DNA from: Pseudomonas migulae
GTDB taxonomy: Bacteria > Pseudomonadota > Gammaproteobacteria > Pseudomonadales > Pseudomonadaceae
Assembly: GCF_024169315.1 (NCBI RefSeq)
Contig: NZ_JALJWR010000001.1
Location: forward strand, 3,026,501 to 3,090,500
DNA: 64,000 nt
Direction: 5' to 3'
Under the pieces are notes generated by a model. The model was not told the DNA's origin. It was given only the letters and a program-made list of their open reading frames with translations, and did no database searches. This document shows positions 1 through 64,000 of the stretch, one piece after another; position 1 is the stretch's first letter, and each line of letters starts with the position of its first letter. The translations under genes were made by a program, and so were the position numbers.

Positions 1-84
1 ATCGCCGGCCAATGGCTTGATGGCGCATTCGATACGAGTCACAAGGCCCAAGCATTGACGGGTGAGGCAGAGGTTGCGCGACAT
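1..84 (-). CDS. Possible N-terminus of a small protein running off the left edge
   Basis: An ATG at 82-84 on the minus strand follows a GAGGG ribosome-binding site eight bases upstream, and the frame stays open to the window edge (28 residues, beginning MSRNLCLTRQCLG). Short proteins with a similar Cys-containing start seem familiar from Pseudomonas genomes, but I cannot name a family or a function. The competing reading is a 33-residue C-terminal tail on the plus strand ending at the TAG at 100-102. The good ribosome-binding site favours the minus strand. Confidence is low because almost nothing of either gene is visible. Confidence 0.35.
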   Translation of the reverse strand, partial: MSRNLCLTRQCLGLVTRIECAIKPLAGD

Positions 85-402
85 GGCGGCGACCCTCAGT
101 AGATCCGGTATTCAGCCCCCACGGGAGAGCTGTCTCGATCCAGTGATTACTGTCGATGTCCTTGAGCTCAGAATAGAAGAAAAGTCTGACCAGCACGTCA
201 ACTGAGACCAGAAGGCGCCGAATGGTCATTGTGTGAATGTTGACGTCAGAGTGATGGCACTTTTTTCAGGATTCATCCAATACAAATGTGGGAGCGGGCT
301 TGCTCGCGAAAGCGGTAGATCAGCCAACAGATGTGTTGAATGAAAAATCGATTCGCGAGCAAGCCCGCTCCCACAGTGGATCGGGGTGAACCGGGAGTTG
401 CA
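85..402. other. Intergenic stretch with one REP doublet
   Basis: I see no convincing gene between the left-edge fragment and the Lon-related protease. The stretch holds the REP doublet at 287-376 and a T-rich run at 259-264. Apart from that I see nothing. Confidence 0.5.
287..376. repeat. REP doublet (REPIN-like inverted pair)
   Basis: Two copies of the REP core (TGTGGGAGCGGGCTTGCTCG and its complement) face each other across a short spacer, making a long hairpin. It lies just beyond the 3' end of the Lon-related protease gene, the usual place for such elements in fluorescent pseudomonads. Confidence 0.9.
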
Positions 403-2841
403 TCAGGCCGGTTTTGCTTCGACCAAGGCTTCCTGCGCCGCTTCCTTTTCGGCTTCTTTCAGGTCCTCTTCGCTGATCATTTCCGCAATCACCCGCAGAC
501 GCTCCACCACCCGCGCATTCACGCTGCCTTCAGGGAACTCGCCGTTCTCATCCGGCGCACCGGCAGGCTCGCCGACCAACAGGCTCAACGCCTCATCGGC
601 CTGACGCACCGCGTAGACATGGAATTGCCCCGCGCGCACCGCCGCCAGCACCTTCTCGTCCAGCATCAGCGTGGCCACGTTGGCCTGGGGAATGATCGCC
701 CCCTGCTCACCGGTCAGCCCGCGAGCCTCGCAGAGGCGGAAGAAGCCTTCGATCTTCTCATTGACCCCGCCTACCGCCTGCACTTCACCGAACTGGTTGA
801 TCGAACCGGTGATTGCAAAGCACTGCTTGAGCGGCGTTTTCGACAGCGCCGAGATCAGCGTGCACGCCTCGCCCAGCGACGCACTGTCACCATCGACGTA
901 ACCGTAGGACTGCTCCAGCGCGATGCTCGCGGAAATCGCCAACGGGAATTCCTGAGCGTAGCGACTGCCCAGATAACCGGTCAGGATCATCACGCCTTTG
1001 GAGTGAATCGGCTGGCCGAGGTTAACTTCGCGCTCGATGTCGACAATGCCGCTGCCACCCGGGTAGACCGTGGCGGAAATCCGCGCCGGCACACCGAACG
1101 CCGAGTCACCGACCTCCAGCACCGTCAGCCCGTTGCACTTGCCGACTGCCGCGCCATCGGTGTCGATCAGAATGATCCCGGCCAGCATGTCATCGAGAAT
1201 CCGCGCCGAAACACGCCCGGTGCGGGTGGCCTTGGCCTTGAGCGCACGCTCGATGTGCCCGGCGTCGGTCATTTCGTCGCCCGCCAGGTGACGAATGAAA
1301 TCCGCCTCGCTGACCAGTTGGAACAGATCGCCAATCCGCGCCGACAAACGCCCCTGATGCTCAGCCAGACGCGCGCTGTACGTGGCCAGACGCGCCACCG
1401 CGTCGGCGGTCAGCGGCGCCATGCCTTCTTCGGAGGTGCGGGTTTTCAGCAACTGGGCGAACTGTTCAAGGCTCTCGTCGACCATCGGGATGTCTTCGTC
1501 GAAATCCACCAGGACGCGGAACATCTCCTGGAAGTCCGGATCGAGGTCTTGCAGCGTGTAATACAGCTGCCGGGCGCCGATGATGACGACTTTGACCTGC
1601 AACGGAATGTGTTGCGGTGTCAGGGTCACGGTGGCCAGGCGGCCCAACTCACCCAGCGGCGATTCCATTTTCAGCTTGCGCGATTGCAGGGCGCGCTTGA
1701 GCGCATCCCACACGAACGGCTCGCTGAGCATTTTTTCCGCTTCAAGGATCAGGAAACCGCCGTTGGCGCGGTGCAGCGCGCCCGGTCGCAGCTGACGATA
1801 AGTCGTGTAGAGCGCGCCCTGATCGGTGCTGTATTCGATACGGCCAAACAGGTTTTCGTAAGTCGGGTGCGGTTCGAACACCACCGGCGCTCCGCCGCTT
1901 GCCGAATGACCGACCACCAGGCTCGGCGCGTATTGCTCTTCCAGCATCTTGCGGGCAACGGCGTCGACTTTGCTGTCGTCCACCAGTTGCTCGACCACGG
2001 TTTTCAGCAGATAAACCTGCATCGCCTGCAAGTAACCGCACACCGCCGCGTTCTCGGCGTACTTCTCCGACAGCGGCGACAGCAACGGCTGCAAGGCCAG
2101 GGTGATGGTTTCTTCGTTGAGGTGGCGCAGTTGATTGCTCGACTCACGCTTCCATTGCGGCAGGCTGGCGAGCTCTTCGTTCAGGCGCTCTTCCAGCCAC
2201 GAAATGTCATCGTGAAAACGCTCGCGATCGGCTTCCGGCAATTGGGCGAATTCCGCTTCGTCCAGGGCCTTGCCTTCAGCCATCGGGGTGAATGCGATAT
2301 TGCTGGCGTCACGGTAAAGCGCGACCTCTTTCTCCAGCGCCAGGCGCTCGATCACGTCCAGCGCCTTGTCGTAGCGCTGGTTGAAGGCGCGGTCGATGGC
2401 GCTTTTCTTCTGCTGGTAGGACGGGTGTTCGAACACGGCCGGAAACGTCGCCAGCAGGTTGTCGATCAACGCGTTGATATCACCGATGAACGCGCCAGCG
2501 GTGCCCGAGGGCAATTCCAGGGCGCGGGGTTCGCGGGGCTCATCGAAATTGTTGACGTAGACCCAGTCCGCCGGGGTTTGCAGGCGTTTGCCTTCGGCTT
2601 TCAGATAACGTTTGACGAACGAAAACCGGCCAGTGCCAGGCTCGCCCATGACGAATACGTTGTAACCGGGGCGTGGCATGGCCACACCGAACTGCAAGGC
2701 TTCGACAGCACGTTCCTGGCCAAGCACACCGCGGAAGGGCTCCAGATCATTGGTGGTAGAGAAGCTGAACTGTTCAGCGGAAAACGGACGGGTCAGCGCT
2801 TCGGGCGCTAGACGCAAGCTGGCAGCAACAGGATCAGGCAT
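403..2841 (-). CDS. Lon-related ATP-dependent protease (AAA family, AsrA-like)
   Basis: An 812-residue AAA+ protein with a C-terminal Lon-type Ser/Lys peptidase domain. Near residues 66-73 there is a P-loop reading GEPGTGRF, with Arg where Lys is usual. An acidic Walker B-like strand (GGFLILEAEK) lies in the middle. The peptidase domain has a Ser in GDSAS near residue 653 and a Lys in VGGVNEK near residue 695, which fit the Lon catalytic dyad. It lacks the Lon N-terminal substrate domain, so it is not classical Lon. The best match I recall is AsrA of P. aeruginosa, a Lon homologue linked to heat shock and aminoglycoside response; that identity is inference. It is a single gene read towards the left edge. 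Confidence 0.85.
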   Translation of the reverse strand: MPDPVAASLRLAPEALTRPFSAEQFSFSTTNDLEPFRGVLGQERAVEALQFGVAMPRPGYNVFVMGEPGTGRFSFVKRYLKAEGKRLQTPADWVYVNNFDEPREPRALELPSGTAGAFIGDINALIDNLLATFPAVFEHPSYQQKKSAIDRAFNQRYDKALDVIERLALEKEVALYRDASNIAFTPMAEGKALDEAEFAQLPEADRERFHDDISWLEERLNEELASLPQWKRESSNQLRHLNEETITLALQPLLSPLSEKYAENAAVCGYLQAMQVYLLKTVVEQLVDDSKVDAVARKMLEEQYAPSLVVGHSASGGAPVVFEPHPTYENLFGRIEYSTDQGALYTTYRQLRPGALHRANGGFLILEAEKMLSEPFVWDALKRALQSRKLKMESPLGELGRLATVTLTPQHIPLQVKVVIIGARQLYYTLQDLDPDFQEMFRVLVDFDEDIPMVDESLEQFAQLLKTRTSEEGMAPLTADAVARLATYSARLAEHQGRLSARIGDLFQLVSEADFIRHLAGDEMTDAGHIERALKAKATRTGRVSARILDDMLAGIILIDTDGAAVGKCNGLTVLEVGDSAFGVPARISATVYPGGSGIVDIEREVNLGQPIHSKGVMILTGYLGSRYAQEFPLAISASIALEQSYGYVDGDSASLGEACTLISALSKTPLKQCFAITGSINQFGEVQAVGGVNEKIEGFFRLCEARGLTGEQGAIIPQANVATLMLDEKVLAAVRAGQFHVYAVRQADEALSLLVGEPAGAPDENGEFPEGSVNARVVERLRVIAEMISEEDLKEAEKEAAQEALVEAKPA

Positions 2842-3116
2842 CGGGCTTCCTTACATCAGGCGGGGCAGATAGCGGCATTCTGGCGCTGCCCATACCTGAC
2901 TTGCAAGGCGCGCCGTTAGCCAAAGCATAGCTAAACGAGTATCCCCAGGCGGGCCGGGGCTAAATCAACGTTTTCAACGAATATTTCGCAAAATGTCACG
3001 GAACCCTTGGAACGTGCCTAAACTCCAAACTGCGCGGCTGGAACAATAACCGGCCCACTGGCGCCAGATCGGGCCAGACCCTTGTCCATTGGTATGCACA
3101 TAAAGAGAACAAAGCT

Positions 3117-3605
3117 ATGAAACGGATTCTTCTCGGTACTCTCTTCACCGCTGTATCCCTCAATGCCATGGCTCAAGCGCCAGGCGGCCCGGATTGCGGT
3201 TGGGGCAACATGCTGTTCGAAGGTCAGCGTGGCACCCCGGCTCACTTCCTGGCATCCACCACCAACGGCACGTCCGGCAACGCAACCTTCGGTATGACCT
3301 CCGGTACCAACGGTTGCTCGACTAATGCGTCGCTGACCTATGGCGGCAAATCCTGGTTTGCCATGAATGGCATGATGAACGAGCTGTCCGAAGACATGGC
3401 CAAAGGTAACGGCGAAGCGCTGACTACCTATGCCGTGGTACTGGGCGTGGCGCCGGAAGACCGTGCGCACTTCGCTGCCGTGACTCACGAGCACTTCCAG
3501 CAGATCTTCAGCAAGGCTGACGTGACCGCTGATGACGTGCATACCAACACCCTGGCCGTTTTGAAGGCCGATCCTCGTCTGGCCAAGTACGCAACTCAAG
3601 CTTAA
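3117..3605 (+). CDS. DUF3015 family exported protein
   Basis: A 162-residue protein with a clear signal peptide (MKRILLGTLFTAVSLNAMA, cleaved near residue 20), so it is exported to the periplasm or envelope. The mature part has two Cys in PDCGWG and NGCSTN, Gly/Thr-rich strands, then an acidic helical C-terminal half, as in DUF3015 proteins. The function of this family is not known to me. It has its own promoter region and is closed by a hairpin terminator, so it is probably a single-gene unit. The ATG follows AAAGAGAAC, a weak ribosome-binding site. Confidence 0.85.
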   Translation: MKRILLGTLFTAVSLNAMAQAPGGPDCGWGNMLFEGQRGTPAHFLASTTNGTSGNATFGMTSGTNGCSTNASLTYGGKSWFAMNGMMNELSEDMAKGNGEALTTYAVVLGVAPEDRAHFAAVTHEHFQQIFSKADVTADDVHTNTLAVLKADPRLAKYATQA

Positions 3606-3608
3606 GCT

Positions 3609-3645
3609 CGACCCGCCCGTTCCTTTCGGGGAGCGGGTTTTATTT
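3609..3645 (+). terminator. Rho-independent terminator after the DUF3015 gene
   Basis: ACCCGC and GCGGGT form a stem, with an inner CCG/CGG pairing, followed by a T-rich run. It lies four bases after the stop codon. Confidence 0.7.
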
Positions 3646-3700
3646 TTTGGACCTGCCCCTTTCTTTGGGTCTTTATTTTCGAACTTCTAAGTTGCCCACT

Positions 3701-5554
3701 ATGTTCAAACGCCTTGCCTGGCTGGCGCTCTGTGTCTGCGCCCCGCTGTCCGCCGCGCCACACATCGACAATCAACGTTTGCAGCAACTGGCCAACGATC
3801 CCTTCTGGATTTCCCTGGGTCATTACGAAACCGCCAAGCTGGGCGGCTGGCGCAGCTATGTCAGCGACAAAAAATTCTTTCTGGCGCCCGACGGCAACGA
3901 ACATCCCGACCGTGAACTGGCCGCCACCGTGCAAGCGCTGTACGCCCCGGCCAATGCCGGTGAACAGCACGCGCAATGCGTCTACCCGGCACGTACTCGC
4001 TGGCTCAAGGCACAACTCAATCTGACCGATCTGCCGACACTCGACTGCGCCGAGTTCAAGCAATGGTTCAAGGATGTCTCGCCCCACAGCGCGGTGATGA
4101 TTTTCCCGGCGGCCTATCTGAACAGCCCGTCATCGATGTTCGGCCACACCCTGCTGCGCATCGACCAGGCGGATGTGCAGAGCGACAAGACGGCGCTGCT
4201 CAGCTACGCAATCAACTTCGGCGCCTACATCGAAGGCTCGGACAACAGCATCCTGTACGCTTGGAAAGGCTTGATGGGCGGCTATCCGGGCCTGTTTGCG
4301 CTGGTGCCGTATCAGGAAAAACTCTCGGAATACCGCAGTCTCGAGAACCGCGACCTGTGGGAGTACCGGCTGAACCTGACGCAGCAGGAAACCGAGCGCA
4401 TGGTCGAGCATGTCTGGGAACTGAAACAGATTCAGTTCGACTATTTCTTCTTCGACGAAAACTGCTCCTATCGCCTGCTGGAACTGCTGCAGGTCGCACG
4501 CCCGAGCCTGCGCCTGACCGAACAATTCCCGCTGACCGCGATTCCAACCGACACCGTCAAAGCCGTGAAAGAAGCCGGTCTGGTGGAGTCGATTCAATAT
4601 CGTCCGTCTCGCGAGCGTGAGCTGCTGAGCCGCGCCGAGCCGCTGACCGATGAAGAACAGCAATGGGTGCTGAAAGTCAGCGCTGACCAGAAACAATTGC
4701 AGGAACCGGCATTCAAGGCGCAACCCCGCGCGCGCCAGGCGCTGATCATCGACGCGGCTTACCGGCTCGAACGCTACCGCGCCAACGGCCAGGAGCGCGA
4801 CCCGCAACGGGCCCAGCGCAGTTTCGAATTGCTGCGGGCGATCAACCAGAACCCGGCGCCGGAGCTGGACATTCCGCAACCGGGCCTGCCAGAGGACGGC
4901 CATGAATCCCGCACATGGCAGGCCGGCATCGGCACTCGGGGTGACAAGGCGTTCGGTGAATATGGCCTGCGCATGGCGTATCACGACCTCAACGACAACT
5001 CGGAAAGTTTTCCCCTCGGCGCGCAAATCGAAATCCTGCAGATGAAACTGCGTCAGTACGAAGGCAATCAATGGCAGTTGCAGCAACTGGACTTGGCGAC
5101 CATTCGCTCCCTGACGCCGCGCAACGAGTTGCTGCAACCGCTGTCGTGGCAAGTCACCGGTGGCCTGGAGCGCGTGCCGGGCAAACATGACGATGAAACC
5201 CTGGTCAGCCACGTCAACGGCGGTGGCGGCGGCACATGGCAGTTGAGCGAAGACATGCTCGGTTTCGCCCTGGGCACGGTGCGCGTTGAACACAACAACG
5301 ACTTTGCCGGTTTCATCGCCCCGGCAGCGGGTTTCAATAGCGGCGTGCTGTGGAAGAACCCGCTGGGCAACTTCAGCCTGGAAGCCAAAGGTGATTTTTT
5401 CACCAATGGCGAAGTGCGACGTAGCGTGAGCCTGAACCAGCAATGGGAATTGTCGCGCAACCTCGGTTTGCGCCTGAGCGCCCAGCGTGAATTCAGCCAT
5501 CTGGCCTCGCCCGAAAACGAAGTGATGCTTGAGGTGAAGTGGTATCACTATTGA
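3701..5554 (+). CDS. DUF4105 (Lnb-type N-terminal domain) envelope protein
   Basis: I place the start at 3701 because it gives a signal peptide (MFKRLAWLALCVCAPLSAA) and a 617-residue protein; the longer reading frame begins 18 codons earlier with no such signal. The middle part holds the DUF4105 hallmarks: a SSMFGHTLLR motif and a DENCSYRLLELL motif, which give a His and a Cys that could form a papain-like pair. The last 190 or so residues are rich in alternating polar and hydrophobic strands ending in Tyr and look like outer-membrane or beta-rich sequence. The role is unproven; similar proteins are thought to act on the envelope. Confidence 0.8.
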   Translation: MFKRLAWLALCVCAPLSAAPHIDNQRLQQLANDPFWISLGHYETAKLGGWRSYVSDKKFFLAPDGNEHPDRELAATVQALYAPANAGEQHAQCVYPARTRWLKAQLNLTDLPTLDCAEFKQWFKDVSPHSAVMIFPAAYLNSPSSMFGHTLLRIDQADVQSDKTALLSYAINFGAYIEGSDNSILYAWKGLMGGYPGLFALVPYQEKLSEYRSLENRDLWEYRLNLTQQETERMVEHVWELKQIQFDYFFFDENCSYRLLELLQVARPSLRLTEQFPLTAIPTDTVKAVKEAGLVESIQYRPSRERELLSRAEPLTDEEQQWVLKVSADQKQLQEPAFKAQPRARQALIIDAAYRLERYRANGQERDPQRAQRSFELLRAINQNPAPELDIPQPGLPEDGHESRTWQAGIGTRGDKAFGEYGLRMAYHDLNDNSESFPLGAQIEILQMKLRQYEGNQWQLQQLDLATIRSLTPRNELLQPLSWQVTGGLERVPGKHDDETLVSHVNGGGGGTWQLSEDMLGFALGTVRVEHNNDFAGFIAPAAGFNSGVLWKNPLGNFSLEAKGDFFTNGEVRRSVSLNQQWELSRNLGLRLSAQREFSHLASPENEVMLEVKWYHY

Positions 5555-5573
5555 CCTGACACACCACTATCCC

Positions 5574-5656
5574 TGCGGGAGCGGGCTTGCTCGCGAAGGC
5601 GATTCGACATTAATGGTGACTGACACACCGCCTTCGCGAGCAAGCCCGCTCCCACA
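5574..5656. repeat. REP doublet
   Basis: An inverted pair of REP cores just after the DUF4105 gene. The spacer contains ATTCGACATTAATGGTGACTG. Confidence 0.9.
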
Positions 5657-5761
5657 TTTGATTTGCGTTATCTGACAGATTCATCACGTGCTTTTCACAA
5701 TCACCTCACGAATCCACTCCTAGACTTCACTTATAGGCCGTCGCACGGCCAGGAGTCCGAG

Positions 5762-6118
5762 ATGTGGCGTTGCGTGGGTGTGGTGGCTGTGTTGATGTTG
5801 ATCGCGGGCTGCCAGACGACCCACGAAGACCTGATCGCCAAAGGTTATCCACCCGCGTTCGCCGATGGCTTCGACGATGGCTGCAGCAGCGGCCGGCAAG
5901 CCGCCGGGGCGATCACCGGTGAATTCCGCAAGAACGTCCCGCGTTATCTCAAAGACAAGCAATACGCCGAAGGCTGGAGCGATGGTTTCCGCCAATGCCA
6001 GGCCATGCGCGAAAGCCAAGACCGCGAAGACTATCGCAGCCACCATTGGGACGACCGCGAAAAAGCCTGGCAGCAACAGAAAGACCAGGACGCCGCCCGT
6101 GTGTTTCGCTCGCAATGA
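5762..6118 (+). CDS. Small putative lipoprotein
   Basis: A 118-residue protein starting at 5762, seven bases after an AGGAG site. The N-terminus is a lipoprotein signal with lipobox LIAGC, so the mature protein should begin at a lipidated Cys. The rest is hydrophilic, with repeated FADGFDDGC- and EGWSDGFRQC-type helices and a basic/acidic C-terminus. I do not recognise a named domain. It may share a transcript with the GreA/GreB-family gene 70 bases downstream. The longer frame upstream has no ribosome-binding site. Confidence 0.75.
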   Translation: MWRCVGVVAVLMLIAGCQTTHEDLIAKGYPPAFADGFDDGCSSGRQAAGAITGEFRKNVPRYLKDKQYAEGWSDGFRQCQAMRESQDREDYRSHHWDDREKAWQQQKDQDAARVFRSQ

Positions 6119-6188
6119 GTCGCTTCCAGATATCCGTCGAAACTAAAAGACCGTGACCATGGCCCAAACCCTATAACGGGAGAAAACC

Positions 6189-6683
6189 ATGAGCCGCGCC
6201 TTCGTCAATGAAGATAACGCTGCTGCGCAAGCCGATCAGCCGGTCGAACGGCAGATCAGCGCGCAGCCCAATTACGTCACCCCCGCCGGACTTGCCCAGT
6301 TGCAGGCAAAAGTCGCCGAGCTGCAAAACCTGCTCAATGAACAGAGCACGAAGGGTGAACTGGCAGACAAACAGCGCCAGGCCGACCTTGAGCGCGACTG
6401 GCGGTATTTCAATCAGCGCCTGCAGAGTGCTCAGTTGGTCGTACCAGCCTCCTCGACCAACAAAGTGCAGATCGGCGCCTGGGTGACCTTTGCCGATGAA
6501 CAGGGCAACGAACAACGCGTGCAGTTGGTGGGCGAGGATCAGGCGGATGCCGCGGGCGGGCTGATCAATTGGGGATCGCCACTGGGGCGGGCGTTGTTGG
6601 GCGCGCAGGTGGGCGATGAAGTGGTGTGGAAGCGGCCGGTGGGGGATTTGGTGATTGAGGTTCTGAGCATAGAAATCAGGTGA
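6189..6683 (+). CDS. GreA/GreB-family transcription elongation factor
   Basis: A 164-residue protein. Residues 35-75 look like the Gre N-terminal coiled coil (TPAGLAQLQAKVAELQNLL), and the C-terminal half matches the Gre FKBP-like domain (IGAWVTFADEQGNEQRVQLVG, then SPLGRALLGAQVGDEVVWKRP). Such proteins rescue backtracked RNA polymerase through its secondary channel, though variant family members can have other roles. It is longer at the N-terminus than GreA and lies convergent to ettA, a pairing I associate with Pseudomonas. GGGAG precedes the ATG by eight bases. Confidence 0.85.
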   Translation: MSRAFVNEDNAAAQADQPVERQISAQPNYVTPAGLAQLQAKVAELQNLLNEQSTKGELADKQRQADLERDWRYFNQRLQSAQLVVPASSTNKVQIGAWVTFADEQGNEQRVQLVGEDQADAAGGLINWGSPLGRALLGAQVGDEVVWKRPVGDLVIEVLSIEIR

Positions 6684-6693
6684 CGATGAGGAA

Positions 6694-6790
6694 GCCTTCG
6701 CGGGCAAGCCCGCTCCCACTGGTTTTGCGCAATACACAAATGTTGTGAACGACATCAATCCCTGTGGGAGCGGGCTTGCCCGCGAAGGCC
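6694..6790. repeat. REP doublet between greA/B-like gene and ettA
   Basis: Inverted REP cores of the CGCGGGCAAGCCCGCTCCCA variant, placed between two convergent genes. Confidence 0.9.
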
Positions 6791-6820
6791 ACGCCGCGGT
6801 CTCACTGAAAACCCCAAAAA

Positions 6821-6848
6821 AAACGGAGCCCCGAAGGCTCCGTTTTTT
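6821..6848. terminator. Bidirectional terminator between Gre-like gene and ettA
   Basis: ACGGAGCC and GGCTCCGT form an eight-base stem around CCGAA, with A-run on one side and T-run on the other, so it can end transcripts from both directions. Confidence 0.9.
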
Positions 6849-6866
6849 CATGCAACCAACCCGGTA

Positions 6867-8531
6867 TCAGGCCAGTTTCTTGTGCCGTACACGATGCGGC
6901 TGGGCTGCCGCTTCGCCAAGGCGCTTCTTGCGATCGGCTTCGTACTCGGAGTAGTTGCCTTCGAAGAACACCGCTTGCGAATCGTCTTCGTACGCCAGGA
7001 TGTGAGTCGCGACGCGGTCAAGGAACCACCGATCGTGAGAGATCACAATGGCGGCGCCCGGGAAGTCCAGCAGGGCTTCTTCCAGGGAACGCAGGGTTTC
7101 AACGTCGAGGTCGTTGGACGGTTCGTCGAGCAGCAGGACGTTGCCGCCCTCTTTCAGGGTCAGGGCCAGGTGCAAGCGACCGCGCTCACCACCGGACAGG
7201 TCCTTGACGAACTTCTGCTGATCGCCGCCCTTGAAGTTGAAGCGACCGACGTAGGTACGCGACGGAATCTCGTAGTTGCCGATGCGAATCTGATCCGAAC
7301 CTTCCGAGATTTGCTGGAACACCGTCTTGCTGCCGTCCAGGTCTTCGCGACTCTGATCCACGCAAGCAAGCTGCACGGTTTCGCCGACTTCGATGCTACC
7401 CGAATCCGGTTGTTCCTTGCCCATCAGCATGCGGAACAGGGTCGACTTACCGGCACCGTTACCGCCGATCACGCCAACAATGGCGCCCTTCGGCATGGAG
7501 AACGACAGGTTGTCGATCAACACGCGATCGCCGTAGCCCTTGGTGACGTTCTTGAACTCGATGACCTTGTCGCCCAGGCGTGGACCGGCCGGGATGTAGA
7601 TCTCGTTGGTTTCGCTGCGCTTCTGGAATTCCTGCGATTGCATTTCTTCGAAGCGTTGCAGACGAGCCTTGGATTTGGACTGGCGGGCCTTGGCGCCTTT
7701 GCGCACCCACTCCAGTTCTTCCTTCATGGCTTTTTCGTGGGCCGACTGCTGTTTGGATTCGGCGGCCAGACGGTCGGACTTGGCTTCGAGCCAACCGGAG
7801 TAGTTGCCCTCGTAAGGGATACCGGCGCCGCGGTCGAGTTCGAGGATCCAGCCAGCGACGTTGTCCAGGAAGTAACGGTCGTGCGTGATCGCAACCACGG
7901 TACCCGGGAAGTCGTGCAGGAAGTGCTCCAGCCAGGCGACGGAATCGGCGTCCAGGTGGTTGGTCGGTTCGTCGAGCAGCAGCATGTCCGGTGCGGACAG
8001 CAGCAGGCGGCACAGGGCCACACGACGTTTTTCACCGCCGGAGAGGAATTCGACCTTGGCGTCCCAGGCCGGCAGACGCAGCGCATCGGCGGCGACTTCC
8101 AGTTGACGATCCAGGTTGTGACCGTCGCTGGCTTGCAGGATGGCTTCGAGCTTGGCCTGTTCTGCCGCCAGTTTGTCGAAGTCGGCATCTTCATCAGCGT
8201 AAGCCGCGTAGACCTCGTCCAGGCGCGCCTGGGCGTTCTTGATCACGCTGACCGCTTCCTCGACCACTTCACGCACGGTTTTGGTCGGGTCCAGGATCGG
8301 CTCTTGCGGCAGGTAGCCGATGTTCAGCTCTGGCATCGGACGGGCTTCGCCCTCGAACTCGGTATCAACGCCGGCCATGATTTTCAGCAGCGTGGATTTA
8401 CCCGAACCGTTAAGGCCGAGCACGCCGATCTTGGCGCCTGGGAAGAAGGACAGCGAAATGTTTTTCAGGATTTCCCGCTTCGGCGGAACAACTTTGCCCA
8501 GCCGATGCATGGTGAAGACGTATTGAGCCAT
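6867..8531 (-). CDS. ettA: Energy-dependent translational throttle protein EttA (ABC-F)
   Basis: A 554-residue soluble ABC-F ATPase with two nucleotide-binding domains and no membrane segments. Domain 1 has GLNGSGKST, LSGGEKRR and LLLDEPTNH; domain 2 has GGNGAGKST, LSGGERGR and LLLDEPSND. Between them lies the basic helical linker (around KGAKARQSKSKARLQRF), which in EttA contacts P-site tRNA on the ribosomal E site. EttA gates entry into elongation according to the ATP/ADP ratio. Length and the typical start MAQYVFTMHRL match the family. It is transcribed alone from the region left of morA. Confidence 0.95.
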   Translation of the reverse strand: MAQYVFTMHRLGKVVPPKREILKNISLSFFPGAKIGVLGLNGSGKSTLLKIMAGVDTEFEGEARPMPELNIGYLPQEPILDPTKTVREVVEEAVSVIKNAQARLDEVYAAYADEDADFDKLAAEQAKLEAILQASDGHNLDRQLEVAADALRLPAWDAKVEFLSGGEKRRVALCRLLLSAPDMLLLDEPTNHLDADSVAWLEHFLHDFPGTVVAITHDRYFLDNVAGWILELDRGAGIPYEGNYSGWLEAKSDRLAAESKQQSAHEKAMKEELEWVRKGAKARQSKSKARLQRFEEMQSQEFQKRSETNEIYIPAGPRLGDKVIEFKNVTKGYGDRVLIDNLSFSMPKGAIVGVIGGNGAGKSTLFRMLMGKEQPDSGSIEVGETVQLACVDQSREDLDGSKTVFQQISEGSDQIRIGNYEIPSRTYVGRFNFKGGDQQKFVKDLSGGERGRLHLALTLKEGGNVLLLDEPSNDLDVETLRSLEEALLDFPGAAIVISHDRWFLDRVATHILAYEDDSQAVFFEGNYSEYEADRKKRLGEAAAQPHRVRHKKLA

Positions 8532-8814
8532 GGAGAACCTTGGGTCAGTGACAGATGAATGATTGGAGCGCGGGCGAAGCCCGGCCAGGCCGTGCGCGTC
8601 GAGGATTGACAGGTATCAATGCTGCGCGCTGAAAAAACCTGATTCTAGGAGCTGGAACGCTCCCGCGTAACCGGCAAAGCTACCTTAATGACGAGAGGCA
8701 GTCCAGCCGGGAGGGACTGGCACTTTGCCACAACTCAAGGCATGCTAGCCGCCCTCCGGGCGTCCGGCTTATAGTGCACGTCGCGCCAGTCCAGCCAAAC
8801 CGCAGGATTACAGT

Positions 8815-11800
8815 TTGTCCAATGTCACTCCGCCCCTGATCCCCCGTGCGCCGACTGCAGCGCCTGGCTCCCCCCTGCGCGGAACCTTGAAGGGCGCGCT
8901 GGCGACACTGGTGTTGCTGCTGCTCGCCCTGCTGTTCTGGCAACTGCTGGATCAACTGCGCGAAACCCAGAAAAACCAGCGCCAGTACACCATCGACTAC
9001 ACCGCCGATCTGGCCGCGCAAGTCAGTCTGAACATGGCGCTCAACGCGCAGATCGCCCTCAACCTGCTACCGATCGTCGAACAGCCACAAAGCGCCGACG
9101 AACAGCAGGAGCTGCTTCGCAAGCTGCAGAAATCCTTGCCCGACCTGCTCAGCCTTGCGCTGTTGAGCCCCTCCGGCAAAGTCCTCAGTGATAGCGCCGC
9201 CGACAGCGAGGACGCCGACTACCTCGCCGAGCTGGTTCGTCACAGCCGTCGCCAGGCCCACTATTTCAGCAACGCCGATAACGGTTCGGTGGTGCACTTG
9301 CTGCTGCATCAGGCCAGCGGCAGCACGCGTGGCTACTGGGCCCTGCGTCTGAAGCCGAGCTTTTTATCGTCACTGGCCAAACAGAACGAAACCGGCATCC
9401 GCCCAATGTGGCTGGTGGAAAACCGCTTCAACCACCAGGTCATCAGTCGCGATGATTCGCGCCCTTCGGCCAAGCCCGGCGAACTGACCGAAGACGATGT
9501 GGCCAACAGCGTGCTGACGGTTCCCCTGAGCAGCAGCGACTGGCAATTGCGCGGCTTGTTCGACCGCAAGCGCGTGATTGAAGAACTGTTGCCGGCGTTC
9601 ATCGGCAAATGCCTGTTGGGACTGGCGCTCTCCCTGCTGCCGCTGATCGCCCTGTTGAACATGCGTCGCCGTCAGCGCCAGGTGACTGAAGGTCGTCGAC
9701 GCTATCAGGATATTTTCGAAGGCACCGGCGTCGCGCTGTGTGTACTGGACGTGTCGGGACTCAAGACTGCATTCGACAAAGCCCGGCTGCACAGCAGCGA
9801 AGAACTGCGTGGCTGGCTGGAATCTGCCGAACAACGGCACCAATTGCTCCAGGAACTGCGCATCACCGAAGTCAACCAGGTTGCCCTGCAACTGCTCAAC
9901 GTCAACACCTGCGAACAGGCCTGGAAACTGCTGATCGACGGCAATCCGCTGGACGGCACCGCCATCGGCAACCAAGTGCTCGACGCAGTGCTCAACCAGC
10001 AGAAACAGCTTGAGCTGGAGATCAAGCTCTCGGACGCCAATGGCCGCGACCAGCACTTGTGGCTGGTACTGCGCCTGCCGGAAGACCAGGCTGACTATAA
10101 AGCGGTGATCCTGAGCATCAGCGACATCACCAGCCGCAAGCTCATCGAACTGTCGCTGCTCGAGCGCGAAGGATTCTGGTCCGATGTGGTGCGCACCGTG
10201 CCGGATCACCTGTACGTGCAGGACGTGATCAGCCAGCGCATGATCTTCAGCAACCACCACCTGGGCCAGACGCTCGGCTACGACCGCACCGAGCTGCATC
10301 AGATGGGCGAGTACTTCTGGGAAATCCTCCTTCACCCCGAAGATGCCGACTACTACCATCGTTCGCGCCAGACCCAGCGTCACGCGGGCTACACCCAATT
10401 GCTGCAATGCCAGCTGCGCTTCCGTCACCGGGACGGCAATTGGCGACGTTTCGACATTCGTGAGCAGGCGTTGGCGCGGGACAAGCATAACCAGGTCACG
10501 CGAATCATCGGTGTGGCCAAGGACATCACCGAGCAGATCGAAGCCAGCGAGTCCCTGCGCGACAGCGAGCAGCGTTACCGGATGCTCGCCGAAAGCATCA
10601 GCGACGTGATCTTCTCCACCGACAGCAAGCTCTCGCTCAACTACGTCAGCCCGTCGGTGCAAGCGGTGTTGGGTTACGACACCGATTGGATCTTCCAGAA
10701 CGGCTGGCAGACGACCATTGCCAACCCTCAGCAATTGTCCGGCATCTACGGCCTGATGGACCGCGTCAGCAAAGCGCTGGACAAACCCGACCAACTGGCG
10801 CTGCTGCGCAGCCAGGTACAAACCCAGCTGTTCCTCTTCGATTGCCTGCGGGCCGACGGGCGCAAGATCCCTATCGAGTTGCGTCTGGTGCTGGTCTGGG
10901 ATGAACACGGCGCCTTCGAAGGCGTGCTCGGCGTCGGTCGCGACATCAGCCAGCAGCGCCGCGCCGAGAAAGACCTGCGCATGGCGGCCACGGTATTCGA
11001 ACACTCGACGTCGGCGATCCTGATCACCGACCCGGCGGGCTATATCGTCCAGGCCAACGAAGCGTTCAGTCGCGTGAGCGGCTACGCGGTGGAGCAAGTG
11101 CTCGACCAGTTGCCGAACATGCTGACCGTCGACGAGCAGCAGGAAGCGCATTTGCGCTATGTGCTCAAACAACTGAATCAGCACAGCACCTGGGAAGGCG
11201 AAGTCTGGCTGAAGCGGCGCAATGGCGAGCATTACCCGGCGTGGGTCGGCATCACGGCGGTGCTCGACGACGAAGGCGATCTGGCCAGCTACGTGTGTTT
11301 CTTCAGCGACATCAGCGAGCGCAAGGCCAGTGAACAACGCATTCACCGCCTCGCCTATTACGACGCCCTCACCCACCTGCCCAACCGCACGCTGTTCCAG
11401 GATCGCCTGCACACCGCGCTGCAATCGGCGGAACGGCAGAAGTCCTGGGTGGTGCTGATGTTCCTCGACCTGGACCGTTTCAAACCGATCAACGACTCCC
11501 TCGGCCACGCCGCCGGCGATCGCATGCTCAAGGAAATGGCCACGCGCCTGCTCGGTTGCGTCGATGACGACGACACGGTGGCGCGCATGGGCGGCGACGA
11601 ATTCACCTTGCTGCTGCAACCGCGCGTCAACCGGGAAATCGCCCTGAACCGGGCGATTCACGTGGCGGAGCAGATCCTCGCCAGCCTGGTGAAGCCGTTC
11701 GTGCTCGAAGGCCGCGAGTTTTTCGTCACCGCCAGTATCGGCATCGCCCTGAGTCCGCAGGACGGCAACGAACTCAGTCAGTTGATGAAGAACGCCGACA

Positions 11801-12663
11801 CGGCGATGTACCACGCCAAGGAGCGCGGCAAGAACAACTTCCAGTTCTATCAGGCCGACATGAACGCCAGCGCCCTCGAGCGCCTGGAACTGGAAAGCGA
11901 CCTGCGCCATGCCCTGGAGCAGAACGAATTCGTGCTGTACTACCAACCGCAGTTCAGTGGCGACGGCAAACGCCTGACCGGCGCCGAAGCCTTGTTGCGC
12001 TGGCGTCATCCGCGCCGCGGACTGGTGCCGCCGGGGGATTTCATTCCGGTGCTCGAAGAGCTCGGGCTGGTGGTGGATGTCGGCGACTGGGTGATCAGCG
12101 AGGCCTGCCGTCAACTCAAGACCTGGCATCAAGCCAAGGTGCGAGTGCCGAAGGTGTCGGTGAACATCTCCGCGCGGCAGTTCTCCGACGGCCAACTCGG
12201 TACGCGGATCGCCACCATCCTCAAGGAAACCGGCCTGCCGCCGGCGTGCCTGGAGCTGGAACTGACCGAAAGTATCCTGATGCGCGAAGTCAGCGAGGCC
12301 ATGCAGATTCTCGCCGGGCTGAAAAACCTGGGGCTGAGCATTGCCGTCGATGACTTCGGCACCGGTTATTCATCGCTGAACTACCTCAAGCAATTCCCGA
12401 TCGACGTGTTGAAGATCGACCGCACCTTTGTCGACGGATTGCCCTCAGGTGAACAGGACGCGCAGATCGCCCGGGCGATCATTGCCATGGCGCATAGCCT
12501 GAACCTGGCGGTGATCGCCGAGGGCGTGGAAACCCATGAGCAGCTGGACTTCCTGCGTGAGCACGGGTGCGATGAGGTTCAGGGGTATCTGTTCGGTCGC
12601 CCGATGCCGGCGGGCCGGTTTGAAGCGCAGTTCAGCAATGATGCGTTGTTCATGTTCGACTGA
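8815..12663 (+). CDS. morA: MorA-type membrane sensor: multi-PAS GGDEF-EAL c-di-GMP enzyme
   Basis: A 1282-residue inner-membrane protein that both makes and degrades c-di-GMP. Membrane helices lie near 28-46 and 266-284 and enclose a periplasmic sensor region. Several PAS domains follow (about 290-840). The GGDEF domain has an intact GGDEF near residue 926. The EAL domain has EALLRW near 1058 and DDFGTGYSS near 1178, so both active sites look intact. The inhibitory RxxD site before GGDEF is replaced by DDDD. In P. aeruginosa and P. putida, MorA controls flagella timing, biofilm and proteases, and it sits next to glyA as here. The start is TTG, in frame with the whole domain set; no better ATG is near. 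Confidence 0.92.
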
Positions 12664-12688
12664 GGCCTTGCGCAGAGGCTGCCGGCCC

Positions 12689-12781
12689 CATCGCGGGCAA
12701 GCCCGCTCCCACAGTTTTTTGGGTGAATCCAAGATTTGTGACCACTGAAGATCCCTGTGGGAGCGGGCTTGCCCGCGATGA
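12689..12781. repeat. REP doublet after morA
   Basis: Inverted pair of REP cores with CGCGGGCAAGCCCGCTCCCA, between morA and glyA. Confidence 0.9.
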
Positions 12782-12910
12782 GGCCTGCACATTCACCGCT
12801 GATCCCGTCATGAAGCCCACTTGTCTGCGACATGATCTCCTTTCATATGCCATCTAAAACCCATTGGGTTAGAATGCCCCCCTTTTCTGCCCCGATCCTT
12901 GAGGACCGCC

Positions 12911-14164
12911 ATGTTCAGCCGTGATTTGACTATTGCCAAGTACGACGCCGATCTCTTTGCCGCCATGGAGCAAGAAGCTCAGCGCCAGGAAGAGCACATT
13001 GAGCTGATCGCTTCGGAAAACTACACCAGCCCTGCGGTGATGGAAGCTCAAGGCTCGGTACTGACCAACAAGTACGCCGAAGGCTACCCGGGCAAGCGCT
13101 ACTACGGTGGTTGCGAGTTCGTCGACATCGTCGAGCAACTGGCCATCGACCGCGCCAAGGAGCTGTTCGGCGCTGATTACGCCAACGTCCAGCCGCACGC
13201 CGGTTCGCAAGCCAACAGCGCCGTTTACCTGGCTCTGCTGCAAGCAGGCGACACCATCCTGGGCATGAGCCTGGCTCACGGTGGTCACTTGACCCACGGT
13301 GCCAGCGTTTCTTCCTCCGGCAAGCTGTACAACGCCGTTCAGTACGGTATCGACGCCAATGGCCTGATCGACTACGACGAAGTCGAGCGTCTGGCGGTCG
13401 AGCACAAGCCGAAAATGATCGTGGCCGGTTTCTCTGCCTACTCGCAAATCCTGGACTTCCCGCGCTTCCGCGAAATCGCTGACAAGGTGGGCGCCTACCT
13501 GTTCGTCGACATGGCCCACGTGGCCGGTCTGGTCGCCGCTGGCGTCTACCCGAACCCGGTTCCATTCGCTGACGTCGTGACCACCACCACCCACAAGACC
13601 CTGCGCGGTCCACGTGGCGGTCTGATCCTGGCTCGCGCCAACGCCGACATCGAGAAGAAGCTGAACTCCGCGGTATTCCCGGGTGCCCAGGGTGGCCCGC
13701 TGGAGCACGTGATCGCCGCTAAAGCGATCTGCTTCAAGGAAGCGCTGCAGCCTGAGTTCAAGACCTACCAGCAACAAGTGGTGAAAAACGCCCAGGCCAT
13801 GGCCAGCGTATTCATCGAGCGCGGTTTCGACGTGGTTTCCGGCGGTACTGAAAACCACCTGTTCCTGCTGTCGCTGATCAAGCAGGAAATCTCCGGTAAA
13901 GACGCAGACGCCGCTCTGGGCAAAGCGTTCATCACCGTGAACAAGAACTCCGTGCCAAACGATCCACGCTCCCCGTTCGTCACCTCCGGCCTGCGCTTCG
14001 GTACTCCGGCTGTGACCACTCGTGGCTTCAAGGAAGCAGAGTGCAAGGAACTGGCCGGCTGGATCTGCGACATCCTGGCTGACCTGAACAACGAAGCGGT
14101 GATCGACGCCGTTCGTGAGAAGGTCAAGGCCATCTGCAAGAAGCTGCCGGTATACGGCGCTTAA
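12911..14164 (+). CDS. glyA: Serine hydroxymethyltransferase
   Basis: A 417-residue PLP enzyme converting serine and tetrahydrofolate to glycine and methylene-tetrahydrofolate. The PLP lysine lies in [14 protein letters not shown] near residue 229. Other family blocks ([42 protein letters not shown]) are intact. The start at 12911 gives the usual [10 protein letters not shown]-terminus, with GAGGA nine bases upstream; the frame also opens four codons earlier at a TTG. A terminator follows directly. Pseudomonads often have two glyA genes; this is the one beside morA. Confidence 0.96.
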
Positions 14165-14190
14165 TTGCACCGCTGAACCGCAGTCATGAA

Positions 14191-14220
14191 AAAACCGGCC
14201 AGTGATGGCCGGTTTTTTTT
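14191..14220. terminator. Bidirectional terminator between glyA and lanM
   Basis: AACCGGCC-AGTGAT-GGCCGGTT stem with an A-run before and eight T after. It can stop glyA transcripts and, read on the other strand, the lanthipeptide operon. Confidence 0.92.
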
Positions 14221-14239
14221 CGCCCGGTTTTCGAGTGGG

Positions 14240-17200
14240 TCAGGCAACAACCGGTCTGGCAAAGTCCAGCGACAACACGTCGGGCAAACCGGCCTCCACG
14301 GCATGCAGCAGGGCCTGACCGACGCCCGTGATGCCGAGCATCATGCCCAGGTCAGGGACGTTGCGCTCGTCGAGAAAATCTTCATTGAAGAAATTATGGG
14401 CCACTTGGGAGAGTGCACGCCTGACGTTTGCCTGGCCCTGCTCATCGCCGGTCTCGCGGTAGAGTTTGAGCAGGCACATCAGATTGCCGAAGTCACCATG
14501 GCACAGGCTGTAACCAGACCCCAGGCCGTGCTCCCAGAGATGACGCTCACAACGTTCGGCATCCTGTTCAAGCACTGCTCTGGTCTCAACACCCAGTGCC
14601 TCACCCATCGTTCGAGTCAACCAACGCCGCGAGATGAGAATGCCGCCGTCGCCATGACACCATTTGATAGTGGACGAAGACTTCGCCGTTTCACGCAGAT
14701 CAAGCCAGAAACCGTCGGCTGTCAGGCGGTTTTCTGCCTGTAACCATTGTGTTATCAACTTGGCAAGAAGCGGATCTTTCGTGACCTCCCAGACTTTACC
14801 TATCGCCTGAAGAACACCGGAGATGCCATGGGAGAAACCGGTCCACAGTGGTTTCCCCGTCGCGTTGAGTACCAGCGTTCCATCGTCCAGCGTCAGCGCC
14901 GACTGAATCGCTTGTGAGAACTTCTCGATCAGGAGGCGCAAGGCTTCCCGCTTTTCGAGCTGATAGAGATTCACCAGAACGGTCACTGCCCCGCACCAGC
15001 CATGAATGAAATCGAATTCATCGCCCTCATGTGGAAAGTCGGCCAGTTTCAGCAACAACTCGTCGACAGTCGGCTGATACGTCTGGCGTCCGGTCATGAG
15101 CTGATAGTTGACCAGCACGTATAACCAGGAAGCCAGACCGAAATAAGCACTGACGCTAAGCTCATTGGGAAAATGCCCGTGGGATTTACTCATCGAGCAC
15201 AGGATTCGCTCCGCTTCGTCCAGGTAGCGCGTCGTACCACTGACGCGGAACAGGCTCAGATAGAAAATCGCCAGGCCTCCCATCCCGTTGTACAAACCGC
15301 TGCCCATGGGCGAGATGAAGTGACGTCCGGTGCGTGGGTGGGTGTCCATGAACGTCCAGCCAACATCGCCCTCATCCCCTTCCATGCGCATTTTTTCTAT
15401 GACCCCGGCGATCTTCATCGCACCTTCGAGGCATTGCGCGGGGCTCAGGTCGGGCACGGCCTTGAGTTGATGCTCGCGGTTGAGTGGCAAGGCTTCACTG
15501 GCAACAGGGAACAGGCACATCTGTAACACGTGCATCTGAAAGGCTTTGTCGGCAGGCGAAAGGCTGTCCAGCTTGCGGCGACAACTGTCGAAGGGACGCT
15601 CGATAGCCAGCGACGCAACCGTCTGGCCATGAGCGTCGAGCAAACAGTCAGATAGCAGAGGCTGGGTGAAACACGGGATGTTGGCCTTCGCCAGATCCTC
15701 GATTTCATGCCCGGGAATACCATAATCGTTGAGTGTTTCGTTGAGGTCCGACCACAAGGTTGCCAGCAGCATTTCGTGGCGCACCTTGCATTGGGTAAAT
15801 GTCGGATGAAGCATCATCCCGATGAAGTCGGCATAGCGCTGGGTGTTCTTGATCAGGACTCGGGTTTTCAACCCGGCGGCATGCTGTTCAAGAAGCGCAA
15901 GCACCGCGCCGCTTCGGTTCATGACCTCATCGTAGCCCTGCTCGAAACCGAGGAAAAATGCGCCGCTGTACTCAGTGACCGAACGCGCCTCGCCCTCGAA
16001 AACAGGCAGGTGACGCAGGGTCGGCTGGTTGTCGACGGCGACCTGCTTCAAGCGGTAAAAGCGGTGCTCGCGGACCAGTTGCCTTTTTTTCGAGACAAAC
16101 TGCTGCTGCCGGCTCAAACCACTGTAATCATTGTCCGAGTCCGGCGAATAAGGGACGAAACCGCTCGAATAAACCGACTGGCTGTTGAATTTTATGGCTT
16201 TGAACAACGCACGCCCGTGAGGCACTTTCACTCTCAAATCGATCATGGCCGAGGTGAACAGGCATTCCAGATCGATCATCACCGGGCTGCTACCGCGGGC
16301 AATGATGTTTTCGTAGTGAAAGTCGATGCCATTCAAGGCGTGGATCACTGCCACCTGGGCGCCCAGGCGCTGAAAGAAAAGCGCCAGGTCGCTTTCCGAG
16401 TCACAAGCCAGGTTTTCGATCTTTTCGATCCAGCAGTGATTGTCCAGAGACACCATGATCGGTGAGTAAACCGAAAAGCAGGTGTTGCCAGTGTGTTCAT
16501 GCAATTGGTCGAGCAATGCACCGTAAAACAGTGCTTCCCGGTTGTTCCTCGGCTTGTACATCAGTGACTGGTTGCCGATCCTGAGGCAACAGACGGTCTC
16601 GCCATTGGCATGGGAATCCCCAAGGCCGAGGATGATCGAATCGATCTGCCTGCCGGACAATCCAAAAGCCGTGTCCAGCCGGTTGATATCTTCGACGAAA
16701 TGACCGATTACCTTGTAAAGGTACATCACGATGTCGTCGACCTGATCCAGCAGCAGACGTGTCAGTACCGGGTACGAAGTCAGGAATGGAACCAGTGCCT
16801 CGTCTGCCAGCGCCCGGTCAAACGTTTCGAGATCCAGCTCGTTGCCATTGGCTATCCGGCTGTTTAGTTGATGAACCAGCGACTTTTCCGAGAAACTCTT
16901 AATGAGTGAAATGACATATGGACGGACGCTCGAGAGAAACGTCTCGACATCAATCCACTTGCGAAATAAATTGTATTTTTCGTCACTGTAAAAAACGTGT
17001 TTGAAGTAAACATGCCAGCGAGCATAAAAACTGCTGAATGCATCCTGCCCCTCACACTCATGTCGCAGAGAAGCAATTATCCCAACTTTCCGATCCAGCT
17101 CCTCAACGACGGGAGCATTGCCCTTATTGACCACCTGTGAAGAGCAGTGAAGTTGTTTCAACAACCCCTGCCTGTCGGTACCGAAATAACGCAAAACAGC

Positions 17201-17353
17201 CTTATCATTCTTGTGCAAAAGATCGAGACACTTGCGCATCGCATCATGATCGGTTATCGCGCACCATGACTTACGCTCATTGAAATCCAGGATATCATTC
17301 AACATCTGCAACCGCTCTTGGCGAACAGAGCGGGTCACTGACCCGCCCCGCAT
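14240..17353 (-). CDS. Class II lanthipeptide synthetase LanM
   Basis: A bifunctional enzyme of 1037 residues that phosphorylates and eliminates Ser/Thr in a precursor peptide, then adds Cys thiols to form thioether rings. The N-terminal DUF4135 dehydratase has GDSHANGETV at 246-255, YKPR at 266-269, DFHYEN at 344-349 and MIDLECLF at 359-366. The LanC-like cyclase has FIHGWCG near 782-788 (His784), GFSHGISG at 839-846, WCHGDGG (Cys899) and LCHGDFGN (Cys951, His952). These are the three zinc ligands and the usual HG motifs, so both halves look active. It lies directly downstream of the precursor gene. The ATG at 17353 has a poor ribosome-binding site; Met17 (17305) is an alternative start. No LanT or immunity gene is nearby. 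Confidence 0.93.
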   Translation of the reverse strand: MRGGSVTRSVRQERLQMLNDILDFNERKSWCAITDHDAMRKCLDLLHKNDKAVLRYFGTDRQGLLKQLHCSSQVVNKGNAPVVEELDRKVGIIASLRHECEGQDAFSSFYARWHVYFKHVFYSDEKYNLFRKWIDVETFLSSVRPYVISLIKSFSEKSLVHQLNSRIANGNELDLETFDRALADEALVPFLTSYPVLTRLLLDQVDDIVMYLYKVIGHFVEDINRLDTAFGLSGRQIDSIILGLGDSHANGETVCCLRIGNQSLMYKPRNNREALFYGALLDQLHEHTGNTCFSVYSPIMVSLDNHCWIEKIENLACDSESDLALFFQRLGAQVAVIHALNGIDFHYENIIARGSSPVMIDLECLFTSAMIDLRVKVPHGRALFKAIKFNSQSVYSSGFVPYSPDSDNDYSGLSRQQQFVSKKRQLVREHRFYRLKQVAVDNQPTLRHLPVFEGEARSVTEYSGAFFLGFEQGYDEVMNRSGAVLALLEQHAAGLKTRVLIKNTQRYADFIGMMLHPTFTQCKVRHEMLLATLWSDLNETLNDYGIPGHEIEDLAKANIPCFTQPLLSDCLLDAHGQTVASLAIERPFDSCRRKLDSLSPADKAFQMHVLQMCLFPVASEALPLNREHQLKAVPDLSPAQCLEGAMKIAGVIEKMRMEGDEGDVGWTFMDTHPRTGRHFISPMGSGLYNGMGGLAIFYLSLFRVSGTTRYLDEAERILCSMSKSHGHFPNELSVSAYFGLASWLYVLVNYQLMTGRQTYQPTVDELLLKLADFPHEGDEFDFIHGWCGAVTVLVNLYQLEKREALRLLIEKFSQAIQSALTLDDGTLVLNATGKPLWTGFSHGISGVLQAIGKVWEVTKDPLLAKLITQWLQAENRLTADGFWLDLRETAKSSSTIKWCHGDGGILISRRWLTRTMGEALGVETRAVLEQDAERCERHLWEHGLGSGYSLCHGDFGNLMCLLKLYRETGDEQGQANVRRALSQVAHNFFNEDFLDERNVPDLGMMLGITGVGQALLHAVEAGLPDVLSLDFARPVVA
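17330..17346 (-). promoter_or_regulatory. Hairpin between precursor and synthetase genes
   Basis: GCGGGTCA and TGACCCGC form an eight-base palindrome around one base, at the junction of the precursor stop (17364) and the synthetase start. It has no T-run, so it is not a full terminator. It could damp synthetase translation or protect the precursor message, giving more substrate than enzyme. It falls inside the synthetase frame if the ATG at 17353 is used, and before it if Met17 is the true start. Confidence 0.5.
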
Positions 17354-17363
17354 GATGGGAGGA

Positions 17364-17516
17364 TCAGCAGCAGCCTAAAACAGTGCATTGCAAGGTGCCG
17401 CACGAAGCGTTGGTGCACAGGGTGGCGCCGCCTTCAATATCGGCATCACCGGAGCTTACATACGCTTCAAACTCGGCATCCAGATCACCCGACAGAACCA
17501 TAATTTGTTCTTGCAT
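17364..17516 (-). CDS. Class II lanthipeptide precursor (LanA)
   Basis: A 50-residue open frame starting at an ATG seven bases after AGGAGA, ending 10 bases before the LanM start codon. The 30-residue leader is acidic and ends in GDADIEGG, a double-glycine cleavage site. The 20-residue core reads ATLCTNASCGTLQCTVLGCC. It holds five Cys and exactly five Ser/Thr (four Thr, one Ser), enough for five (methyl)lanthionine rings. It ends in a Cys pair. The CTLTxEC lipid-II motif of mersacidin is not present, though two CT-x3-C segments recall that shape loosely. The size, the position and the leader fit a LanM substrate; ring pattern, activity and target are unknown. Confidence 0.88.
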   Translation of the reverse strand: MQEQIMVLSGDLDAEFEAYVSSGDADIEGGATLCTNASCGTLQCTVLGCC

Positions 17517-17965
17517 GATTTTTCTCCTGATAAATACACAGTCGCCTTAGTTGGCGCCGACAAAAGCTACCACTCACCGCCAGCCTTATCCCTCCATCAA
17601 ATAAAACCAAATGTAAACAACCACCACCGAACAACTACCGACGTACACACCACAACTAAAACAAAAACCAAACGCGCTGTAATACTTGGACAAGTCAAGA
17701 ATAGAAAAAACCAACAAAACAAGAGCTCACAATGCGTTTCTGAATTTAACAGATAGAACGACTCACCTCTGACCTGAACACACTCCATCGAATAAAACCC
17801 TAACTAATCAAGATGAGAGTTTAATATTTTTTTACAACAAACAGCCCATGAATGATCCACACATCGATTTTCTGAAGAGCTGCCTTGCCTGCGATAACCC
17901 CATAAGCCTGGCGTCGAATCCCGGGCCGCTTTCGCAGGGAAGCCCACTGCTATGGAATCCATACC

Positions 17966-17980
17966 ACTGGTCAGACCGGT
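17966..17980. promoter_or_regulatory. Candidate FadR/GntR-type operator upstream of dctA
   Basis: ACTGGTC-A-GACCGGT is a near-perfect 15-base palindrome (one mismatched pair). The GGTC-N-GACC shape resembles sites bound by FadR-family GntR regulators such as PdhR and LldR. Two FadR-type regulator genes lie just downstream of the carrier, so one of them is the likely ligand. This is inference from shape and context. Confidence 0.55.
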
Positions 17981-18003
17981 CATGCCAATTGTTGGATTTC
18001 TAC

Positions 18004-18033
18004 TTGTCACCGCAAAAAAACCGAGCGTAGACT
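18004..18033 (+). promoter_or_regulatory. Candidate sigma-70 promoter of dctA
   Basis: TTGTCA at 18004-18009 and TAGACT at 18028-18033 are 18 bases apart, about 100 bases before the dctA start and about 23 bases after the palindrome at 17966-17980. Confidence 0.45.
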
Positions 18034-18131
18034 GCGCCTGCACTGGACATACCGGTAAGACCACAATAATTAAGTCCTGAATCTGATGCGCACAGCGCAC
18101 GGCAGCCAGGACACCGACCAGGATCCCTCCC

Positions 18132-19445
18132 ATGCTCAGATGGTGCTCGCGCTCAATCTTCCTTCAAGTGGTTCTCGGACTGGTGCTCGGCATCGTCTGC
18201 GGGCTGACCCTTCCTGAATACTCCGCCCAGCTCAAACCGCTCGGCGATGGCTTCATCAAACTGATCAAGATGCTCATCGGTCTGATCGTGTTCTGCGTGG
18301 TGGTCAGCGGCATCAGCGGTGCCGGCGACCTGAAGAAGGTCGGGCGCATTGGCCTGAAATCGGTGATCTACTTCGAAATCCTGACCACCATCGCCCTGGT
18401 GATTGGCCTGGTGTTCGCTTTCACCACCGGCATCGGCAGCGGTGCAAACATTCATCTGGAGCAGCTGTCTGCTGCCGACATGGGCGACATCGCCCAGCGC
18501 GGTCAGCACATGCAAACCACCTCCCAGTTCCTGATGAACCTGATCCCGACCTCGGTCATCGGGGCCTTCGCGGAGAACAACATTCTGCAAGTCCTGCTGT
18601 TCTCGGTGCTGTTCGGCAGCGCACTGAACCTGGTGGGCGAAGCCGCGTCGGGTATTTCCCGGCTGATCAATGAGCTGAGCCACGTGATCTTCCGCATCAT
18701 GGGCATGATCGTGCGCCTGGCGCCGATCGGCGTGTTCGGCGCGATAGCCTTCACCACCAGCAAATATGGCCTGGACTCGCTGCAACATCTGGGCAGCCTG
18801 GTTGGCCTGTTTTACCTGACCTGCGTGGCGTTCGTGGCCTTGATTCTCGGCCTGGTGATGCGTCTTTCGGGCCTGAAGATGTGGCCGCTGCTCAAGTACC
18901 TGCGCGAAGAATTGCTGATCGTCATGGGCACCGCTTCGTCCGACGCCGTGCTGCCACAAATCATGCGCAAGCTTGAGCATCTGGGTATCGGCAGCTCGAC
19001 GGTCGGCCTGGTGATTCCAACCGGTTATTCGTTCAACCTCGACGGTTTTTCGATCTACCTGACCCTCGCCATTGTCTTCATCGCCAATGCCACCGGTACG
19101 CCACTGGCCATGACCGATCTGCTGACGATTCTGCTCGTGTCATTGATCACCTCCAAAGGCGCCCACGGGATTCCCGGCTCGGCGCTGGTGATTCTGGCGG
19201 CGACGCTGACCGCGATTCCGGCGATTCCGGTGGTCGGCCTGGTGCTGGTGCTGGCGGTGGACTGGTTCATGGGCATCGGGCGGGCGCTGACCAACCTGAT
19301 TGGTAACTGCGTCGCCACCGTGGCCATCGCGCGCTGGGAAAAAGACATCGATATCCAACGGGCAAATAAAGTGCTTTCGGGTCAGGTGGGTTATACCTTC
19401 CAGCCGAGAAAACCGGTGGCCCCGGCGCATCAGCAGGAATTTTAA
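18132..19445 (+). CDS. dctA: DctA-type C4-dicarboxylate/proton(sodium) symporter
   Basis: A 437-residue inner-membrane carrier of the dicarboxylate/amino acid:cation symporter family, taking up succinate, fumarate or malate. It has about eight membrane helices, the GTASSDAVLP loop and the signature GYSFNLDGFSIYLTLA, which fits DctA rather than the glutamate carriers. Two FadR-type regulators follow on the same strand and a GntR-like operator precedes it, suggesting ligand control by an organic acid. Pseudomonads may have several DctA paralogues, so the exact substrate is open. Confidence 0.85.
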   Translation: MLRWCSRSIFLQVVLGLVLGIVCGLTLPEYSAQLKPLGDGFIKLIKMLIGLIVFCVVVSGISGAGDLKKVGRIGLKSVIYFEILTTIALVIGLVFAFTTGIGSGANIHLEQLSAADMGDIAQRGQHMQTTSQFLMNLIPTSVIGAFAENNILQVLLFSVLFGSALNLVGEAASGISRLINELSHVIFRIMGMIVRLAPIGVFGAIAFTTSKYGLDSLQHLGSLVGLFYLTCVAFVALILGLVMRLSGLKMWPLLKYLREELLIVMGTASSDAVLPQIMRKLEHLGIGSSTVGLVIPTGYSFNLDGFSIYLTLAIVFIANATGTPLAMTDLLTILLVSLITSKGAHGIPGSALVILAATLTAIPAIPVVGLVLVLAVDWFMGIGRALTNLIGNCVATVAIARWEKDIDIQRANKVLSGQVGYTFQPRKPVAPAHQQEF

Positions 19446-19451
19446 ATAACG

Positions 19452-19478
19452 TGTGCCTGCCTGCGGGCAGGCACATTT
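19452..19478 (+). terminator. Hairpin after dctA
   Basis: TGTGCCTGCC (19452-19461) pairs with GGCAGGCACA (19466-19475) around a TGCG loop, followed by a short T-rich tail. Termination may be partial and allow some reading into the regulator genes. Confidence 0.65.
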
Positions 19479-19498
19479 ATCGCGACTTGGAGCGAACA

Positions 19499-20212
19499 GT
19501 GATTACCTCGTCAACCGTCGTCAACTCAGTGGTAGAAAAACTCCGGGCCGCCTTGGCCCGTGGTCAGTGGCGCTCCGGCGAAATGTTGCCCGGGCAACGT
19601 GAACTGGCGGAGCAACTGGGCATCAGCCGCCCGAGCCTGCGCGAGGCGGTGATCGTGCTGGAAACCCTCGGGCTGGTGCGTTCGATGCCAGGCAAAGGCG
19701 TGGTGGTGCTGGAGGCCAATCTCAGTGACAGCCAAAGCCACGACAGCGCGGTGGCCGGTGCAAGCCTGGAAGATGTGCTGCAACTGCGCTACACCCTCGA
19801 GCCGTTTATCGTCGGTCTGGTGGCGCAATCCATCAGCAGCAAGGAGGTCGGGCAACTGCGCCTGACGCTGATGGACATGCGCGAAGCGCTGGAGGCCAAC
19901 GACAGCGAGGCCGGGGTCAATGCCTACATCGCCTTCCATGAAGAGCTGTTCACCCTGACCTCCAATCCGATTTTCCAGAGCGTGGTGCAGCAGACCAGCA
20001 ATGCCCTCAAGCAAAGCGCCGAGGTACTGCGCAACTCCCCCGAGCATCTGGCTGAGCGTCTCGAAGAGAACGAAGCCGTGGTGCGCGCGATCCGCAGCAA
20101 GAACAGCGCCCAGGCCAGCGCCGAAATGCGTCGGCACATCCTTCGTGAAGGTCAGCGGATGGGCATCGAATTGAATATCCCGGACGACAACCTCGGCCGT
20201 TCAAACCTATAA
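19499..20212 (+). CDS. FadR-subfamily GntR regulator
   Basis: A 237-residue DNA-binding regulator. The winged-helix domain covers about residues 8-75 (RSGEMLPGQRELAEQLGISR, then SLREAVIVLETLGLV), and the all-helical FCD ligand domain covers about 90-225 (YTLEPFIVGLVAQ, NAYIAFHEELFTL). I chose GTG at 19499 because GGAG lies eight bases upstream; the longer frame starts inside the dctA terminator hairpin. It is followed after 16 bases by a second FadR-type regulator. Together with dctA it likely controls organic acid uptake. Confidence 0.88.
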   Translation: MITSSTVVNSVVEKLRAALARGQWRSGEMLPGQRELAEQLGISRPSLREAVIVLETLGLVRSMPGKGVVVLEANLSDSQSHDSAVAGASLEDVLQLRYTLEPFIVGLVAQSISSKEVGQLRLTLMDMREALEANDSEAGVNAYIAFHEELFTLTSNPIFQSVVQQTSNALKQSAEVLRNSPEHLAERLEENEAVVRAIRSKNSAQASAEMRRHILREGQRMGIELNIPDDNLGRSNL

Positions 20213-20228
20213 AAACCGGAGACAGGCC

Positions 20229-20918
20229 ATGAACAGCTTCGCGTCACCGCACACTCTTGTTGCCCTGCCCTTTTCCCCGCCGGTGGATGATCTGTACTCG
20301 CGTGTCTTCGACGCCATTCTCGAGCAGCGCATCCATGCAGCCAGCCGCTTTACTGAAGAAAGCCTGGCGCAGATGTTCGGCGTTCGCCGCAGTGAGATTC
20401 GTGGGGTGTTGACGCAACTGTCTCATCAGCAGGTCATCGTCCTTCGGGCCAATCATCGCCCCCGCGTCGCCATGCTCGATAGCGAGCAGATTCGGCAGAC
20501 GTTGCATGCCCGGCGGTTGACTGAGACCACGGTGGTGCGGCTGGCCTGTCAGCAGCCCCATCCGCAAGACTTGAAAAGTCTACGAGCCCTGATCGATAGC
20601 GAGCGTCACTGTGCGGCGCGTGGGTCGGCGATCCGGTTGTCGGGGGAGTTTCATCTGAAGTTGGCGGAAATGGCGGGGAATGCACCGTTGGCGCATTTTT
20701 TGGGTAGTCTGGTACCGCTGTCGTCGCTGGCGATTGCGCAGTTGGATGTGCGGGCGGGAGGTTATTGCGATTGGCAGAATCACGGGAAAATTGTGAATGC
20801 GGTGGAGCGCGGGGATGCAGTGACCGCCGAGGATTTGCTGAGTCAGCATCTGGATCAATTGGAGGCAGTTTTACTGAACTCACAACCGATGTCCCGCCAA
20901 AATCGTGTTGCTGGTTAG
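20229..20918 (+). CDS. Second FadR-subfamily GntR regulator
   Basis: A 229-residue paralogue type: an N-terminal winged helix at about residues 20-85 (SRFTEESLAQMFGVRRSEIR, QVIVLRANHRPRVAML) and an FCD ligand domain to the end (RRLTETTVVRLACQQ, SGEFHLKLAEMAGN, HLDQLEAVL). GGAG precedes the ATG. It forms a tandem pair with the preceding regulator, and the two are unlike each other in sequence, so they may sense different ligands or act as antagonists. Confidence 0.85.
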   Translation: MNSFASPHTLVALPFSPPVDDLYSRVFDAILEQRIHAASRFTEESLAQMFGVRRSEIRGVLTQLSHQQVIVLRANHRPRVAMLDSEQIRQTLHARRLTETTVVRLACQQPHPQDLKSLRALIDSERHCAARGSAIRLSGEFHLKLAEMAGNAPLAHFLGSLVPLSSLAIAQLDVRAGGYCDWQNHGKIVNAVERGDAVTAEDLLSQHLDQLEAVLLNSQPMSRQNRVAG

Positions 20919-20932
20919 ATCGTCTTCGCGAG

Positions 20933-21010
20933 CAAGCCCGCTCCCACATTCGACCGCATTCCCCTGGAGGAACTCGGTTAAATGTGGGAGCGGGGCTTGC
21001 TCGCGAAGGC
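20933..21010. repeat. REP doublet
   Basis: Inverted REP cores after the second GntR gene. One flank (CACATTCGACCGCATTC) is the same as in the REP pair at 50947-51043. Confidence 0.9.
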
Positions 21011-21039
21011 GGCATCGAGCTCGCTGAAGATGTCAGGCT

Positions 21040-22011
21040 TTACTCCGCCGCCACCCGCGCAAACCCCTCGCGAATTTTCTCTTCCGGCAAATCATCGGCA
21101 ATAAACACAATCACGCTTTCACGCGCCTCGCCGTCCGCCCACTCCGTATCCCAATCGAATCCGTACAGCTTCAGCACACCCTGAAACACCATGCGACGTG
21201 GCTCGCCAGCAATGCTCAACACACCTTTATAGCGCAGCAGTTGCTTGCCATGGTCTTCCAGCAATTCGTTCATGAACTCGCTGAGCTTGTCGATATCCAG
21301 TGGCTTGTCAGTGCGCAGCACCAGGCTGGAAATGCGGTCGATGGAAGGCGCCTGGCTGACCGGGCGCAAACTCACGCCGCCACCGAGGTCAGCATTGAGG
21401 TTGAAACCCCGCACGTCGAGCAATTCGGCGAGGTCGATCTTGCCGTGGTCGACCACGCGGATGGGCGCGCGACGGTTGATGCGCGTCAGGCGTTCGCTTA
21501 ACGCCGTGAAGGTCGGCTCGTCCACCAGATCACGCTTGCTCACCAGCAAGCGGTCGGCGAAACCGATCTGTGCCTGGGCGATGGTTTGGGTCAGATGAGT
21601 GTCGGCGTGCGCCGCGTCGACCAGGGTGATGATGCCGTCGAGGATGTAACGCTCGCGCAGTTCTTCATCGATGAAAAAGGTTTGTGCCACGGGTGCCGGA
21701 TCGGCCAGGCCGGTGCACTCGATCACCAGACGGTCGAAGGCGATTTCACCGCTGTCCAGGCGTTCGAGCAACAGGTAAAGCGCCTTGGTCAGGTCGGTGT
21801 GAATCGTGCAGCAGACGCAGCCGTTGGACAGCGTCATCACTTGCACCGGCTCATCACCCAACAGCTGGGTGTCGATGCCGGCGTCGCTGAATTCGTTTTC
21901 GATCACGGCGATTTTCAGGCCGTGCTCGGCTTTGAGCAGGTGACGCAACAGCGTGGTTTTGCCGGCGCCGAGGAAGCCGCTGAGGATCGTTACTGGAATG
22001 GGAGAGGACAA
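21040..22011 (-). CDS. yjiA: CobW/COG0523-family GTPase YjiA
   Basis: A 323-residue P-loop GTPase: Walker A GFLGAGKTTLL near residues 12-22, the metal-binding GCVCC motif near 64-68, a Walker B-like VIECTGLADP, and SKRDLVD as the guanine-specificity loop. C-terminal CobW_C domain. These proteins bind transition metals and act as metallochaperones or insertases. It is read after cstA and the YjiX gene on the same strand, the same trio as yjiY(btsT)-yjiX-yjiA in E. coli. Confidence 0.9.
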   Translation of the reverse strand: MSSPIPVTILSGFLGAGKTTLLRHLLKAEHGLKIAVIENEFSDAGIDTQLLGDEPVQVMTLSNGCVCCTIHTDLTKALYLLLERLDSGEIAFDRLVIECTGLADPAPVAQTFFIDEELRERYILDGIITLVDAAHADTHLTQTIAQAQIGFADRLLVSKRDLVDEPTFTALSERLTRINRRAPIRVVDHGKIDLAELLDVRGFNLNADLGGGVSLRPVSQAPSIDRISSLVLRTDKPLDIDKLSEFMNELLEDHGKQLLRYKGVLSIAGEPRRMVFQGVLKLYGFDWDTEWADGEARESVIVFIADDLPEEKIREGFARVAAE

Positions 22012-22056
22012 CTGGAGTCTCCTGTTTCACAAAGTTAAAAAACAACACAAAACAAA

Positions 22057-22147
22057 TGTGGGAGCGGGCTTGCTCGCGAAGAGGCTGTATCAGTCGACAT
22101 TAATGTTGAATGACACAGCGCTTTCGCGAGCAAGCCCGCTCCCACAG
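22057..22147. repeat. REP doublet between yjiA and the YjiX gene
   Basis: Inverted REP pair inside an otherwise co-directional operon-like group, so it may sit within a shared transcript and act as an RNA hairpin between cistrons. Confidence 0.9.
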
Positions 22148-22172
22148 GGATTGCATCAAGCCGGCTGTTGCA

Positions 22173-22370
22173 TCAACAGCACTTCGGCCCACCCTTGCCA
22201 CCGTAACGAGCTTCCTGACGTTCCCGGAAGAACATCTCGTAGCTCATCACCGGTTTGTCCGGGTGTTTGCTCTGCATGTGCTCGACGTAGTTGTCGTAGT
22301 CGGGCATGCCGACCATCAGGCGCGCGGCCTGACCGAGGTATTTACCGAGGCGACTCAGGTCATTGAACAT
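22173..22370 (-). CDS. YbdD/YjiX family small protein
   Basis: A 65-residue soluble protein with the family sequence [14 protein letters not shown] and [17 protein letters not shown], ending in KCC. Its gene starts 14 bases after the cstA stop. In enterobacteria the matching genes (ybdD after cstA, yjiX after btsT) always travel with the carrier; the biochemical role is not established. Confidence 0.92.
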
Positions 22371-22384
22371 GCTGCATTCCTCGA

Positions 22385-24451
22385 TTACGCATCCGGCAGC
22401 GCCTGGAACGGTGCTTCTTTATCCGTACGCTCCTTGGTGCCCCAGGCGGAAATACCGACCTTGAGCGCATAGAACAGGATACTGAAGACCACGAACAGGA
22501 ACAGCGCCGTCAGCGTTGCGTTGGTGTAGGCATTGAAGATCACGTGTTGCATCTGAGTGATGTCCTTGGCCGGAGCGAGGATCTGACCATTGGCCAGCGC
22601 ATCGCTGTATTTCTTGGCCAGCGACAGGAAGCCGATCGCCGGGTTGGCGTCGAACAGCTTGATGAAGCCGGCGGTGGTGGTGCAGATCAGCAGCCATACG
22701 GCAGGCAACATAGTCACCCAGACGTAGCGTTGACGTTTCATTTTGATCAGTACAACCGTTGCCAACATCAACGCGATACCGGCCAGCATCTGGTTGGAGA
22801 TGCCGAACAGCGGCCACAAGGTGTTGATGCCGCCCAGCGGATCGATCACGCCCTGGTACAGCAACCAACCCCACATCGCCACACAACCGGCGGTGGCGAT
22901 CAGGTTGGCGGTCCAGGATTCGGTGCGTTTCAGCGCCGGGACGAAGGAGCCGAGCAAGTCCTGCAGCATGAAACGCCCGGCACGGGTGCCAGCGTCGACC
23001 GCGGTCAGGATGAACAGCGCTTCGAACAGGATCGCAAAGTGGTACCAGAACGCCATGGTGTTTTCACCTGGCAGGACACTGTGCAGGATCTGCGCGATAC
23101 CGACAGCCAGGGTCGGCGCACCGCCGGCACGGGCGAGGATGGTGGTTTCACCGATGTCCTTGGCCACCGCTTGCAGCGCTTCCGGGGTAATTGCAAAACC
23201 CCAGCTGCTGACGGTTTGTGCCACAGCCACCACATCACCGCCGACGACAGCGGCAGGGCTGTTCATGGCGAAATACACACCTGGCTCGATCACCGACGCG
23301 GCGACCATTGCCATGATGGCCACGAACGACTCCATCAGCATGGCGCCGTAACCGATGTAACGGGCGTTAACCTCGTTATCCAGCAGTTTCGGCGTGGTGC
23401 CGGAGGAGATCAGCGCGTGGAAACCCGAGACCGCACCACAGGCGATGGTGATGAACAGGAACGGGAACAGACCGCCCTTCCACACCGGGCCGGTGCCATC
23501 GACGAACTGGGTCAACGCCGGCATTTTCAGCTCTGGCATGGTGACCAGGATGCCGATAGCCAGGGCCACGATGGTGCCGATTTTCAGGAACGTGGAGAGA
23601 TAGTCACGCGGCGCCAGGATCAGCCAGACCGGTAACGAGGCGGCGACGAAACCGTAACCGACCAGCATCCAGGTAATCTGAACGCCATTGAAGGTGAATG
23701 CCTTGGCCCAGTACGGATCGGCAGCAATCTGCCCACCCAGCCAGATCGACCCGAGCAGCAGCAATACGCCGACCACGGAGATTTCACCGATGCGGCCCGG
23801 GCGGATGTAACGCATGTAAATGCCCATGAACATCGCGATCGGGATGGTCGCCATCACCGTGAAAATGCCCCATGGGCTCTCGGCCAGGGCCTTGACCACG
23901 ATCAGCGCCAGCACCGCGAGGATGATGATCATGATCAGGAAGCAGCCAAACAGCGCGATGGTGCCGGGGATGCGACCCATTTCTTCACGGACCATGTCAC
24001 CGAGTGAACGGCCGTTGCGACGGGTGGACATGAACAGGACCATGAAGTCCTGAACCGCACCGGCCAGCACCACGCCGGCAATCAGCCACAGCGTGCCGGG
24101 CAAGTAGCCCATCTGCGCCGCCAGAACCGGACCGACCAGCGGCCCCGCGCCAGCAATGGCCGCGAAGTGGTGACCGAACAGGATGTGTTTGTTGGTAGGG
24201 ACGTAGTCCAGACCATCGTTGTTGAGCACGGCGGGGGTGGCCCGTCGCGAATCGAGTTGCATCACATTGTTAGCGATGAACAGACTGTAGTAACGGTACG
24301 CAACCAGATAAATGGCCACGGCAGCGACCACAATCCACAAGGCATTGATCGCCTCGCCTCGGCGCAATGCCACTACGCCAAGGGCGCACGCTCCTACGAT
24401 TGCCAGCAGCAGCCAGGGTAGGTGGCGTAGCAGGCTATTATTATTTTTCAT
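22385..24451 (-). CDS. cstA: CstA/BtsT-type carbon starvation carrier
   Basis: A 688-residue polytopic inner-membrane protein. I start it at 24451 ([16 protein letters not shown]) because the upstream 48 codons lack family sequence. CstA blocks are clear: [39 protein letters not shown], and the [13 protein letters not shown] segment near the C-terminus. E. coli CstA and BtsT import pyruvate, and CstA has been linked to peptide uptake; substrate here is inferred. It leads a three-gene group with the YjiX-type gene and yjiA. The divergent neighbour is a PilZ gene. Confidence 0.92.
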
Positions 24452-24610
24452 TTTATTATTCCAGCCAGGGTGGACAAGAAAGACAGCCACCCCGAGTTTA
24501 GCTCTCCTGACGGTAAAGGCCATACCCCGACATTGGTCGAAACGCTTGTACTGGCTGGCAGGCTTTGACAATGCGGGTCTATAGTCAGCGAACATTCAGA
24601 GGATTGCGCC

Positions 24611-24979
24611 ATGAGCGAACACCCTGCCGATCGTCGCCGCTTCAAACGAATTGCGTTCGATGCCCGAACCGAGCTGAGCCAAGGGGAATTCATCTGGCCA
24701 GTGAAACTGATCGACCTGTCGCTGAAGGGGTTGCTGATCGAGCGCCCCGAGCCGTGGCTGGGGAGTCGGGAGCAGATGTTCTCCGTCGACATCCATTTGA
24801 GCAAAGACATCGAGATCAAAATGGATGTGCAACTGACGCACAATGAACATGGCCAGTTGGGTTTCGTTTGCCGATACATCAGTCTGGATTCCATCGCGCG
24901 CCTGCGGCGGTTGATCGAACTCAATCTGGGTGATCAGCGGGAACTGGAGCGCGAGTTGGGAGCACTGATCGAAGCCTAA
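24611..24979 (+). CDS. Single-domain PilZ c-di-GMP receptor (MapZ-like)
   Basis: A 122-residue PilZ protein. The c-di-GMP binding motifs are present: RRRFKR near residues 8-13 and DLSLKG near 36-41. In P. aeruginosa the PilZ protein in this position (PA4608, MapZ) binds the chemotaxis methyltransferase CheR1 when loaded with c-di-GMP. Order (cstA group, PilZ, radA) is the same here, so orthology is likely. With morA 12 kb away, this gives both a producer/degrader and a receiver of the signal in one conserved block. Confidence 0.88.
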   Translation: MSEHPADRRRFKRIAFDARTELSQGEFIWPVKLIDLSLKGLLIERPEPWLGSREQMFSVDIHLSKDIEIKMDVQLTHNEHGQLGFVCRYISLDSIARLRRLIELNLGDQRELERELGALIEA

Positions 24980-24998
24980 CGGACCTACACCATTTAAA

Positions 24999-25088
24999 TG
25001 TAGGAGCGGGCTTGCTCGCGAAGGCGCCGGGTCAGGCAACAATAATGTCGACTGATACACCGCTTTCGCGAGCAAGCCCGCTCCCACA
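24999..25088. repeat. REP doublet between PilZ gene and radA
   Basis: Inverted REP cores between two convergent genes; the left copy has TGTAGGAGC instead of TGTGGGAGC. Confidence 0.9.
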
Positions 25089-25110
25089 GGGGTTGAGTTT
25101 CGCCAAAACG

Positions 25111-26478
25111 TTACTCGAAGAGTGCGTCGAGTGCCTGCTCCAGACGCGTCACTGCAATAATCTGCAACCCCGGCGGCGCCTCCTTCGGCGCATTGCCTTT
25201 TGGCACGATGGCCCGTTTGAAGCCGTGTTTGGCGGCCTCTTTCAACCGCTCCTGACCGCTCGGCACCGGCCGCACCTCGCCAGACAAACCGACTTCGCCG
25301 AACACCAGCAGATCATGGGGCAATGGCCGGTTGCGCAAACTGGACATGACCGCCGCCATCAACGCCAGGTCGGAAGCGGTTTCCAACACCTTCACCCCGC
25401 CCACCACGTTGAGGAAAACGTCCTGATCGTGGGTCGGAATGCCGCCGTGACGGTGCAGTACCGCCAGCAACATCGCCAGCCGGTTCTGATCCAGCCCCAG
25501 CGTGACGCGGCGCGGGTTGGCCAGGTGGCTGTCATCCACCAACGCCTGGACTTCCACCAGCATCGGTCGGGTCCCTTCCCACGTCGCCATGACCACACTG
25601 CCCGGTACTTCTTCCTGAGCACGCGTCAGAAAAATCGCCGAAGGATTGGAGACTTCCTTCAAACCCTTGTCGGTCATGCCAAACACGCCCAGCTCGTTGA
25701 CCGCGCCGAAACGGTTTTTCACCGCCCGGAGCAAGCGCAAACGACCGTCGGATTCGCCTTCGAAATACAGCACCGTGTCGACCATGTGCTCCAGCACTCG
25801 CGGCCCGGCCAATGCCCCCTCTTTCGTCACGTGACCGACCAGGAAAATCGCCGTGCCGCTCTGCTTGGCGTAGCGCACCAGCAATGCCGCGCTCTCCCGA
25901 ACCTGGGACACCCCACCGGGGGCCGATTGCAGTTGTTCAGTGAAAATGGTCTGAATCGAGTCGATCACCATGACCTTGGGCTTTTCGACCCGCGCAGTGG
26001 CGATGATGGTCTCGATGCAGGTTTCGGTCATGACCCGCAGTTGGTCCTGCGGCAATCCCAGGCGCCGGGCGCGCATGGCTACCTGTTGCTGGGACTCTTC
26101 GCCCGTCACATACAGCGCCGGCATGCTTTTGGCGAGGTTGCACAAGGTTTGCAACAGGATGGTTGATTTGCCGATGCCGGGGTCGCCGCCGATCAGCACC
26201 ACCGAGCCGTCCACCAGGCCGCCGCCCAACACCCGATCCAGCTCGCTGGAGGCGGTGGAAAAGCGCGGTATTTCTTCGACACTGACTTCGGCCAGGGTCT
26301 TGATCTGCGCCTGTTGGCCTGTCCAGCCGGTGCGTCCGCTGGGGGCCGCAGCGCCGCCGCTCTCGACCATGGTTTCGGTCAAGGTATTCCAGGCCCCGCA
26401 TTCGCCGCACTGGCCGGCCCACTTGGGGAACGTTGAGCCGCACTCGGTGCAGCCGTACATGCGTTTGGCCTTGGCCAT
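25111..26478 (-). CDS. radA: DNA repair protein RadA
   Basis: A 455-residue RecA-related branch-migration helicase. The start at 26478 gives the usual MAKAKRMYGCTECG N-terminus. A four-Cys zinc finger (CTECG, CGECG) is at residues 9-30, Walker A GGDPGIGKST near 95-104, the RadA-specific KNRFG motif near 253, and a C-terminal Lon-like domain. It acts in recombination-intermediate processing. Gene order with mscL agrees with other pseudomonads. Confidence 0.96.
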   Translation of the reverse strand: MAKAKRMYGCTECGSTFPKWAGQCGECGAWNTLTETMVESGGAAAPSGRTGWTGQQAQIKTLAEVSVEEIPRFSTASSELDRVLGGGLVDGSVVLIGGDPGIGKSTILLQTLCNLAKSMPALYVTGEESQQQVAMRARRLGLPQDQLRVMTETCIETIIATARVEKPKVMVIDSIQTIFTEQLQSAPGGVSQVRESAALLVRYAKQSGTAIFLVGHVTKEGALAGPRVLEHMVDTVLYFEGESDGRLRLLRAVKNRFGAVNELGVFGMTDKGLKEVSNPSAIFLTRAQEEVPGSVVMATWEGTRPMLVEVQALVDDSHLANPRRVTLGLDQNRLAMLLAVLHRHGGIPTHDQDVFLNVVGGVKVLETASDLALMAAVMSSLRNRPLPHDLLVFGEVGLSGEVRPVPSGQERLKEAAKHGFKRAIVPKGNAPKEAPPGLQIIAVTRLEQALDALFE

Positions 26479-27137
26479 CTGAACTCCCGGCAAAAAACGC
26501 GATGATAGCTCAGCTGGACCGGATCGGCGCGAAGCCGTTGACCAATGAAACTTCAGCCGTAACTTGCCTGATGGTCAGCGATGTAAACGTCGAGTGACCA
26601 TCCACGGATTTTGTACAACTTCGCCATCGACAACTCAATCAAGACCCAGATCCGGATCGAACCAATAAAAACAAAAGCTGTACAAACCCTTTATATCTAG
26701 AGCGGGGAACGTACAACATCATACCCGCACTATTAATCAACAACCGCATACCAACTTACTGGCAATTTAATGGCGAACCAAATTTATCAGAATATGACTT
26801 ATACATTCAAACTAACAATGTAAAGGCCCAGGCACTCATATGATTTCTTGCAAAAAACCAACATCACCAACTGCTCCCGCTCGAAACTTTCGAGTGCTCC
26901 TCACTTGCGGAAGCAACGGTGAAAGGGTGACGGACAAAATGTGCTGACGCTAATTCTGCGTGCCCCTCGAATGATGGGGCAGTACGGAACATCGCGCAGG
27001 AATGATGGCGTTTTGTAAACTTTTTGCCGATGGCCCGGTCGATTACAGGCGAGCTCTGTAAGCAGTTGTTTCGGGCGAGAAGCCTTCGGCTGATTTACAC
27101 TGGGTAACCAACCTCATCTGTAACAAGGAAATAACCT
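26479..27137. other. AT-rich gene-free gap between radA and mscL
   Basis: A 659-base divergent region without a supported gene. About 26600-26870 is strongly AT-rich. The heptamer TGTACAA occurs near 26613 and 26679 and a related CGTACAA near 26711. A perfect palindrome CTCGAAA-C-TTTCGAG lies near 26880. The right part, rich in CTGTAAG/TTTGTAAAC, must contain the mscL promoter. I see no ribosome-binding site with a plausible small frame. It may be degenerate acquired DNA. Confidence 0.5.
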
Positions 27138-27554
27138 ATGGGCGTGATAAGTGAGTTCAAGGCCTTCGCGGTCAAGGGCAATGTGGTCGACATGGCCGTC
27201 GGCATTATCATCGGCGCAGCCTTCGGCAAGATCGTCTCGTCGTTCGTCGGCGACGTGGTGATGCCGCCAATCGGCCTGCTGATCGGTGGGGTGGATTTCA
27301 GTGACCTGGCCATTACGCTCAAGGCCGCCAACGGGGATATCCCCGCGGTAGTGCTGGCGTATGGCAAATTCATCCAGAGCATGATCGACTTCATGATCGT
27401 TGCGTTTGCGATCTTCATGGGCGTCAAAGCGATCAATCGCTTGAAGCGCGAAGAGGCCGTTGCGCCAACGCTGCCGCCTGTTCCGACCAAGGAAGAAGAG
27501 CTGCTGGGGGAGATTCGCGATCTGTTGAAGGCCCAGAACAATCGGCCTGAATGA
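27138..27554 (+). CDS. mscL: Large-conductance mechanosensitive channel MscL
   Basis: A 138-residue inner-membrane channel that opens under hypo-osmotic stress. The N-terminal amphipathic helix ([20 protein letters not shown]), first membrane helix ([17 protein letters not shown]), second helix ([18 protein letters not shown]) and charged C-terminal helix are complete. An AAGGA site precedes the start, and a terminator follows. Confidence 0.97.
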
Positions 27555-27570
27555 CATGATGCATTCAAGA

Positions 27571-27599
27571 ACGGCGCCTTCGGGGCGCCGTTTTTTTTT
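27571..27599 (+). terminator. Terminator after mscL
   Basis: ACGGCGCC-TTCGG-GGCGCCGT stem followed by nine T. It reaches the last bases of the convergent reductase gene. Confidence 0.93.
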
Positions 27600-28374
27600 A
27601 CCAGTAGTTTTCCACCGCTACGTGCCCGGGGCGTCGGCTGAGGCTCAGGTGCATGTCGCGCTGTTTAAGCAGTTTGCGCGTGTCGTCGATCATCTGCGGA
27701 TTGCCGCAGAGCATGACCCGCGAATGCTCGGCCGTCAGAGCCACACCCGCCACCCGCTCAAGTTCGCCATTGTCTATCAGCGTCGTGATCCGCCCGTTCA
27801 AGGCGCCCGGATGCTCCTCGCGCGTGACGGTGGCGATGAATTGAAGCTTGTGTGCGTACTCGGCCAGATAGTCACGTTGCGCCAACCCCGAGATCAGCTC
27901 CTGATAAGCCAGCTCCCTGGCTTCTCGCACGCTGTAGACCAGGATGATTCTTTCGAATTTCTCCCAGACTTCGAAGTCCTGCAGGATCGACAAAAACGGC
28001 GCCACGCCGGTGCCTGTGGATAACAACCAGAGATCACGTCCGTCAACAAAACGGTCAAGCGTCAGGTAACCAAAGGCCTGACGGTCAACCAGCAGGGTAT
28101 CGCCCTCGCCTAGCCGACTCAGCTCACTGGTGAACTCGCCGCCCGGCACCACAATGGAAAGGAACTCGAGGAACTCGTCATAAGGTGAAGAGACCATGGA
28201 ATAGGCACGCCACACCGTGCTGCCATCGGCCTTGGTAACTCCCAGCCGGGCGAACTGCCCAGCACGAAAGCGAAAGCCCGGATCCCGGGTCGTGCGCAGA
28301 GTGAACAGGTTCGGAGTCAGCGGCTGGACGTCGAGCAGGGTCTGGCGGGTGAATTTTTCTGCGCTGGCGGTCAT
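27598..28374 (-). CDS. Ferredoxin/flavodoxin--NADP reductase (FprB-like)
   Basis: A 258-residue flavoprotein moving electrons between NADPH and ferredoxin or flavodoxin. The FAD site is RAYSMVSS (near 52-59), the pyridine nucleotide site STGTGVAPFLSI (near 115-126), and the C-terminus ends in an aromatic residue (ENYW). I chose the ATG at 28374 because GGAG lies six to ten bases upstream; the frame extends 19 codons further without support. The sequence is unlike the main Pseudomonas Fpr and fits the second, FprB-type reductase found next to mscL. Confidence 0.85.
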   Translation of the reverse strand: MTASAEKFTRQTLLDVQPLTPNLFTLRTTRDPGFRFRAGQFARLGVTKADGSTVWRAYSMVSSPYDEFLEFLSIVVPGGEFTSELSRLGEGDTLLVDRQAFGYLTLDRFVDGRDLWLLSTGTGVAPFLSILQDFEVWEKFERIILVYSVREARELAYQELISGLAQRDYLAEYAHKLQFIATVTREEHPGALNGRITTLIDNGELERVAGVALTAEHSRVMLCGNPQMIDDTRKLLKQRDMHLSLSRRPGHVAVENYW

Positions 28375-28629
28375 GGGGCGCTCCATTGAACGGATGACGC
28401 CAGTGTCCCGCAAAACATGCGAATTAAACACTGACGGTTTGTGGTGCCTTTAACACGCATGTTCAAAAACACCTGTCGCTTGAAACATTAACCTTTACGA
28501 ACCATCTGGTTAATTCACGCAACTCACATTAAGGCTTTCATTCAATATTCATCCTATTTACACCTCTATTAATAGAACCAGATATTTAGTTTTTAACGCG
28601 TTAACAAAGCCAAAAAGTCTCACCCTATA

Positions 28630-28647
28630 TGTAGGATTCATCCTACA
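28630..28647. promoter_or_regulatory. Palindrome upstream of ppoR (lux-box-like)
   Basis: TGTAGGAT-TC-ATCCTACA is a perfect eight-base inverted repeat about 80 bases before ppoR. It contains the TGTAGGAT half also seen in the Vibrio lux box. It could be an operator for the neighbouring LuxR-type regulator or a hairpin in its leader; this is inference. The rest of the 340-base gap 28375-28714 is AT-rich with no gene. Confidence 0.5.
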
Positions 28648-28656
28648 CTCGTTAGC

Positions 28657-28683
28657 GTGCTGGATCTCGGATCCAACTAGCAC
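28657..28683. promoter_or_regulatory. Second inverted repeat upstream of ppoR
   Basis: GTGCTGGATC-TCG-GATCC then, after AACT, AGCAC: a nested inverted repeat ending about 30 bases before the coding region. If transcribed it makes a stable hairpin in the 5' leader; as DNA it could be an operator. Confidence 0.45.
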
Positions 28684-28711
28684 CCCAGAGAAGATTGGAT
28701 AATGGAGATTC

Positions 28712-29446
28712 ATGATGGAGCGGTGGAAGGAGTCACAACTTACACAACTGTCGTACACGACCGACATAGAGAACGCGTATCGGATTGCACTGGGTTTTGC
28801 GAAAAACATCGGGTTTAAATTTTTCGCCTTTTCAACTACTTATCAAACGAAAAACAACCAGGTCAATACCATCCGGCGCAACAATTACCCTGTCGACTGG
28901 AACAACGAATATGAACAAAAGAATCTGAGGTCAATAGATCCGGTAGTAGCCCATTGCCATCGCTCCATGTTGCCCATTCTATGGAGCGAAAACCTTTTCT
29001 CCAATGTTCCTTCACTGTGGGAGGACCTTGTGGCGCAAGGTTTGGAGCACGGCTGGTCACAATCGTTTCACGACGAAGAGAGCGGCCTGTGCAGCATTTT
29101 GAGCCTGGCCAGGAGCCATTGTCCGATCACGGCAATGGAGCTGTACGAAAATCTTGGCTTCTCAGTGTTCATGTGCAGTCACCTCCATTCGTTGGTCGCA
29201 CAATCGCTGCCCAAGCGATCGGCGAAACCGGCAACCCCGCATCTGTCGCCCCGGGAAATCGACGTTCTGGAACTGGCGGCAGCCGGCAAGACGGCAGACG
29301 AAAGCGCGAGAATTCTTAATCTGAGTGCACGAACCATCCATTTCCACATTCAAAGTTCGATCGATAAACTCGGGGTCAACAACAAGATTGCGGCCATTAT
29401 CGCCGCCCTCAAGGCCGGCTATCTCAACCGCACCTCGATCCGTTGA
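28712..29446 (+). CDS. ppoR: LuxR-family quorum-sensing solo PpoR
   Basis: A 244-residue (or 243 if the second Met is used; GGAG is seven bases before it) LuxR-type regulator. The N-terminal acyl-homoserine-lactone domain keeps the invariant positions: Trp and Tyr in WNNEY, Asp-Pro in SIDPV, Trp in ILWSE, and a Gly in EHGWS. The C-terminal helix-turn-helix spans LSPREIDVLELAAAGKTADE and LSARTIHFHIQSSIDKLGV. No luxI synthase gene is nearby, so it is a solo. The position between the FprB-like reductase and rlmG matches PpoR (PP_4647) of P. putida, which is why I use the name. Confidence 0.87.
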   Translation: MMERWKESQLTQLSYTTDIENAYRIALGFAKNIGFKFFAFSTTYQTKNNQVNTIRRNNYPVDWNNEYEQKNLRSIDPVVAHCHRSMLPILWSENLFSNVPSLWEDLVAQGLEHGWSQSFHDEESGLCSILSLARSHCPITAMELYENLGFSVFMCSHLHSLVAQSLPKRSAKPATPHLSPREIDVLELAAAGKTADESARILNLSARTIHFHIQSSIDKLGVNNKIAAIIAALKAGYLNRTSIR

Positions 29447-29610
29447 CCGGTTAAAACCTGCGAGTAATCCAAAAGAAAAAAACGTACCATCTGCGACGCC
29501 TCCATAGTGTTGCCGTGTGAACCTTCACGACGCAGTACACTTGGACGGTCTCGCCCGCCACAACGCCCCTGGGCCGCGGGAAACCCGTTGATTACCCAGA
29601 GCCCCGCCCC

Positions 29611-30735
29611 ATGCCTTTGCTCGAAACACCCTTCGCCCGACTCGACCTGATCCGCCAGCCCGAACAGCAGAATGAACCGCTGCAGGCGTTTGATGCCGCC
29701 GACGAATACCTGCTCAATCATCTGGCCGAACAGCAACCGATCGCGAATACCCGTGTGCTGGTGCTCAATGACAGCTTCGGCGCATTGGCCGCCAGCCTGG
29801 CAGGCAAGGTTCAGGTGACCACGAGCGGTGATTCGTTCCTGGCTTTCCAGGGGCTGGAAAAGAATCTGATCCGCAACGGCCAGGCATTTGATGCCGTGGC
29901 GGGCGTACCTGCCAGCGAAGCAGTCAACGGTCCGTTTGACCGGGTACTGATCCGGGTTCCGAAAACCCTGGCCTTGCTGGAGGAGCAACTGATCCGCCTG
30001 CAAACTCAGCTGGCACCCGGCGCCCAAGTGATCGCCGGTGCCATGATCAAGCATCTGCCGCGTGCCGCCGGGGATTTGCTGGAACGCTACATCGGTCCGG
30101 TGCAAGCATCCTTGGCGGTGAAAAAGGCCCGACTGTTGATTGCTACCGCCGAGGCCAAAGCCCCCGCGACGTCGCCCTATCCCACCCGCTATCGACTCGA
30201 CACGCCGCCCATCGAACTGCTCAACCACGCCAACGTGTTTTGCCGGGAAGGCCTGGACATCGGCACGCGGGCATTTCTGCCGCACTTGCCGACGAACCTC
30301 GGCGCGGCGCGGGTCGCCGACCTCGGTTGCGGCAACGGTGTACTGGCGATCGCCAGTGCCCTGCAAAATCCCGAGGCGCACTACACACTGGTGGACGAGT
30401 CTTTCATGGCCGTGCAATCGGCCGCCGAAAACTGGCGCGCAGCGCTGGGTGATCGAGACGTGATGGTGCGTGCCGGTGACGGCTTGGCCGGGCAGGAACC
30501 GCAATCACTGGACGTGGTGCTGTGCAACCCGCCGTTTCATCAGCAGCAAGTGGTGGGTGACTTTCTCGCCTGGCGCATGTTCCAGCAAGCCCGGGAAGCG
30601 CTGGTGGTGGGCGGTGCGCTGTATATCGTCGGCAATCGTCATCTGGGCTATCACAGCAAGCTCGCTCGGTTGTTCCGCGGTGTTGAACAAGTGGCGGCCA
30701 CGCCGAAGTTCGTGATCCTTAAAGCCCGAAAATAA
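29611..30735 (+). CDS. rlmG: 23S rRNA (guanine-N2)-methyltransferase RlmG
   Basis: A 374-residue SAM-dependent enzyme made of two related Rossmann domains, of which the C-terminal one is catalytic. SAM motif I is DLGCGNGVLAI near residue 238 and the target-base motif CNPPFH is near 310. In E. coli RlmG methylates G1835 of 23S rRNA. Length and both domains match. It follows ppoR on the same strand but after a 160-base gap, so it likely has its own promoter. Confidence 0.93.
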   Translation: MPLLETPFARLDLIRQPEQQNEPLQAFDAADEYLLNHLAEQQPIANTRVLVLNDSFGALAASLAGKVQVTTSGDSFLAFQGLEKNLIRNGQAFDAVAGVPASEAVNGPFDRVLIRVPKTLALLEEQLIRLQTQLAPGAQVIAGAMIKHLPRAAGDLLERYIGPVQASLAVKKARLLIATAEAKAPATSPYPTRYRLDTPPIELLNHANVFCREGLDIGTRAFLPHLPTNLGAARVADLGCGNGVLAIASALQNPEAHYTLVDESFMAVQSAAENWRAALGDRDVMVRAGDGLAGQEPQSLDVVLCNPPFHQQQVVGDFLAWRMFQQAREALVVGGALYIVGNRHLGYHSKLARLFRGVEQVAATPKFVILKARK

Positions 30736-30743
30736 TTCCAGGC

Positions 30744-30771
30744 AAAAAAAACCCTCCAGCACAGGAGGGTT
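30744..30771 (-). terminator. Terminator of the cioAB operon
   Basis: AACCCTCC-AGCACA-GGAGGGTT stem. The A-run at 30744-30750 becomes a U-run on the minus strand, so it mainly ends the cio operon; it may also stop rlmG. Confidence 0.85.
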
Positions 30772-30817
30772 GTAAATCCGTGCCGCAAGGCATCGGGATG
30801 GGATCGGGTGCGAAGCA

Positions 30818-30988
30818 TCAATGCGTCGACAGGCCTGCCGCATTCATGAACATACGCATCAGGCTCGCGACGATGAACAGCGCCACCACGCTGCCGGTCC
30901 AGATCATCGCCAGCCAGCCGAGTCGCTGCCACAGCGGTTTTTTCTCTGCTGCTTCGATTTCCTGCAAGGAATGTTTGCCAGCCATCAT
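30818..30988 (-). CDS. DUF2474 small membrane protein of the cio operon
   Basis: A 56-residue protein starting six bases after AGGAG. It has a charged N-terminus, the motif KPLWQRLGWLAMIWTGS, and one membrane helix (about residues 24-44), as in DUF2474 proteins. It is the third gene after cioA and cioB, the place held by CydX-like small subunits in other bd oxidases. It is probably an accessory or stabilising subunit of the oxidase; this is inference from position and size. Confidence 0.88.
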   Translation of the reverse strand: MMAGKHSLQEIEAAEKKPLWQRLGWLAMIWTGSVVALFIVASLMRMFMNAAGLSTH

Positions 30989-31042
30989 CGTAATCTCCTC
31001 TGAAACGGCGCAGGTCTCTGCCCTGCGCCATTGCCGTGTGCG

Positions 31043-32050
31043 CTAGTGGTAGCCGTCTTCGTGGGTGACCTTGCCGCGGAACACGTAGTAGCTCCAGAAG
31101 GTGTACCCCAGGATAAACGGGATGATGAACAGCGTTCCGACCAGCATGAAACCCTGACTCTGTGGCGGTGCGGCGGCGTCCCAGATCGAAATCGAAGGCG
31201 GCACGATGTTCGGCCACAGGCTGATGCCCAGACCGCTGTAGCCGAGGAAGATCAGCACCAGCGTCAGCAGGAACGGCGTGTAGTTCGCATTGCGTGCCAC
31301 GGCGCGAATCAGGCCGTACATGGTCACCAGCACCAGAATCGGCACCGGCAGGAACCAGAACAGATTCGGCAGCGTGAACCAGCGAGCGGCGATCTCGGGA
31401 TGAGCCAGCGGCGTCCAGATGCTGACGATGCCGATCACGGCCAACACCACGAAGGCCAGCGGCCGCGCCAGGTCATGCATCTGTTCCTGCAGCTTGCCTT
31501 CGGTTTTCATGATCAGCCAGGTGCAGCCGAGCAGCGCATAAGCCACCACCAGTGCGACGCCGCAGAACATCGTAAAGGGCGTCAACCAATCCAGTGAACC
31601 ACCGGCGAACTGGCGATTGACCACCGGCAATCCATCAATGAACGCCCCCAGGGCCACGCCCTGAAAGAACGTCGCGGCGACCGAACCACCGATGAACGCT
31701 TTATCCCAGAGGTGACGCTTGTCGTCCTTGGCCTTGAAGCGGAACTCGAACGCCACGCCGCGGAAGATCAGCCCGATCAGCATGAAAATCAGCGGCAGGT
31801 ACAGCGCCGAGAGCACCACTGAATACGCCAGCGGGAAGGCGCCGAACAACGCCGCGCCCCCCAGAACCAGCCAGGTCTCATTGCCATCCCACACCGGTGC
31901 GACGGTGTTCATCATCACGTCACGGTCGGTCTTGCCCGGGATGAACGGAAAGAGAATCCCGATCCCCAGGTCGAAACCGTCCATGACCACGTACATCATG
32001 ATGCCGAAGATGATGATCACGGCCCAGATCAGCGGAAGATCAATACCCAT
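31043..32050 (-). CDS. cioB: Cyanide-insensitive terminal oxidase subunit II CioB
   Basis: A 335-residue inner-membrane subunit of a bd-type quinol oxidase with eight or more helices. The start GIDLPLIWAVIIIFGIMMYV and the loop VWDGNETWLVLGGAALFGAFP are diagnostic of CydB/CioB. AGGAG precedes the ATG. It starts three bases after the cioA stop and is followed by the DUF2474 gene, forming one operon. Confidence 0.95.
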   Translation of the reverse strand: MGIDLPLIWAVIIIFGIMMYVVMDGFDLGIGILFPFIPGKTDRDVMMNTVAPVWDGNETWLVLGGAALFGAFPLAYSVVLSALYLPLIFMLIGLIFRGVAFEFRFKAKDDKRHLWDKAFIGGSVAATFFQGVALGAFIDGLPVVNRQFAGGSLDWLTPFTMFCGVALVVAYALLGCTWLIMKTEGKLQEQMHDLARPLAFVVLAVIGIVSIWTPLAHPEIAARWFTLPNLFWFLPVPILVLVTMYGLIRAVARNANYTPFLLTLVLIFLGYSGLGISLWPNIVPPSISIWDAAAPPQSQGFMLVGTLFIIPFILGYTFWSYYVFRGKVTHEDGYH

Positions 32051-32053
32051 GAT

Positions 32054-33493
32054 TCAAATCTCCTTTTGCAGGCTGGGGTCGTGGTCGGCATCGCCAGGAT
32101 CGTCGGCGGCGGACAGCGGACGGGCCGGCGTGCGTTGCTTGCCTGGACCGCCATCGGGCGTTTCCGCGCCTTCGTCGATCTTCGGCCCCTTGCGCACCAG
32201 ACGCATCATGTACCCCAGGCCAGCCCCGAACAGCGCGAAATAGACCACCACGAACAGGATCAGCGTGATGCTCATCTGCATGAAGCTGTGATTGGACGAA
32301 GCGTCTGCCGTGCGCATCAAACCGTAGACCACCCACGGCTGGCGCCCGATTTCAGTGGTAAACCAACCGGCGAGGATCGCGATCAGGCCGGACGGGCCCA
32401 TCCACAATGCCAGGTACAGGAACGGTCGCGAGGTGTACAACCTGTCGCGTTTGCGCAGCCACAGGCTCCACAAACCAGTGAAGATCATCAGCATGCCCAG
32501 GCCGACCATGATCCGGAACGACCAGAACACGATGGTTGAATTCGGCCGGTCTTCAGGCGGGAATTCCTTGAGCGCCGGCACCTGTTTGTCCAGCGAGTGC
32601 GTGAGGATCAGGCTGCCCAGGTACGGAATTTCCACCGCGAACTTGGTCCGCTCTTCTTTCATGTCCGGCCAACCGAACAGAATCAGCGGAGTCGGTTCGT
32701 CACCGTGGTTTTCCCAGTGACCTTCGATCGCCGCGATTTTCGCCGGTTGGTGCTTCAACGTATTGAGGCCGTGAAAGTCACCGATGACCGCCTGAATCGG
32801 CGCCACGATCAGGGCCATCCACATGGCCATCGAAAGCATGGTGCGGATCGCCGGGTTGTCCTTGCCGCGCAGCAGGTGCCAGGCCGCCGAAGAACCGACG
32901 AAGAACGCCGTCGCCACGAATGCGGCCGTTGCCATGTGCATCAGGCGGTACGGGAACGACGGATTGAAGATCACCGCCAGCCAGTCGGTTGGAATGACCT
33001 GGCCGTTGATGATTTCGTAACCCTGCGGGGTCTGCATCCAGCTGTTGGAGGCTAGAATCCAGAAGGTCGAGATCAGCGTGCCGATGGCGACCATGACCGT
33101 GGCGAAAAAGTGCAGGTTGCGCCCGACCTTGTTCCAGCCGAACAGCATGACCCCAAGGAACCCGGCTTCGAGGAAGAAGGCCGTCAGGACTTCGTACGTC
33201 AGCAACGGCCCGGTCACGGAACCGGCGAAGTCCGAGAATCGGCTCCAGTTGGTGCCGAACTGATAGGCCATGACCAGCCCGGAGACCACCCCCATGCCGA
33301 AGTTGACGGCAAAGATCTTCGACCAGAAGTGGTACAGGTCGCGGTAGGTATCGTTATGGGTTTTCAGCCACAAGCCTTCGAGCACCGCCAGGTAACTCGC
33401 CAGGCCGATGGTGATGGCCGGGAACAGGATGTGGAACGAGATGGTGAACGCGAACTGAATTCGGGCGAGATCAAGCGCCTCCAAACCGAACAT
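32054..33493 (-). CDS. cioA: Cyanide-insensitive terminal oxidase subunit I CioA
   Basis: A 479-residue haem-bearing subunit. I start it at 33493 (MFGLEALDLARIQFAF) with GAGGAAG upstream; the longer frame has no support. Haem ligands fit: His in FHILFP near 20, His in RLMHMATAA near 185, Met in RIMVGLGM near 340-350. GRQPWVVYGLMRT is the conserved block after the quinol loop, which is short as in CioA rather than E. coli CydA. The enzyme reduces oxygen without pumping protons and resists cyanide. An ANR box lies 160 bases upstream. Confidence 0.94.
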   Translation of the reverse strand: MFGLEALDLARIQFAFTISFHILFPAITIGLASYLAVLEGLWLKTHNDTYRDLYHFWSKIFAVNFGMGVVSGLVMAYQFGTNWSRFSDFAGSVTGPLLTYEVLTAFFLEAGFLGVMLFGWNKVGRNLHFFATVMVAIGTLISTFWILASNSWMQTPQGYEIINGQVIPTDWLAVIFNPSFPYRLMHMATAAFVATAFFVGSSAAWHLLRGKDNPAIRTMLSMAMWMALIVAPIQAVIGDFHGLNTLKHQPAKIAAIEGHWENHGDEPTPLILFGWPDMKEERTKFAVEIPYLGSLILTHSLDKQVPALKEFPPEDRPNSTIVFWSFRIMVGLGMLMIFTGLWSLWLRKRDRLYTSRPFLYLALWMGPSGLIAILAGWFTTEIGRQPWVVYGLMRTADASSNHSFMQMSITLILFVVVYFALFGAGLGYMMRLVRKGPKIDEGAETPDGGPGKQRTPARPLSAADDPGDADHDPSLQKEI

Positions 33494-33653
33494 AAGTCTT
33501 CCTCTGTCAGGTAATACCGGCTGAAGGCTTGTGGCCTGCACCCAATGCCCCCACGGATATGGAGTGTGGCGAATTTGAATTCGTTCTTCTTTTTACCAAC
33601 ATCACACGTAGGGAATCTGGCCATCTGGCCGCCGGACCAATTCCAGGAAGGCA

Positions 33654-33667
33654 TTGATCTGGATCAA
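33654..33667. promoter_or_regulatory. Perfect ANR/FNR box upstream of cioAB
   Basis: TTGAT-CTGG-ATCAA is the exact FNR/ANR consensus palindrome. It is the only clear signal in the 493-base gap 33494-33986 besides the repeat at 33768-33873. In P. aeruginosa cioAB is controlled by ANR, so control of this operon by the same oxygen sensor is likely. Confidence 0.85.
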
Positions 33668-33767
33668 GCATGGCTGAAAGAGTAGTCCGGTTTTTGACGA
33701 TGGACGGTGTGGTCTATTGCCGCGTGACAGGTTGCCTCACAGGCCAGGCAATCAGCTGCAACACATT

Positions 33768-33873
33768 CCCTGTGGGAGCGAGACCGGCTTGCCGGCGATG
33801 GCGGAGTGTCAGTCGATACCGTTGCTGCCTGATCCACCGCCATCGCCGGCAAGCCGGTCTCGCTCCCACAGGG
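33768..33873. repeat. REP doublet, variant core
   Basis: Inverted pair with the variant core GGGAGCGAGACCGGCTTGCC; the arms, including CCCTGTGGGAG and its complement, pair over more than 40 bases. It lies between cioA and the divergent MFS gene. Confidence 0.88.
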
Positions 33874-33986
33874 GGAACTCCGCGCTTCGGGATCGGTGTC
33901 TAGCTAACTAAATTTCCCGCCTCTGCAACTTCTGGTTACAGGTTGGTGATAATCTCGGCCTTCCCCTCGCTCAAGACCTGCCTCAG

Positions 33987-35225
33987 ATGCCCAGCCAAGC
34001 GCCCTTGCTGTTACGTCATCATCGCCCTTTCATCGCGTTCTGGCTGGCTCGAGTGTTTACCGCCAGCGGCTTTCAGATGCTCACGGTTGCCATCGGCTGG
34101 AACCTCTATCAACTGACCGGCAACGTGCTGGACCTGGGCCTGGTCGGCCTGGTGGAGTTTGCCCCGCGAGTGCTGTTCATGTTGCACACCGGGCATGTCG
34201 CCGATCGCTATGACCGGCGTAAAGTCGCGGCCATCTGTCAGTCACTGCAGGCATTGATTGCTCTGACGCTGGCGATTGGCGGCGCGACCGGCCACGTCAC
34301 CCGAGAAATGATCTTCATCCTGGCGTTTCTGCTCGGCGCCGCTCGCTCTTTCGAAATGCCGACCACCCAGGCGCTGCTGCCCAGCATCGTTCCCTCTGCG
34401 CTGTTCCCCCGCGCCGTCGCCGCCGCCCAGTCGGCGCAACAATCGGCAACCATCGTCGCACCGGCCCTTGGTGGTTTGCTGTACGCCTTCGGCAGCGTCT
34501 GGGTCTACGGACCGACCGTGATCCTGTATGTGATCGCCTGCGGATTGATGCTCAACCTGCCCGCCCGGCAGACGCCGCTGAACAAAGGCAAGGCGACCCT
34601 GGATTCGCTGCTGGCCGGTATCCGATTCATTCGCAGCCGTCCGGACATTCTCGGCGCGATTTCCCTCGATCTGTTTGCAGTGCTGTTAGGTGGCGCGACG
34701 GCGTTGCTGCCGGTATTCGCCAAGGACATTCTGCTGACCGGGCCGTGGGGGCTGGGCCTGCTGCGCTCCGCTCCAGCCGTCGGTGCGTTACTGATGTCAC
34801 TCTGGCTGGCGCGTTTCTCGGTGGATCGCAAGGTCGGTCGGGTGATGTTTACCGCTGTCGGGGTGTTCGGCGTCGCGACCATCGCGTTTGGTCTTTCGAC
34901 CTCGTTCTGGTTCTCACTGGCCGTGCTGGTGGTGTTGGGCGCCGCCGACATGATCAGCATGGTGATCCGCGCGTCCTTCGTGCAACTGGAAACACCGGAT
35001 GAAATGCGCGGCCGGGTCAGCGCCGTAAACGGTCTGTTCATCGGCGCCTCGAACCAGTTGGGTGAATTCGAATCCGGCCTCACCGCCCACTGGTTTGGCA
35101 CCGTGCCAGCGGTGGTCATGGGCGGCATCGGCACGCTGGTGGTGACCGGAGTGTGGATCAAGCTGTTCCCGACGTTGGCCAACCGTGATCGCATGCATGT
35201 GCCGGTGGAAGAAGCCAGGGTGTGA
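33987..35225 (+). CDS. MFS exporter (EntS-like, MFS_3 type)
   Basis: A 412-residue carrier with about twelve membrane helices. The A-loop GHVADRYDRRKVAAICQ near residues 71-87 and the second-half block ETPDEMRGRVSAVNGLFIGASN are typical of the EntS/MFS_3 group, which exports siderophores or drugs. Substrate is unknown and there is no siderophore gene nearby. The start has only a weak ribosome-binding site. Confidence 0.82.
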   Translation: MPSQAPLLLRHHRPFIAFWLARVFTASGFQMLTVAIGWNLYQLTGNVLDLGLVGLVEFAPRVLFMLHTGHVADRYDRRKVAAICQSLQALIALTLAIGGATGHVTREMIFILAFLLGAARSFEMPTTQALLPSIVPSALFPRAVAAAQSAQQSATIVAPALGGLLYAFGSVWVYGPTVILYVIACGLMLNLPARQTPLNKGKATLDSLLAGIRFIRSRPDILGAISLDLFAVLLGGATALLPVFAKDILLTGPWGLGLLRSAPAVGALLMSLWLARFSVDRKVGRVMFTAVGVFGVATIAFGLSTSFWFSLAVLVVLGAADMISMVIRASFVQLETPDEMRGRVSAVNGLFIGASNQLGEFESGLTAHWFGTVPAVVMGGIGTLVVTGVWIKLFPTLANRDRMHVPVEEARV

Positions 35226-35231
35226 CACCGT

Positions 35232-35783
35232 TTAAACCATCAACTCCCCCGCCACCGTCACCCGGGTTGGCTTGCCGCAAAGTTGTTCCACCAGCGTCAG
35301 GGCAAACTCCAGAGCGCCTCCCGAACCTTGAGCGGTAATGCAGTTGCCATCGACCACCACCGGTTGATCGACGAAGTTGCAGCCTGACAGCTGATGACTC
35401 GCCGAAGGCAGGCAGGTCATTCGCCGCTGACGCAGGACGCCAAAGGCTTGCAGTGCCACGGCCGGGGCTTCGGCGATGGCGGCGAACAGGCGACCTGCCG
35501 CCACCTGATCCTTGATCAATTGCTGCAAGGGCTGATGGGCCGCCAGATGCTGCGCACCGACTGCGCCGCCAGGCAGTGCGATCAAATCAAACGGCTGGGC
35601 CAGCAAATCCACCAGCATCGCATCGGCCGTCACGCGGGTGCCGCGGGCACAGGTGAGCATGCGCCGCCCCTCGATGCTCGCCACCACCACTTCGACCTTG
35701 GCGCGGCGCAGCACATCGATCAGCGTCACGGTTTGCAGGTCATCGATGCCCTCGGCGAGGGTAATCAGAGCTCTAAAGGTCAT
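35232..35783 (-). CDS. DJ-1/PfpI-fold protein lacking the catalytic triad
   Basis: A 183-residue protein that aligns along its full length with DJ-1/YajL. The fold blocks are clear (LIALPGGAVGAQHL, ITAQGSGGALEFALTLVEQL). The nucleophile elbow reads AAIAEAPAV where DJ-1 has AAICA-P, so Cys106 is Ala. The acidic partner Glu18 is Gln (DDLQTVT), and His126 is Leu. It therefore should not act as a glyoxalase or deglycase by the known mechanism. It may be a binding or regulatory paralogue. Convergent with the MFS exporter, six bases away. Confidence 0.82.
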   Translation of the reverse strand: MTFRALITLAEGIDDLQTVTLIDVLRRAKVEVVVASIEGRRMLTCARGTRVTADAMLVDLLAQPFDLIALPGGAVGAQHLAAHQPLQQLIKDQVAAGRLFAAIAEAPAVALQAFGVLRQRRMTCLPSASHQLSGCNFVDQPVVVDGNCITAQGSGGALEFALTLVEQLCGKPTRVTVAGELMV

Positions 35784-35849
35784 GGGCGCGGTCCACAGGA
35801 TGATCCTTAAAGCGTAGTCAGCTTTCCTGACCCTTGTTCGAGCCGGCCG

Positions 35850-36296
35850 TTACTTGATGTAAAGCTGGGTCGACATCGTGTTGCCCGGCGCGTTGATGGA
35901 CGTGTTGCTGAAGGTGAAGGTGCCTTCCTGCTTGCCGGCCAGATCGAAGACATACAGGTAGCCGACCGTTTTTCTGCCGACGGTGCACTCGGTCAGGTTG
36001 CCGTTATCGAACGCACAGACAGGGGTCCGGGTGCCGTCCACATCAAATCCGTCCAGCCCGACTTGCGCCTTGCGGCCGTAACCGACTTCCAGCACGTAGA
36101 TCTTGATGTTCGGCCCGCTGTGATCGCAGCGGGTTTTCTCCTGCCCCTCGCCAATGTCTTCAAAACCACAGACCGGCGACTCGACCTTGAGCACCTTGAC
36201 CTGGGTCAACGGCGCCGCCGAGGCCGCCGAAGCGCTTTGCGCCCCCAGCAACAAGGCAATCAATGTTCCAAATACGGTAACCAGACGCTTTTTCAT
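35850..36296 (-). CDS. Secreted protein, probably DUF4879 family
   Basis: A 148-residue protein with a signal peptide (MKKRLVTVFGTLIALLLGAQ, then SASA-A). The mature part begins with a beta-rich segment PLTQVKVLKVESPVCGFEDI and has four Cys, probably two disulfides (VCGFE, TRCDH, PVCAF, TECTV). This pattern reminds me of DUF4879 (YolA-like) secreted proteins. The start is placed at 36296 because it gives the signal peptide; the longer frame adds 21 codons without it. Function unknown. Confidence 0.6.
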   Translation of the reverse strand: MKKRLVTVFGTLIALLLGAQSASAASAAPLTQVKVLKVESPVCGFEDIGEGQEKTRCDHSGPNIKIYVLEVGYGRKAQVGLDGFDVDGTRTPVCAFDNGNLTECTVGRKTVGYLYVFDLAGKQEGTFTFSNTSINAPGNTMSTQLYIK

Positions 36297-36518
36297 GAAA
36301 TCCCCATGTCCCCCAAAACCAGCGCGCAGTATGGCGCACTTGGCTTTAACGCAAAACATCGACGACGATCACCACCATAAGCAGCCACAGCCCCACGCGG
36401 CTGGTATGATGCGCGGCTTTTTCCGACCCACAGAAAATTACCAGGCGCCTGCAGCGGTCTGTGCTTTGCTGTTGAGGTCGATACATTCACGGCGCCGGGC
36501 GCGCCACGGGGAGCAGAC

Positions 36519-37814
36519 ATGCTGGAAAGGCTGTTTCAACTCAAGGCACACAACACCAACGTGCGGACCGAGATTCTTGCGGGCGTCACGACCTTCCTGG
36601 CCATGGCCTACATTCTGTTCGTCAACCCGAGCATCCTCGGCGAGACCGGCATGGACAAGGGCGCGGTGTTTGTCGCGACCTGCCTGGCGGCCGCCATTGG
36701 CTCCACGGTGATGGGCCTGATCGCCAACTACCCGATCGCCCTCGCACCGGGCATGGGCCTGAACGCCTTCTTCACCTACACCGTGGTCCTGCACATGGGC
36801 CATACCTGGCAAGTGGCACTGGGGGCGGTGTTCATCTCGGCGGTGTTGTTCTTCCTGTTGTCGATCTTCCGCATTCGGGAATGGATCATCAACAGCATCC
36901 CGTTGCCGCTGCGTTCGGCGATCGCCGCCGGTATCGGCCTGTTCCTGGCGCTGATCGCCCTGCACAACGCCGGTATCGTGGTCAGCAATCCGGCGACCAT
37001 GGTCGGCCTCGGTGACCTGAAGCAACCGGCACCGATCCTCGCCACCCTTGGTTTTGCCCTGATCGTTGCCCTCGAGGCTCTGGCCGTACGCGGTGCGGTG
37101 CTGATCGGGATTCTGGTTGTGACTATCGCGTCGATTGCCTTGGGTTTCACCCCGTTCGGCGGCGTGATGTCGATGCCGCCATCGCTGGCGCCGACATTCC
37201 TGCAACTGGACATCAAGGGTGCACTGGACATCGGTCTGGTCAGCGTGATCTTCGCCTTCCTGTTCGTCGACCTGTTCGATAACTCCGGCACCCTGATTGG
37301 CGTCGCCAAGCGCGCCGGCCTGATGGGCAAGGACGGCCACATGCCGAAAATGGGCCGCGCCCTGATCGCTGACAGCACCGCGGCCATGGCCGGTTCGTTG
37401 CTGGGTACGTCGACGACCACCAGCTACATCGAATCCGCAGCCGGTGTGAGTGCCGGTGGCCGCACCGGTCTGACGGCCGTTGTGGTGGCGATTCTTTTCC
37501 TGTTGGCGCTGTTCTTCTCGCCACTGGCCGCCAGTGTTCCCGCGTTCGCCACGGCACCGGCACTGCTGTTCGTCGCGGTACTGATGACTTCCGGCCTGGC
37601 CGAAATAGACTGGGACGACATTACCGTTGCCGCACCGGTCGTGATCACTGCGCTGGCCATGCCGTTCACTTACTCCATCGCCAACGGCATCGCCTTCGGT
37701 TTCATTTCCTGGACCGCGATCAAGCTGCTGTCCGGTCGCGGCCGTGAGCTGAACCCGGCGCTGGTGATTCTGTCGATTCTGTTCGTGATCAAGTTGGGTT
37801 GGTTCAACGCATGA
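36519..37814 (+). CDS. AzgA/PbuG-type purine permease (NCS2)
   Basis: A 431-residue inner-membrane carrier, about 13 helices. The family blocks are [20 protein letters not shown] at the N-terminus, [11 protein letters not shown], and [24 protein letters not shown] in the centre. These proton symporters import hypoxanthine, guanine or adenine; which one here cannot be read. The stop overlaps the trmA start by four bases (ATGA), so the two are probably co-transcribed. Confidence 0.88.
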
Positions 37815-38890
37815 CTTTTGATTCCCAGGCTTACACCGTTCAGCTCGAAGAAAAGGTCTCGCGCCTGCGTGACCTGCTGGCCCCGTTCGATGCACCGGAA
37901 CCGGCCGTATTCGATTCACCGCTGAAAAACTTCCGCCTGCGTGCCGAATTCCGCCTGTGGCGCGAAGGTGGCGAGCGTCACTACGCGATGTTTTCCCAGG
38001 AAGACAAACGCACGCCGATCCTGATCGAAGAGTTCCCCATTGCCAGCCTGCGCATCAATGAGTTGATGCCACAGCTCAAGACCGCGTGGAAAGCCAGTGC
38101 GGCCCTGAGCCACAAGCTGTTTCAGGTGGAGTTCCTGACGACGCTGGCCGGCGATGCAATGATCACCCTGTGCTACCACCGTCCGCTGGACGAACACTGG
38201 CACGCGGCGGCCACGAAACTGGCGGCAGACCTGAACGTCAGCGTGATCGGCCGCTCGAAAGGCAAGCGCGAAGTGATCGGTCACGATTACGTGGTCGAGA
38301 AACTCGACGTCGGCAGCCGCACCTTCAGTTACCGCCAGCCGGAAGGCGCGTTCACACAGCCCAACGGCACCGTGAACCAGAAGATGCTCAACTGGGCTTA
38401 CGACGCCCTCGGCGATCGCCCGGACGATTTGCTGGAACTGTATTGCGGCAACGGTAACTTCACCCTGCCGCTTGCGACCCGCGTGCGCAAAGTGCTGGCC
38501 ACCGAGATCAGCAAGACCTCAGTCAACGCGGCGCTGAGCAACCTCAGCGAAAACGCGGTGGATAACGTCACGCTGGTGCGCCTGTCCGCCGAAGAGCTGA
38601 CCGAGGCCCTGAACGAGGTCCGCCCGTTCCGTCGCCTGCACGGCATCGACCTCAAGAGCTATGAATTCGGTAGCGTCTTCGTCGACCCGCCTCGCGCCGG
38701 TATGGACCCGGACACCTGCGAGTTGACCCGGCGCTTCGACAACATCCTGTACATTTCCTGCAACCCGGAAACCCTGGCGGCCAACATCGCCCAACTGCAC
38801 GACACCCACCGCATCACCCAATGCGCGATGTTCGATCAGTTCCCGTGGACCCATCACATGGAATCCGGGGTGTTGTTGACCCGGCGTTGA
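37811..38890 (+). CDS. trmA: tRNA (uracil-54, C5)-methyltransferase TrmA
   Basis: A 359-residue enzyme making 5-methyluridine 54 (ribothymidine) in the T-loop of tRNA. SAM-binding block [16 protein letters not shown] near 210-225, DPPRAGMDP near 297, and the catalytic Cys in [13 protein letters not shown] near 320. The start at 37811 (MTFDSQAY) overlaps the permease stop by four bases; the frame's earlier ATG lies inside the permease. A terminator follows. Confidence 0.95.
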
Positions 38891-38910
38891 TTGCACTCGT
38901 CCGAGACAAA

Positions 38911-38936
38911 ACAGCCGTCAGTACGACGGCTTTTTT
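38911..38936 (+). terminator. Terminator after trmA
   Basis: AGCCGTC-AGTAC-GACGGCT stem with six T directly after. Confidence 0.9.
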
Positions 38937-38944
38937 GTGAGCGC

Positions 38945-39391
38945 TCAAACGGGGACATCCGGCTTGCGCGGACGCCCACCCTTGCGACCATTGGCCCGTG
39001 CTGCCTCGGCCTTGGCGGCACTGCTTTGGCGACCATTGCGCGAAGCGATGACCGAGGCGGCCATGTCCATCAGCGGCTTGCTCGCGGAGATCATCCCGGC
39101 GATGCACACATGCAAATCCTTGCCCTCATGGCAAAGGGCAGTTCCGGAAAAGCCGACTTTCAGGTCTGCAAAATCCTCGACCTCGAAACCAGCGAATTCC
39201 GGATAGTGCTGCACCGGCAGCAGCACGCCACTGCCATCAATGAAACTGACCGCCAGACACGGTTCCAAATAGGAAACGGCCGTCACCTGAAAACCACCTT
39301 TGTTGCGCACTTGCCCACGCCGGATGGCTACATCCAGCACGGCCTCGGTCACAGGCCGATCCGCGATCGTACTTGCCTCTATCGTTTTCAT
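38945..39391 (-). CDS. DUF2442 protein with AT-hook-like tail (antitoxin-like)
   Basis: A 148-residue protein. The first 80 residues fit DUF2442 (VSYLEPCLAVSFIDGSGVLLPV), and the last 30 are basic with GRKGGRPRKPD, an AT-hook-like DNA-binding tail. Its start overlaps the stop of the upstream DUF4160 gene by four bases. DUF2442 and DUF4160 genes commonly occur as pairs and are often listed as toxin-antitoxin-like. The DNA-binding tail suits an autoregulating antitoxin; no test is known to me. Confidence 0.75.
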   Translation of the reverse strand: MKTIEASTIADRPVTEAVLDVAIRRGQVRNKGGFQVTAVSYLEPCLAVSFIDGSGVLLPVQHYPEFAGFEVEDFADLKVGFSGTALCHEGKDLHVCIAGMISASKPLMDMAASVIASRNGRQSSAAKAEAARANGRKGGRPRKPDVPV

Positions 39392-39816
39392 AACTTGATC
39401 TCCACGCCCTCCGAAACGCCAAACAGCGCCAGCAAGGTCTTGTTCGTCTCGGGCTCATAGCAAGCCGAATAAATCATGTTGGTCGCACTGACAATCCTTT
39501 TCACCACCACTACTTCACTGGTCCGCCAGTCCCATATCTGATGATCGAGGCAGACCGTCTGCAGCTTTTCCCACCAGATCTTGCGGGCGCGACGCAAATG
39601 AACAGGCTGTCGGAGTGCTTGACGCAGGCCCTCCAGCACGGCGGCAGGTGGCCGGTTGGAATGAGGAACCACATCCCACAGCTCGACACCGTTGTGCCAA
39701 AAGCTGAATTTGAAGCGTGCACTCCAGGCGCCGGCATCCACATGCGCGTGTGGTGGACAGTGCTCGTCGCGCAGCATGATCACCATTGAAAGCCCTTTGT
39801 AGCTGAACAATTTCAT
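39388..39816 (-). CDS. DUF4160 protein (putative toxin partner)
   Basis: A 142-residue protein starting at 39816 (MKLFSYKGLSMVIMLRDEHC). DUF4160 is recognised from the block RDEHCPPHAHVDAG followed by ARFKFSFW. The C-terminal part (VVVKRIVSATNMIYSACYEP) is longer than the usual 80-residue family and may itself resemble a second DUF2442-like strand set. It is translated first in a two-gene unit with the DUF2442 gene. GGATG precedes the start. Toxic activity is only suggested by the pairing. Confidence 0.7.
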   Translation of the reverse strand: MKLFSYKGLSMVIMLRDEHCPPHAHVDAGAWSARFKFSFWHNGVELWDVVPHSNRPPAAVLEGLRQALRQPVHLRRARKIWWEKLQTVCLDHQIWDWRTSEVVVVKRIVSATNMIYSACYEPETNKTLLALFGVSEGVEIKL

Positions 39817-40030
39817 ACTAACCCATCCGTTAGGTTGTTGAGCCTGACGACTCGTCATTCCTTGAACAATCCGATAACCGGTGTTGGCTGCATTCAGTCT
39901 CCGGAACTTGAGGCTAGCGCTTGAAGTCGCCCCGGGAGCGGCAATCAGGGGCAAAAATGGTAAGCAATCCTTTCGTCAATTTGATAAACACTGCGTCAGG
40001 CCCTTAATTTGATCCCCGGTGTAATCAATC

Positions 40031-40942
40031 ATGCAGCGAACATTCGACGATCTTCAGCTCGGCAGCATCGAACTGTTTTGCCTCGCCGCCGAAGCCGGCA
40101 GCTTTACCGCCGCGGCGCTGGTGGCTGGCGTAACGCCCGCGGCGGTCAGCCGTTCGGTGTCGCGCATGGAGGAACGGCTGGGTGTGCGGTTGTTCGCACG
40201 AACCACCCGCAGCGTCAAAATGACCGACAGCGGGCGCCGCTATTACGAGGAATGTCGTCAGGCGCTGGCGCAATTGGTCGAGGCCCAACGCGAAGTGATG
40301 GGCCAGCAGCAGGAGCCTTCCGGCACCTTGCGCATCAGCATTCCCACAACGTATGCCCATCACCGGATCCTGCCGTTGCTCCCGGCGTTTCGGGAGCGCT
40401 TCCCGCAGGTGAAAGTCGAATCGCACATCAGCAATCGCAACATCGACTTCGTCGGCGAAGGCTATGACCTGGCCATCCGCGTGCGGGCGATTCCGGATTC
40501 AGGGCTGATCGCCCGGCAGCTTGAGGACGCGGGACTGGTGATGATTGCCAGTCCTGATTACCTGAAGCGCGCGGGTACTCCGCAAACCCTGGACGACCTC
40601 AAACAGCACGAATGCATCCAGTACGATCTGCCCAGCAGCGGCCGGCGAATTGCCTGGTTGTTCAACGACGATGGCGAGCAGCGCGAAATTCAGGCCGAGG
40701 GTAATTTCAGCTGTTCCGACGATGTCTTGGGCGGCGTGACGCTGGCCAAACATGGTGCAGGCCTGTTCCAGACCTATCGTTTCATCGTCGAAAAGGAATT
40801 GGCCGATGGGTCGCTGGTGGAAATCCTCAAACCTTATGGGGGTCGCTCTCGGCCGTTCACCCTGCTCTATCCACAAAGTCGTCATGTACCGCTTCGGCTG
40901 CGCGCGTTTATCGATTTTCTGATTGAGCATTTGCCACGCTAA
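40031..40942 (+). CDS. LysR-family transcriptional regulator
   Basis: A 303-residue LysR protein: N-terminal winged helix (residues 10-68, GSFTAAALVAGVTPAAVSRS, LGVRLFARTTRSV) and a periplasmic-binding-like effector domain from about 95 (GTLRISIPTTYAHHRILPLL to the end). It lies upstream of aroQ on the same strand, with a separate promoter between them. It might act on the quinate genes or on an unrelated target; nothing in the sequence decides this. Confidence 0.88.
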   Translation: MQRTFDDLQLGSIELFCLAAEAGSFTAAALVAGVTPAAVSRSVSRMEERLGVRLFARTTRSVKMTDSGRRYYEECRQALAQLVEAQREVMGQQQEPSGTLRISIPTTYAHHRILPLLPAFRERFPQVKVESHISNRNIDFVGEGYDLAIRVRAIPDSGLIARQLEDAGLVMIASPDYLKRAGTPQTLDDLKQHECIQYDLPSSGRRIAWLFNDDGEQREIQAEGNFSCSDDVLGGVTLAKHGAGLFQTYRFIVEKELADGSLVEILKPYGGRSRPFTLLYPQSRHVPLRLRAFIDFLIEHLPR

Positions 40943-40995
40943 AAAAGAAACCGTCCGATCACCGCACACAACAGCCCGGCGTCGCGCCACTTCAA

Positions 40996-41024
40996 TTGAC
41001 CAAATTAACCATCTAGTACAATTT
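40996..41024 (+). promoter_or_regulatory. aroQ promoter with embedded operator
   Basis: TTGACC (40996-41001) and CAATTT (41019-41024) are 17 bases apart. The spacer and -10 carry a 23-base box (41002-41024) with TAACC-N3-TAGTACA-N-TTT that matches the box at 45355-45377 in 18 of 23 positions. A repressor bound here would block RNA polymerase; the nearby TetR protein is the candidate. Confidence 0.65.
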
Positions 41025-41080
41025 ATCTCCACAGGCTGAAGCATCAGCCCATGCCAAAAATAATAAGTGGAGAGACCCCG

Positions 41081-41521
41081 ATGAAACCTATCGTTCTGGT
41101 GCTCAACGGCCCGAACCTGAACCTGCTGGGCACCCGTGAACCGGCGACTTACGGCCACGAAACCCTGGCAGACATTTCAGCGTTGTGCGCACGTGCAGCC
41201 GAAGAGTTCGGCCTGGCGGTGGAATTTCGCCAGACCAGCCATGAGGGCGAATTGCTCGACTGGATTCACGCCGCCCGCGGCCGTTGCGCCGGGATCGTTA
41301 TCAACCCGGCCGCCTGGACCCACACCTCGGTCGCCATCCGTGATGCCCTGGTCGCCAGCGAACTGCCGGTGATCGAAGTCCACCTGTCCAACGTCCACGC
41401 CCGCGAACCCTTTCGCCACCACTCCTTCGTTTCGGCCATTGCCACCGCGGTGATGGCCGGTTTCGGCAGCCACGGGTATCGCCTGGCGCTTGAACATTTC
41501 GGCCTGCGTTTGAAGGGGTGA
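41081..41521 (+). CDS. aroQ: Type II 3-dehydroquinate dehydratase
   Basis: A 146-residue enzyme that interconverts 3-dehydroquinate and 3-dehydroshikimate. The start at 41081 gives [20 protein letters not shown]; the catalytic Tyr is in ATYGHETL near 25, His in [17 protein letters not shown] near 103, and NPAAWTHTS near 76-84 is the substrate loop. It overlaps the next dehydrogenase gene. The context (QuiC, importer) suggests this copy serves quinate/shikimate breakdown rather than aromatic biosynthesis, which would use another copy elsewhere. Confidence 0.93.
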
Positions 41522-42381
41522 ATGCCGTGACTCAGAACAACGCTGTACTGGCCGGGCTGATCGGTGCCGGCATCCAGGCTTCCCGTACGCCCGCACTGCA
41601 TGAGCATGAAGGCGATGCCCAGGGTTTGCGTTATCTCTATCGCCTGATTGACCTCGACCAGCTCAAACTCGACAGCGATGCCCTGCCCGACTTGCTGTTG
41701 GCGGCCGAGCAGATGAGTTTCACCGGCCTGAACATCACCTTTCCGTGCAAGCAGACGGTCATCCCTTTGCTCGACGAACTCTCACCGGAAGCCCGCGGCA
41801 TCGGTGCGGTGAATACGGTGGTGTTGAAGGACGGTAAACGCATTGGCCACAACACCGATTGCCTGGGTTTTGCCGAGGGTTTTCGCCGTGGTTTGCAGGG
41901 CGTTGCCGTTGAGCGTGTCGTCCAGATGGGCGCTGGTGGGGCCGGTGCGGCGGTGGCCCACGCGTTATTGAGCGAAGGCGTACGCCTGCTGAGTATTTTC
42001 GACGTGGACATCAGTCGCGCTCAGGCGCTGGCGAACAACCTCAATCAGCATTTTGGCGCGGACCGGGCGGTGGCGGGTCATGACCTGCCGAGTACGCTGG
42101 CTCAGGCCGACGGGCTGGTCAACACCACGCCCATGGGCATGAAAAAACTGCCGGGCATGCCGGTACCGGTGGAGTTGCTCAGGGCACAGTTGTGGGTGGC
42201 GGAGATCGTTTACTTCCCACTGGAAACCGAACTGCTGCGTAACGCCCGCGCCCTGGGTTGCCGGACGCTCGATGGCGGCAACATGGCGGTGTTTCAGGCG
42301 GTGAAGGCGTTTGAATTGTTCAGCGGCGTGGTGCCGGACGCGCAGCGGATGCTCGAGCATTTTCAGAGCATGAATGGCTGA
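41518..42381 (+). CDS. Shikimate/quinate dehydrogenase-like enzyme
   Basis: A 287-residue AroE-fold oxidoreductase. The substrate domain has [20 protein letters not shown] and the catalytic Lys in [19 protein letters not shown]; Asp in NTDCLGF; the nucleotide loop [13 protein letters not shown]. It differs from biosynthetic AroE (SKSP becomes SRTP, Leu/Arg-rich start) and fits the YdiB/quinate-type or Rifampicin-type AroE paralogues. The GTG at 41518 overlaps the aroQ stop; a second GTG at 41527 is possible. It should supply dehydroshikimate or dehydroquinate to the pathway. Confidence 0.85.
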
Positions 42382-42398
42382 AGAGCTTCGCGGGCAGA

Positions 42399-42493
42399 TG
42401 TGGCGAGGGGGCTTGCCCTCGTTCGACTGCCGAGCAGTCGCAATTGTTTTCAGGTCTGCTTCGCAGCCCAACGGGGGCAAGCCCCCTCGCCAC
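42399..42493. repeat. Second-type intergenic inverted repeat
   Basis: TGTGGCGAGGGGGCTTGCCC at the left and its complement at the right flank an inner inverted part containing TCGGCAGTCGAA/CTTCGCAGCCCAACG. It differs from the main REP family and also occurs at 46888-47038 and 61182-61319. Confidence 0.8.
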
Positions 42494-42496
42494 AGG

Positions 42497-43174
42497 TCAG
42501 GCCTGCAGGTAGCGCAACACCGACTCGCAAATCATTTCCCGATGACGCTGCTTGATGCTTTCGTCTGCCAGCTCGATCTGAAAAATCTCCCCGAACGTGT
42601 TGCGATTCGAGACGCGATAGAAGCAGAACGAGCTGATCAGCAGATGCACATCCAGCGGATCAAGCCCCGCCCGGAACACGCCTTCTTCAGCCCCGCGACG
42701 CAAAATCACGCCCAGTGAATCAAGAATGGTGTTGTTCATCGCCTTGATCGCATCGGAGCGCTTCACGAATTCCGCGTTGTGAATGTTCTCGATGCTGACG
42801 ATGCGCACGAAATCGACGTTGCGATCATGGTGATCGAAGGTAAATTCCACCAGTCGCCGAATGGCCTCCACCGGCGCCAGTTCGGCCAGGTGCAGGCGGT
42901 TTTCGGTGTTGCGGATATCGCCGTAGAGCTTCTCCAGCACCTCGATGTAGAGCTGTTCCTTACTGCCGAAGTAGTAATAGATCATGCGTTTGGAGGTGTG
43001 AATGCGCTCGGCGATCGCATCGACGCGAGCGCCGGAAAGTCCCTGCTGGACGAACTCGACAATGGCTTCTTGAAGAATGTTCTCGCGGGTCTTTTCCGGG
43101 TTGTTCTTGCGACTCTTGCGCGGCTCGGCCATGGGTTCGTCGGGCGCTACGGAGAGTTCTGAAATTATTGTCAT
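42497..43174 (-). CDS. TetR-family regulator, likely repressor of the quinate genes
   Basis: A 225-residue TetR protein (or 211 if Met at 43132 is used). The helix-turn-helix is at NILQEAIVEFVQQGLSGARV then RIHTSKRMIYYYFGSKEQLY; the rest is an all-helical ligand domain. It lies between aroQ-aroE and quiC. Two promoters of the region carry the same box with an ACTA-N-CC-GG-N-TAGT-type palindrome, the size of a TetR operator. I infer it is the local repressor with a pathway metabolite as inducer. Confidence 0.85.
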   Translation of the reverse strand: MTIISELSVAPDEPMAEPRKSRKNNPEKTRENILQEAIVEFVQQGLSGARVDAIAERIHTSKRMIYYYFGSKEQLYIEVLEKLYGDIRNTENRLHLAELAPVEAIRRLVEFTFDHHDRNVDFVRIVSIENIHNAEFVKRSDAIKAMNNTILDSLGVILRRGAEEGVFRAGLDPLDVHLLISSFCFYRVSNRNTFGEIFQIELADESIKQRHREMICESVLRYLQA

Positions 43175-43276
43175 TGCGGGCTCACGGCCATCACTGCACA
43201 GGCTGGCAATTATGAGCCGCGCCGCACAGTGAAGGAAGCCGCGCGGCAGCGGTTTCACCTCGCGTTTACCAAATTC

Positions 43277-45178
43277 CTACAACTTGGCCTGACGAATGGC
43301 GCCACTGCGGGATTTGGCCATGGCCGCCAGCCGTACTGCCACGTTGGCCGCGCCGTAACCGGCGTAACCATTCTTGCGCTGGATGATTTCAAAGAAAAAA
43401 CGCCCTTCGAACGGCTCCGTGTAAACGTGGAACAGCTCGCCACCCTGGGCATCACGGTCGTAGAGCACGTTGTAGTAGGCGAGCTCACTGAGGAATTCGT
43501 CATCGAAATCGAACCGCGCGGCGAGGTCATCGTAGTAATTGAGCGGGATATCCAGCAACGGTACACCTGCCTCCTTGGCGCGGCTGACTTCGGCAAAGAT
43601 ATCGTCGCAATCAAACGCAATGTGATGCACGCCAGAGCCGCGATAACTCGACAGTGCGTGTGAGATCGCGGTGTTGCGGTTCTCGGAAATGTTCAGCGGC
43701 AAGCGGATCGAGCTGTCGCGACTGCGCAACGCCCGGCTTTTTACCAGACCGTAAGGGTCCGGCAGCACCACTTCGTCGTCAGCCTCGAAATCCAGCAGGC
43801 TCTTATAGAACAGCACCCAGCTGTCGAGGCTGTCGGCCGGCAACGCCATGGCCATATGGTCGATGCGCTTGAGGCCACCGCTGGCCATGGCGGCCGGATG
43901 CAGATTGAAGTCGGTGCCATAGACGTCGGCGTCCTGGTCCACCAGATAAATCAGGCTGCCATCCGGTGCACGTACCGCCGCCAACTCCAATTCATTGGGG
44001 CCGACCAGCCCGCGATACGGCTGGCCCTTGTAGGCCACCGCCCGGGCCAGCGCGCTGACGCTGTCCTTGACCCGCACGGCGGTGGCGCACAGCGACGGGC
44101 CATGAGCTTCAAAAAAGCTGTGGGCAAACGAGTACGGCTCAGAGTTGAGGATCAGGTTGATATCGCCCTGACGCATCAGGCTCACGCTTTTGGAGCGATG
44201 TTGCCCCGCCTTGACGAAGCCCAGTCGCTCCAGCCAGTGAGCGAGTTTGGCGCCAAGGCTTTCGTCCACGGCAAATTCGAGAAACTCGATGCCGTTGTAT
44301 TCGCTGGCCTTGGGGGTCTCGAACAGAATGTCGGCGCAAGCCGTTGGCTGGGTTTCCTGCGCCAGCCGCTCGCGGGTTTTCTCTTCCAGGTACAGCAACG
44401 AACGCAAGCCGTCGGCAGCGTTGGCTCGTGGCGGCGCGGCGCGGAAGCCGTCGTTGAAAATTTCCAGCGACAGCGGCCCGGTGTAACCACTCTTGATGAT
44501 CGGCGCAAGAAACCCCGGCAAGTCGAATTCACCCTGGCCCGGGAAACAGCGAAAATGCCGGCTCCACTCCAGCACGTCCATGGCCAGGATCGGCGCGTCG
44601 GCCATTTGCACGAAGAAGATTTTGTCGCCGGGGATCTCGGCGATGGCCGTTGGATCGCCCTTGAGCGACAGCGTGTGGAAACTGTCCAGCAGCACGCCCA
44701 GGTGCGGGTGGTCAGCCTGTCGAACGATGTTCCACACCTGTTGCCAGGTGTTCACATGCCGACCCCAGGCCAACGCTTCGTAACCGATTCGCAGGCCACG
44801 CGCACCGGCGTGTTCGGCCAGCAGGCGCAAGTCGTCGACGAGGATCTGTTCATCACCGATGGCGTCGGCCGAGGCGTTGCTGCAGACCAGCACCAGGTCG
44901 GTGCCCAGTTCCTGCATCAGGTCGAATTTGCGTTCGGCCCGTTCCAGGTTGCGTGGCAGGCGATCGCGGCGGCAACCTTCGAAATCCCGGAACGGCTGGA
45001 ACAGCGTGATGGCGATCCCGAGATCGGCGCACATCTGCCTGATTTCCCTTGGGCTACCGTCGTAGTAGAGAAGGTCGTTTTCGAAAATCTCCACCCCGTC
45101 GAAACCGGCGGCGGCAATGGCTTCGAGTTTTTCCGGCAGGGTACCGCTCAAGGAAACGGTGGCAATGGAACGCTGCAT
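43277..45178 (-). CDS. quiC: 3-dehydroshikimate dehydratase QuiC type (TIM barrel plus HPPD-like domain)
   Basis: A 633-residue two-domain protein. The N-terminal half is a sugar-isomerase-like TIM barrel (GFDGVEIFENDLLYYDG, FHTLSLKGDP, GQGEFDLPGF). The C-terminal half is HPPD-like with metal ligands His in IDHMAMAL, His in GVHHIAFDC and Glu in FFFEIIQR. This fusion is the QuiC1 form in pseudomonads, which converts 3-dehydroshikimate to protocatechuate. The start at 45178 (MQRSIATVSLSGTL) follows GGGAG; the longer frame runs through a REP element. It is divergent from the importer gene. Confidence 0.92.
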   Translation of the reverse strand: MQRSIATVSLSGTLPEKLEAIAAAGFDGVEIFENDLLYYDGSPREIRQMCADLGIAITLFQPFRDFEGCRRDRLPRNLERAERKFDLMQELGTDLVLVCSNASADAIGDEQILVDDLRLLAEHAGARGLRIGYEALAWGRHVNTWQQVWNIVRQADHPHLGVLLDSFHTLSLKGDPTAIAEIPGDKIFFVQMADAPILAMDVLEWSRHFRCFPGQGEFDLPGFLAPIIKSGYTGPLSLEIFNDGFRAAPPRANAADGLRSLLYLEEKTRERLAQETQPTACADILFETPKASEYNGIEFLEFAVDESLGAKLAHWLERLGFVKAGQHRSKSVSLMRQGDINLILNSEPYSFAHSFFEAHGPSLCATAVRVKDSVSALARAVAYKGQPYRGLVGPNELELAAVRAPDGSLIYLVDQDADVYGTDFNLHPAAMASGGLKRIDHMAMALPADSLDSWVLFYKSLLDFEADDEVVLPDPYGLVKSRALRSRDSSIRLPLNISENRNTAISHALSSYRGSGVHHIAFDCDDIFAEVSRAKEAGVPLLDIPLNYYDDLAARFDFDDEFLSELAYYNVLYDRDAQGGELFHVYTEPFEGRFFFEIIQRKNGYAGYGAANVAVRLAAMAKSRSGAIRQAKL

Positions 45179-45230
45179 AATTCGACTCCCGGTGGTGGAG
45201 GCTGTCTTTTCAGGACCTGACACGCTTCTT

Positions 45231-45300
45231 TGTAGGAGCAGAGCTTGCTCGCGAAGGCGATCTTCAGGACGCCTTCGCCGGCAAGCCGTGCTCCTACAGG
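45231..45300. repeat. REP doublet, divergent copies
   Basis: TGTAGGAGCAGAGCTTGCTC and, facing it, GCCGGCAAGCCGTGCTCCTACA. It lies in the 339-base gap 45179-45517 between the quiC and importer starts, which otherwise holds only their promoters. Confidence 0.85.
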
Positions 45301-45354
45301 GACCGCGTTTTTCTTGACGTGAATTATTGGCTGCAAGATCCTGCACAGCAATTC

Positions 45355-45377
45355 AAAGTGTACTACCCGGTTAGTTT
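45355..45377. promoter_or_regulatory. Shared operator box between quiC and the importer
   Basis: On the minus strand the 23 bases read AAA, C, TAACC, GGG, TAGTACA, C, TTT, matching the aroQ box at 41002-41024 in 18 of 23 positions. The inner 14 bases (ACTACCCGGTTAGT, 45362-45375) are a near palindrome. It is placed to control quiC and possibly the divergent importer. The likely binder is the local TetR protein. Confidence 0.65.
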
Positions 45378-45526
45378 TGCGTGCGATTATCGAACACTAT
45401 GACCGTTGGCGAATTGACGATTTTTCGTCCACTGCGCACCATCGACCCCACATTGAGTCCGGTCACACACAACGGTCTCGGTGACCCAAGACCCAGAACA
45501 CCACATAAAAATAATCGGTGGCCTAC

Positions 45527-46867
45527 ATGACTCCTTCTCAAAGCTCTCCCGTGGAGCGTTCCTCCATGACTCCTGCCACTGGCGGCATCGGCGACAAGAT
45601 CCGCGGCGCCATGGCCGTTGGCAAAACCCGTTGGGGCATGCTGGCGCTGGTGTTTTTCGCCACTACCCTGAACTACATCGACCGCGCCGCACTCGGCGTC
45701 ATGCAGCCCATTCTCGCCAAGGAAATGAGCTGGACGGCGATGGACTACGCCAACATCAACTTCTGGTTTCAGGTCGGCTACGCCATCGGTTTCGTGCTGC
45801 AAGGCCGGTTGATCGACAGGGTCGGTGTGAAGCGCGTGTTCTTCTGCGCGGTGCTGCTCTGGAGCCTGGCGACCGGTGCCCACGGCCTGGCCACCTCAGC
45901 GGTGGGTTTTATGGTCTGCCGCTTTATCCTCGGGCTGACCGAAGCCGCCAACTACCCGGCCTGCGTGAAAACCACGCGGTTGTGGTTCCCCGCCGGCGAG
46001 CGCGCCGTGGCCACCGGCATCTTTAACGCCGGGACCAACGTCGGGGCGATGTTCACGCCGATGCTGCTGCCGCTAATCCTGCACGTGTGGGGCTGGCAAG
46101 CCGCGTTTCTGTGCATGGCGGCACTGGGTGGCATCTGGTTGCTGTTCTGGGGCTTGAAGTACTTCAACCCGGAAGAGCACCCGAGCGTCAAACAGTCGGA
46201 ACTGGACTACATCCAGAAGGAAGTCGAACCGGAACAGGCCCGCGTACCGTTCTCGAAAATCCTGCGCATGCGAGGCACCTGGGCCTTCGCCCTCGCCTAC
46301 TCGATGACCGCGCCGGTGTTCTGGTTCTACCTGTACTGGCTGCCACCGTTCCTCAATCAGCAATACAACCTGGGCATCAACGTGACCCAGATGGGCATCC
46401 CACTGATCATCATTTACCTGACGGCCGACTTCGGCAGTGTCGGCGGCGGCATCCTCTCTTCATTCCTGATTGGCCGCGGGGTCAACCCGATAAAGGCGCG
46501 ACTGATGTCGATGCTGCTGTTCGCCTGCTGCATCATCGGCGTGATCATGGCCGCCGGTTCAAGCAATCTGTGGGTCGCGGTGTTTGCCATCTCCCTGGCC
46601 ATCGGCGCGCACCAGGCCTGGACCGCGAACATCTGGAGCCTGGTGATGGACTACACGCCTAAACACATGATGAGTACGGTCTTCGGTTTCGGCGGCATGT
46701 GCGCCGCCATCGGCGGGATGTTCATGACCCAGTTGGTCGGCCACATCCTGACCATCACGAACAACAACTACACCGTGCTGTTTACGATGATTCCGGCGAT
46801 GTACTTCATCGCACTGATCTGGATGTACTTCATGGCGCCGCGCAAGATTCCGACCGTCACTGAGTAA
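45527..46867 (+). CDS. MFS importer (anion:cation symporter type), likely for shikimate/quinate
   Basis: A 446-residue carrier with twelve helices. I start it at the ATG at 45527 with GGTGG seven bases upstream; a GTG three codons earlier is possible. LNYIDRAALGVMQPILAKEM and the loop GRLIDRVGVKRVFFCAV place it in the ACS/phthalate-type MFS. LGLTEAANYPACVKTTRLWFP is the family block in helix 4-5. It shares its promoter region with quiC, so uptake of quinate or shikimate is the best guess. Confidence 0.85.
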   Translation: MTPSQSSPVERSSMTPATGGIGDKIRGAMAVGKTRWGMLALVFFATTLNYIDRAALGVMQPILAKEMSWTAMDYANINFWFQVGYAIGFVLQGRLIDRVGVKRVFFCAVLLWSLATGAHGLATSAVGFMVCRFILGLTEAANYPACVKTTRLWFPAGERAVATGIFNAGTNVGAMFTPMLLPLILHVWGWQAAFLCMAALGGIWLLFWGLKYFNPEEHPSVKQSELDYIQKEVEPEQARVPFSKILRMRGTWAFALAYSMTAPVFWFYLYWLPPFLNQQYNLGINVTQMGIPLIIIYLTADFGSVGGGILSSFLIGRGVNPIKARLMSMLLFACCIIGVIMAAGSSNLWVAVFAISLAIGAHQAWTANIWSLVMDYTPKHMMSTVFGFGGMCAAIGGMFMTQLVGHILTITNNNYTVLFTMIPAMYFIALIWMYFMAPRKIPTVTE

Positions 46868-46887
46868 AGTCCGACGCAATGTCCCCG

Positions 46888-47038
46888 TGGGAGCGGGCCT
46901 TTGTGGCGAGGGGATTTATCCCCGTTGGGCTGCGAAGCGGCCCCAGCATTTCAAAGGCCAACCGCGTGTAAAGGGTTGACGACTGCTTCGCAGCCGAACG
47001 GGGATAAATCCCCTCGCCACACAAGCTCGCTCCCACAG
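46888..47038. repeat. Second-type intergenic inverted repeat, long copy
   Basis: TGTGGCGAGGGGATTTATCC ... its complement, with inner GTTGGGCTGCGAAGC and GCTTCGCAGCCGAAC arms, framed by half REP cores GTGGGAGCGGGC and GCTCGCTCCCAC. Same family as 42399-42493 and 61182-61319. Confidence 0.8.
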
Positions 47039-47052
47039 TTTTTTGTGCCCAT

Positions 47053-47931
47053 CTACTTACGGCTCTGCTGCCACGCCGCCGCCAACCCGCTGCAGCAAAT
47101 CACCGCAATCCCGACCACAGTCGTTAGCGTCGGCGTATGGGAAAACAGCAACCAGCCGAGCAAACCGGCAAACACAATCTGGCAATAGCCGAACGGCGCC
47201 AGCAACGCAGGCGCGGCGTGGCGGAATGCCTGGGTCAGAAACAGATGCGCCGTCATCCCGCAGGCGCCCAACGCCACCATCATCAATCCATGCCCAATGC
47301 TTGGCACTTGCCAGAAGAACGGCACCAGCGCGCTCATCACCAGGGTGTTACACAGGCCGGCAAAGAAGTTACTGGTCGTCGCGCTGTCGATCTCACTGAG
47401 TTTGCGGGTGAGCAACTGATAGAAACAGAAAAACAGCGCCGAGCAGAGTGGCAGCAGAACCGCTGGGGTGAACAGATCGCCGCCGGGGTGGACGATGATC
47501 AGCACGCCGATAAATCCGCAAATCACCGCGATCCATTGGCCACGGGTGACGCGCTCACGCAGCAGCGGCACCGACAGTGCAGTCACCAGAACCGGCGCAA
47601 GGAAGTTGACCGCCGTGGCTTCGGCCAAGGGAATGTATTGCAAGCCGGTGGTGAAAAACAGGCTGGTGCCCAGCAGGCACAACGCCCTCAGCAACTGCAG
47701 CCACGGTCGTTTAGTGCGTAGGACGCGCAACCCGGATTGCGGAAGAAAAATCCCGGCCATCAACAAGGTGTGAACCACATAGCGCGCCCAGACCACCATG
47801 ACGATCGGGTAGAACCCCGAGAGGTATTTCGACAAGGCATCGTGGCTGGAGAAAAGGAAGGTCGCGACGACGATCAGCAAAATCCCTTTGAAGGGCTGGT
47901 TTACGCCGGAGAGCGGGGTGCTGACGGTCAT
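47053..47931 (-). CDS. EamA-family (DMT) carrier
   Basis: A 292-residue protein with ten membrane helices in two EamA repeats, for example FKGILLIVVATFLFSSHDAL and RALCLLGTSLFFTTGLQYIP. PLAEATAVNFLAPVLVTALS is the typical helix 3-4 block. Such proteins export metabolites or amino acids; substrate not readable. It lies downstream of an IclR regulator on the same strand, 113 bases apart. Confidence 0.85.
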   Translation of the reverse strand: MTVSTPLSGVNQPFKGILLIVVATFLFSSHDALSKYLSGFYPIVMVVWARYVVHTLLMAGIFLPQSGLRVLRTKRPWLQLLRALCLLGTSLFFTTGLQYIPLAEATAVNFLAPVLVTALSVPLLRERVTRGQWIAVICGFIGVLIIVHPGGDLFTPAVLLPLCSALFFCFYQLLTRKLSEIDSATTSNFFAGLCNTLVMSALVPFFWQVPSIGHGLMMVALGACGMTAHLFLTQAFRHAAPALLAPFGYCQIVFAGLLGWLLFSHTPTLTTVVGIAVICCSGLAAAWQQSRK

Positions 47932-48044
47932 GGGTTACCTTTTTTGCCTCGCGAGTTCAACTAAATTTAGAACCTGGTTCCAGATTCTTACATAGCTACA
48001 GCGTAAAACCGGGCGAACAACGCACACAATTTTCAGTAGCGCCG

Positions 48045-48821
48045 TTAATTGAAGAACTCAGACGCCAGGCTCGCTGCAGACAATTCCTCGGTAAATTTCA
48101 GTAACAGCGGGGCCAACTCATGAAGTCGGGCCCCCGGCATCCGCGCGCTGGGGCCGGCAATGCTCAGTACGCCAATCACTCTCTCATCGGTTGGGTGCCG
48201 TACCACGGCCGCAATGGCCGATGTGCCCACCGCCGAACTTTCCTCGACCCAGGCGTAGCCTTGCTCCCGCGCCAGCCGCAGCCGTTCCAGTAACTCAATG
48301 TTGGACCGCGGTGCGTTCGGCCCCATATCTTTCGGCCGGTCGCCACCCTGGCGCTCCACCAGCGACAAGGCTTCGGCGTCGCTCATGCAGGCCAGCCACG
48401 CATGGCCCGACGCCGTATAAAACAGCGGTGCGTCCCGGCCCATGTCCGGGTCATAACGCAATCCCGAACGGGCGCCCTGGGATTTGGCGATCCAGATCTG
48501 CCGCTCACCTTCGATAATCCCAAGACGCACCAGCTCCCCGGTCTCCTGAGCCAAACGATCCAGCACCGGCTGAACGATATCGGCGCCGCTGCCCGCCAGG
48601 TAACGAAAGCCCATCGCTACCAGTTTGGTTGACAAGTGATACCGCTGATTCTCCGGATTCTGTCGCACATAACCCAGGCGAATCAGCTCCGCGAGCATAC
48701 GGTGGGTGGCGCTTTTAGGGATGTCCAGTTGCTCCGCGAGCATCTGCATAGGTAAACCGCGAGGTTCACGGGTGAGGCTTTCAAGCACGTTGAAGACACG
48801 TTCGATTTGACTGCCGGCCAT
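48045..48821 (-). CDS. IclR-family transcriptional regulator
   Basis: A 258-residue regulator: winged helix at residues 5-60 (QIERVFNVLESLTREPRGLP, KSATHRMLAELIRLGYV) and a GAF-like effector domain from about 75 (RLAQETGELVRLGIIEGERQ, GHAWLACMSDAEA, GVLSIAGPSARMPG). IclR proteins often control aromatic acid or quinate routes, and this one lies 1 kb from the quinate importer, but it could equally serve the EamA carrier downstream. Confidence 0.88.
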   Translation of the reverse strand: MAGSQIERVFNVLESLTREPRGLPMQMLAEQLDIPKSATHRMLAELIRLGYVRQNPENQRYHLSTKLVAMGFRYLAGSGADIVQPVLDRLAQETGELVRLGIIEGERQIWIAKSQGARSGLRYDPDMGRDAPLFYTASGHAWLACMSDAEALSLVERQGGDRPKDMGPNAPRSNIELLERLRLAREQGYAWVEESSAVGTSAIAAVVRHPTDERVIGVLSIAGPSARMPGARLHELAPLLLKFTEELSAASLASEFFN

Positions 48822-49074
48822 GGGAGGTTCCGAATTCGATTTGTCCTGATTCTAGAAGACGAAACGAGTAATGCGAAATCTGGAACCCTCGGCCCGAGCG
48901 ACGCAGACACTCGACTGTTTGATAAAAACCCGCCTGCTGAGGGAATTCGATGGGTTATCCACGTTCCTACTGCCTGCAAGCTGCCGGCCAGCGAGCGAAA
49001 GACGGACGACCGGACTGGCGCCGCTCTCACTCACCAGCAACACTCATCACCACGGACAATCAGAGGATTCCCAC

Positions 49075-49968
49075 ATGCTATGGAAAAAAGGCCGACGCAG
49101 CGACAACGTGGTCGATGCCCGTGGTGATGATGTCGGCGGCGGTGGCGGCGGGATGCGCTTTGGTGGCGGCAAGGGCCTGAGCCTGACGGCAATCATTCTG
49201 ATTGTCGGGATCGGCTGGATCACCGGCCAGGATCCATTGCAGATCCTCGGACAACTGACCGGCCAAATGACCGAGCAATCGGCACCGGCCTCGACACAAA
49301 CCCGCAAGGCACCGCCGGCGAATGATGAAGGGGCGGAATTCGTACGCTCGATTCTCGGCGACACCGAAGACACCTGGGGCCAGATTTTTCAGCAGGCCGG
49401 GCGGCAGTACAAGAACCCGACCCTGGTGCTGTTCAGCAACCGGGTGAATTCGGCGTGCGGTCTGGCGACGTCTGCAACCGGTCCGTTCTATTGCCCGGCG
49501 GACCAGAAGGTCTATCTGGACATGGCGTTCTTCCAGGAGATGTCGCAACGCTTTTCCGCCGCGGGAGACTTCGCTCAGGCCTACGTGATCGCTCACGAAG
49601 TCGGACACCATGTTCAGACGTTGCTCGGTGTCTCGGCGAAAATTCAGACTGCCCGCCAGCAAGGCCGGCAAATGGAAGGCGACGGTGGTTTGCTGGTGCG
49701 CCAGGAACTGCAAGCGGATTGCCTGGCCGGCGTCTGGGCCAACAACGCGCAGCAGCGCCTGAACTGGCTGGAACCGGGCGACATCGAAGAAGCCTTGAAT
49801 GCCGCCAACGCCATCGGCGATGACCGCTTGCAACAGCAAGGTCAGGGTCGCGTGGTACCGGACTCGTTTACCCATGGCACGTCAGCGCAAAGGGTGCGCT
49901 GGTTCAAAACCGGATTTGCGCAAGGCCAGGTGGGCCAGTGCGATACCTTTGCGGCGAAAACCCTATAG
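49075..49968 (+). CDS. YpfJ-family neutral zinc metallopeptidase
   Basis: A 297-residue membrane-anchored protein starting at 49075 (MLWKKGRRSDNVVDARGDDV). A Gly-rich stretch, one membrane helix (LSLTAIILIVGIGWITG, about 37-53) and a catalytic domain with HEVGHH near residue 178 as the zinc site. ELQADCLAGVWANN downstream holds the further acidic ligand. Length and order match YpfJ (Zn_peptidase_2). The longer frame upstream lacks family sequence. The next gene starts immediately after its stop. Confidence 0.92.
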   Translation: MLWKKGRRSDNVVDARGDDVGGGGGGMRFGGGKGLSLTAIILIVGIGWITGQDPLQILGQLTGQMTEQSAPASTQTRKAPPANDEGAEFVRSILGDTEDTWGQIFQQAGRQYKNPTLVLFSNRVNSACGLATSATGPFYCPADQKVYLDMAFFQEMSQRFSAAGDFAQAYVIAHEVGHHVQTLLGVSAKIQTARQQGRQMEGDGGLLVRQELQADCLAGVWANNAQQRLNWLEPGDIEEALNAANAIGDDRLQQQGQGRVVPDSFTHGTSAQRVRWFKTGFAQGQVGQCDTFAAKTL

Positions 49969-50928
49969 ATGAACAAGTGGCTGTTGGTTCTGTTGTTTAC
50001 CTGTGCAAGTACCCAGGCTGCCGAGCAGGCGGTCAAGGAGATCAGCCCCGGACGGCTATTGTTGAACGAAGGTGAGATGGCGGTGGGCATTGGCCCGGCG
50101 CCGGCGAAAATCGAGCGCGTGCTGATCATCATCCATGGACGATTGCGCAACGCCGAGACGTATCGCCAGAGTGCCGAGCGTGCGGCGGAGCAGGCCGGGC
50201 AAAGCACGAACACGCTGGTGATTGCTCCGCAATTTCTCAATGAAACCGACGTGGCACTCCATCCCGTGGCCGACTCCGTGTTGCGCTGGCAGGGCAATGA
50301 CTGGATGGCCGGCGGTGAATCCACCGCTCCGTTTGCGCTCAGTTCCTACGCGGCGCTCGACCAGATCATCGCCCGGCTCGGCGATCGTCGACAGTTTCCG
50401 GACGTAAAGGACGTCGTCATCGCCGGCCACTCCGGTGGCGCTCAGGTGGTTCAGCGCTATGCCTTGTTGAATCACGATCAACCGGAGCTCAAGGCCGCGG
50501 GCGTGCACGTGCGTTATGTCATCGCCAACCCGTCTTCCTACGCGTACCTCGATGAGCGACGGCCGGTGGCGTTCAGTCACGCCCGTTGCCCGGGTTTCAA
50601 TCGCTGGAAGTACGGTCTGGCCGATCTGCCGGCTTATGCCGAAGGACAAACGCCTGCGCAGCTGAAGGAAAATTACGTCCAGCGTGACATCGTTTATCTA
50701 CTGGGGCAGCAGGACATCGACCCGAATCACCCGGCGCTGGATAAAAGCTGTGAGGCGCTAGCCCAGGGTGCTTATCGATTGGCGCGCGGGCGCAGTTTTT
50801 TTGATTTTTTAAAGCGCAGCCATCCGAAAGAGCTGAATCAGCAACTGATCGAAGTGCCCGGGGTTGGGCATGACGGGGATGGGATGTTTACGTCGCCGGA
50901 GGGGCAGAAGGTTTTGTTTGGGCAGTGA
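49969..50928 (+). CDS. Exported alpha/beta hydrolase
   Basis: A 319-residue protein with a signal peptide (MNKWLLVLLFTCASTQA). The catalytic triad can be read as Ser in GHSGGAQV near 155, an Asp in QQDIDPNHPA and His in GVGHDGDGMF near the end. HGRLRNAETYRQ holds the oxyanion side. The ATG follows the metallopeptidase stop (TAG) without a gap, so the two are translated from one message. Substrate unknown. Confidence 0.85.
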   Translation: MNKWLLVLLFTCASTQAAEQAVKEISPGRLLLNEGEMAVGIGPAPAKIERVLIIIHGRLRNAETYRQSAERAAEQAGQSTNTLVIAPQFLNETDVALHPVADSVLRWQGNDWMAGGESTAPFALSSYAALDQIIARLGDRRQFPDVKDVVIAGHSGGAQVVQRYALLNHDQPELKAAGVHVRYVIANPSSYAYLDERRPVAFSHARCPGFNRWKYGLADLPAYAEGQTPAQLKENYVQRDIVYLLGQQDIDPNHPALDKSCEALAQGAYRLARGRSFFDFLKRSHPKELNQQLIEVPGVGHDGDGMFTSPEGQKVLFGQ

Positions 50929-50946
50929 ACTCTGTATTGCCTGGCA

Positions 50947-51043
50947 GTGCCCCTTCGCGAGCAAGCCCGCTCCCACATTCGACCGCATTCTTTCAGAAAG
51001 AATACGGTCGAATGTGGGAGCGGGCTTGCTCGCGAAGGGGCAC
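50947..51043. repeat. REP doublet extended to a 97-base near-perfect palindrome
   Basis: Arms of 48 bases (50947-50994 and 50996-51043) around a single base, with one mismatch. They contain the REP cores but also the whole spacer (ATTCGACCG...ATTCTTTC and complement) and a few outer bases (GTGCCCC/GGGGCAC). Other REP pairs here have non-palindromic spacers. Confidence 0.93.
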
Positions 51044-51061
51044 TCTCAGACAACCAGCCTC

Positions 51062-51655
51062 TCAAGCCAAAAGCATCTGCCTCAGCTCAACACAATCCGC
51101 CGCATGCCAATCGGTCAATTCCGGCCATGGGTTATCCGGCAGATTCACCAACACCGTCCGCGTTCCCGCCGCCCGACCGCAATCCAGATCAAAGCGGTAA
51201 TCACCGACCATCACCATCTCGCTCGCCGGCACCTTCCAGGCCTCGGCCAGTTTCAACAAACCACCCGGATGCGGCTTGGGCGGCGCTTCGTCACGCCCCA
51301 GCACATCCTCCACCGCAAAGCAGTCCGCCAGGCCGATGGCCTCCAGCGTGACATGCGCCAATTCCCGCGCATTGCGCGTGAGAATGCCCAGGCGATAACC
51401 GCGCCCCGCCAACTCACGCACCAACTCGACGGCCCCCGGCGCCGGTTTCGAACCCAGCGCCAGATCTCGCTCATGCTCCAGCAGCCAGGCGTGTTTGGCC
51501 GCGGCTTCATCGGCCGGCAGCGCGGCGAGGTGGGTCAGGATGTCGTCTTCGGCCGGGATCGCCAAAGCCACGCGAATCGCCGCGAAGTCATGCACGGCCA
51601 CCGTCAGGGTGCCGTCCATGTCGAACACCCAGTGCCGCACCTCGGACAGGCTCAT
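51062..51655 (-). CDS. HAD-family phosphatase (Gph-like)
   Basis: A 197-residue soluble hydrolase. Motif I is VFDMDGTLT near residues 10-18, motif II ILTRN near 95, Lys of motif III in PPKPHPGG, motif IV VGDYRFDLDCG. A small helical cap lies between I and II. It starts at 51655, overlapping the tesB stop by four bases, so it is translationally coupled. Substrate is probably a small phosphorylated metabolite. Confidence 0.87.
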   Translation of the reverse strand: MSLSEVRHWVFDMDGTLTVAVHDFAAIRVALAIPAEDDILTHLAALPADEAAAKHAWLLEHERDLALGSKPAPGAVELVRELAGRGYRLGILTRNARELAHVTLEAIGLADCFAVEDVLGRDEAPPKPHPGGLLKLAEAWKVPASEMVMVGDYRFDLDCGRAAGTRTVLVNLPDNPWPELTDWHAADCVELRQMLLA

Positions 51656-52521
51656 GCCCAATCCTTGCGATGACGAATCAGGCCTTCCTGGGTGACCGAG
51701 GCCACCAGTTGCCCGGCGCGGTTGAACACGCTGCCACGGCTGAACCCACGGGAATTGCCGGCCCACGGGCTGTCCATTGCGTAGAGCAACCAGTCATCGG
51801 CGCGCAGATCCTGATGGAACCACAGGGCGTGATCGAGGCTGGCAACCTGCATGTCTTTCTGCCAGACCGACTTGCCGTGCGGCTGCATCGACGTGGTCAG
51901 CAGACCGAAGTCCGAGGCATAGGCCAGCAGGTATTTGTGCAACGCCGGGGTATCGGCCAAGGCACCGTCTGCGCGAAACCAGACGTACTTGATCGGATCG
52001 GACGGCTGCGGGTTGTAGGGATCTTTCTCGGTGATCGGTCGGAACTCGATCGGTTTCGGGCACAGGAATTTTTCGCGCATGTGCTCGGGAATCAGGTGGG
52101 CGCGCTGCTGAGTCAGTTCCAGCTCCGACGGCAGGTTTTCCGGGCCGACCACCACCGGCATCTCGGCCTGGTGCTCGAAACCTTTTTCGTCGTACTGGAA
52201 CGAGGCGCTGCACGTGAAGATCGGGTTGCCCTTCTGGATGGCCGTCACCCGGCGCGTGCTGAAACTGCCGCCGTCGCGCACCCGGTCAACCTGATACACC
52301 ACGGGCAACGCCGAATCGCCCGGGCGCAGGAAATAACCGTGCATCGAATGCACATGGCGCGCGGCTTCGACCGTCTGACTGGCCGCCGACAGGGACTGAC
52401 CGATTACCTGACCGCCGAACAACTGACGAAAACCCAGGTCCTGACTGCGGCCACGGAACAGGTTTTCTTCGATCGGTTCCAGGGTCAGCAAGTCGACCAG
52501 ATCATCCAACACTTGGCTCAT
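51652..52521 (-). CDS. tesB: Acyl-CoA thioesterase II TesB
   Basis: A 289-residue double-hotdog enzyme hydrolysing acyl-CoA. N-terminal LFRGRSQDLGFRQLFGGQVI, then HSMHGYFLRPGDSALPVVY, and the C-terminal ASLDHALWFHQDLRADDWLL containing the catalytic Asp region. Length and sequence agree with E. coli TesB. It leads a two-gene unit with the HAD phosphatase. Confidence 0.94.
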   Translation of the reverse strand: MSQVLDDLVDLLTLEPIEENLFRGRSQDLGFRQLFGGQVIGQSLSAASQTVEAARHVHSMHGYFLRPGDSALPVVYQVDRVRDGGSFSTRRVTAIQKGNPIFTCSASFQYDEKGFEHQAEMPVVVGPENLPSELELTQQRAHLIPEHMREKFLCPKPIEFRPITEKDPYNPQPSDPIKYVWFRADGALADTPALHKYLLAYASDFGLLTTSMQPHGKSVWQKDMQVASLDHALWFHQDLRADDWLLYAMDSPWAGNSRGFSRGSVFNRAGQLVASVTQEGLIRHRKDWA

Positions 52522-52627
52522 TCAGACTCTCCTCACACAACGCTATGCCGCGCAGTCTTGGCTGCGGCGGTCGATTCAGGTTCTGGCCGGGGCCATCATT
52601 GGCGCCATTGTAAACGTCCGGGCCGGC

Positions 52628-53197
52628 TTATCCATGCAAGGTTTGCAGCCATTGTTCACGGGTGATGCGGTACAACACATGGTGCCGCAGGGGATGGTCG
52701 GCCGCGAGCTTCGGGTGCTCGAAGTCATCGGCTGAATCATGCTGCATGCCGATTGCCTGCATGACTTTCTGCGAAGGCAGATTAGCTTCACTGGTAAAGG
52801 ACACCACTTCTTTCAGCGCCAGCCGGTCAAACCCGCAGCGCAGAGCGGTCCATGCCGCTTCACTGGCATAGCCCAGGCCCCAATGCTCGCGGGCCAGGCG
52901 CCAACCGATTTCGATGGCCGGCGTAAACGGCGCGTCGAAACCGACCACGCCCAACCCGGTAAAACCGATGAACGCGCCGGTGTCCTTGCGCTCCAGCGCC
53001 CACAGGCCGAAACCATGCTCGGCAAAATGTCCGCGAACGCGCCCGATCAGCGAAGCACTGTCCAGCCGACTCAGGGGCGCCGGAAAATAGCGCATCACTT
53101 GCGGATCGGCGCACATCGCCGCAAACGCCGGCAAATCCTCATCACGCCACTGCCGCAACAGCAGTCGCGCGCTCTCGAGTTCCAGTATCGGCTCCAT
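52628..53197 (-). CDS. GNAT-family N-acetyltransferase (RimJ/RimL-like)
   Basis: A 189-residue enzyme that transfers an acetyl group from acetyl-CoA. It opens with LESARLLLRQWRDEDLPAFA and holds the acetyl-CoA site around LAREHWGLGYASEAAWTAL, followed by SFTSEANLPSQKVMQAIGM, all typical of the RimJ/RimL-type subgroup. GGGGGAG lies seven bases before the ATG. The acceptor is unknown; many such proteins act on small molecules. Confidence 0.9.
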   Translation of the reverse strand: MEPILELESARLLLRQWRDEDLPAFAAMCADPQVMRYFPAPLSRLDSASLIGRVRGHFAEHGFGLWALERKDTGAFIGFTGLGVVGFDAPFTPAIEIGWRLAREHWGLGYASEAAWTALRCGFDRLALKEVVSFTSEANLPSQKVMQAIGMQHDSADDFEHPKLAADHPLRHHVLYRITREQWLQTLHG

Positions 53198-53287
53198 CGT
53201 TTACTCCCCCCTTTCCATGCCGCAAGTCTACATCGCTGGTAGGATCCTTCCTTCATTCCTGCTTGCCGTACTTGATAAAAGACCGCC

Positions 53288-54208
53288 ATGTCGCTGCCAC
53301 TGATCTACCACGAAGACTACAGCCCCGAGTTCCCGGCGGATCACCGTTTCCCGATGGACAAGTTTCGCCTGCTGCGCGATCACCTGGTGGACAGCGGCCT
53401 GACCCGGGACGCCGATTTGCTGCGCCCGGAACTCTGCCCAGCGGAGATTCTCGCCCTCGCCCATGACGCTGCTTATATCGAACGCTACATGAGTGGCGAG
53501 TTGTCCCGCGAGGACCAGCGGCGCCTCGGCCTGCCGTGGAGCGAAGCGCTGGCTCGGCGCACGGTGCGGGCGGTCGGCGGTTCGTTGCTGGCGGCCGAGC
53601 AGGCGCTGGAACACGGGTTGGCCTGTCACCTCGCCGGCGGCACGCATCACGCGCATTACGACTATCCGGCGGGGTTCTGCATCTTCAATGACCTGGCGGT
53701 GATCAGCCATTACCTGCTGGAAAGCGGTCGTGTGAATCGGGTGCTGATCTTCGATTGCGACGTGCATCAGGGCGACGGGACTGCACGAATCCTGCACGAC
53801 ACCCCGGAGGCGGTGACGGTTTCCCTGCACTGCGAGAAGAACTTTCCTGCACGCAAGGCCGAAAGTGACTGGGACATCCCGTTGCCCAAAGGCATGGGCG
53901 ATGCCGATTACCTGAAGGTGGTGGACGACGCGCTCAACTATCTGCTGCCGCTGTATCAACCGGACCTGGTGTTGTATGACGCCGGAGTCGATGTGCATAA
54001 GGATGACGCGCTCGGTTATCTGAAGCTGACAGACGAAGGCGTGGCCGCTCGGGATGAAAGCGTCATGCGCCATTGCCTGGGGCGGGATATTCCGGTGGTC
54101 GGGGTGATTGGCGGCGGTTACAGCAAGGACCGCAAGGCCTTGGCGCGCCGGCATGGAATCCTCCATCACAGCGCGCAGCGGGTGTGGACGTCATCAGGTT
54201 GTCATTGA
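53288..54208 (+). CDS. Histone-deacetylase-family amidohydrolase
   Basis: A 306-residue zinc hydrolase. The active-site blocks are GGTHHAHYDYPAGFCIFNDL (two His), FDCDVHQGDGTA (zinc Asp and His) and YDAGVDVHKDD (second Asp), with Tyr/Gly at GVIGGGYSKD near the end. Bacterial members deacetylate polyamines, acetoin-related or aminoacyl compounds; the substrate is not readable. It is a monocistronic gene on the plus strand. Confidence 0.9.
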   Translation: MSLPLIYHEDYSPEFPADHRFPMDKFRLLRDHLVDSGLTRDADLLRPELCPAEILALAHDAAYIERYMSGELSREDQRRLGLPWSEALARRTVRAVGGSLLAAEQALEHGLACHLAGGTHHAHYDYPAGFCIFNDLAVISHYLLESGRVNRVLIFDCDVHQGDGTARILHDTPEAVTVSLHCEKNFPARKAESDWDIPLPKGMGDADYLKVVDDALNYLLPLYQPDLVLYDAGVDVHKDDALGYLKLTDEGVAARDESVMRHCLGRDIPVVGVIGGGYSKDRKALARRHGILHHSAQRVWTSSGCH

Positions 54209-54332
54209 GGTGTGAGTCTTTACCCACAATGCCTGTGGAACTGCCTGTGGATAACCTGAGTGAAAGGGTCTGCAGGCCATGTTGCATATAGCCTGCAAAG
54301 CACTGGTTGTTTTTTGATCAGCCCTCGAGCAC

Positions 54333-54446
54333 GCACAGATCCAATGTGGGAGCGGGCTTGCTCGCGAAAGCGGTGGGCCAGACGACATCTATGTTGAAGG
54401 TTAAATCGCCTTCGCGAGCAAGCCCGCTCCCACATTGGATCTGTGC
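54333..54446. repeat. REP doublet with matching outer flanks
   Basis: Two 36-base perfect inverted arms. Beyond the REP cores, the flanks GCACAGATCCAAT and ATTGGATCTGTGC also pair. It lies in the 280-base gap after the deacetylase gene and overlaps the spacer before the flavoprotein gene. Confidence 0.92.
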
Positions 54447-54488
54447 GGTAGAATGCCCCGCTTATTCCGCCAAACCGCAGCGCATTCC

Positions 54489-55730
54489 ATGACTCGATCT
54501 TCCACCGCCCTCCCCCTTCAAGTCGCCATCATCGGCGGCGGCCCCGCCGGCCTGATGGCGGCGGAAGTGTTGAGCCAGGCCGGAATCAAGGTCGACCTGT
54601 ACGACGGCATGCCATCGGTGGGGCGAAAATTCCTGCTCGCCGGGGTCGGCGGCATGAACATCACCCATTCCGAAGCCTACCCGGCGTTTCTCTCACGCTA
54701 CGCCGAACGCGCACCGCAGATTGCACCCCTGCTGCGTTCCTTCGGCGCCGACGCGCTGTGCCAGTGGATTCATGACCTGGGCATCGAAACCTTCGTCGGC
54801 AGCTCCGGCCGGGTGTTTCCGACCGACATGAAAGCCGCTCCCCTGTTGCGCGCCTGGCTCAAACGGTTGCGGGATGCCGGCGTCGTTATCCACACCCGCC
54901 ACCGTTGGCTCGGCTGGGACGACAACGGTGAATTACTCATCGGAAGCCCCGACGGCGAAAAAACCATTCGGCCCGACGCCACCCTGCTGGCCCTCGGCGG
55001 AGGCAGTTGGTCGCGTCTCGGTTCGGACGGCACGTGGATGTTGCTACTGGAGCAGCGCGGTGTAGGACTTATGCCGTTGCAGCCGAGCAATTGCGGCTTC
55101 GAGGTGCAGGCCTGGAGCGAATTGATGGTCAGTAAATTCGCCGGCGCACCGCTGAAAAATATCGCCATCGGTCTCAATGATGATGTCCCGCGGCTTGGGG
55201 AATGTGTGATCACCGCCACCGGCATTGAAGGCAGTTTGATCTACGCGTTGTCAGCGCCCATCCGTGAAGCCATCAATAAACACGGCTCGGCGACGATTCA
55301 TCTCGACCTGTTGCCCGGCAGGCCTGTGGATAAAGTACAGGCGACACTGAGCAAACCCCGCGGGTCTCGTTCCATGTCCAAGCATCTGCACAGTCAGCTC
55401 GGGATTGATGGCGTGAAAGCGGCGTTGCTGCGCGAACTGACGCCGGCTGAATGCTTCGCCGATCCGGCATTACTGGCCAAAGCGATCAAGGCGTTGCCAC
55501 TGACGCTGGTGAAAACCCGCCCACTGGATGAGGCCATCAGCAGCGCCGGTGGCGTGATGTTCGAATCGATGGATGAACGCTTGATGCTCAAGCAACTGCC
55601 TGGCGTGTTTTGCGCGGGGGAAATGCTGGATTGGGAAGCGCCGACGGGGGGGTATTTGCTGACCGCGTGTTTCGCCAGTGGGCGAGCGGCGGGGTTGGGG
55701 ATGGTGGAGTGGCTCAAGCGCAAGTCTTGA
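54489..55730 (+). CDS. TIGR03862-type FAD-dependent oxidoreductase (BaiN/YhiN group)
   Basis: A 413-residue flavoprotein. Start at 54489 (MTRSSTALPLQVAIIGGGPA); the earlier codons lie in the REP flank. FAD-binding VAIIGGGPAGLMAAEVLSQ near 12-30, GRKFLLAGVGGMNITHSE near 56-73, DATLLALGGGSW near 170, and the C-terminal GVFCAGEMLDWEAPTGGYLL that binds FAD. The family resembles HI0933/BaiN reductases. Physiological substrate is unknown. Confidence 0.9.
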   Translation: MTRSSTALPLQVAIIGGGPAGLMAAEVLSQAGIKVDLYDGMPSVGRKFLLAGVGGMNITHSEAYPAFLSRYAERAPQIAPLLRSFGADALCQWIHDLGIETFVGSSGRVFPTDMKAAPLLRAWLKRLRDAGVVIHTRHRWLGWDDNGELLIGSPDGEKTIRPDATLLALGGGSWSRLGSDGTWMLLLEQRGVGLMPLQPSNCGFEVQAWSELMVSKFAGAPLKNIAIGLNDDVPRLGECVITATGIEGSLIYALSAPIREAINKHGSATIHLDLLPGRPVDKVQATLSKPRGSRSMSKHLHSQLGIDGVKAALLRELTPAECFADPALLAKAIKALPLTLVKTRPLDEAISSAGGVMFESMDERLMLKQLPGVFCAGEMLDWEAPTGGYLLTACFASGRAAGLGMVEWLKRKS

Positions 55731-55741
55731 GACCGAGGCGC

Positions 55742-55815
55742 GCCCTTCGCGGGCAAGCCTCGCTCCTACAAGGGCACCACTAACCCGTAGGAGCGAGGCT
55801 TGCCCGCGAAGGCGG
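55742..55815. repeat. REP doublet, CCTCGCTCCTACA variant
   Basis: CCCTTCGCGGGCAAGCCTCG and its complement face each other across a 16-base spacer, between the flavoprotein and the convergent helicase gene. Confidence 0.88.
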
Positions 55816-55836
55816 CCTAACAGACGCCGAAGCGGA

Positions 55837-57171
55837 TCAAGGCTTACGCTTACGCGGCCCGGTATTGAACACCGGCACCTTGCGCACAGGCTTGATCGAA
55901 GGCTCTGGCGCCGAAGCATCCCCGCTCTCGACCCATTTACCCAAATTGCGTTTACCGCCACTGGACGTCTTTGGCTTCTTCGGTTTCTTCGGCTTCTTCA
56001 CCACCTGACCGCTGGCATCGGTATCCGGCACACGGTGCTCAGGTTCAAAGTCATGTTCCATCTGCCGAGGCAACGTCTGACGCGTCAGCGTCTCAATGGC
56101 CGACAGCAAATTCACTTCATCCGCGCACACCAGCGAAATAGCCTGCCCGGTAGCACCCGCACGGCCGGTACGACCGATGCGGTGGATGTAGTCCTCTGCC
56201 ACGATCGGCAGGTCGAAATTGACCACCAACGGCAGATCTTCGATATCCAGACCACGGGCTGCGACGTCAGTGGCGACCAGAATCTGCACTTCGCTGGCCT
56301 TGAATCGGTCCAGCGCACGCTGGCGGGTCGCCTGCGGTTTGTCGCCATGGATGCCGTCAGCGTTGATGCCAAGGCCCTGGAGTTTTTCCACCAATGCGTC
56401 CACGCCATTGCGAGTCTTGGCAAACACCAGCACCTGCTTCCACTTGCCCTTGCGCAGCAAATGGATGAACAGCTCCGGCTTGCGCTTCTTGTCCACCGTC
56501 ACCACCCACTGTTTGACGGTGTTGGCGGCAACGTTGCGCGGGCTGACTTCGATGCTCAGCGGGTCGTTGAGCATCTGCCCGGCCAGCAGGCGAATCGCAT
56601 CGGAGAAGGTCGCGGAGAACAGCAGTGTCTGACGTTTCTTCGGCAGCACGCGGTAAATGTTCCCCAGCTCCTCAGAAAAGCCCAGGTCGAGCATGCGATC
56701 CGCTTCGTCCAGCACCAGGGTTTGCAGCTGGTTGAACTTCAGCGCGTTCTGGCGGAACAGGTCGAGCAAACGGCCCGGCGTCGCTACCAACAAGTCGACG
56801 CCTTTGCGCAGCTTCATCATTTGCGGGTTGATGCTGACGCCGCCATACACCGCATAAGTGCTCAACGGCAGGTTCTCGGCGTACTGACGCACGGCTTCGT
56901 GAACCTGTTCGGCCAGTTCACGGGTCGGCACCAGGATCAGCGCGCGCACCGAGTTGGCAGTGACTTTCGGCCCTTCCATGGCCAGCAATTGCAGCAGCGG
57001 CAACGCGAAACCGGCGGTCTTGCCGGTGCCGGTCTGGGCGGCGGCCATCAGGTCGCGACCGGCCAGCACCGCCGGAATGGCTTGCGCCTGAACCGGCGTC
57101 GGGGTCTGGTAGCCGAGCGTCTCGAGAGAGCGCAGCAAGGGTTCGATCAGGCCAAGGGAGGCGAAAGTCAT
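55837..57171 (-). CDS. rhlE: DEAD-box RNA helicase RhlE type
   Basis: A 444-residue helicase. Motifs in order: Q motif TPVQAQAIP, Walker A AAQTGTGKT near 40-48, PTRELAEQV, DEAD in VLDEADRMLDLGF, SAT in LFSATFSDA, GRTGRAGATG (motif VI). The C-terminal tail is basic with KKPKKPKKPKTSSGGKR, typical of RhlE. It unwinds structured RNA in ribosome assembly and mRNA decay. Pseudomonads have two RhlE paralogues; which one this is is not settled. Confidence 0.9.
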   Translation of the reverse strand: MTFASLGLIEPLLRSLETLGYQTPTPVQAQAIPAVLAGRDLMAAAQTGTGKTAGFALPLLQLLAMEGPKVTANSVRALILVPTRELAEQVHEAVRQYAENLPLSTYAVYGGVSINPQMMKLRKGVDLLVATPGRLLDLFRQNALKFNQLQTLVLDEADRMLDLGFSEELGNIYRVLPKKRQTLLFSATFSDAIRLLAGQMLNDPLSIEVSPRNVAANTVKQWVVTVDKKRKPELFIHLLRKGKWKQVLVFAKTRNGVDALVEKLQGLGINADGIHGDKPQATRQRALDRFKASEVQILVATDVAARGLDIEDLPLVVNFDLPIVAEDYIHRIGRTGRAGATGQAISLVCADEVNLLSAIETLTRQTLPRQMEHDFEPEHRVPDTDASGQVVKKPKKPKKPKTSSGGKRNLGKWVESGDASAPEPSIKPVRKVPVFNTGPRKRKP

Positions 57172-57236
57172 GGGATTACCGTAGGAAAATTCAGCGCGGT
57201 TGTGCAGAACAAGTGTGCAATGGTGCGCAGTTTACC

Positions 57237-58163
57237 CTAATTCACGCTCGATTCTGTCTGCACCACGGCAGCGGGCTTTACCGGAGCCCGACGCCACTGC
57301 GGCAAACCGATCAACACCACGGCACTGATGATCACCAACATGGCCGACGCTTCTTCGATACCGATGGTTTCGCCGACAAACACGATCCCCAACAACACCG
57401 CCACCGCAGGGTTGACGTAGGCATAACTGGTGGCCGCCGCTGGACGTACGTTTTTCAACAGGTACATATAAGCGTTGAAGGCGATGATCGAACCGAAGAA
57501 CGTCAGATAGGCCAGCGCCGCCCAACCTTCAATCGGCGGCATGGCTTCCAGATGTTCACCGCTCACCGCACTGCCGATCAGCAGCACCACGCCTCCCACC
57601 AGCATTTCCACGGCACTGGCCATCGCGCCCTGAGGCAACGGCAGGTGTTTGCTCCACACCGAACCAAACGCCCAGGAAGCTGCCGCGAATATCAGCAACA
57701 GGGCACCCAACGGGCTCGATTGCAGGTTGGAGCCGAGGTTGAGCATGGCGATGCCGATCAGCCCGAGCACAATCCCGGCCCATTCGAGACGGGTATTACG
57801 CGCGCCCCAGAAATATCCGCAGAGCAAGGTAAACAGCGGCACCGTCGCCACCGCCAGCGCGGCGACACCGGACGCGACGCCCATGTGCTCCGCCACACTG
57901 ACCCCGCCGTTACCGCACGCCAACAGCAAAATCCCGATGATCCCCGCCGCTTTCCACTGCGCCCAGGTCGGCGCCGGCGCCCCGCGCCAGCGCAGGAACC
58001 CGTACATCAAGGTCCCGGCAATGACAAAGCGAATACCGGCGAGCAGCAAGGGCGGCCAATACTCCACGCCGATACGAATCACCAGGTAAGTCGAGCCCCA
58101 AATCACGTACAACGCAAAAAAGGCAGCGATCAACGGCAAGGGAAAACGGCGCAGGCCAGGCAT
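57237..58163 (-). CDS. EamA/DMT exporter YedA-like
   Basis: A 308-residue carrier with ten membrane helices. FFALYVIWGSTYLVIRIGVE at the N-terminus and the helix-4 block LLACGNGGVSVAEHMGVASG match YedA rather than other EamA members. It is divergent from an Lrp-type regulator, with an 11-base inverted repeat between them. It likely exports an amino acid or metabolite sensed by that regulator. Confidence 0.87.
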   Translation of the reverse strand: MPGLRRFPLPLIAAFFALYVIWGSTYLVIRIGVEYWPPLLLAGIRFVIAGTLMYGFLRWRGAPAPTWAQWKAAGIIGILLLACGNGGVSVAEHMGVASGVAALAVATVPLFTLLCGYFWGARNTRLEWAGIVLGLIGIAMLNLGSNLQSSPLGALLLIFAAASWAFGSVWSKHLPLPQGAMASAVEMLVGGVVLLIGSAVSGEHLEAMPPIEGWAALAYLTFFGSIIAFNAYMYLLKNVRPAAATSYAYVNPAVAVLLGIVFVGETIGIEEASAMLVIISAVVLIGLPQWRRAPVKPAAVVQTESSVN

Positions 58164-58238
58164 GGGTCAGCTCACAGGCAAGGGCAAATGAACAGCTATT
58201 CTAGAAAGGCCAATCGCATAAAATAAGTTACAAAACCT

Positions 58239-58288
58239 GTTTATAGCGCCGGTACACTTTTCAAATCACGGAGATCAGCGCTATAAAC
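58239..58288. promoter_or_regulatory. Inverted repeat between yedA-like and Lrp genes
   Basis: GTTTATAGCGC (58239-58249) and GCGCTATAAAC (58278-58288) are perfect complements 28 bases apart, centred in the divergent promoter region. Arm spacing of about four helical turns fits a wrapped Lrp/AsnC-type regulator. Probable control of both genes. Confidence 0.6.
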
Positions 58289-58327
58289 CGTGTTTTCGAA
58301 AGTCAGTCATTTTTCAGGAAATCGCCC

Positions 58328-58783
58328 ATGGATAAATACGACCGCATGCTCCTCAGCGCCCTGCTGGAAAACGGTCGTGCGTCCTACGCCGACCTCGCGC
58401 GCAAGGTCAACCTGTCCGCCCCGGCCGTGGCCGAGCGCGTGGCCAAACTCGAAGCCAACGGGGTGATTACCGGTTACCAGGCGAAAGTCGACATGGCCAA
58501 GCTTGGGCTGCCGATCCAGTGCGTCATCGAACTGCGCCTGAACCAGCACGGCAACCAGAAGGCCTACGACGACCTGATCAAAATCCCGCAACTGACCGAA
58601 TGCCATCGGGTAACGGGTGATCCGTGCGTGATCATGCAAGCGGCGGTGGGCTCGATGCCGGAGCTGGAAGAGTTGATCAACCGGATCGCCAAATTCGGGT
58701 TCAGCAAGACGTCGATTGTGTTGTCGAGCGCGATAGAGAAGCGCGTGCCGTTGGGGCACATCGAAGGAAACGGCAAAGCTTGA
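58328..58783 (+). CDS. Lrp/AsnC-family regulator
   Basis: A 151-residue regulator. N-terminal helix-turn-helix at residues 4-55 (DRMLLSALLENGRASYADLA, NLSAPAVAERVAKLEANGVI) and an RAM ligand domain from about 65 (CVIELRLNQHGNQ, ECHRVTGDPCVIMQAAV). It is divergent from the YedA-like exporter with the inverted repeat between; amino acid-responsive control of export is likely. Confidence 0.9.
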   Translation: MDKYDRMLLSALLENGRASYADLARKVNLSAPAVAERVAKLEANGVITGYQAKVDMAKLGLPIQCVIELRLNQHGNQKAYDDLIKIPQLTECHRVTGDPCVIMQAAVGSMPELEELINRIAKFGFSKTSIVLSSAIEKRVPLGHIEGNGKA

Positions 58784-58794
58784 TACGACACCAA

Positions 58795-58943
58795 CCCTGT
58801 GGGAGCGGGCTTGCCCGCGATTGCGGTGTGTCAAACAACACTGATTTCGACTGACACTCCGCTATCGCGGGCAAGCCCGCTCCCACAGGTACGATGCCGT
58901 CCTGTAGGAGCGAGCGGTGCGGCGGTCCGACTTGCCCGCGAAA
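58795..58943. repeat. REP doublet plus a third half copy
   Basis: An inverted pair at 58795-58890 (CCTGTGGGAGCGGGCTTGCC) followed by a degenerate third copy (TGTAGGAGCGAGCGG...) to 58943. It separates the Lrp gene from the BRO-N gene. Confidence 0.88.
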
Positions 58944-58951
58944 GCGATCGA

Positions 58952-59482
58952 TCAAACGCCGCTGTAACCGGCTGACAACACACTCGGCATATCCCGCAGA
59001 CGAACCCAAGGTTCTTTGCGCCAATGCAACAACCGCAGCGTTCCGCCGGCCCATTCCATCGCCCGCATATGCGGCGCTTGCGTCGAAACGGGCCCCGCCT
59101 CCTCCCGCAACATCGGCACCACATGGTGGGTCAGCCAACGCCGCAAATGGCGGTTTTCCGGGCAGTAGTGATAGACCAGCATCGCGTACACGCCTGACTC
59201 ACTGAGCATCAAGGTTTCTTGCGCTTCATCGCTTTCGGACAAGCGCATCATCCGCCGCTGATCCGCATCGAGCTTGAGTGCGTATCTACCGTTTATATCC
59301 ACTCCCATTAGCCGGCCTATATCGCGGGCGCAGAACCAGGGTTCTGCGTGCAGTAAAAGTGCTCGTAGCCGGATGTGGTGACGGATGAATGTTTTGGCTT
59401 TGAAGTGAGGGGCACAGGCAGCTGCTTGCCCTACAGGAGACAGATCTGAGTCTTCGGGGGGATTGGGGGTAACTTTGATCAT
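58952..59482 (-). CDS. BRO-N domain protein (antirepressor-like)
   Basis: A 176-residue protein starting at 59482 (MIKVTPNPPE). Residues about 35-130 match the BRO N-terminal domain of phage antirepressors: EPWFCARDIGRLMGVDINGR, ALKLDADQRRMMRL, LMLSESGVYAMLVYHYCPEN, RRWLTHHVVPMLRE. No phage gene surrounds it. The first ten residues resemble the starts of unrelated small Pseudomonas proteins, and its 5' leader is highly structured, so leader and start may be a shared module. A Met 13 codons upstream is possible but lacks a ribosome-binding site. Confidence 0.82.
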   Translation of the reverse strand: MIKVTPNPPEDSDLSPVGQAAACAPHFKAKTFIRHHIRLRALLLHAEPWFCARDIGRLMGVDINGRYALKLDADQRRMMRLSESDEAQETLMLSESGVYAMLVYHYCPENRHLRRWLTHHVVPMLREEAGPVSTQAPHMRAMEWAGGTLRLLHWRKEPWVRLRDMPSVLSAGYSGV

Positions 59483-59536
59483 GGCGAATTTCCTACTGAA
59501 AGTTGGAGCCGCCAGCATCACTTGCAGATGATGGGT

Positions 59537-59614
59537 GGCAGCTATGTGCGGGTCTGCAAGACCGAGTCAGTAGACAACCCCGGCAGACCCGAAGGTCTCC
59601 CGCACACAGCTACC
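59537..59614 (-). promoter_or_regulatory. Multibranched leader RNA of the BRO-N gene
   Basis: On the minus strand a 16-base arm GGTAGCTGTGTGCGGG (59614-59599) pairs with CCCGCACATAGCTGCC (59552-59537), with only two G-U wobbles. Inside are two hairpins: AGACC-TTCG-GGTCT (59598-59585) with a UUCG loop, and GGTCT-TGC-AGACC (59563-59551), the latter competing for the base of the outer stem. A linker of about 21 bases joins them. It ends about 55 bases before the start codon. This looks like a cis-acting RNA, not a terminator. Confidence 0.7.
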
Positions 59615-59645
59615 ATAAATCGATGGTCACAAATAAAGCGACGCG

Positions 59646-59675
59646 ATTATAGGTGTGCCGTTAGGCGTCTACCAA
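59646..59675 (-). promoter_or_regulatory. Promoter of the BRO-N gene and its leader
   Basis: Read on the minus strand, TTGGTA (59675-59670) and a perfect TATAAT (59651-59646) are 18 bases apart. Transcription should begin near 59638, just before the structured leader. Upstream lies a hairpin GTCGCTG-N6-CAGCGAC at 59700-59719. The rest of the 465-base gap to 59947 holds only a REP doublet. Confidence 0.7.
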
Positions 59676-59837
59676 ACTATCGGCGGGCTTGCAGTCCCGG
59701 TCGCTGAATTGGCAGCGACGTCCCAGAGGTTATCGATGCCACAGAACGGGGGCAAGACAGACAATCCTTAAGTTTCGGTAGGATCAATCGTCGAGTTTTA
59801 GGCGTGTTTAAACACAAGGTTTGAGATTGAACACCAA

Positions 59838-59933
59838 CCCTGTGGGAGCGGGCTTGCTCGCGAAAGCGGAGTGTCATTCACCATTGATGTTGACTGACAC
59901 TCCGCTTTCGCGAGCAAGCCCGCTCCCACAGGG
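59838..59933. repeat. REP doublet
   Basis: Arms of 39 bases pair perfectly, including GCGGAGTGTCA next to the spacer. It lies between the BRO-N promoter and the exonuclease gene. Confidence 0.9.
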
Positions 59934-59947
59934 AGGTTGTGGTGTTT

Positions 59948-60559
59948 TTAGAACCCGCGATGGCGCTTGAGGTGCTCGTTGATCTTCGCCGCCGGCACTT
60001 TCTGCAGGCTGACCAGCAGATCATGGGACAACTCACGCAACCCGTGCTTCTGCCGCAACTCCTGCGCGAGGTGCGCCGTCAGGTTGGCCGCCATTTCAGC
60101 ATCGGCCATTGCCCGGTGAGCCTTGCCGGTGTTGGGCAGGCTGGCGAAGGTGGTGAGCGTACCGAGCTTGTGATTCGGTGCAGCCGGCATCAGGCGGCGG
60201 GCGAGGAGCAGTGAGCAGGCAAAGTTCTGCAACCGCGTGCGTTTGATCCGCCCCAGTTCAAAGTCCCAGAACTTCTGGTCGAACGCGGCGTTGTGCGCCA
60301 GCAACGGCGTGGTGCCGACGAACTCATTGACTTCGTTCATGACCTGTTCGGCCGATGGTGCGGTACGCAACATGGCGTTGCTGATGCCGGTGAGTTGTTC
60401 GATGAAGGCCGGGACGCGCACGCCAGCGTTCATCAGGCTCTGGTAACGCTCGACGATGCGCCCCTGTTCAAGGATCACCACGGCGATTTCCGTGGCCCGG
60501 CAGCTGCCGCTCGGGGAGATCCCGGTGGTTTCAAAGTCGATGACTGCTATGCGTTCCAA
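59948..60559 (-). CDS. DnaQ-like 3'-5' exonuclease
   Basis: A 203-residue DEDDh exonuclease. Metal residues: Asp and Glu in VIDFETTG near 7-10, Asp in AHNAAFDQKFW near 94, His and Asp in AHRAMADAEM near 147-152. It corresponds to the epsilon-like domain of DNA polymerase III but is a stand-alone protein; role in repair or RNA trimming is open. Its gene follows the NYN gene after a short gap on the same strand. Confidence 0.88.
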   Translation of the reverse strand: MERIAVIDFETTGISPSGSCRATEIAVVILEQGRIVERYQSLMNAGVRVPAFIEQLTGISNAMLRTAPSAEQVMNEVNEFVGTTPLLAHNAAFDQKFWDFELGRIKRTRLQNFACSLLLARRLMPAAPNHKLGTLTTFASLPNTGKAHRAMADAEMAANLTAHLAQELRQKHGLRELSHDLLVSLQKVPAAKINEHLKRHRGF

Positions 60560-60581
60560 ACCTGTTTCAACTCCGTAAAAA

Positions 60582-61061
60582 TCAATTCTTGAGCAGCAAC
60601 GCGCCTTCGATCGGCACGTAGCGGCTGGCGGCGCGGATCAGCGAGTTGGCGGTCAGGCCCGGCACGCCGTAGGCCACGGCTTGCACGCCGTGCTTGGCGA
60701 TGATGCGTTCCAGCAGCATGTCGAAATCACCGTCGCCGGAGGCCAGCACCACTTCGTCGACGTGGTCCGCCGCGTCCATGATGTCGAGCGTGATGCCCAC
60801 GTCCCAGTCGCCCTTGGCCGAGCCATCGCTGCGCTGGATGTAGGGTTTGAGCTTCACGGTGAAACCGAGGTTGCGCAGGATCTGCTGGAACTGCTGTTGT
60901 TTGCTGTCGCCACGGTCGATCGCGTAGGCGTAGGCCTCGACGATCTCGCCCTGTTTGCTGATGTCAGCCCACAACGCGGCGTAGTTGAAGTGGCAACCAT
61001 AGGCCTGACGCACGGTGTAATAGAGGTTTTGAACATCGGCGAACACTGCAATTTTTTTCAC
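60582..61061 (-). CDS. NYN-domain (LabA/DUF88) protein
   Basis: A 159-residue protein with a PIN-like NYN nuclease fold. The acidic residues are in AVFADVQNLYYTV (Asp9), GDWDVGITLDIMDAA and LASGDGDFDMLLERI. These could bind a metal and cut RNA. GVQAVAYGVPGLTANSLIRA is the C-terminal family block. Upstream of the exonuclease, 22 bases apart, so the two probably form an operon of nucleic-acid processing enzymes. Confidence 0.87.
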   Translation of the reverse strand: MKKIAVFADVQNLYYTVRQAYGCHFNYAALWADISKQGEIVEAYAYAIDRGDSKQQQFQQILRNLGFTVKLKPYIQRSDGSAKGDWDVGITLDIMDAADHVDEVVLASGDGDFDMLLERIIAKHGVQAVAYGVPGLTANSLIRAASRYVPIEGALLLKN

Positions 61062-61181
61062 CGGTTTTCCTCAAGGCTGAATCAGGCACCGGGCCCGAAA
61101 GTTGCCCAGTATGCCAGCCTCGAGGATTGTTCCGCGAATAATCGGCCCGAGGAGCCTGAGCACCTCGGACGAATGGCAACC

Positions 61182-61319
61182 TGTGGCGAGGGGATTTAGC
61201 GAAACGTCGCACCGCCCCGTTCGGCTGCGCAGCAGTCGTGTATCCGACCCACTCCATTTATCTGAACAGACGCAGGGGGCCGCTTCGCAGCCCAGCGGGG
61301 ATGAATCCCCTTGCCACAG
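61182..61319. repeat. Second-type intergenic inverted repeat
   Basis: TGTGGCGAGGGGATTTAGCG at the left and GGATGAATCCCCTTGCCACA at the right, with inner GTTCGGCTGCGCAGC and GCTTCGCAGCCC arms. Third copy of the family seen at 42399 and 46888, here more degenerate. Confidence 0.75.
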
Positions 61320-61327
61320 AAAATCAA

Positions 61328-62083
61328 TCAGACGTAGGAATCGTCGTCACCGCCAAAGAACGATGAGCTGTCATCGCTGTAATCGGCGTCGGCGTAACCG
61401 CCCTGATCGGCGGAGTTGTCAGCCACACGCTGATCGTCGCCCCAGCCTTTGTCACCGCTCTGATCGTTGACCTGAGCCGGCTCTTCCTTGATCACTTCAA
61501 CCACTTCCGGCTGCTGGTTGTGATGGAACAGGCTGCTGATGCCCTGTGCCAGCATCACGCCACCCGCGACACCGGCTGCGGTTTTCAGCGCGCCACCGAG
61601 GAACCCACCACCGACAGGCTGTTGCTGTTGCTGTTGCTGCGCGTAATTCTGCTGCGGTGGCGCTGCACCGAAGTTCTGTTGTGGCGGCGGCGAGTTGAAC
61701 GACTGCCGCCCCGGCTCACGCCAGCCACCATTGGAGGGCGGTGCACTTTGGGCAGGCGTTTCACGGGAACTGCCGCCGAAAATACTCGACAAAAAGCCAC
61801 CACTGCTCGGTGCCGGAGCCGCCGTCTGCGCCTTGGCCGATTGCAGTTCGGCCTGCAATTGCTGGAGTTGCTCGGTGAGTTGCTTGTTCTGCGCGTCGAG
61901 GCTTTTGATCGCTGCCTCTTGCACCAGAATGGCCTGAGTCATGAAGTAGCCCGCCGCGGGTTGGCGAGTCAGGTGTTCCTTGATCCGCGCCTCGGCCTGG
62001 GCGTCGCGCGGGGCTGAATCCGTTTCGGCCTGTTGCAGCCGGGAAAACAGTCCATCGATCAGGGTTTGTTCTTCGCTGTTCAT
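61328..62083 (-). CDS. DUF2076 family protein
   Basis: A 251-residue protein. The N-terminus (MNSEEQTLIDGLFSRLQQAE, PRDAQAEARIKEHL) is the DUF2076 signature, followed by a coiled coil (about 55-85), a Pro/Gly/Ser-rich region, a Gln-rich tract before PVGGGFLGGALKTAAGVAGG (one membrane-like Gly-rich helix), and an acidic tail with many Asp/Ser. Function unknown; such proteins are thought to sit at the membrane. Confidence 0.88.
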   Translation of the reverse strand: MNSEEQTLIDGLFSRLQQAETDSAPRDAQAEARIKEHLTRQPAAGYFMTQAILVQEAAIKSLDAQNKQLTEQLQQLQAELQSAKAQTAAPAPSSGGFLSSIFGGSSRETPAQSAPPSNGGWREPGRQSFNSPPPQQNFGAAPPQQNYAQQQQQQQPVGGGFLGGALKTAAGVAGGVMLAQGISSLFHHNQQPEVVEVIKEEPAQVNDQSGDKGWGDDQRVADNSADQGGYADADYSDDSSSFFGGDDDSYV

Positions 62084-62261
62084 GGCGACCTCGTAGATTG
62101 CCGGGGAAATCGTTGCCCTTCTCCAAGGAGGATACGGTGCTCGACCTTAATGGAGGCTGAAACAAGTTGTTTCAATGACCTTTACCGAACGTTTACGTTT
62201 GCGCCCCGCAGCGCTGCATCGGTTAAAGTGGGCCACTGCTTTCAACCTACGATACCGACTG

Positions 62262-62936
62262 ATGAATTCGTTCGATGTACTGCGTGACTCTCTGTATTTC
62301 TTCAAGCGCAATCTGGGCCAGATCGTGCGGCTGTGCCTGCCGCTGGTGATGGTCGAGGCGCTGCTGCAGCAAGTGGTCGACCGCTCGACTGAGCCGGACA
62401 GTTTTCCCGGCATCAGCGTGATTGTCGGTTTGTTGGTCTATCCGCTGTATACCGCCGCGCTGATCCTGTTTCTCGATGCGCGCAGCCGGGGTGAATCACC
62501 GCGCAACCGTGACCTGCTGTCGAGAGCCGCCTACCTGTGGCCGCGTTTCGCCCTTTTGACTGCGCTCAATACCCTGCTGATCCTGATCGGCCTGTCGCTG
62601 TATTTCCTGCCGGGCATCTGGCTGATGGTGACCCTCGCGTTCGGCGAGTACCTGCTGGTGCTACGCGGCCTGGGGCCACTGGCGGCGATGAAAGAAAGCC
62701 TGCGCCTGACCCGCGGCCATTTCCTGCGCATCCTGGTGTGCATTCTGTGTGTGATGGGGCCGTTGTGGGTGCTCAAGGGCTTGACCCTCCAGATTTACCC
62801 GGAGCCGCAGAACCCGGTGATTTCCTTGCTGATCGACAGCGCTCACAGCTTTTTGCAGCTGTTCACCAGCGTGGTGTTGTTCCGCATGTTCATGCTGATC
62901 AGCGACGTGCCCGAGAAAATCGACCGGCCGCTCTGA
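62262..62936 (+). CDS. YciC family membrane protein (UPF0259)
   Basis: A 224-residue inner-membrane protein with about six helices. The start at 62262 (MNSFDVLRDSLYFFKRNLGQ) is the family start; the longer frame has none. FALLTALNTLLILIGLSLYF and PGIWLMVTLAFGEYLLVLRG are the middle helices. E. coli YciC has no firm function. It is followed after 66 bases by the endonuclease-like gene on the same strand. Confidence 0.88.
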   Translation: MNSFDVLRDSLYFFKRNLGQIVRLCLPLVMVEALLQQVVDRSTEPDSFPGISVIVGLLVYPLYTAALILFLDARSRGESPRNRDLLSRAAYLWPRFALLTALNTLLILIGLSLYFLPGIWLMVTLAFGEYLLVLRGLGPLAAMKESLRLTRGHFLRILVCILCVMGPLWVLKGLTLQIYPEPQNPVISLLIDSAHSFLQLFTSVVLFRMFMLISDVPEKIDRPL

Positions 62937-63002
62937 CCGTGGGCTTCGGCGCAGCTCTCGGTTATGCTCGGGGCCACCTTTTGTAACGCTATAAGCCGAG
63001 CC

Positions 63003-64000
63003 ATGACCCGTCTACTGCGCTACACCCTGCTGGGCCTGTTGATTGCACTCGGCCTGATTGCCCTGCTGATCTACAACCTGACCTGGCGCCCCGAGCCCAA
63101 GGAAACGTTGCCGGTCAGTTGCAACGCCCAGGCCCCGACCCTGGTGCCCGGCCAGGCGTTGAAAGTCATGACCTGGAACGTTCAGTACCTGGCCGGCAAA
63201 CGTTACGTGTTCTGGAATGACCTGGCGGCCGGCAACGACGAAAAACCCACCCCCGAAGACATGGCCTTCAGCCTCGACGAAGTGGCGCGGGTGATTCGCG
63301 ACGAGCAGCCCGATGTCGTGCTGCTGCAGGAGCTTGACGACGGCGCCAAGGCCAGCGATTACCAGAACCAGTTCAAACTGCTTCAGGAACGGGTCGCCGA
63401 CCTGTATCCGTGCAGCGCATCTGCTTTCGACTGGAAAGCTGATTTCGTACCGCAGCCGCACATCTTCGGCAGCGTCGGCCGGCAACTGGCGACCCTCAGC
63501 CGCTACCAGATCGAACACGCCGAACGCCTGCAACTGCCAACCCTGCCGGCCGATTTCATCAGCCGCCAGTTCAATCCGAAAAACGCATTGTTGGTGACGT
63601 ACCTGCCGTTGAGCGACGGTGGTCAGATCGCGGTGCTCAACACCCATCTGGACCGCGTCCTTCAACCCGACGACACGCTGCAGACCCAGGTGACCGCCGT
63701 CGCCAAGGTCCTCGACCGGTTCGAAAGTCGAGGCACGCCGTGGCTGATCGGTGGGGACTTCAACCTGCTGCCGCTGGGGCAATATCGACGCCTGCCCACC
63801 GAGCAACGCACGCCCTACTCCGCCGACAGCGCATTGCATCTGCTGTGGGACAAGTACCCGATGATCCCGACCAACAATGAAGCCAGTGGAATCGATCGGG
63901 CACGGTGGCTGACGCATTACCCGAACGACCCGGGCTTGAACGGCCCGGACCGGACCGTTGACTACCTGTTCTACAGCCCGCGGATCAAACGGGTCGAGGC
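63003..64000 (+). CDS. Endonuclease/exonuclease/phosphatase-family protein (partial, cut by window end)
   Basis: 332 codons are visible and the frame is open to the edge. An N-terminal signal anchor (LLRYTLLGLLIALGLIALLI) puts the catalytic domain outside the membrane. Catalytic blocks: MTWNVQYL (Asn), LLQELDDG (Glu), LNTHLDR, GGDFNLLPLG (Asp, Asn) and DRTVDYLFYS (Asp); the last His should lie just past the edge. The family includes sphingomyelinases and nucleases; the substrate cannot be read. GAGCC lies directly before the ATG, a weak ribosome-binding site. Confidence 0.88.
   Translation, partial: MTRLLRYTLLGLLIALGLIALLIYNLTWRPEPKETLPVSCNAQAPTLVPGQALKVMTWNVQYLAGKRYVFWNDLAAGNDEKPTPEDMAFSLDEVARVIRDEQPDVVLLQELDDGAKASDYQNQFKLLQERVADLYPCSASAFDWKADFVPQPHIFGSVGRQLATLSRYQIEHAERLQLPTLPADFISRQFNPKNALLVTYLPLSDGGQIAVLNTHLDRVLQPDDTLQTQVTAVAKVLDRFESRGTPWLIGGDFNLLPLGQYRRLPTEQRTPYSADSALHLLWDKYPMIPTNNEASGIDRARWLTHYPNDPGLNGPDRTVDYLFYSPRIKRVE

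Follow-up and report, generated by a model that had tools for sequence, protein, structure and literature searches.

A 64,000-nucleotide stretch of the Pseudomonas migulae genome (the window) carries a LanM class II lanthipeptide synthetase gene and the gene of a 50-residue precursor, arranged head-to-tail on the minus strand from 17516 to 14240 (Table 1) and flanked by glyA (12911–14164) and a dicarboxylate symporter gene (18132–19445). We consider it highly probable that this lan pair is a two-gene class II lanthipeptide operon whose precursor is made in excess, receives three rings and leaves the cell by general export, and whose product is probably a secreted competition peptide. Judged by its sequence the locus is of class II: a synthetase with DUF4135 and LanC-like domains and the expected motifs and zinc ligands lies beside a precursor with a conserved leader and a Ser/Thr/Cys core.

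The unlisted 50-residue gene that the initial annotation placed directly upstream of lanM was confirmed with exactly the sequence given there, and the count of five Cys facing five Ser/Thr in its core was also correct. The precursor had no matches to Pfam or NCBIfam models at E-values up to 10, and so no curated model of the mersacidin/lichenicidin precursor family matched it; an Rfam scan of 14000–18300 likewise gave no matches. We nonetheless regard lanA as a genuine gene, a chance ORF being excluded by the GGAG found ahead of it in all 11 distinct loci of clade A (the window and relatives of 54–73% identity, with one precursor each) and by dN below dS (0.219/0.728 and 0.223/0.809 in gapless comparisons of the window precursor with two relatives). 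The core alone gave a higher ratio against the same two relatives (0.307/0.897 and 0.372/0.724).

The lanM ORF, taken at its full extent (14240–17353), has matches to DUF4135 (242 bits) and LANC_like (170 bits), scored 540 bits against TIGR03897 lanti_2_LanM (cut-off 304 bits), and over residues 186–1031 is similar to LicM2 (6st5, E-value 1.7e-74). In the 1021-residue numbering it carries GDSHANG (229), YKPR (250), DFHYENI (328), IDLE (344), WCHG (882) and LCHG (934), whose key residues we take to be catalytic. The dehydratase motifs align with both CylM and LicM2, the CylM alignment taking in these motifs and the R...T pair, while WCHG aligns with LicM2 and LCHG with both; as sequence motifs, WCHG and LCHG supply C-C-H zinc ligands. 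With the domains and motifs of each half present, the proposal of a complete LanM with both catalytic halves holds, as does that of a class II lanthipeptide locus in a pseudomonad, to which family, domains, motifs and neighbouring precursors all point. This LanM is the sole LANC_like match in its own genome. The synthetase would bind the conserved leader, its N-terminal half would phosphorylate core Ser/Thr and then eliminate, and its zinc-bearing C-terminal half would add Cys thiols across the dehydrated residues.

Table 1. Features of the lan locus (positions in the window)
Feature	Position	Strand	Description
lanM	14240..17305	-	LanM synthetase of class II; its length is 1021 aa with the probable start MLNDILDFNERKSW and would be 1037 aa with the ATG at 17353
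Intergenic RNA hairpin between lanA and lanM	17325..17351	-	11-bp stem; candidate attenuator or stability element that may set the lanA:lanM ratio
lanA	17364..17516	-	50-aa precursor; leader of residues 1–30 with GG end; predicted core 31–50 ATLCTNASCGTLQCTVLGCC
lanA Shine-Dalgarno TCAGGAG	17524..17530	-	TCAGGAG in 8/11 and GGAG in 11/11 clade A loci
Palindrome CGCC-N6-GGCG	17542..17556	-	Conserved, just upstream of the lanA ribosome site; candidate operator or 5'-leader hairpin

The family to which the lan pair belongs is spread thinly across the genus Pseudomonas. LanM matches were found in 24 of 398 sampled Pseudomonas genomes, 18 of them close (39–100% identity, with the match in one of these, G388, lying in two pieces) and six with weak or spurious matches only. 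One match, in G140, fell within glyA and was discarded as spurious, and remote LanM-like matches of 23–27% identity (L020–L024 and L027, in G169, G006, G105, G385, G204 and G313) are apparently of a different kind. Nine named records (L031–L039) also carry the lanA–lanM pair, and three of them are genomes of the sample under another handle: L035 is G058, L036 is G211 and L038 is G131. No close LanM was seen outside Pseudomonas: a class search gave matches in five of 368 other genomes (E-values of 1e-20 or less, 24–33% identity), a phylum search gave none in 397 other genomes at 1e-30 or less, 189 plasmid records were all below 60% identity (the best of 12 listed being 27.4%), and the only phage match was to one remote Enterococcus record.

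The initial annotation had staked its claim in part on homologous precursors lying next to related LanM genes in other genomes, and these were present beside the close LanMs of all 18 carriers. A profile built from 19 precursors identified 32 precursors in the 398 genomes, all in these same 18 genomes and all at the LanM locus, with none away from it and none at all in the 380 non-carriers; since 10 of the 18 carriers had supplied rows of the query alignment their recovery was expected, and the test lies in the other eight and in the absence elsewhere. Beside clade A there is a sister clade B (about 43–46% identity) with two or more precursors per LanM, a short alpha precursor with a TIVECGTAECTALLC-like core and a longer beta precursor with a ATTMECNTFGTCTNLECSTIMC-like core, and a more distant locus, L053 (G259, 38–39% identity), with a single precursor. 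Neither the window nor any other clade A locus has the two different precursors of a two-component lantibiotic. By leader pattern we collected 37 precursors (11 clade A, 11 alpha, 13 beta and two others), the pattern having missed one alpha peptide, L042, that was visible in other analyses. Individual clade B loci showed further variation: G313 has a third precursor downstream of lanM (L048 11024), G340 a duplicated beta precursor with a truncated copy of the hairpin (L050 8338/8576), and G388 (L054, about 7033–9499) a lanM in two pieces together with an alpha precursor that lacks a ring Cys, through either decay or sequencing error.

These precursors bear directly on the ring pattern. A template of three rings, with one inserted ring allowed, fits 36 of the 37 (the 13 beta peptides use the insertion), and the sole misfit is an alpha peptide from G388, a genome in which lanM is likewise broken. 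Across 19 aligned precursors Cys39, Cys44 and Cys49 are invariant and Thr35 nearly so. Cys34 and Cys50 occur in nine of the 11 clade A members and are jointly missing from L035, L055 and clade B; in two clade A members the Cys50 equivalent lies one residue later at the C-terminus, and L037 has an inserted Pro. As the nine five-Cys members form one branch on the LanM tree (100/100), the co-occurrence of Cys34 and Cys50 could stem from one event and is no more than suggestive. Because of the template fit, the limitation of the extra Cys to one subclade and the shortage of Ser/Thr in four of the nine five-Cys cores (L031, L032, L034 and L037, each with four Ser/Thr for five Cys counted from residue 27), we predict a product with three methyllanthionine rings, probably Thr35–Cys39, Thr41–Cys44 and Thr45–Cys49 in precursor numbering, and with Cys34 and Cys50 left out of the rings, either joined by a disulfide or as two free thiols. 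The calculated mass of the core is 1960.82 Da without modification, 1906.79 Da after three dehydrations, 1904.77 Da if a disulfide is added to these, and 1870.77 Da after five dehydrations. The model of the initial annotation, with every Cys in a ring (five dehydrations, five rings and no free thiol), agrees with the five Ser/Thr that the window core offers to its five Cys, but we think it quite improbable: those four relatives have fewer Ser/Thr than Cys, L035 and L055 retain the three-ring core without either extra Cys, and in the window itself Ser38 adjoins Cys39 and Thr32 is not conserved.

Between the two genes lies a hairpin whose conservation could be observed directly. In the 11 clade A loci it is GC-rich and of diverged sequence, and 95.9% of cells were paired, against 39–49% when the pairing was slid, and 7 of the 11 pairs had changes on both sides, a level reached by none of 500 shuffles, figures that come from a stem chosen after viewing these sequences and from shuffles that ignore relatedness. 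The clade B hairpin is nearly invariant and thus uninformative on covariation, and the minimum-energy fold of the window's own sequence at this place is a different pairing. A scan for promoters and terminators gave 2 and 3 sites, where shuffles gave 2.2 and 4.3. None of the sites fell at the hairpin, so that an attenuator is a possible role to which the terminator scan lends no support. With a strong ribosome site ahead of lanA and this hairpin before lanM, whose own ribosome site is weak as judged by eye, the precursor is probably made in excess over LanM. The lanM start is probably the ATG at 17303–17305 rather than that at 17353, because the latter ends at the first base of the hairpin stem, an MLxxxL start is shared by seven of the 11 clade A loci including the window (among translated frames, which did not include L035, L037 and L039), and L031 has a stop codon between the hairpin and this start; in L036 the LanM N-terminus is different. 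Upstream of lanA, the palindrome was paired in 97.7% of cells against 25–43% when slid (11 loci), with weak covariation that 29 of 500 shuffles reached, and its pattern has one match in the window where 0.07 is expected. Elsewhere in the window, at 12690–12785, there is a facing pair of GC-rich palindromes (gcgggcaagcccgctcccaca), which we take to be REP-like.

The window leader does end in the double glycine on which the initial annotation drew, but the data do not support it as a defining feature of the family: GG stands at the cleavage site in only six of 11 clade A precursors, and many precursors lack it. Genome-wide searches for C39 domains in the window's own genome and the 17 other carriers, with 30 of 33 matches in those other carriers read (the remaining three being of ABC length and below 27 bits), identified no C39 protein at the lan locus in any of the 18, and thus no classical LanT with a C39 peptidase domain near it. 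A canonical C39-ABC protein was present in one carrier, G210, with the motif QTEATECG and on another contig, while G058 has a higher-scoring ABC-length C39 protein without the Q-x5-C motif. The window's own genome has two C39 matches, an ABC-length domain without this motif and a stand-alone protein with QKTDFSC, the latter also present in all 17 other carriers. As neither an exporter nor a leader protease dedicated to the pair came to light, we suggest that both steps probably use a general route. That an unlinked general protease such as this stand-alone C39 peptidase does the cleaving is compatible with its presence in every carrier, and clade B has the gene of a LonB-like protease a few kilobases upstream; we nevertheless find the proposal doubtful, given the many precursors without GG and the setting of the C39 gene, which in the window's own genome sits among repeat-rich secreted proteins and probably has another job. 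Because relatives have lost GG, the question of export can be tested directly.

The neighbours of the pair in the window are ordinary (glyA, an SDF symporter, two GntR/FCD genes, cobW and a GGDEF-EAL gene), with no immunity-like gene among those named. At the other loci, 15 of 28 neighbouring ORFs had no Pfam match, some surely antisense and with the neighbours of L053 nearly all unnamed, and none of the rest, among locus neighbours, was LanFEG-like; those named include GreA/B, an ABC-F-like protein with two ATPase domains, CstA and an Lnb_N protein. The missing C39 at 18 carrier loci, the single canonical C39-ABC in 18 genomes, the unconserved cleavage site and the want of an immunity-like gene among the named window neighbours would all suit a peptide that acts in the cell or periplasm, for example in metal or redox binding or in signalling, rather than as a secreted antibiotic. 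We hold this to be unlikely: the exporter search took in C39 proteins only, and an accessory distribution, a tree conflict (below) and a sister clade with two precursors look more like a secreted competition factor. A related and equally unlikely view takes the locus as a member of a Pseudomonas-restricted family that has no dedicated exporter, protease or immunity gene, with a product that either acts unsecreted or uses a shared envelope route and that in the five-Cys branch would be closed by a Cys34–Cys50 disulfide clasp.

The position of the pair and the histories of its neighbours suggest exchange. Of the 30 nearest glyA genes, 29 had a readable locus, and in these the first recognised gene beyond glyA was the symporter in 23, cobW in four and lanM in two. 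Seven of the 11 clade A loci have the pair on the glyA side and four have it between a GntR gene and cobW; the clade B locus lies beyond the GGDEF gene, a few kilobases away. Depending on the species, the module of symporter and two GntR/FCD genes (18132–20918 in the window) stands between glyA and cobW to one side or the other of the pair, or is missing there. In the GGDEF-EAL tree the window joins the P. migulae locus L036 (100/99; 97.1% identity), whereas in the LanM tree it joins L034 (94/94), its LanM being 67% identical to that of L036; between these two sets of identities there was hardly any correlation (45 clade A pairs, Spearman 0.24, p 0.11). AU tests, with groups picked after the trees and with one marker gene, rejected window plus L036 on LanM (p 7.9e-13) and window plus L034 on GGDEF (p 5.6e-9). 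In G262, with a GlyA of 100% identity after rounding, a short remnant of the lanM 3' end follows glyA and precedes cobW (L068, about 2828–2860), and by its sequence this is a deletion scar in a close relative. Based on the conflicting trees and this scar, the lan pair is best read as an accessory locus whose alleles are exchanged within one chromosomal region. The G262 scar and the lanM in two pieces of G388 could also be taken as signs of a decaying remnant without present function, which we judge very improbable for the window copy, since it is open throughout, its precursor has dN below dS and its LanM keeps the motifs of both halves.

Drawing on the distribution of the family and the tree conflict, we regard a secreted peptide for competition as the most likely role, perhaps against Gram-positive neighbours, targets that would explain the apparent lack of an immunity gene; a general role in the cell keeps a smaller share of our expectation. 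With the lan pair, a genus common in soil provides a lanthipeptide system that is small and clonable and is exchanged on the chromosome. The split between one and two peptides within one LanM family, with 37 precursors on a fixed ring template, suits study of how LanM sets rings, and the pair itself suits study of Gram-negative peptide release without LanT.

A lanthipeptide locus in Pseudomonas is less of a novelty than the initial annotation supposed, as class II clusters have already been annotated in the genus (PMC8719888, PMC8704066, PMC9059233; accessible passages). In those passages, P. fluorescens strains are reported to have a putative precursor next to a LanM of TIGR03897 (PMC8719888), an arrangement that by annotation resembles the lan pair; five class II clusters are reported in P. 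fluorescens genomes, with presence in two of 37 reference genomes (PMC8704066); and antiSMASH hits are listed (PMC9059233, PMC9720083). The passages available from these four papers offer neither a precursor sequence nor a ring pattern, and they describe no hairpin, sister clade or analysis of transporters. We found no experimental characterisation of a Pseudomonas lanthipeptide in the literature searched, whose coverage mostly left out subscription papers.

Prochlorosin (ProcM) systems resemble the lan pair in having a Gram-negative host and no classical complete cluster beside their precursors. In the ProcM type the zinc site is made of three Cys, and the precursors are many and scattered. 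In contrast, the window LanM has WCHG and LCHG and hence C-C-H ligands in place of three Cys, and no precursors were found away from the lan locus in the 398 genomes. Synthetases of the ProcM type carry the label D-CCC in the accessible part of PMC11251773. CylM (5dzt) aligns with the window LanM in the dehydratase motifs, with weaker similarity (E-value 2.6e-42). Lichenicidin loci carry transporter and immunity genes. LicM2, the lichenicidin synthetase, is remote in sequence from the window LanM but is its best-scoring solved relative, with which it shares both its architecture and its C-C-H zinc ligands.
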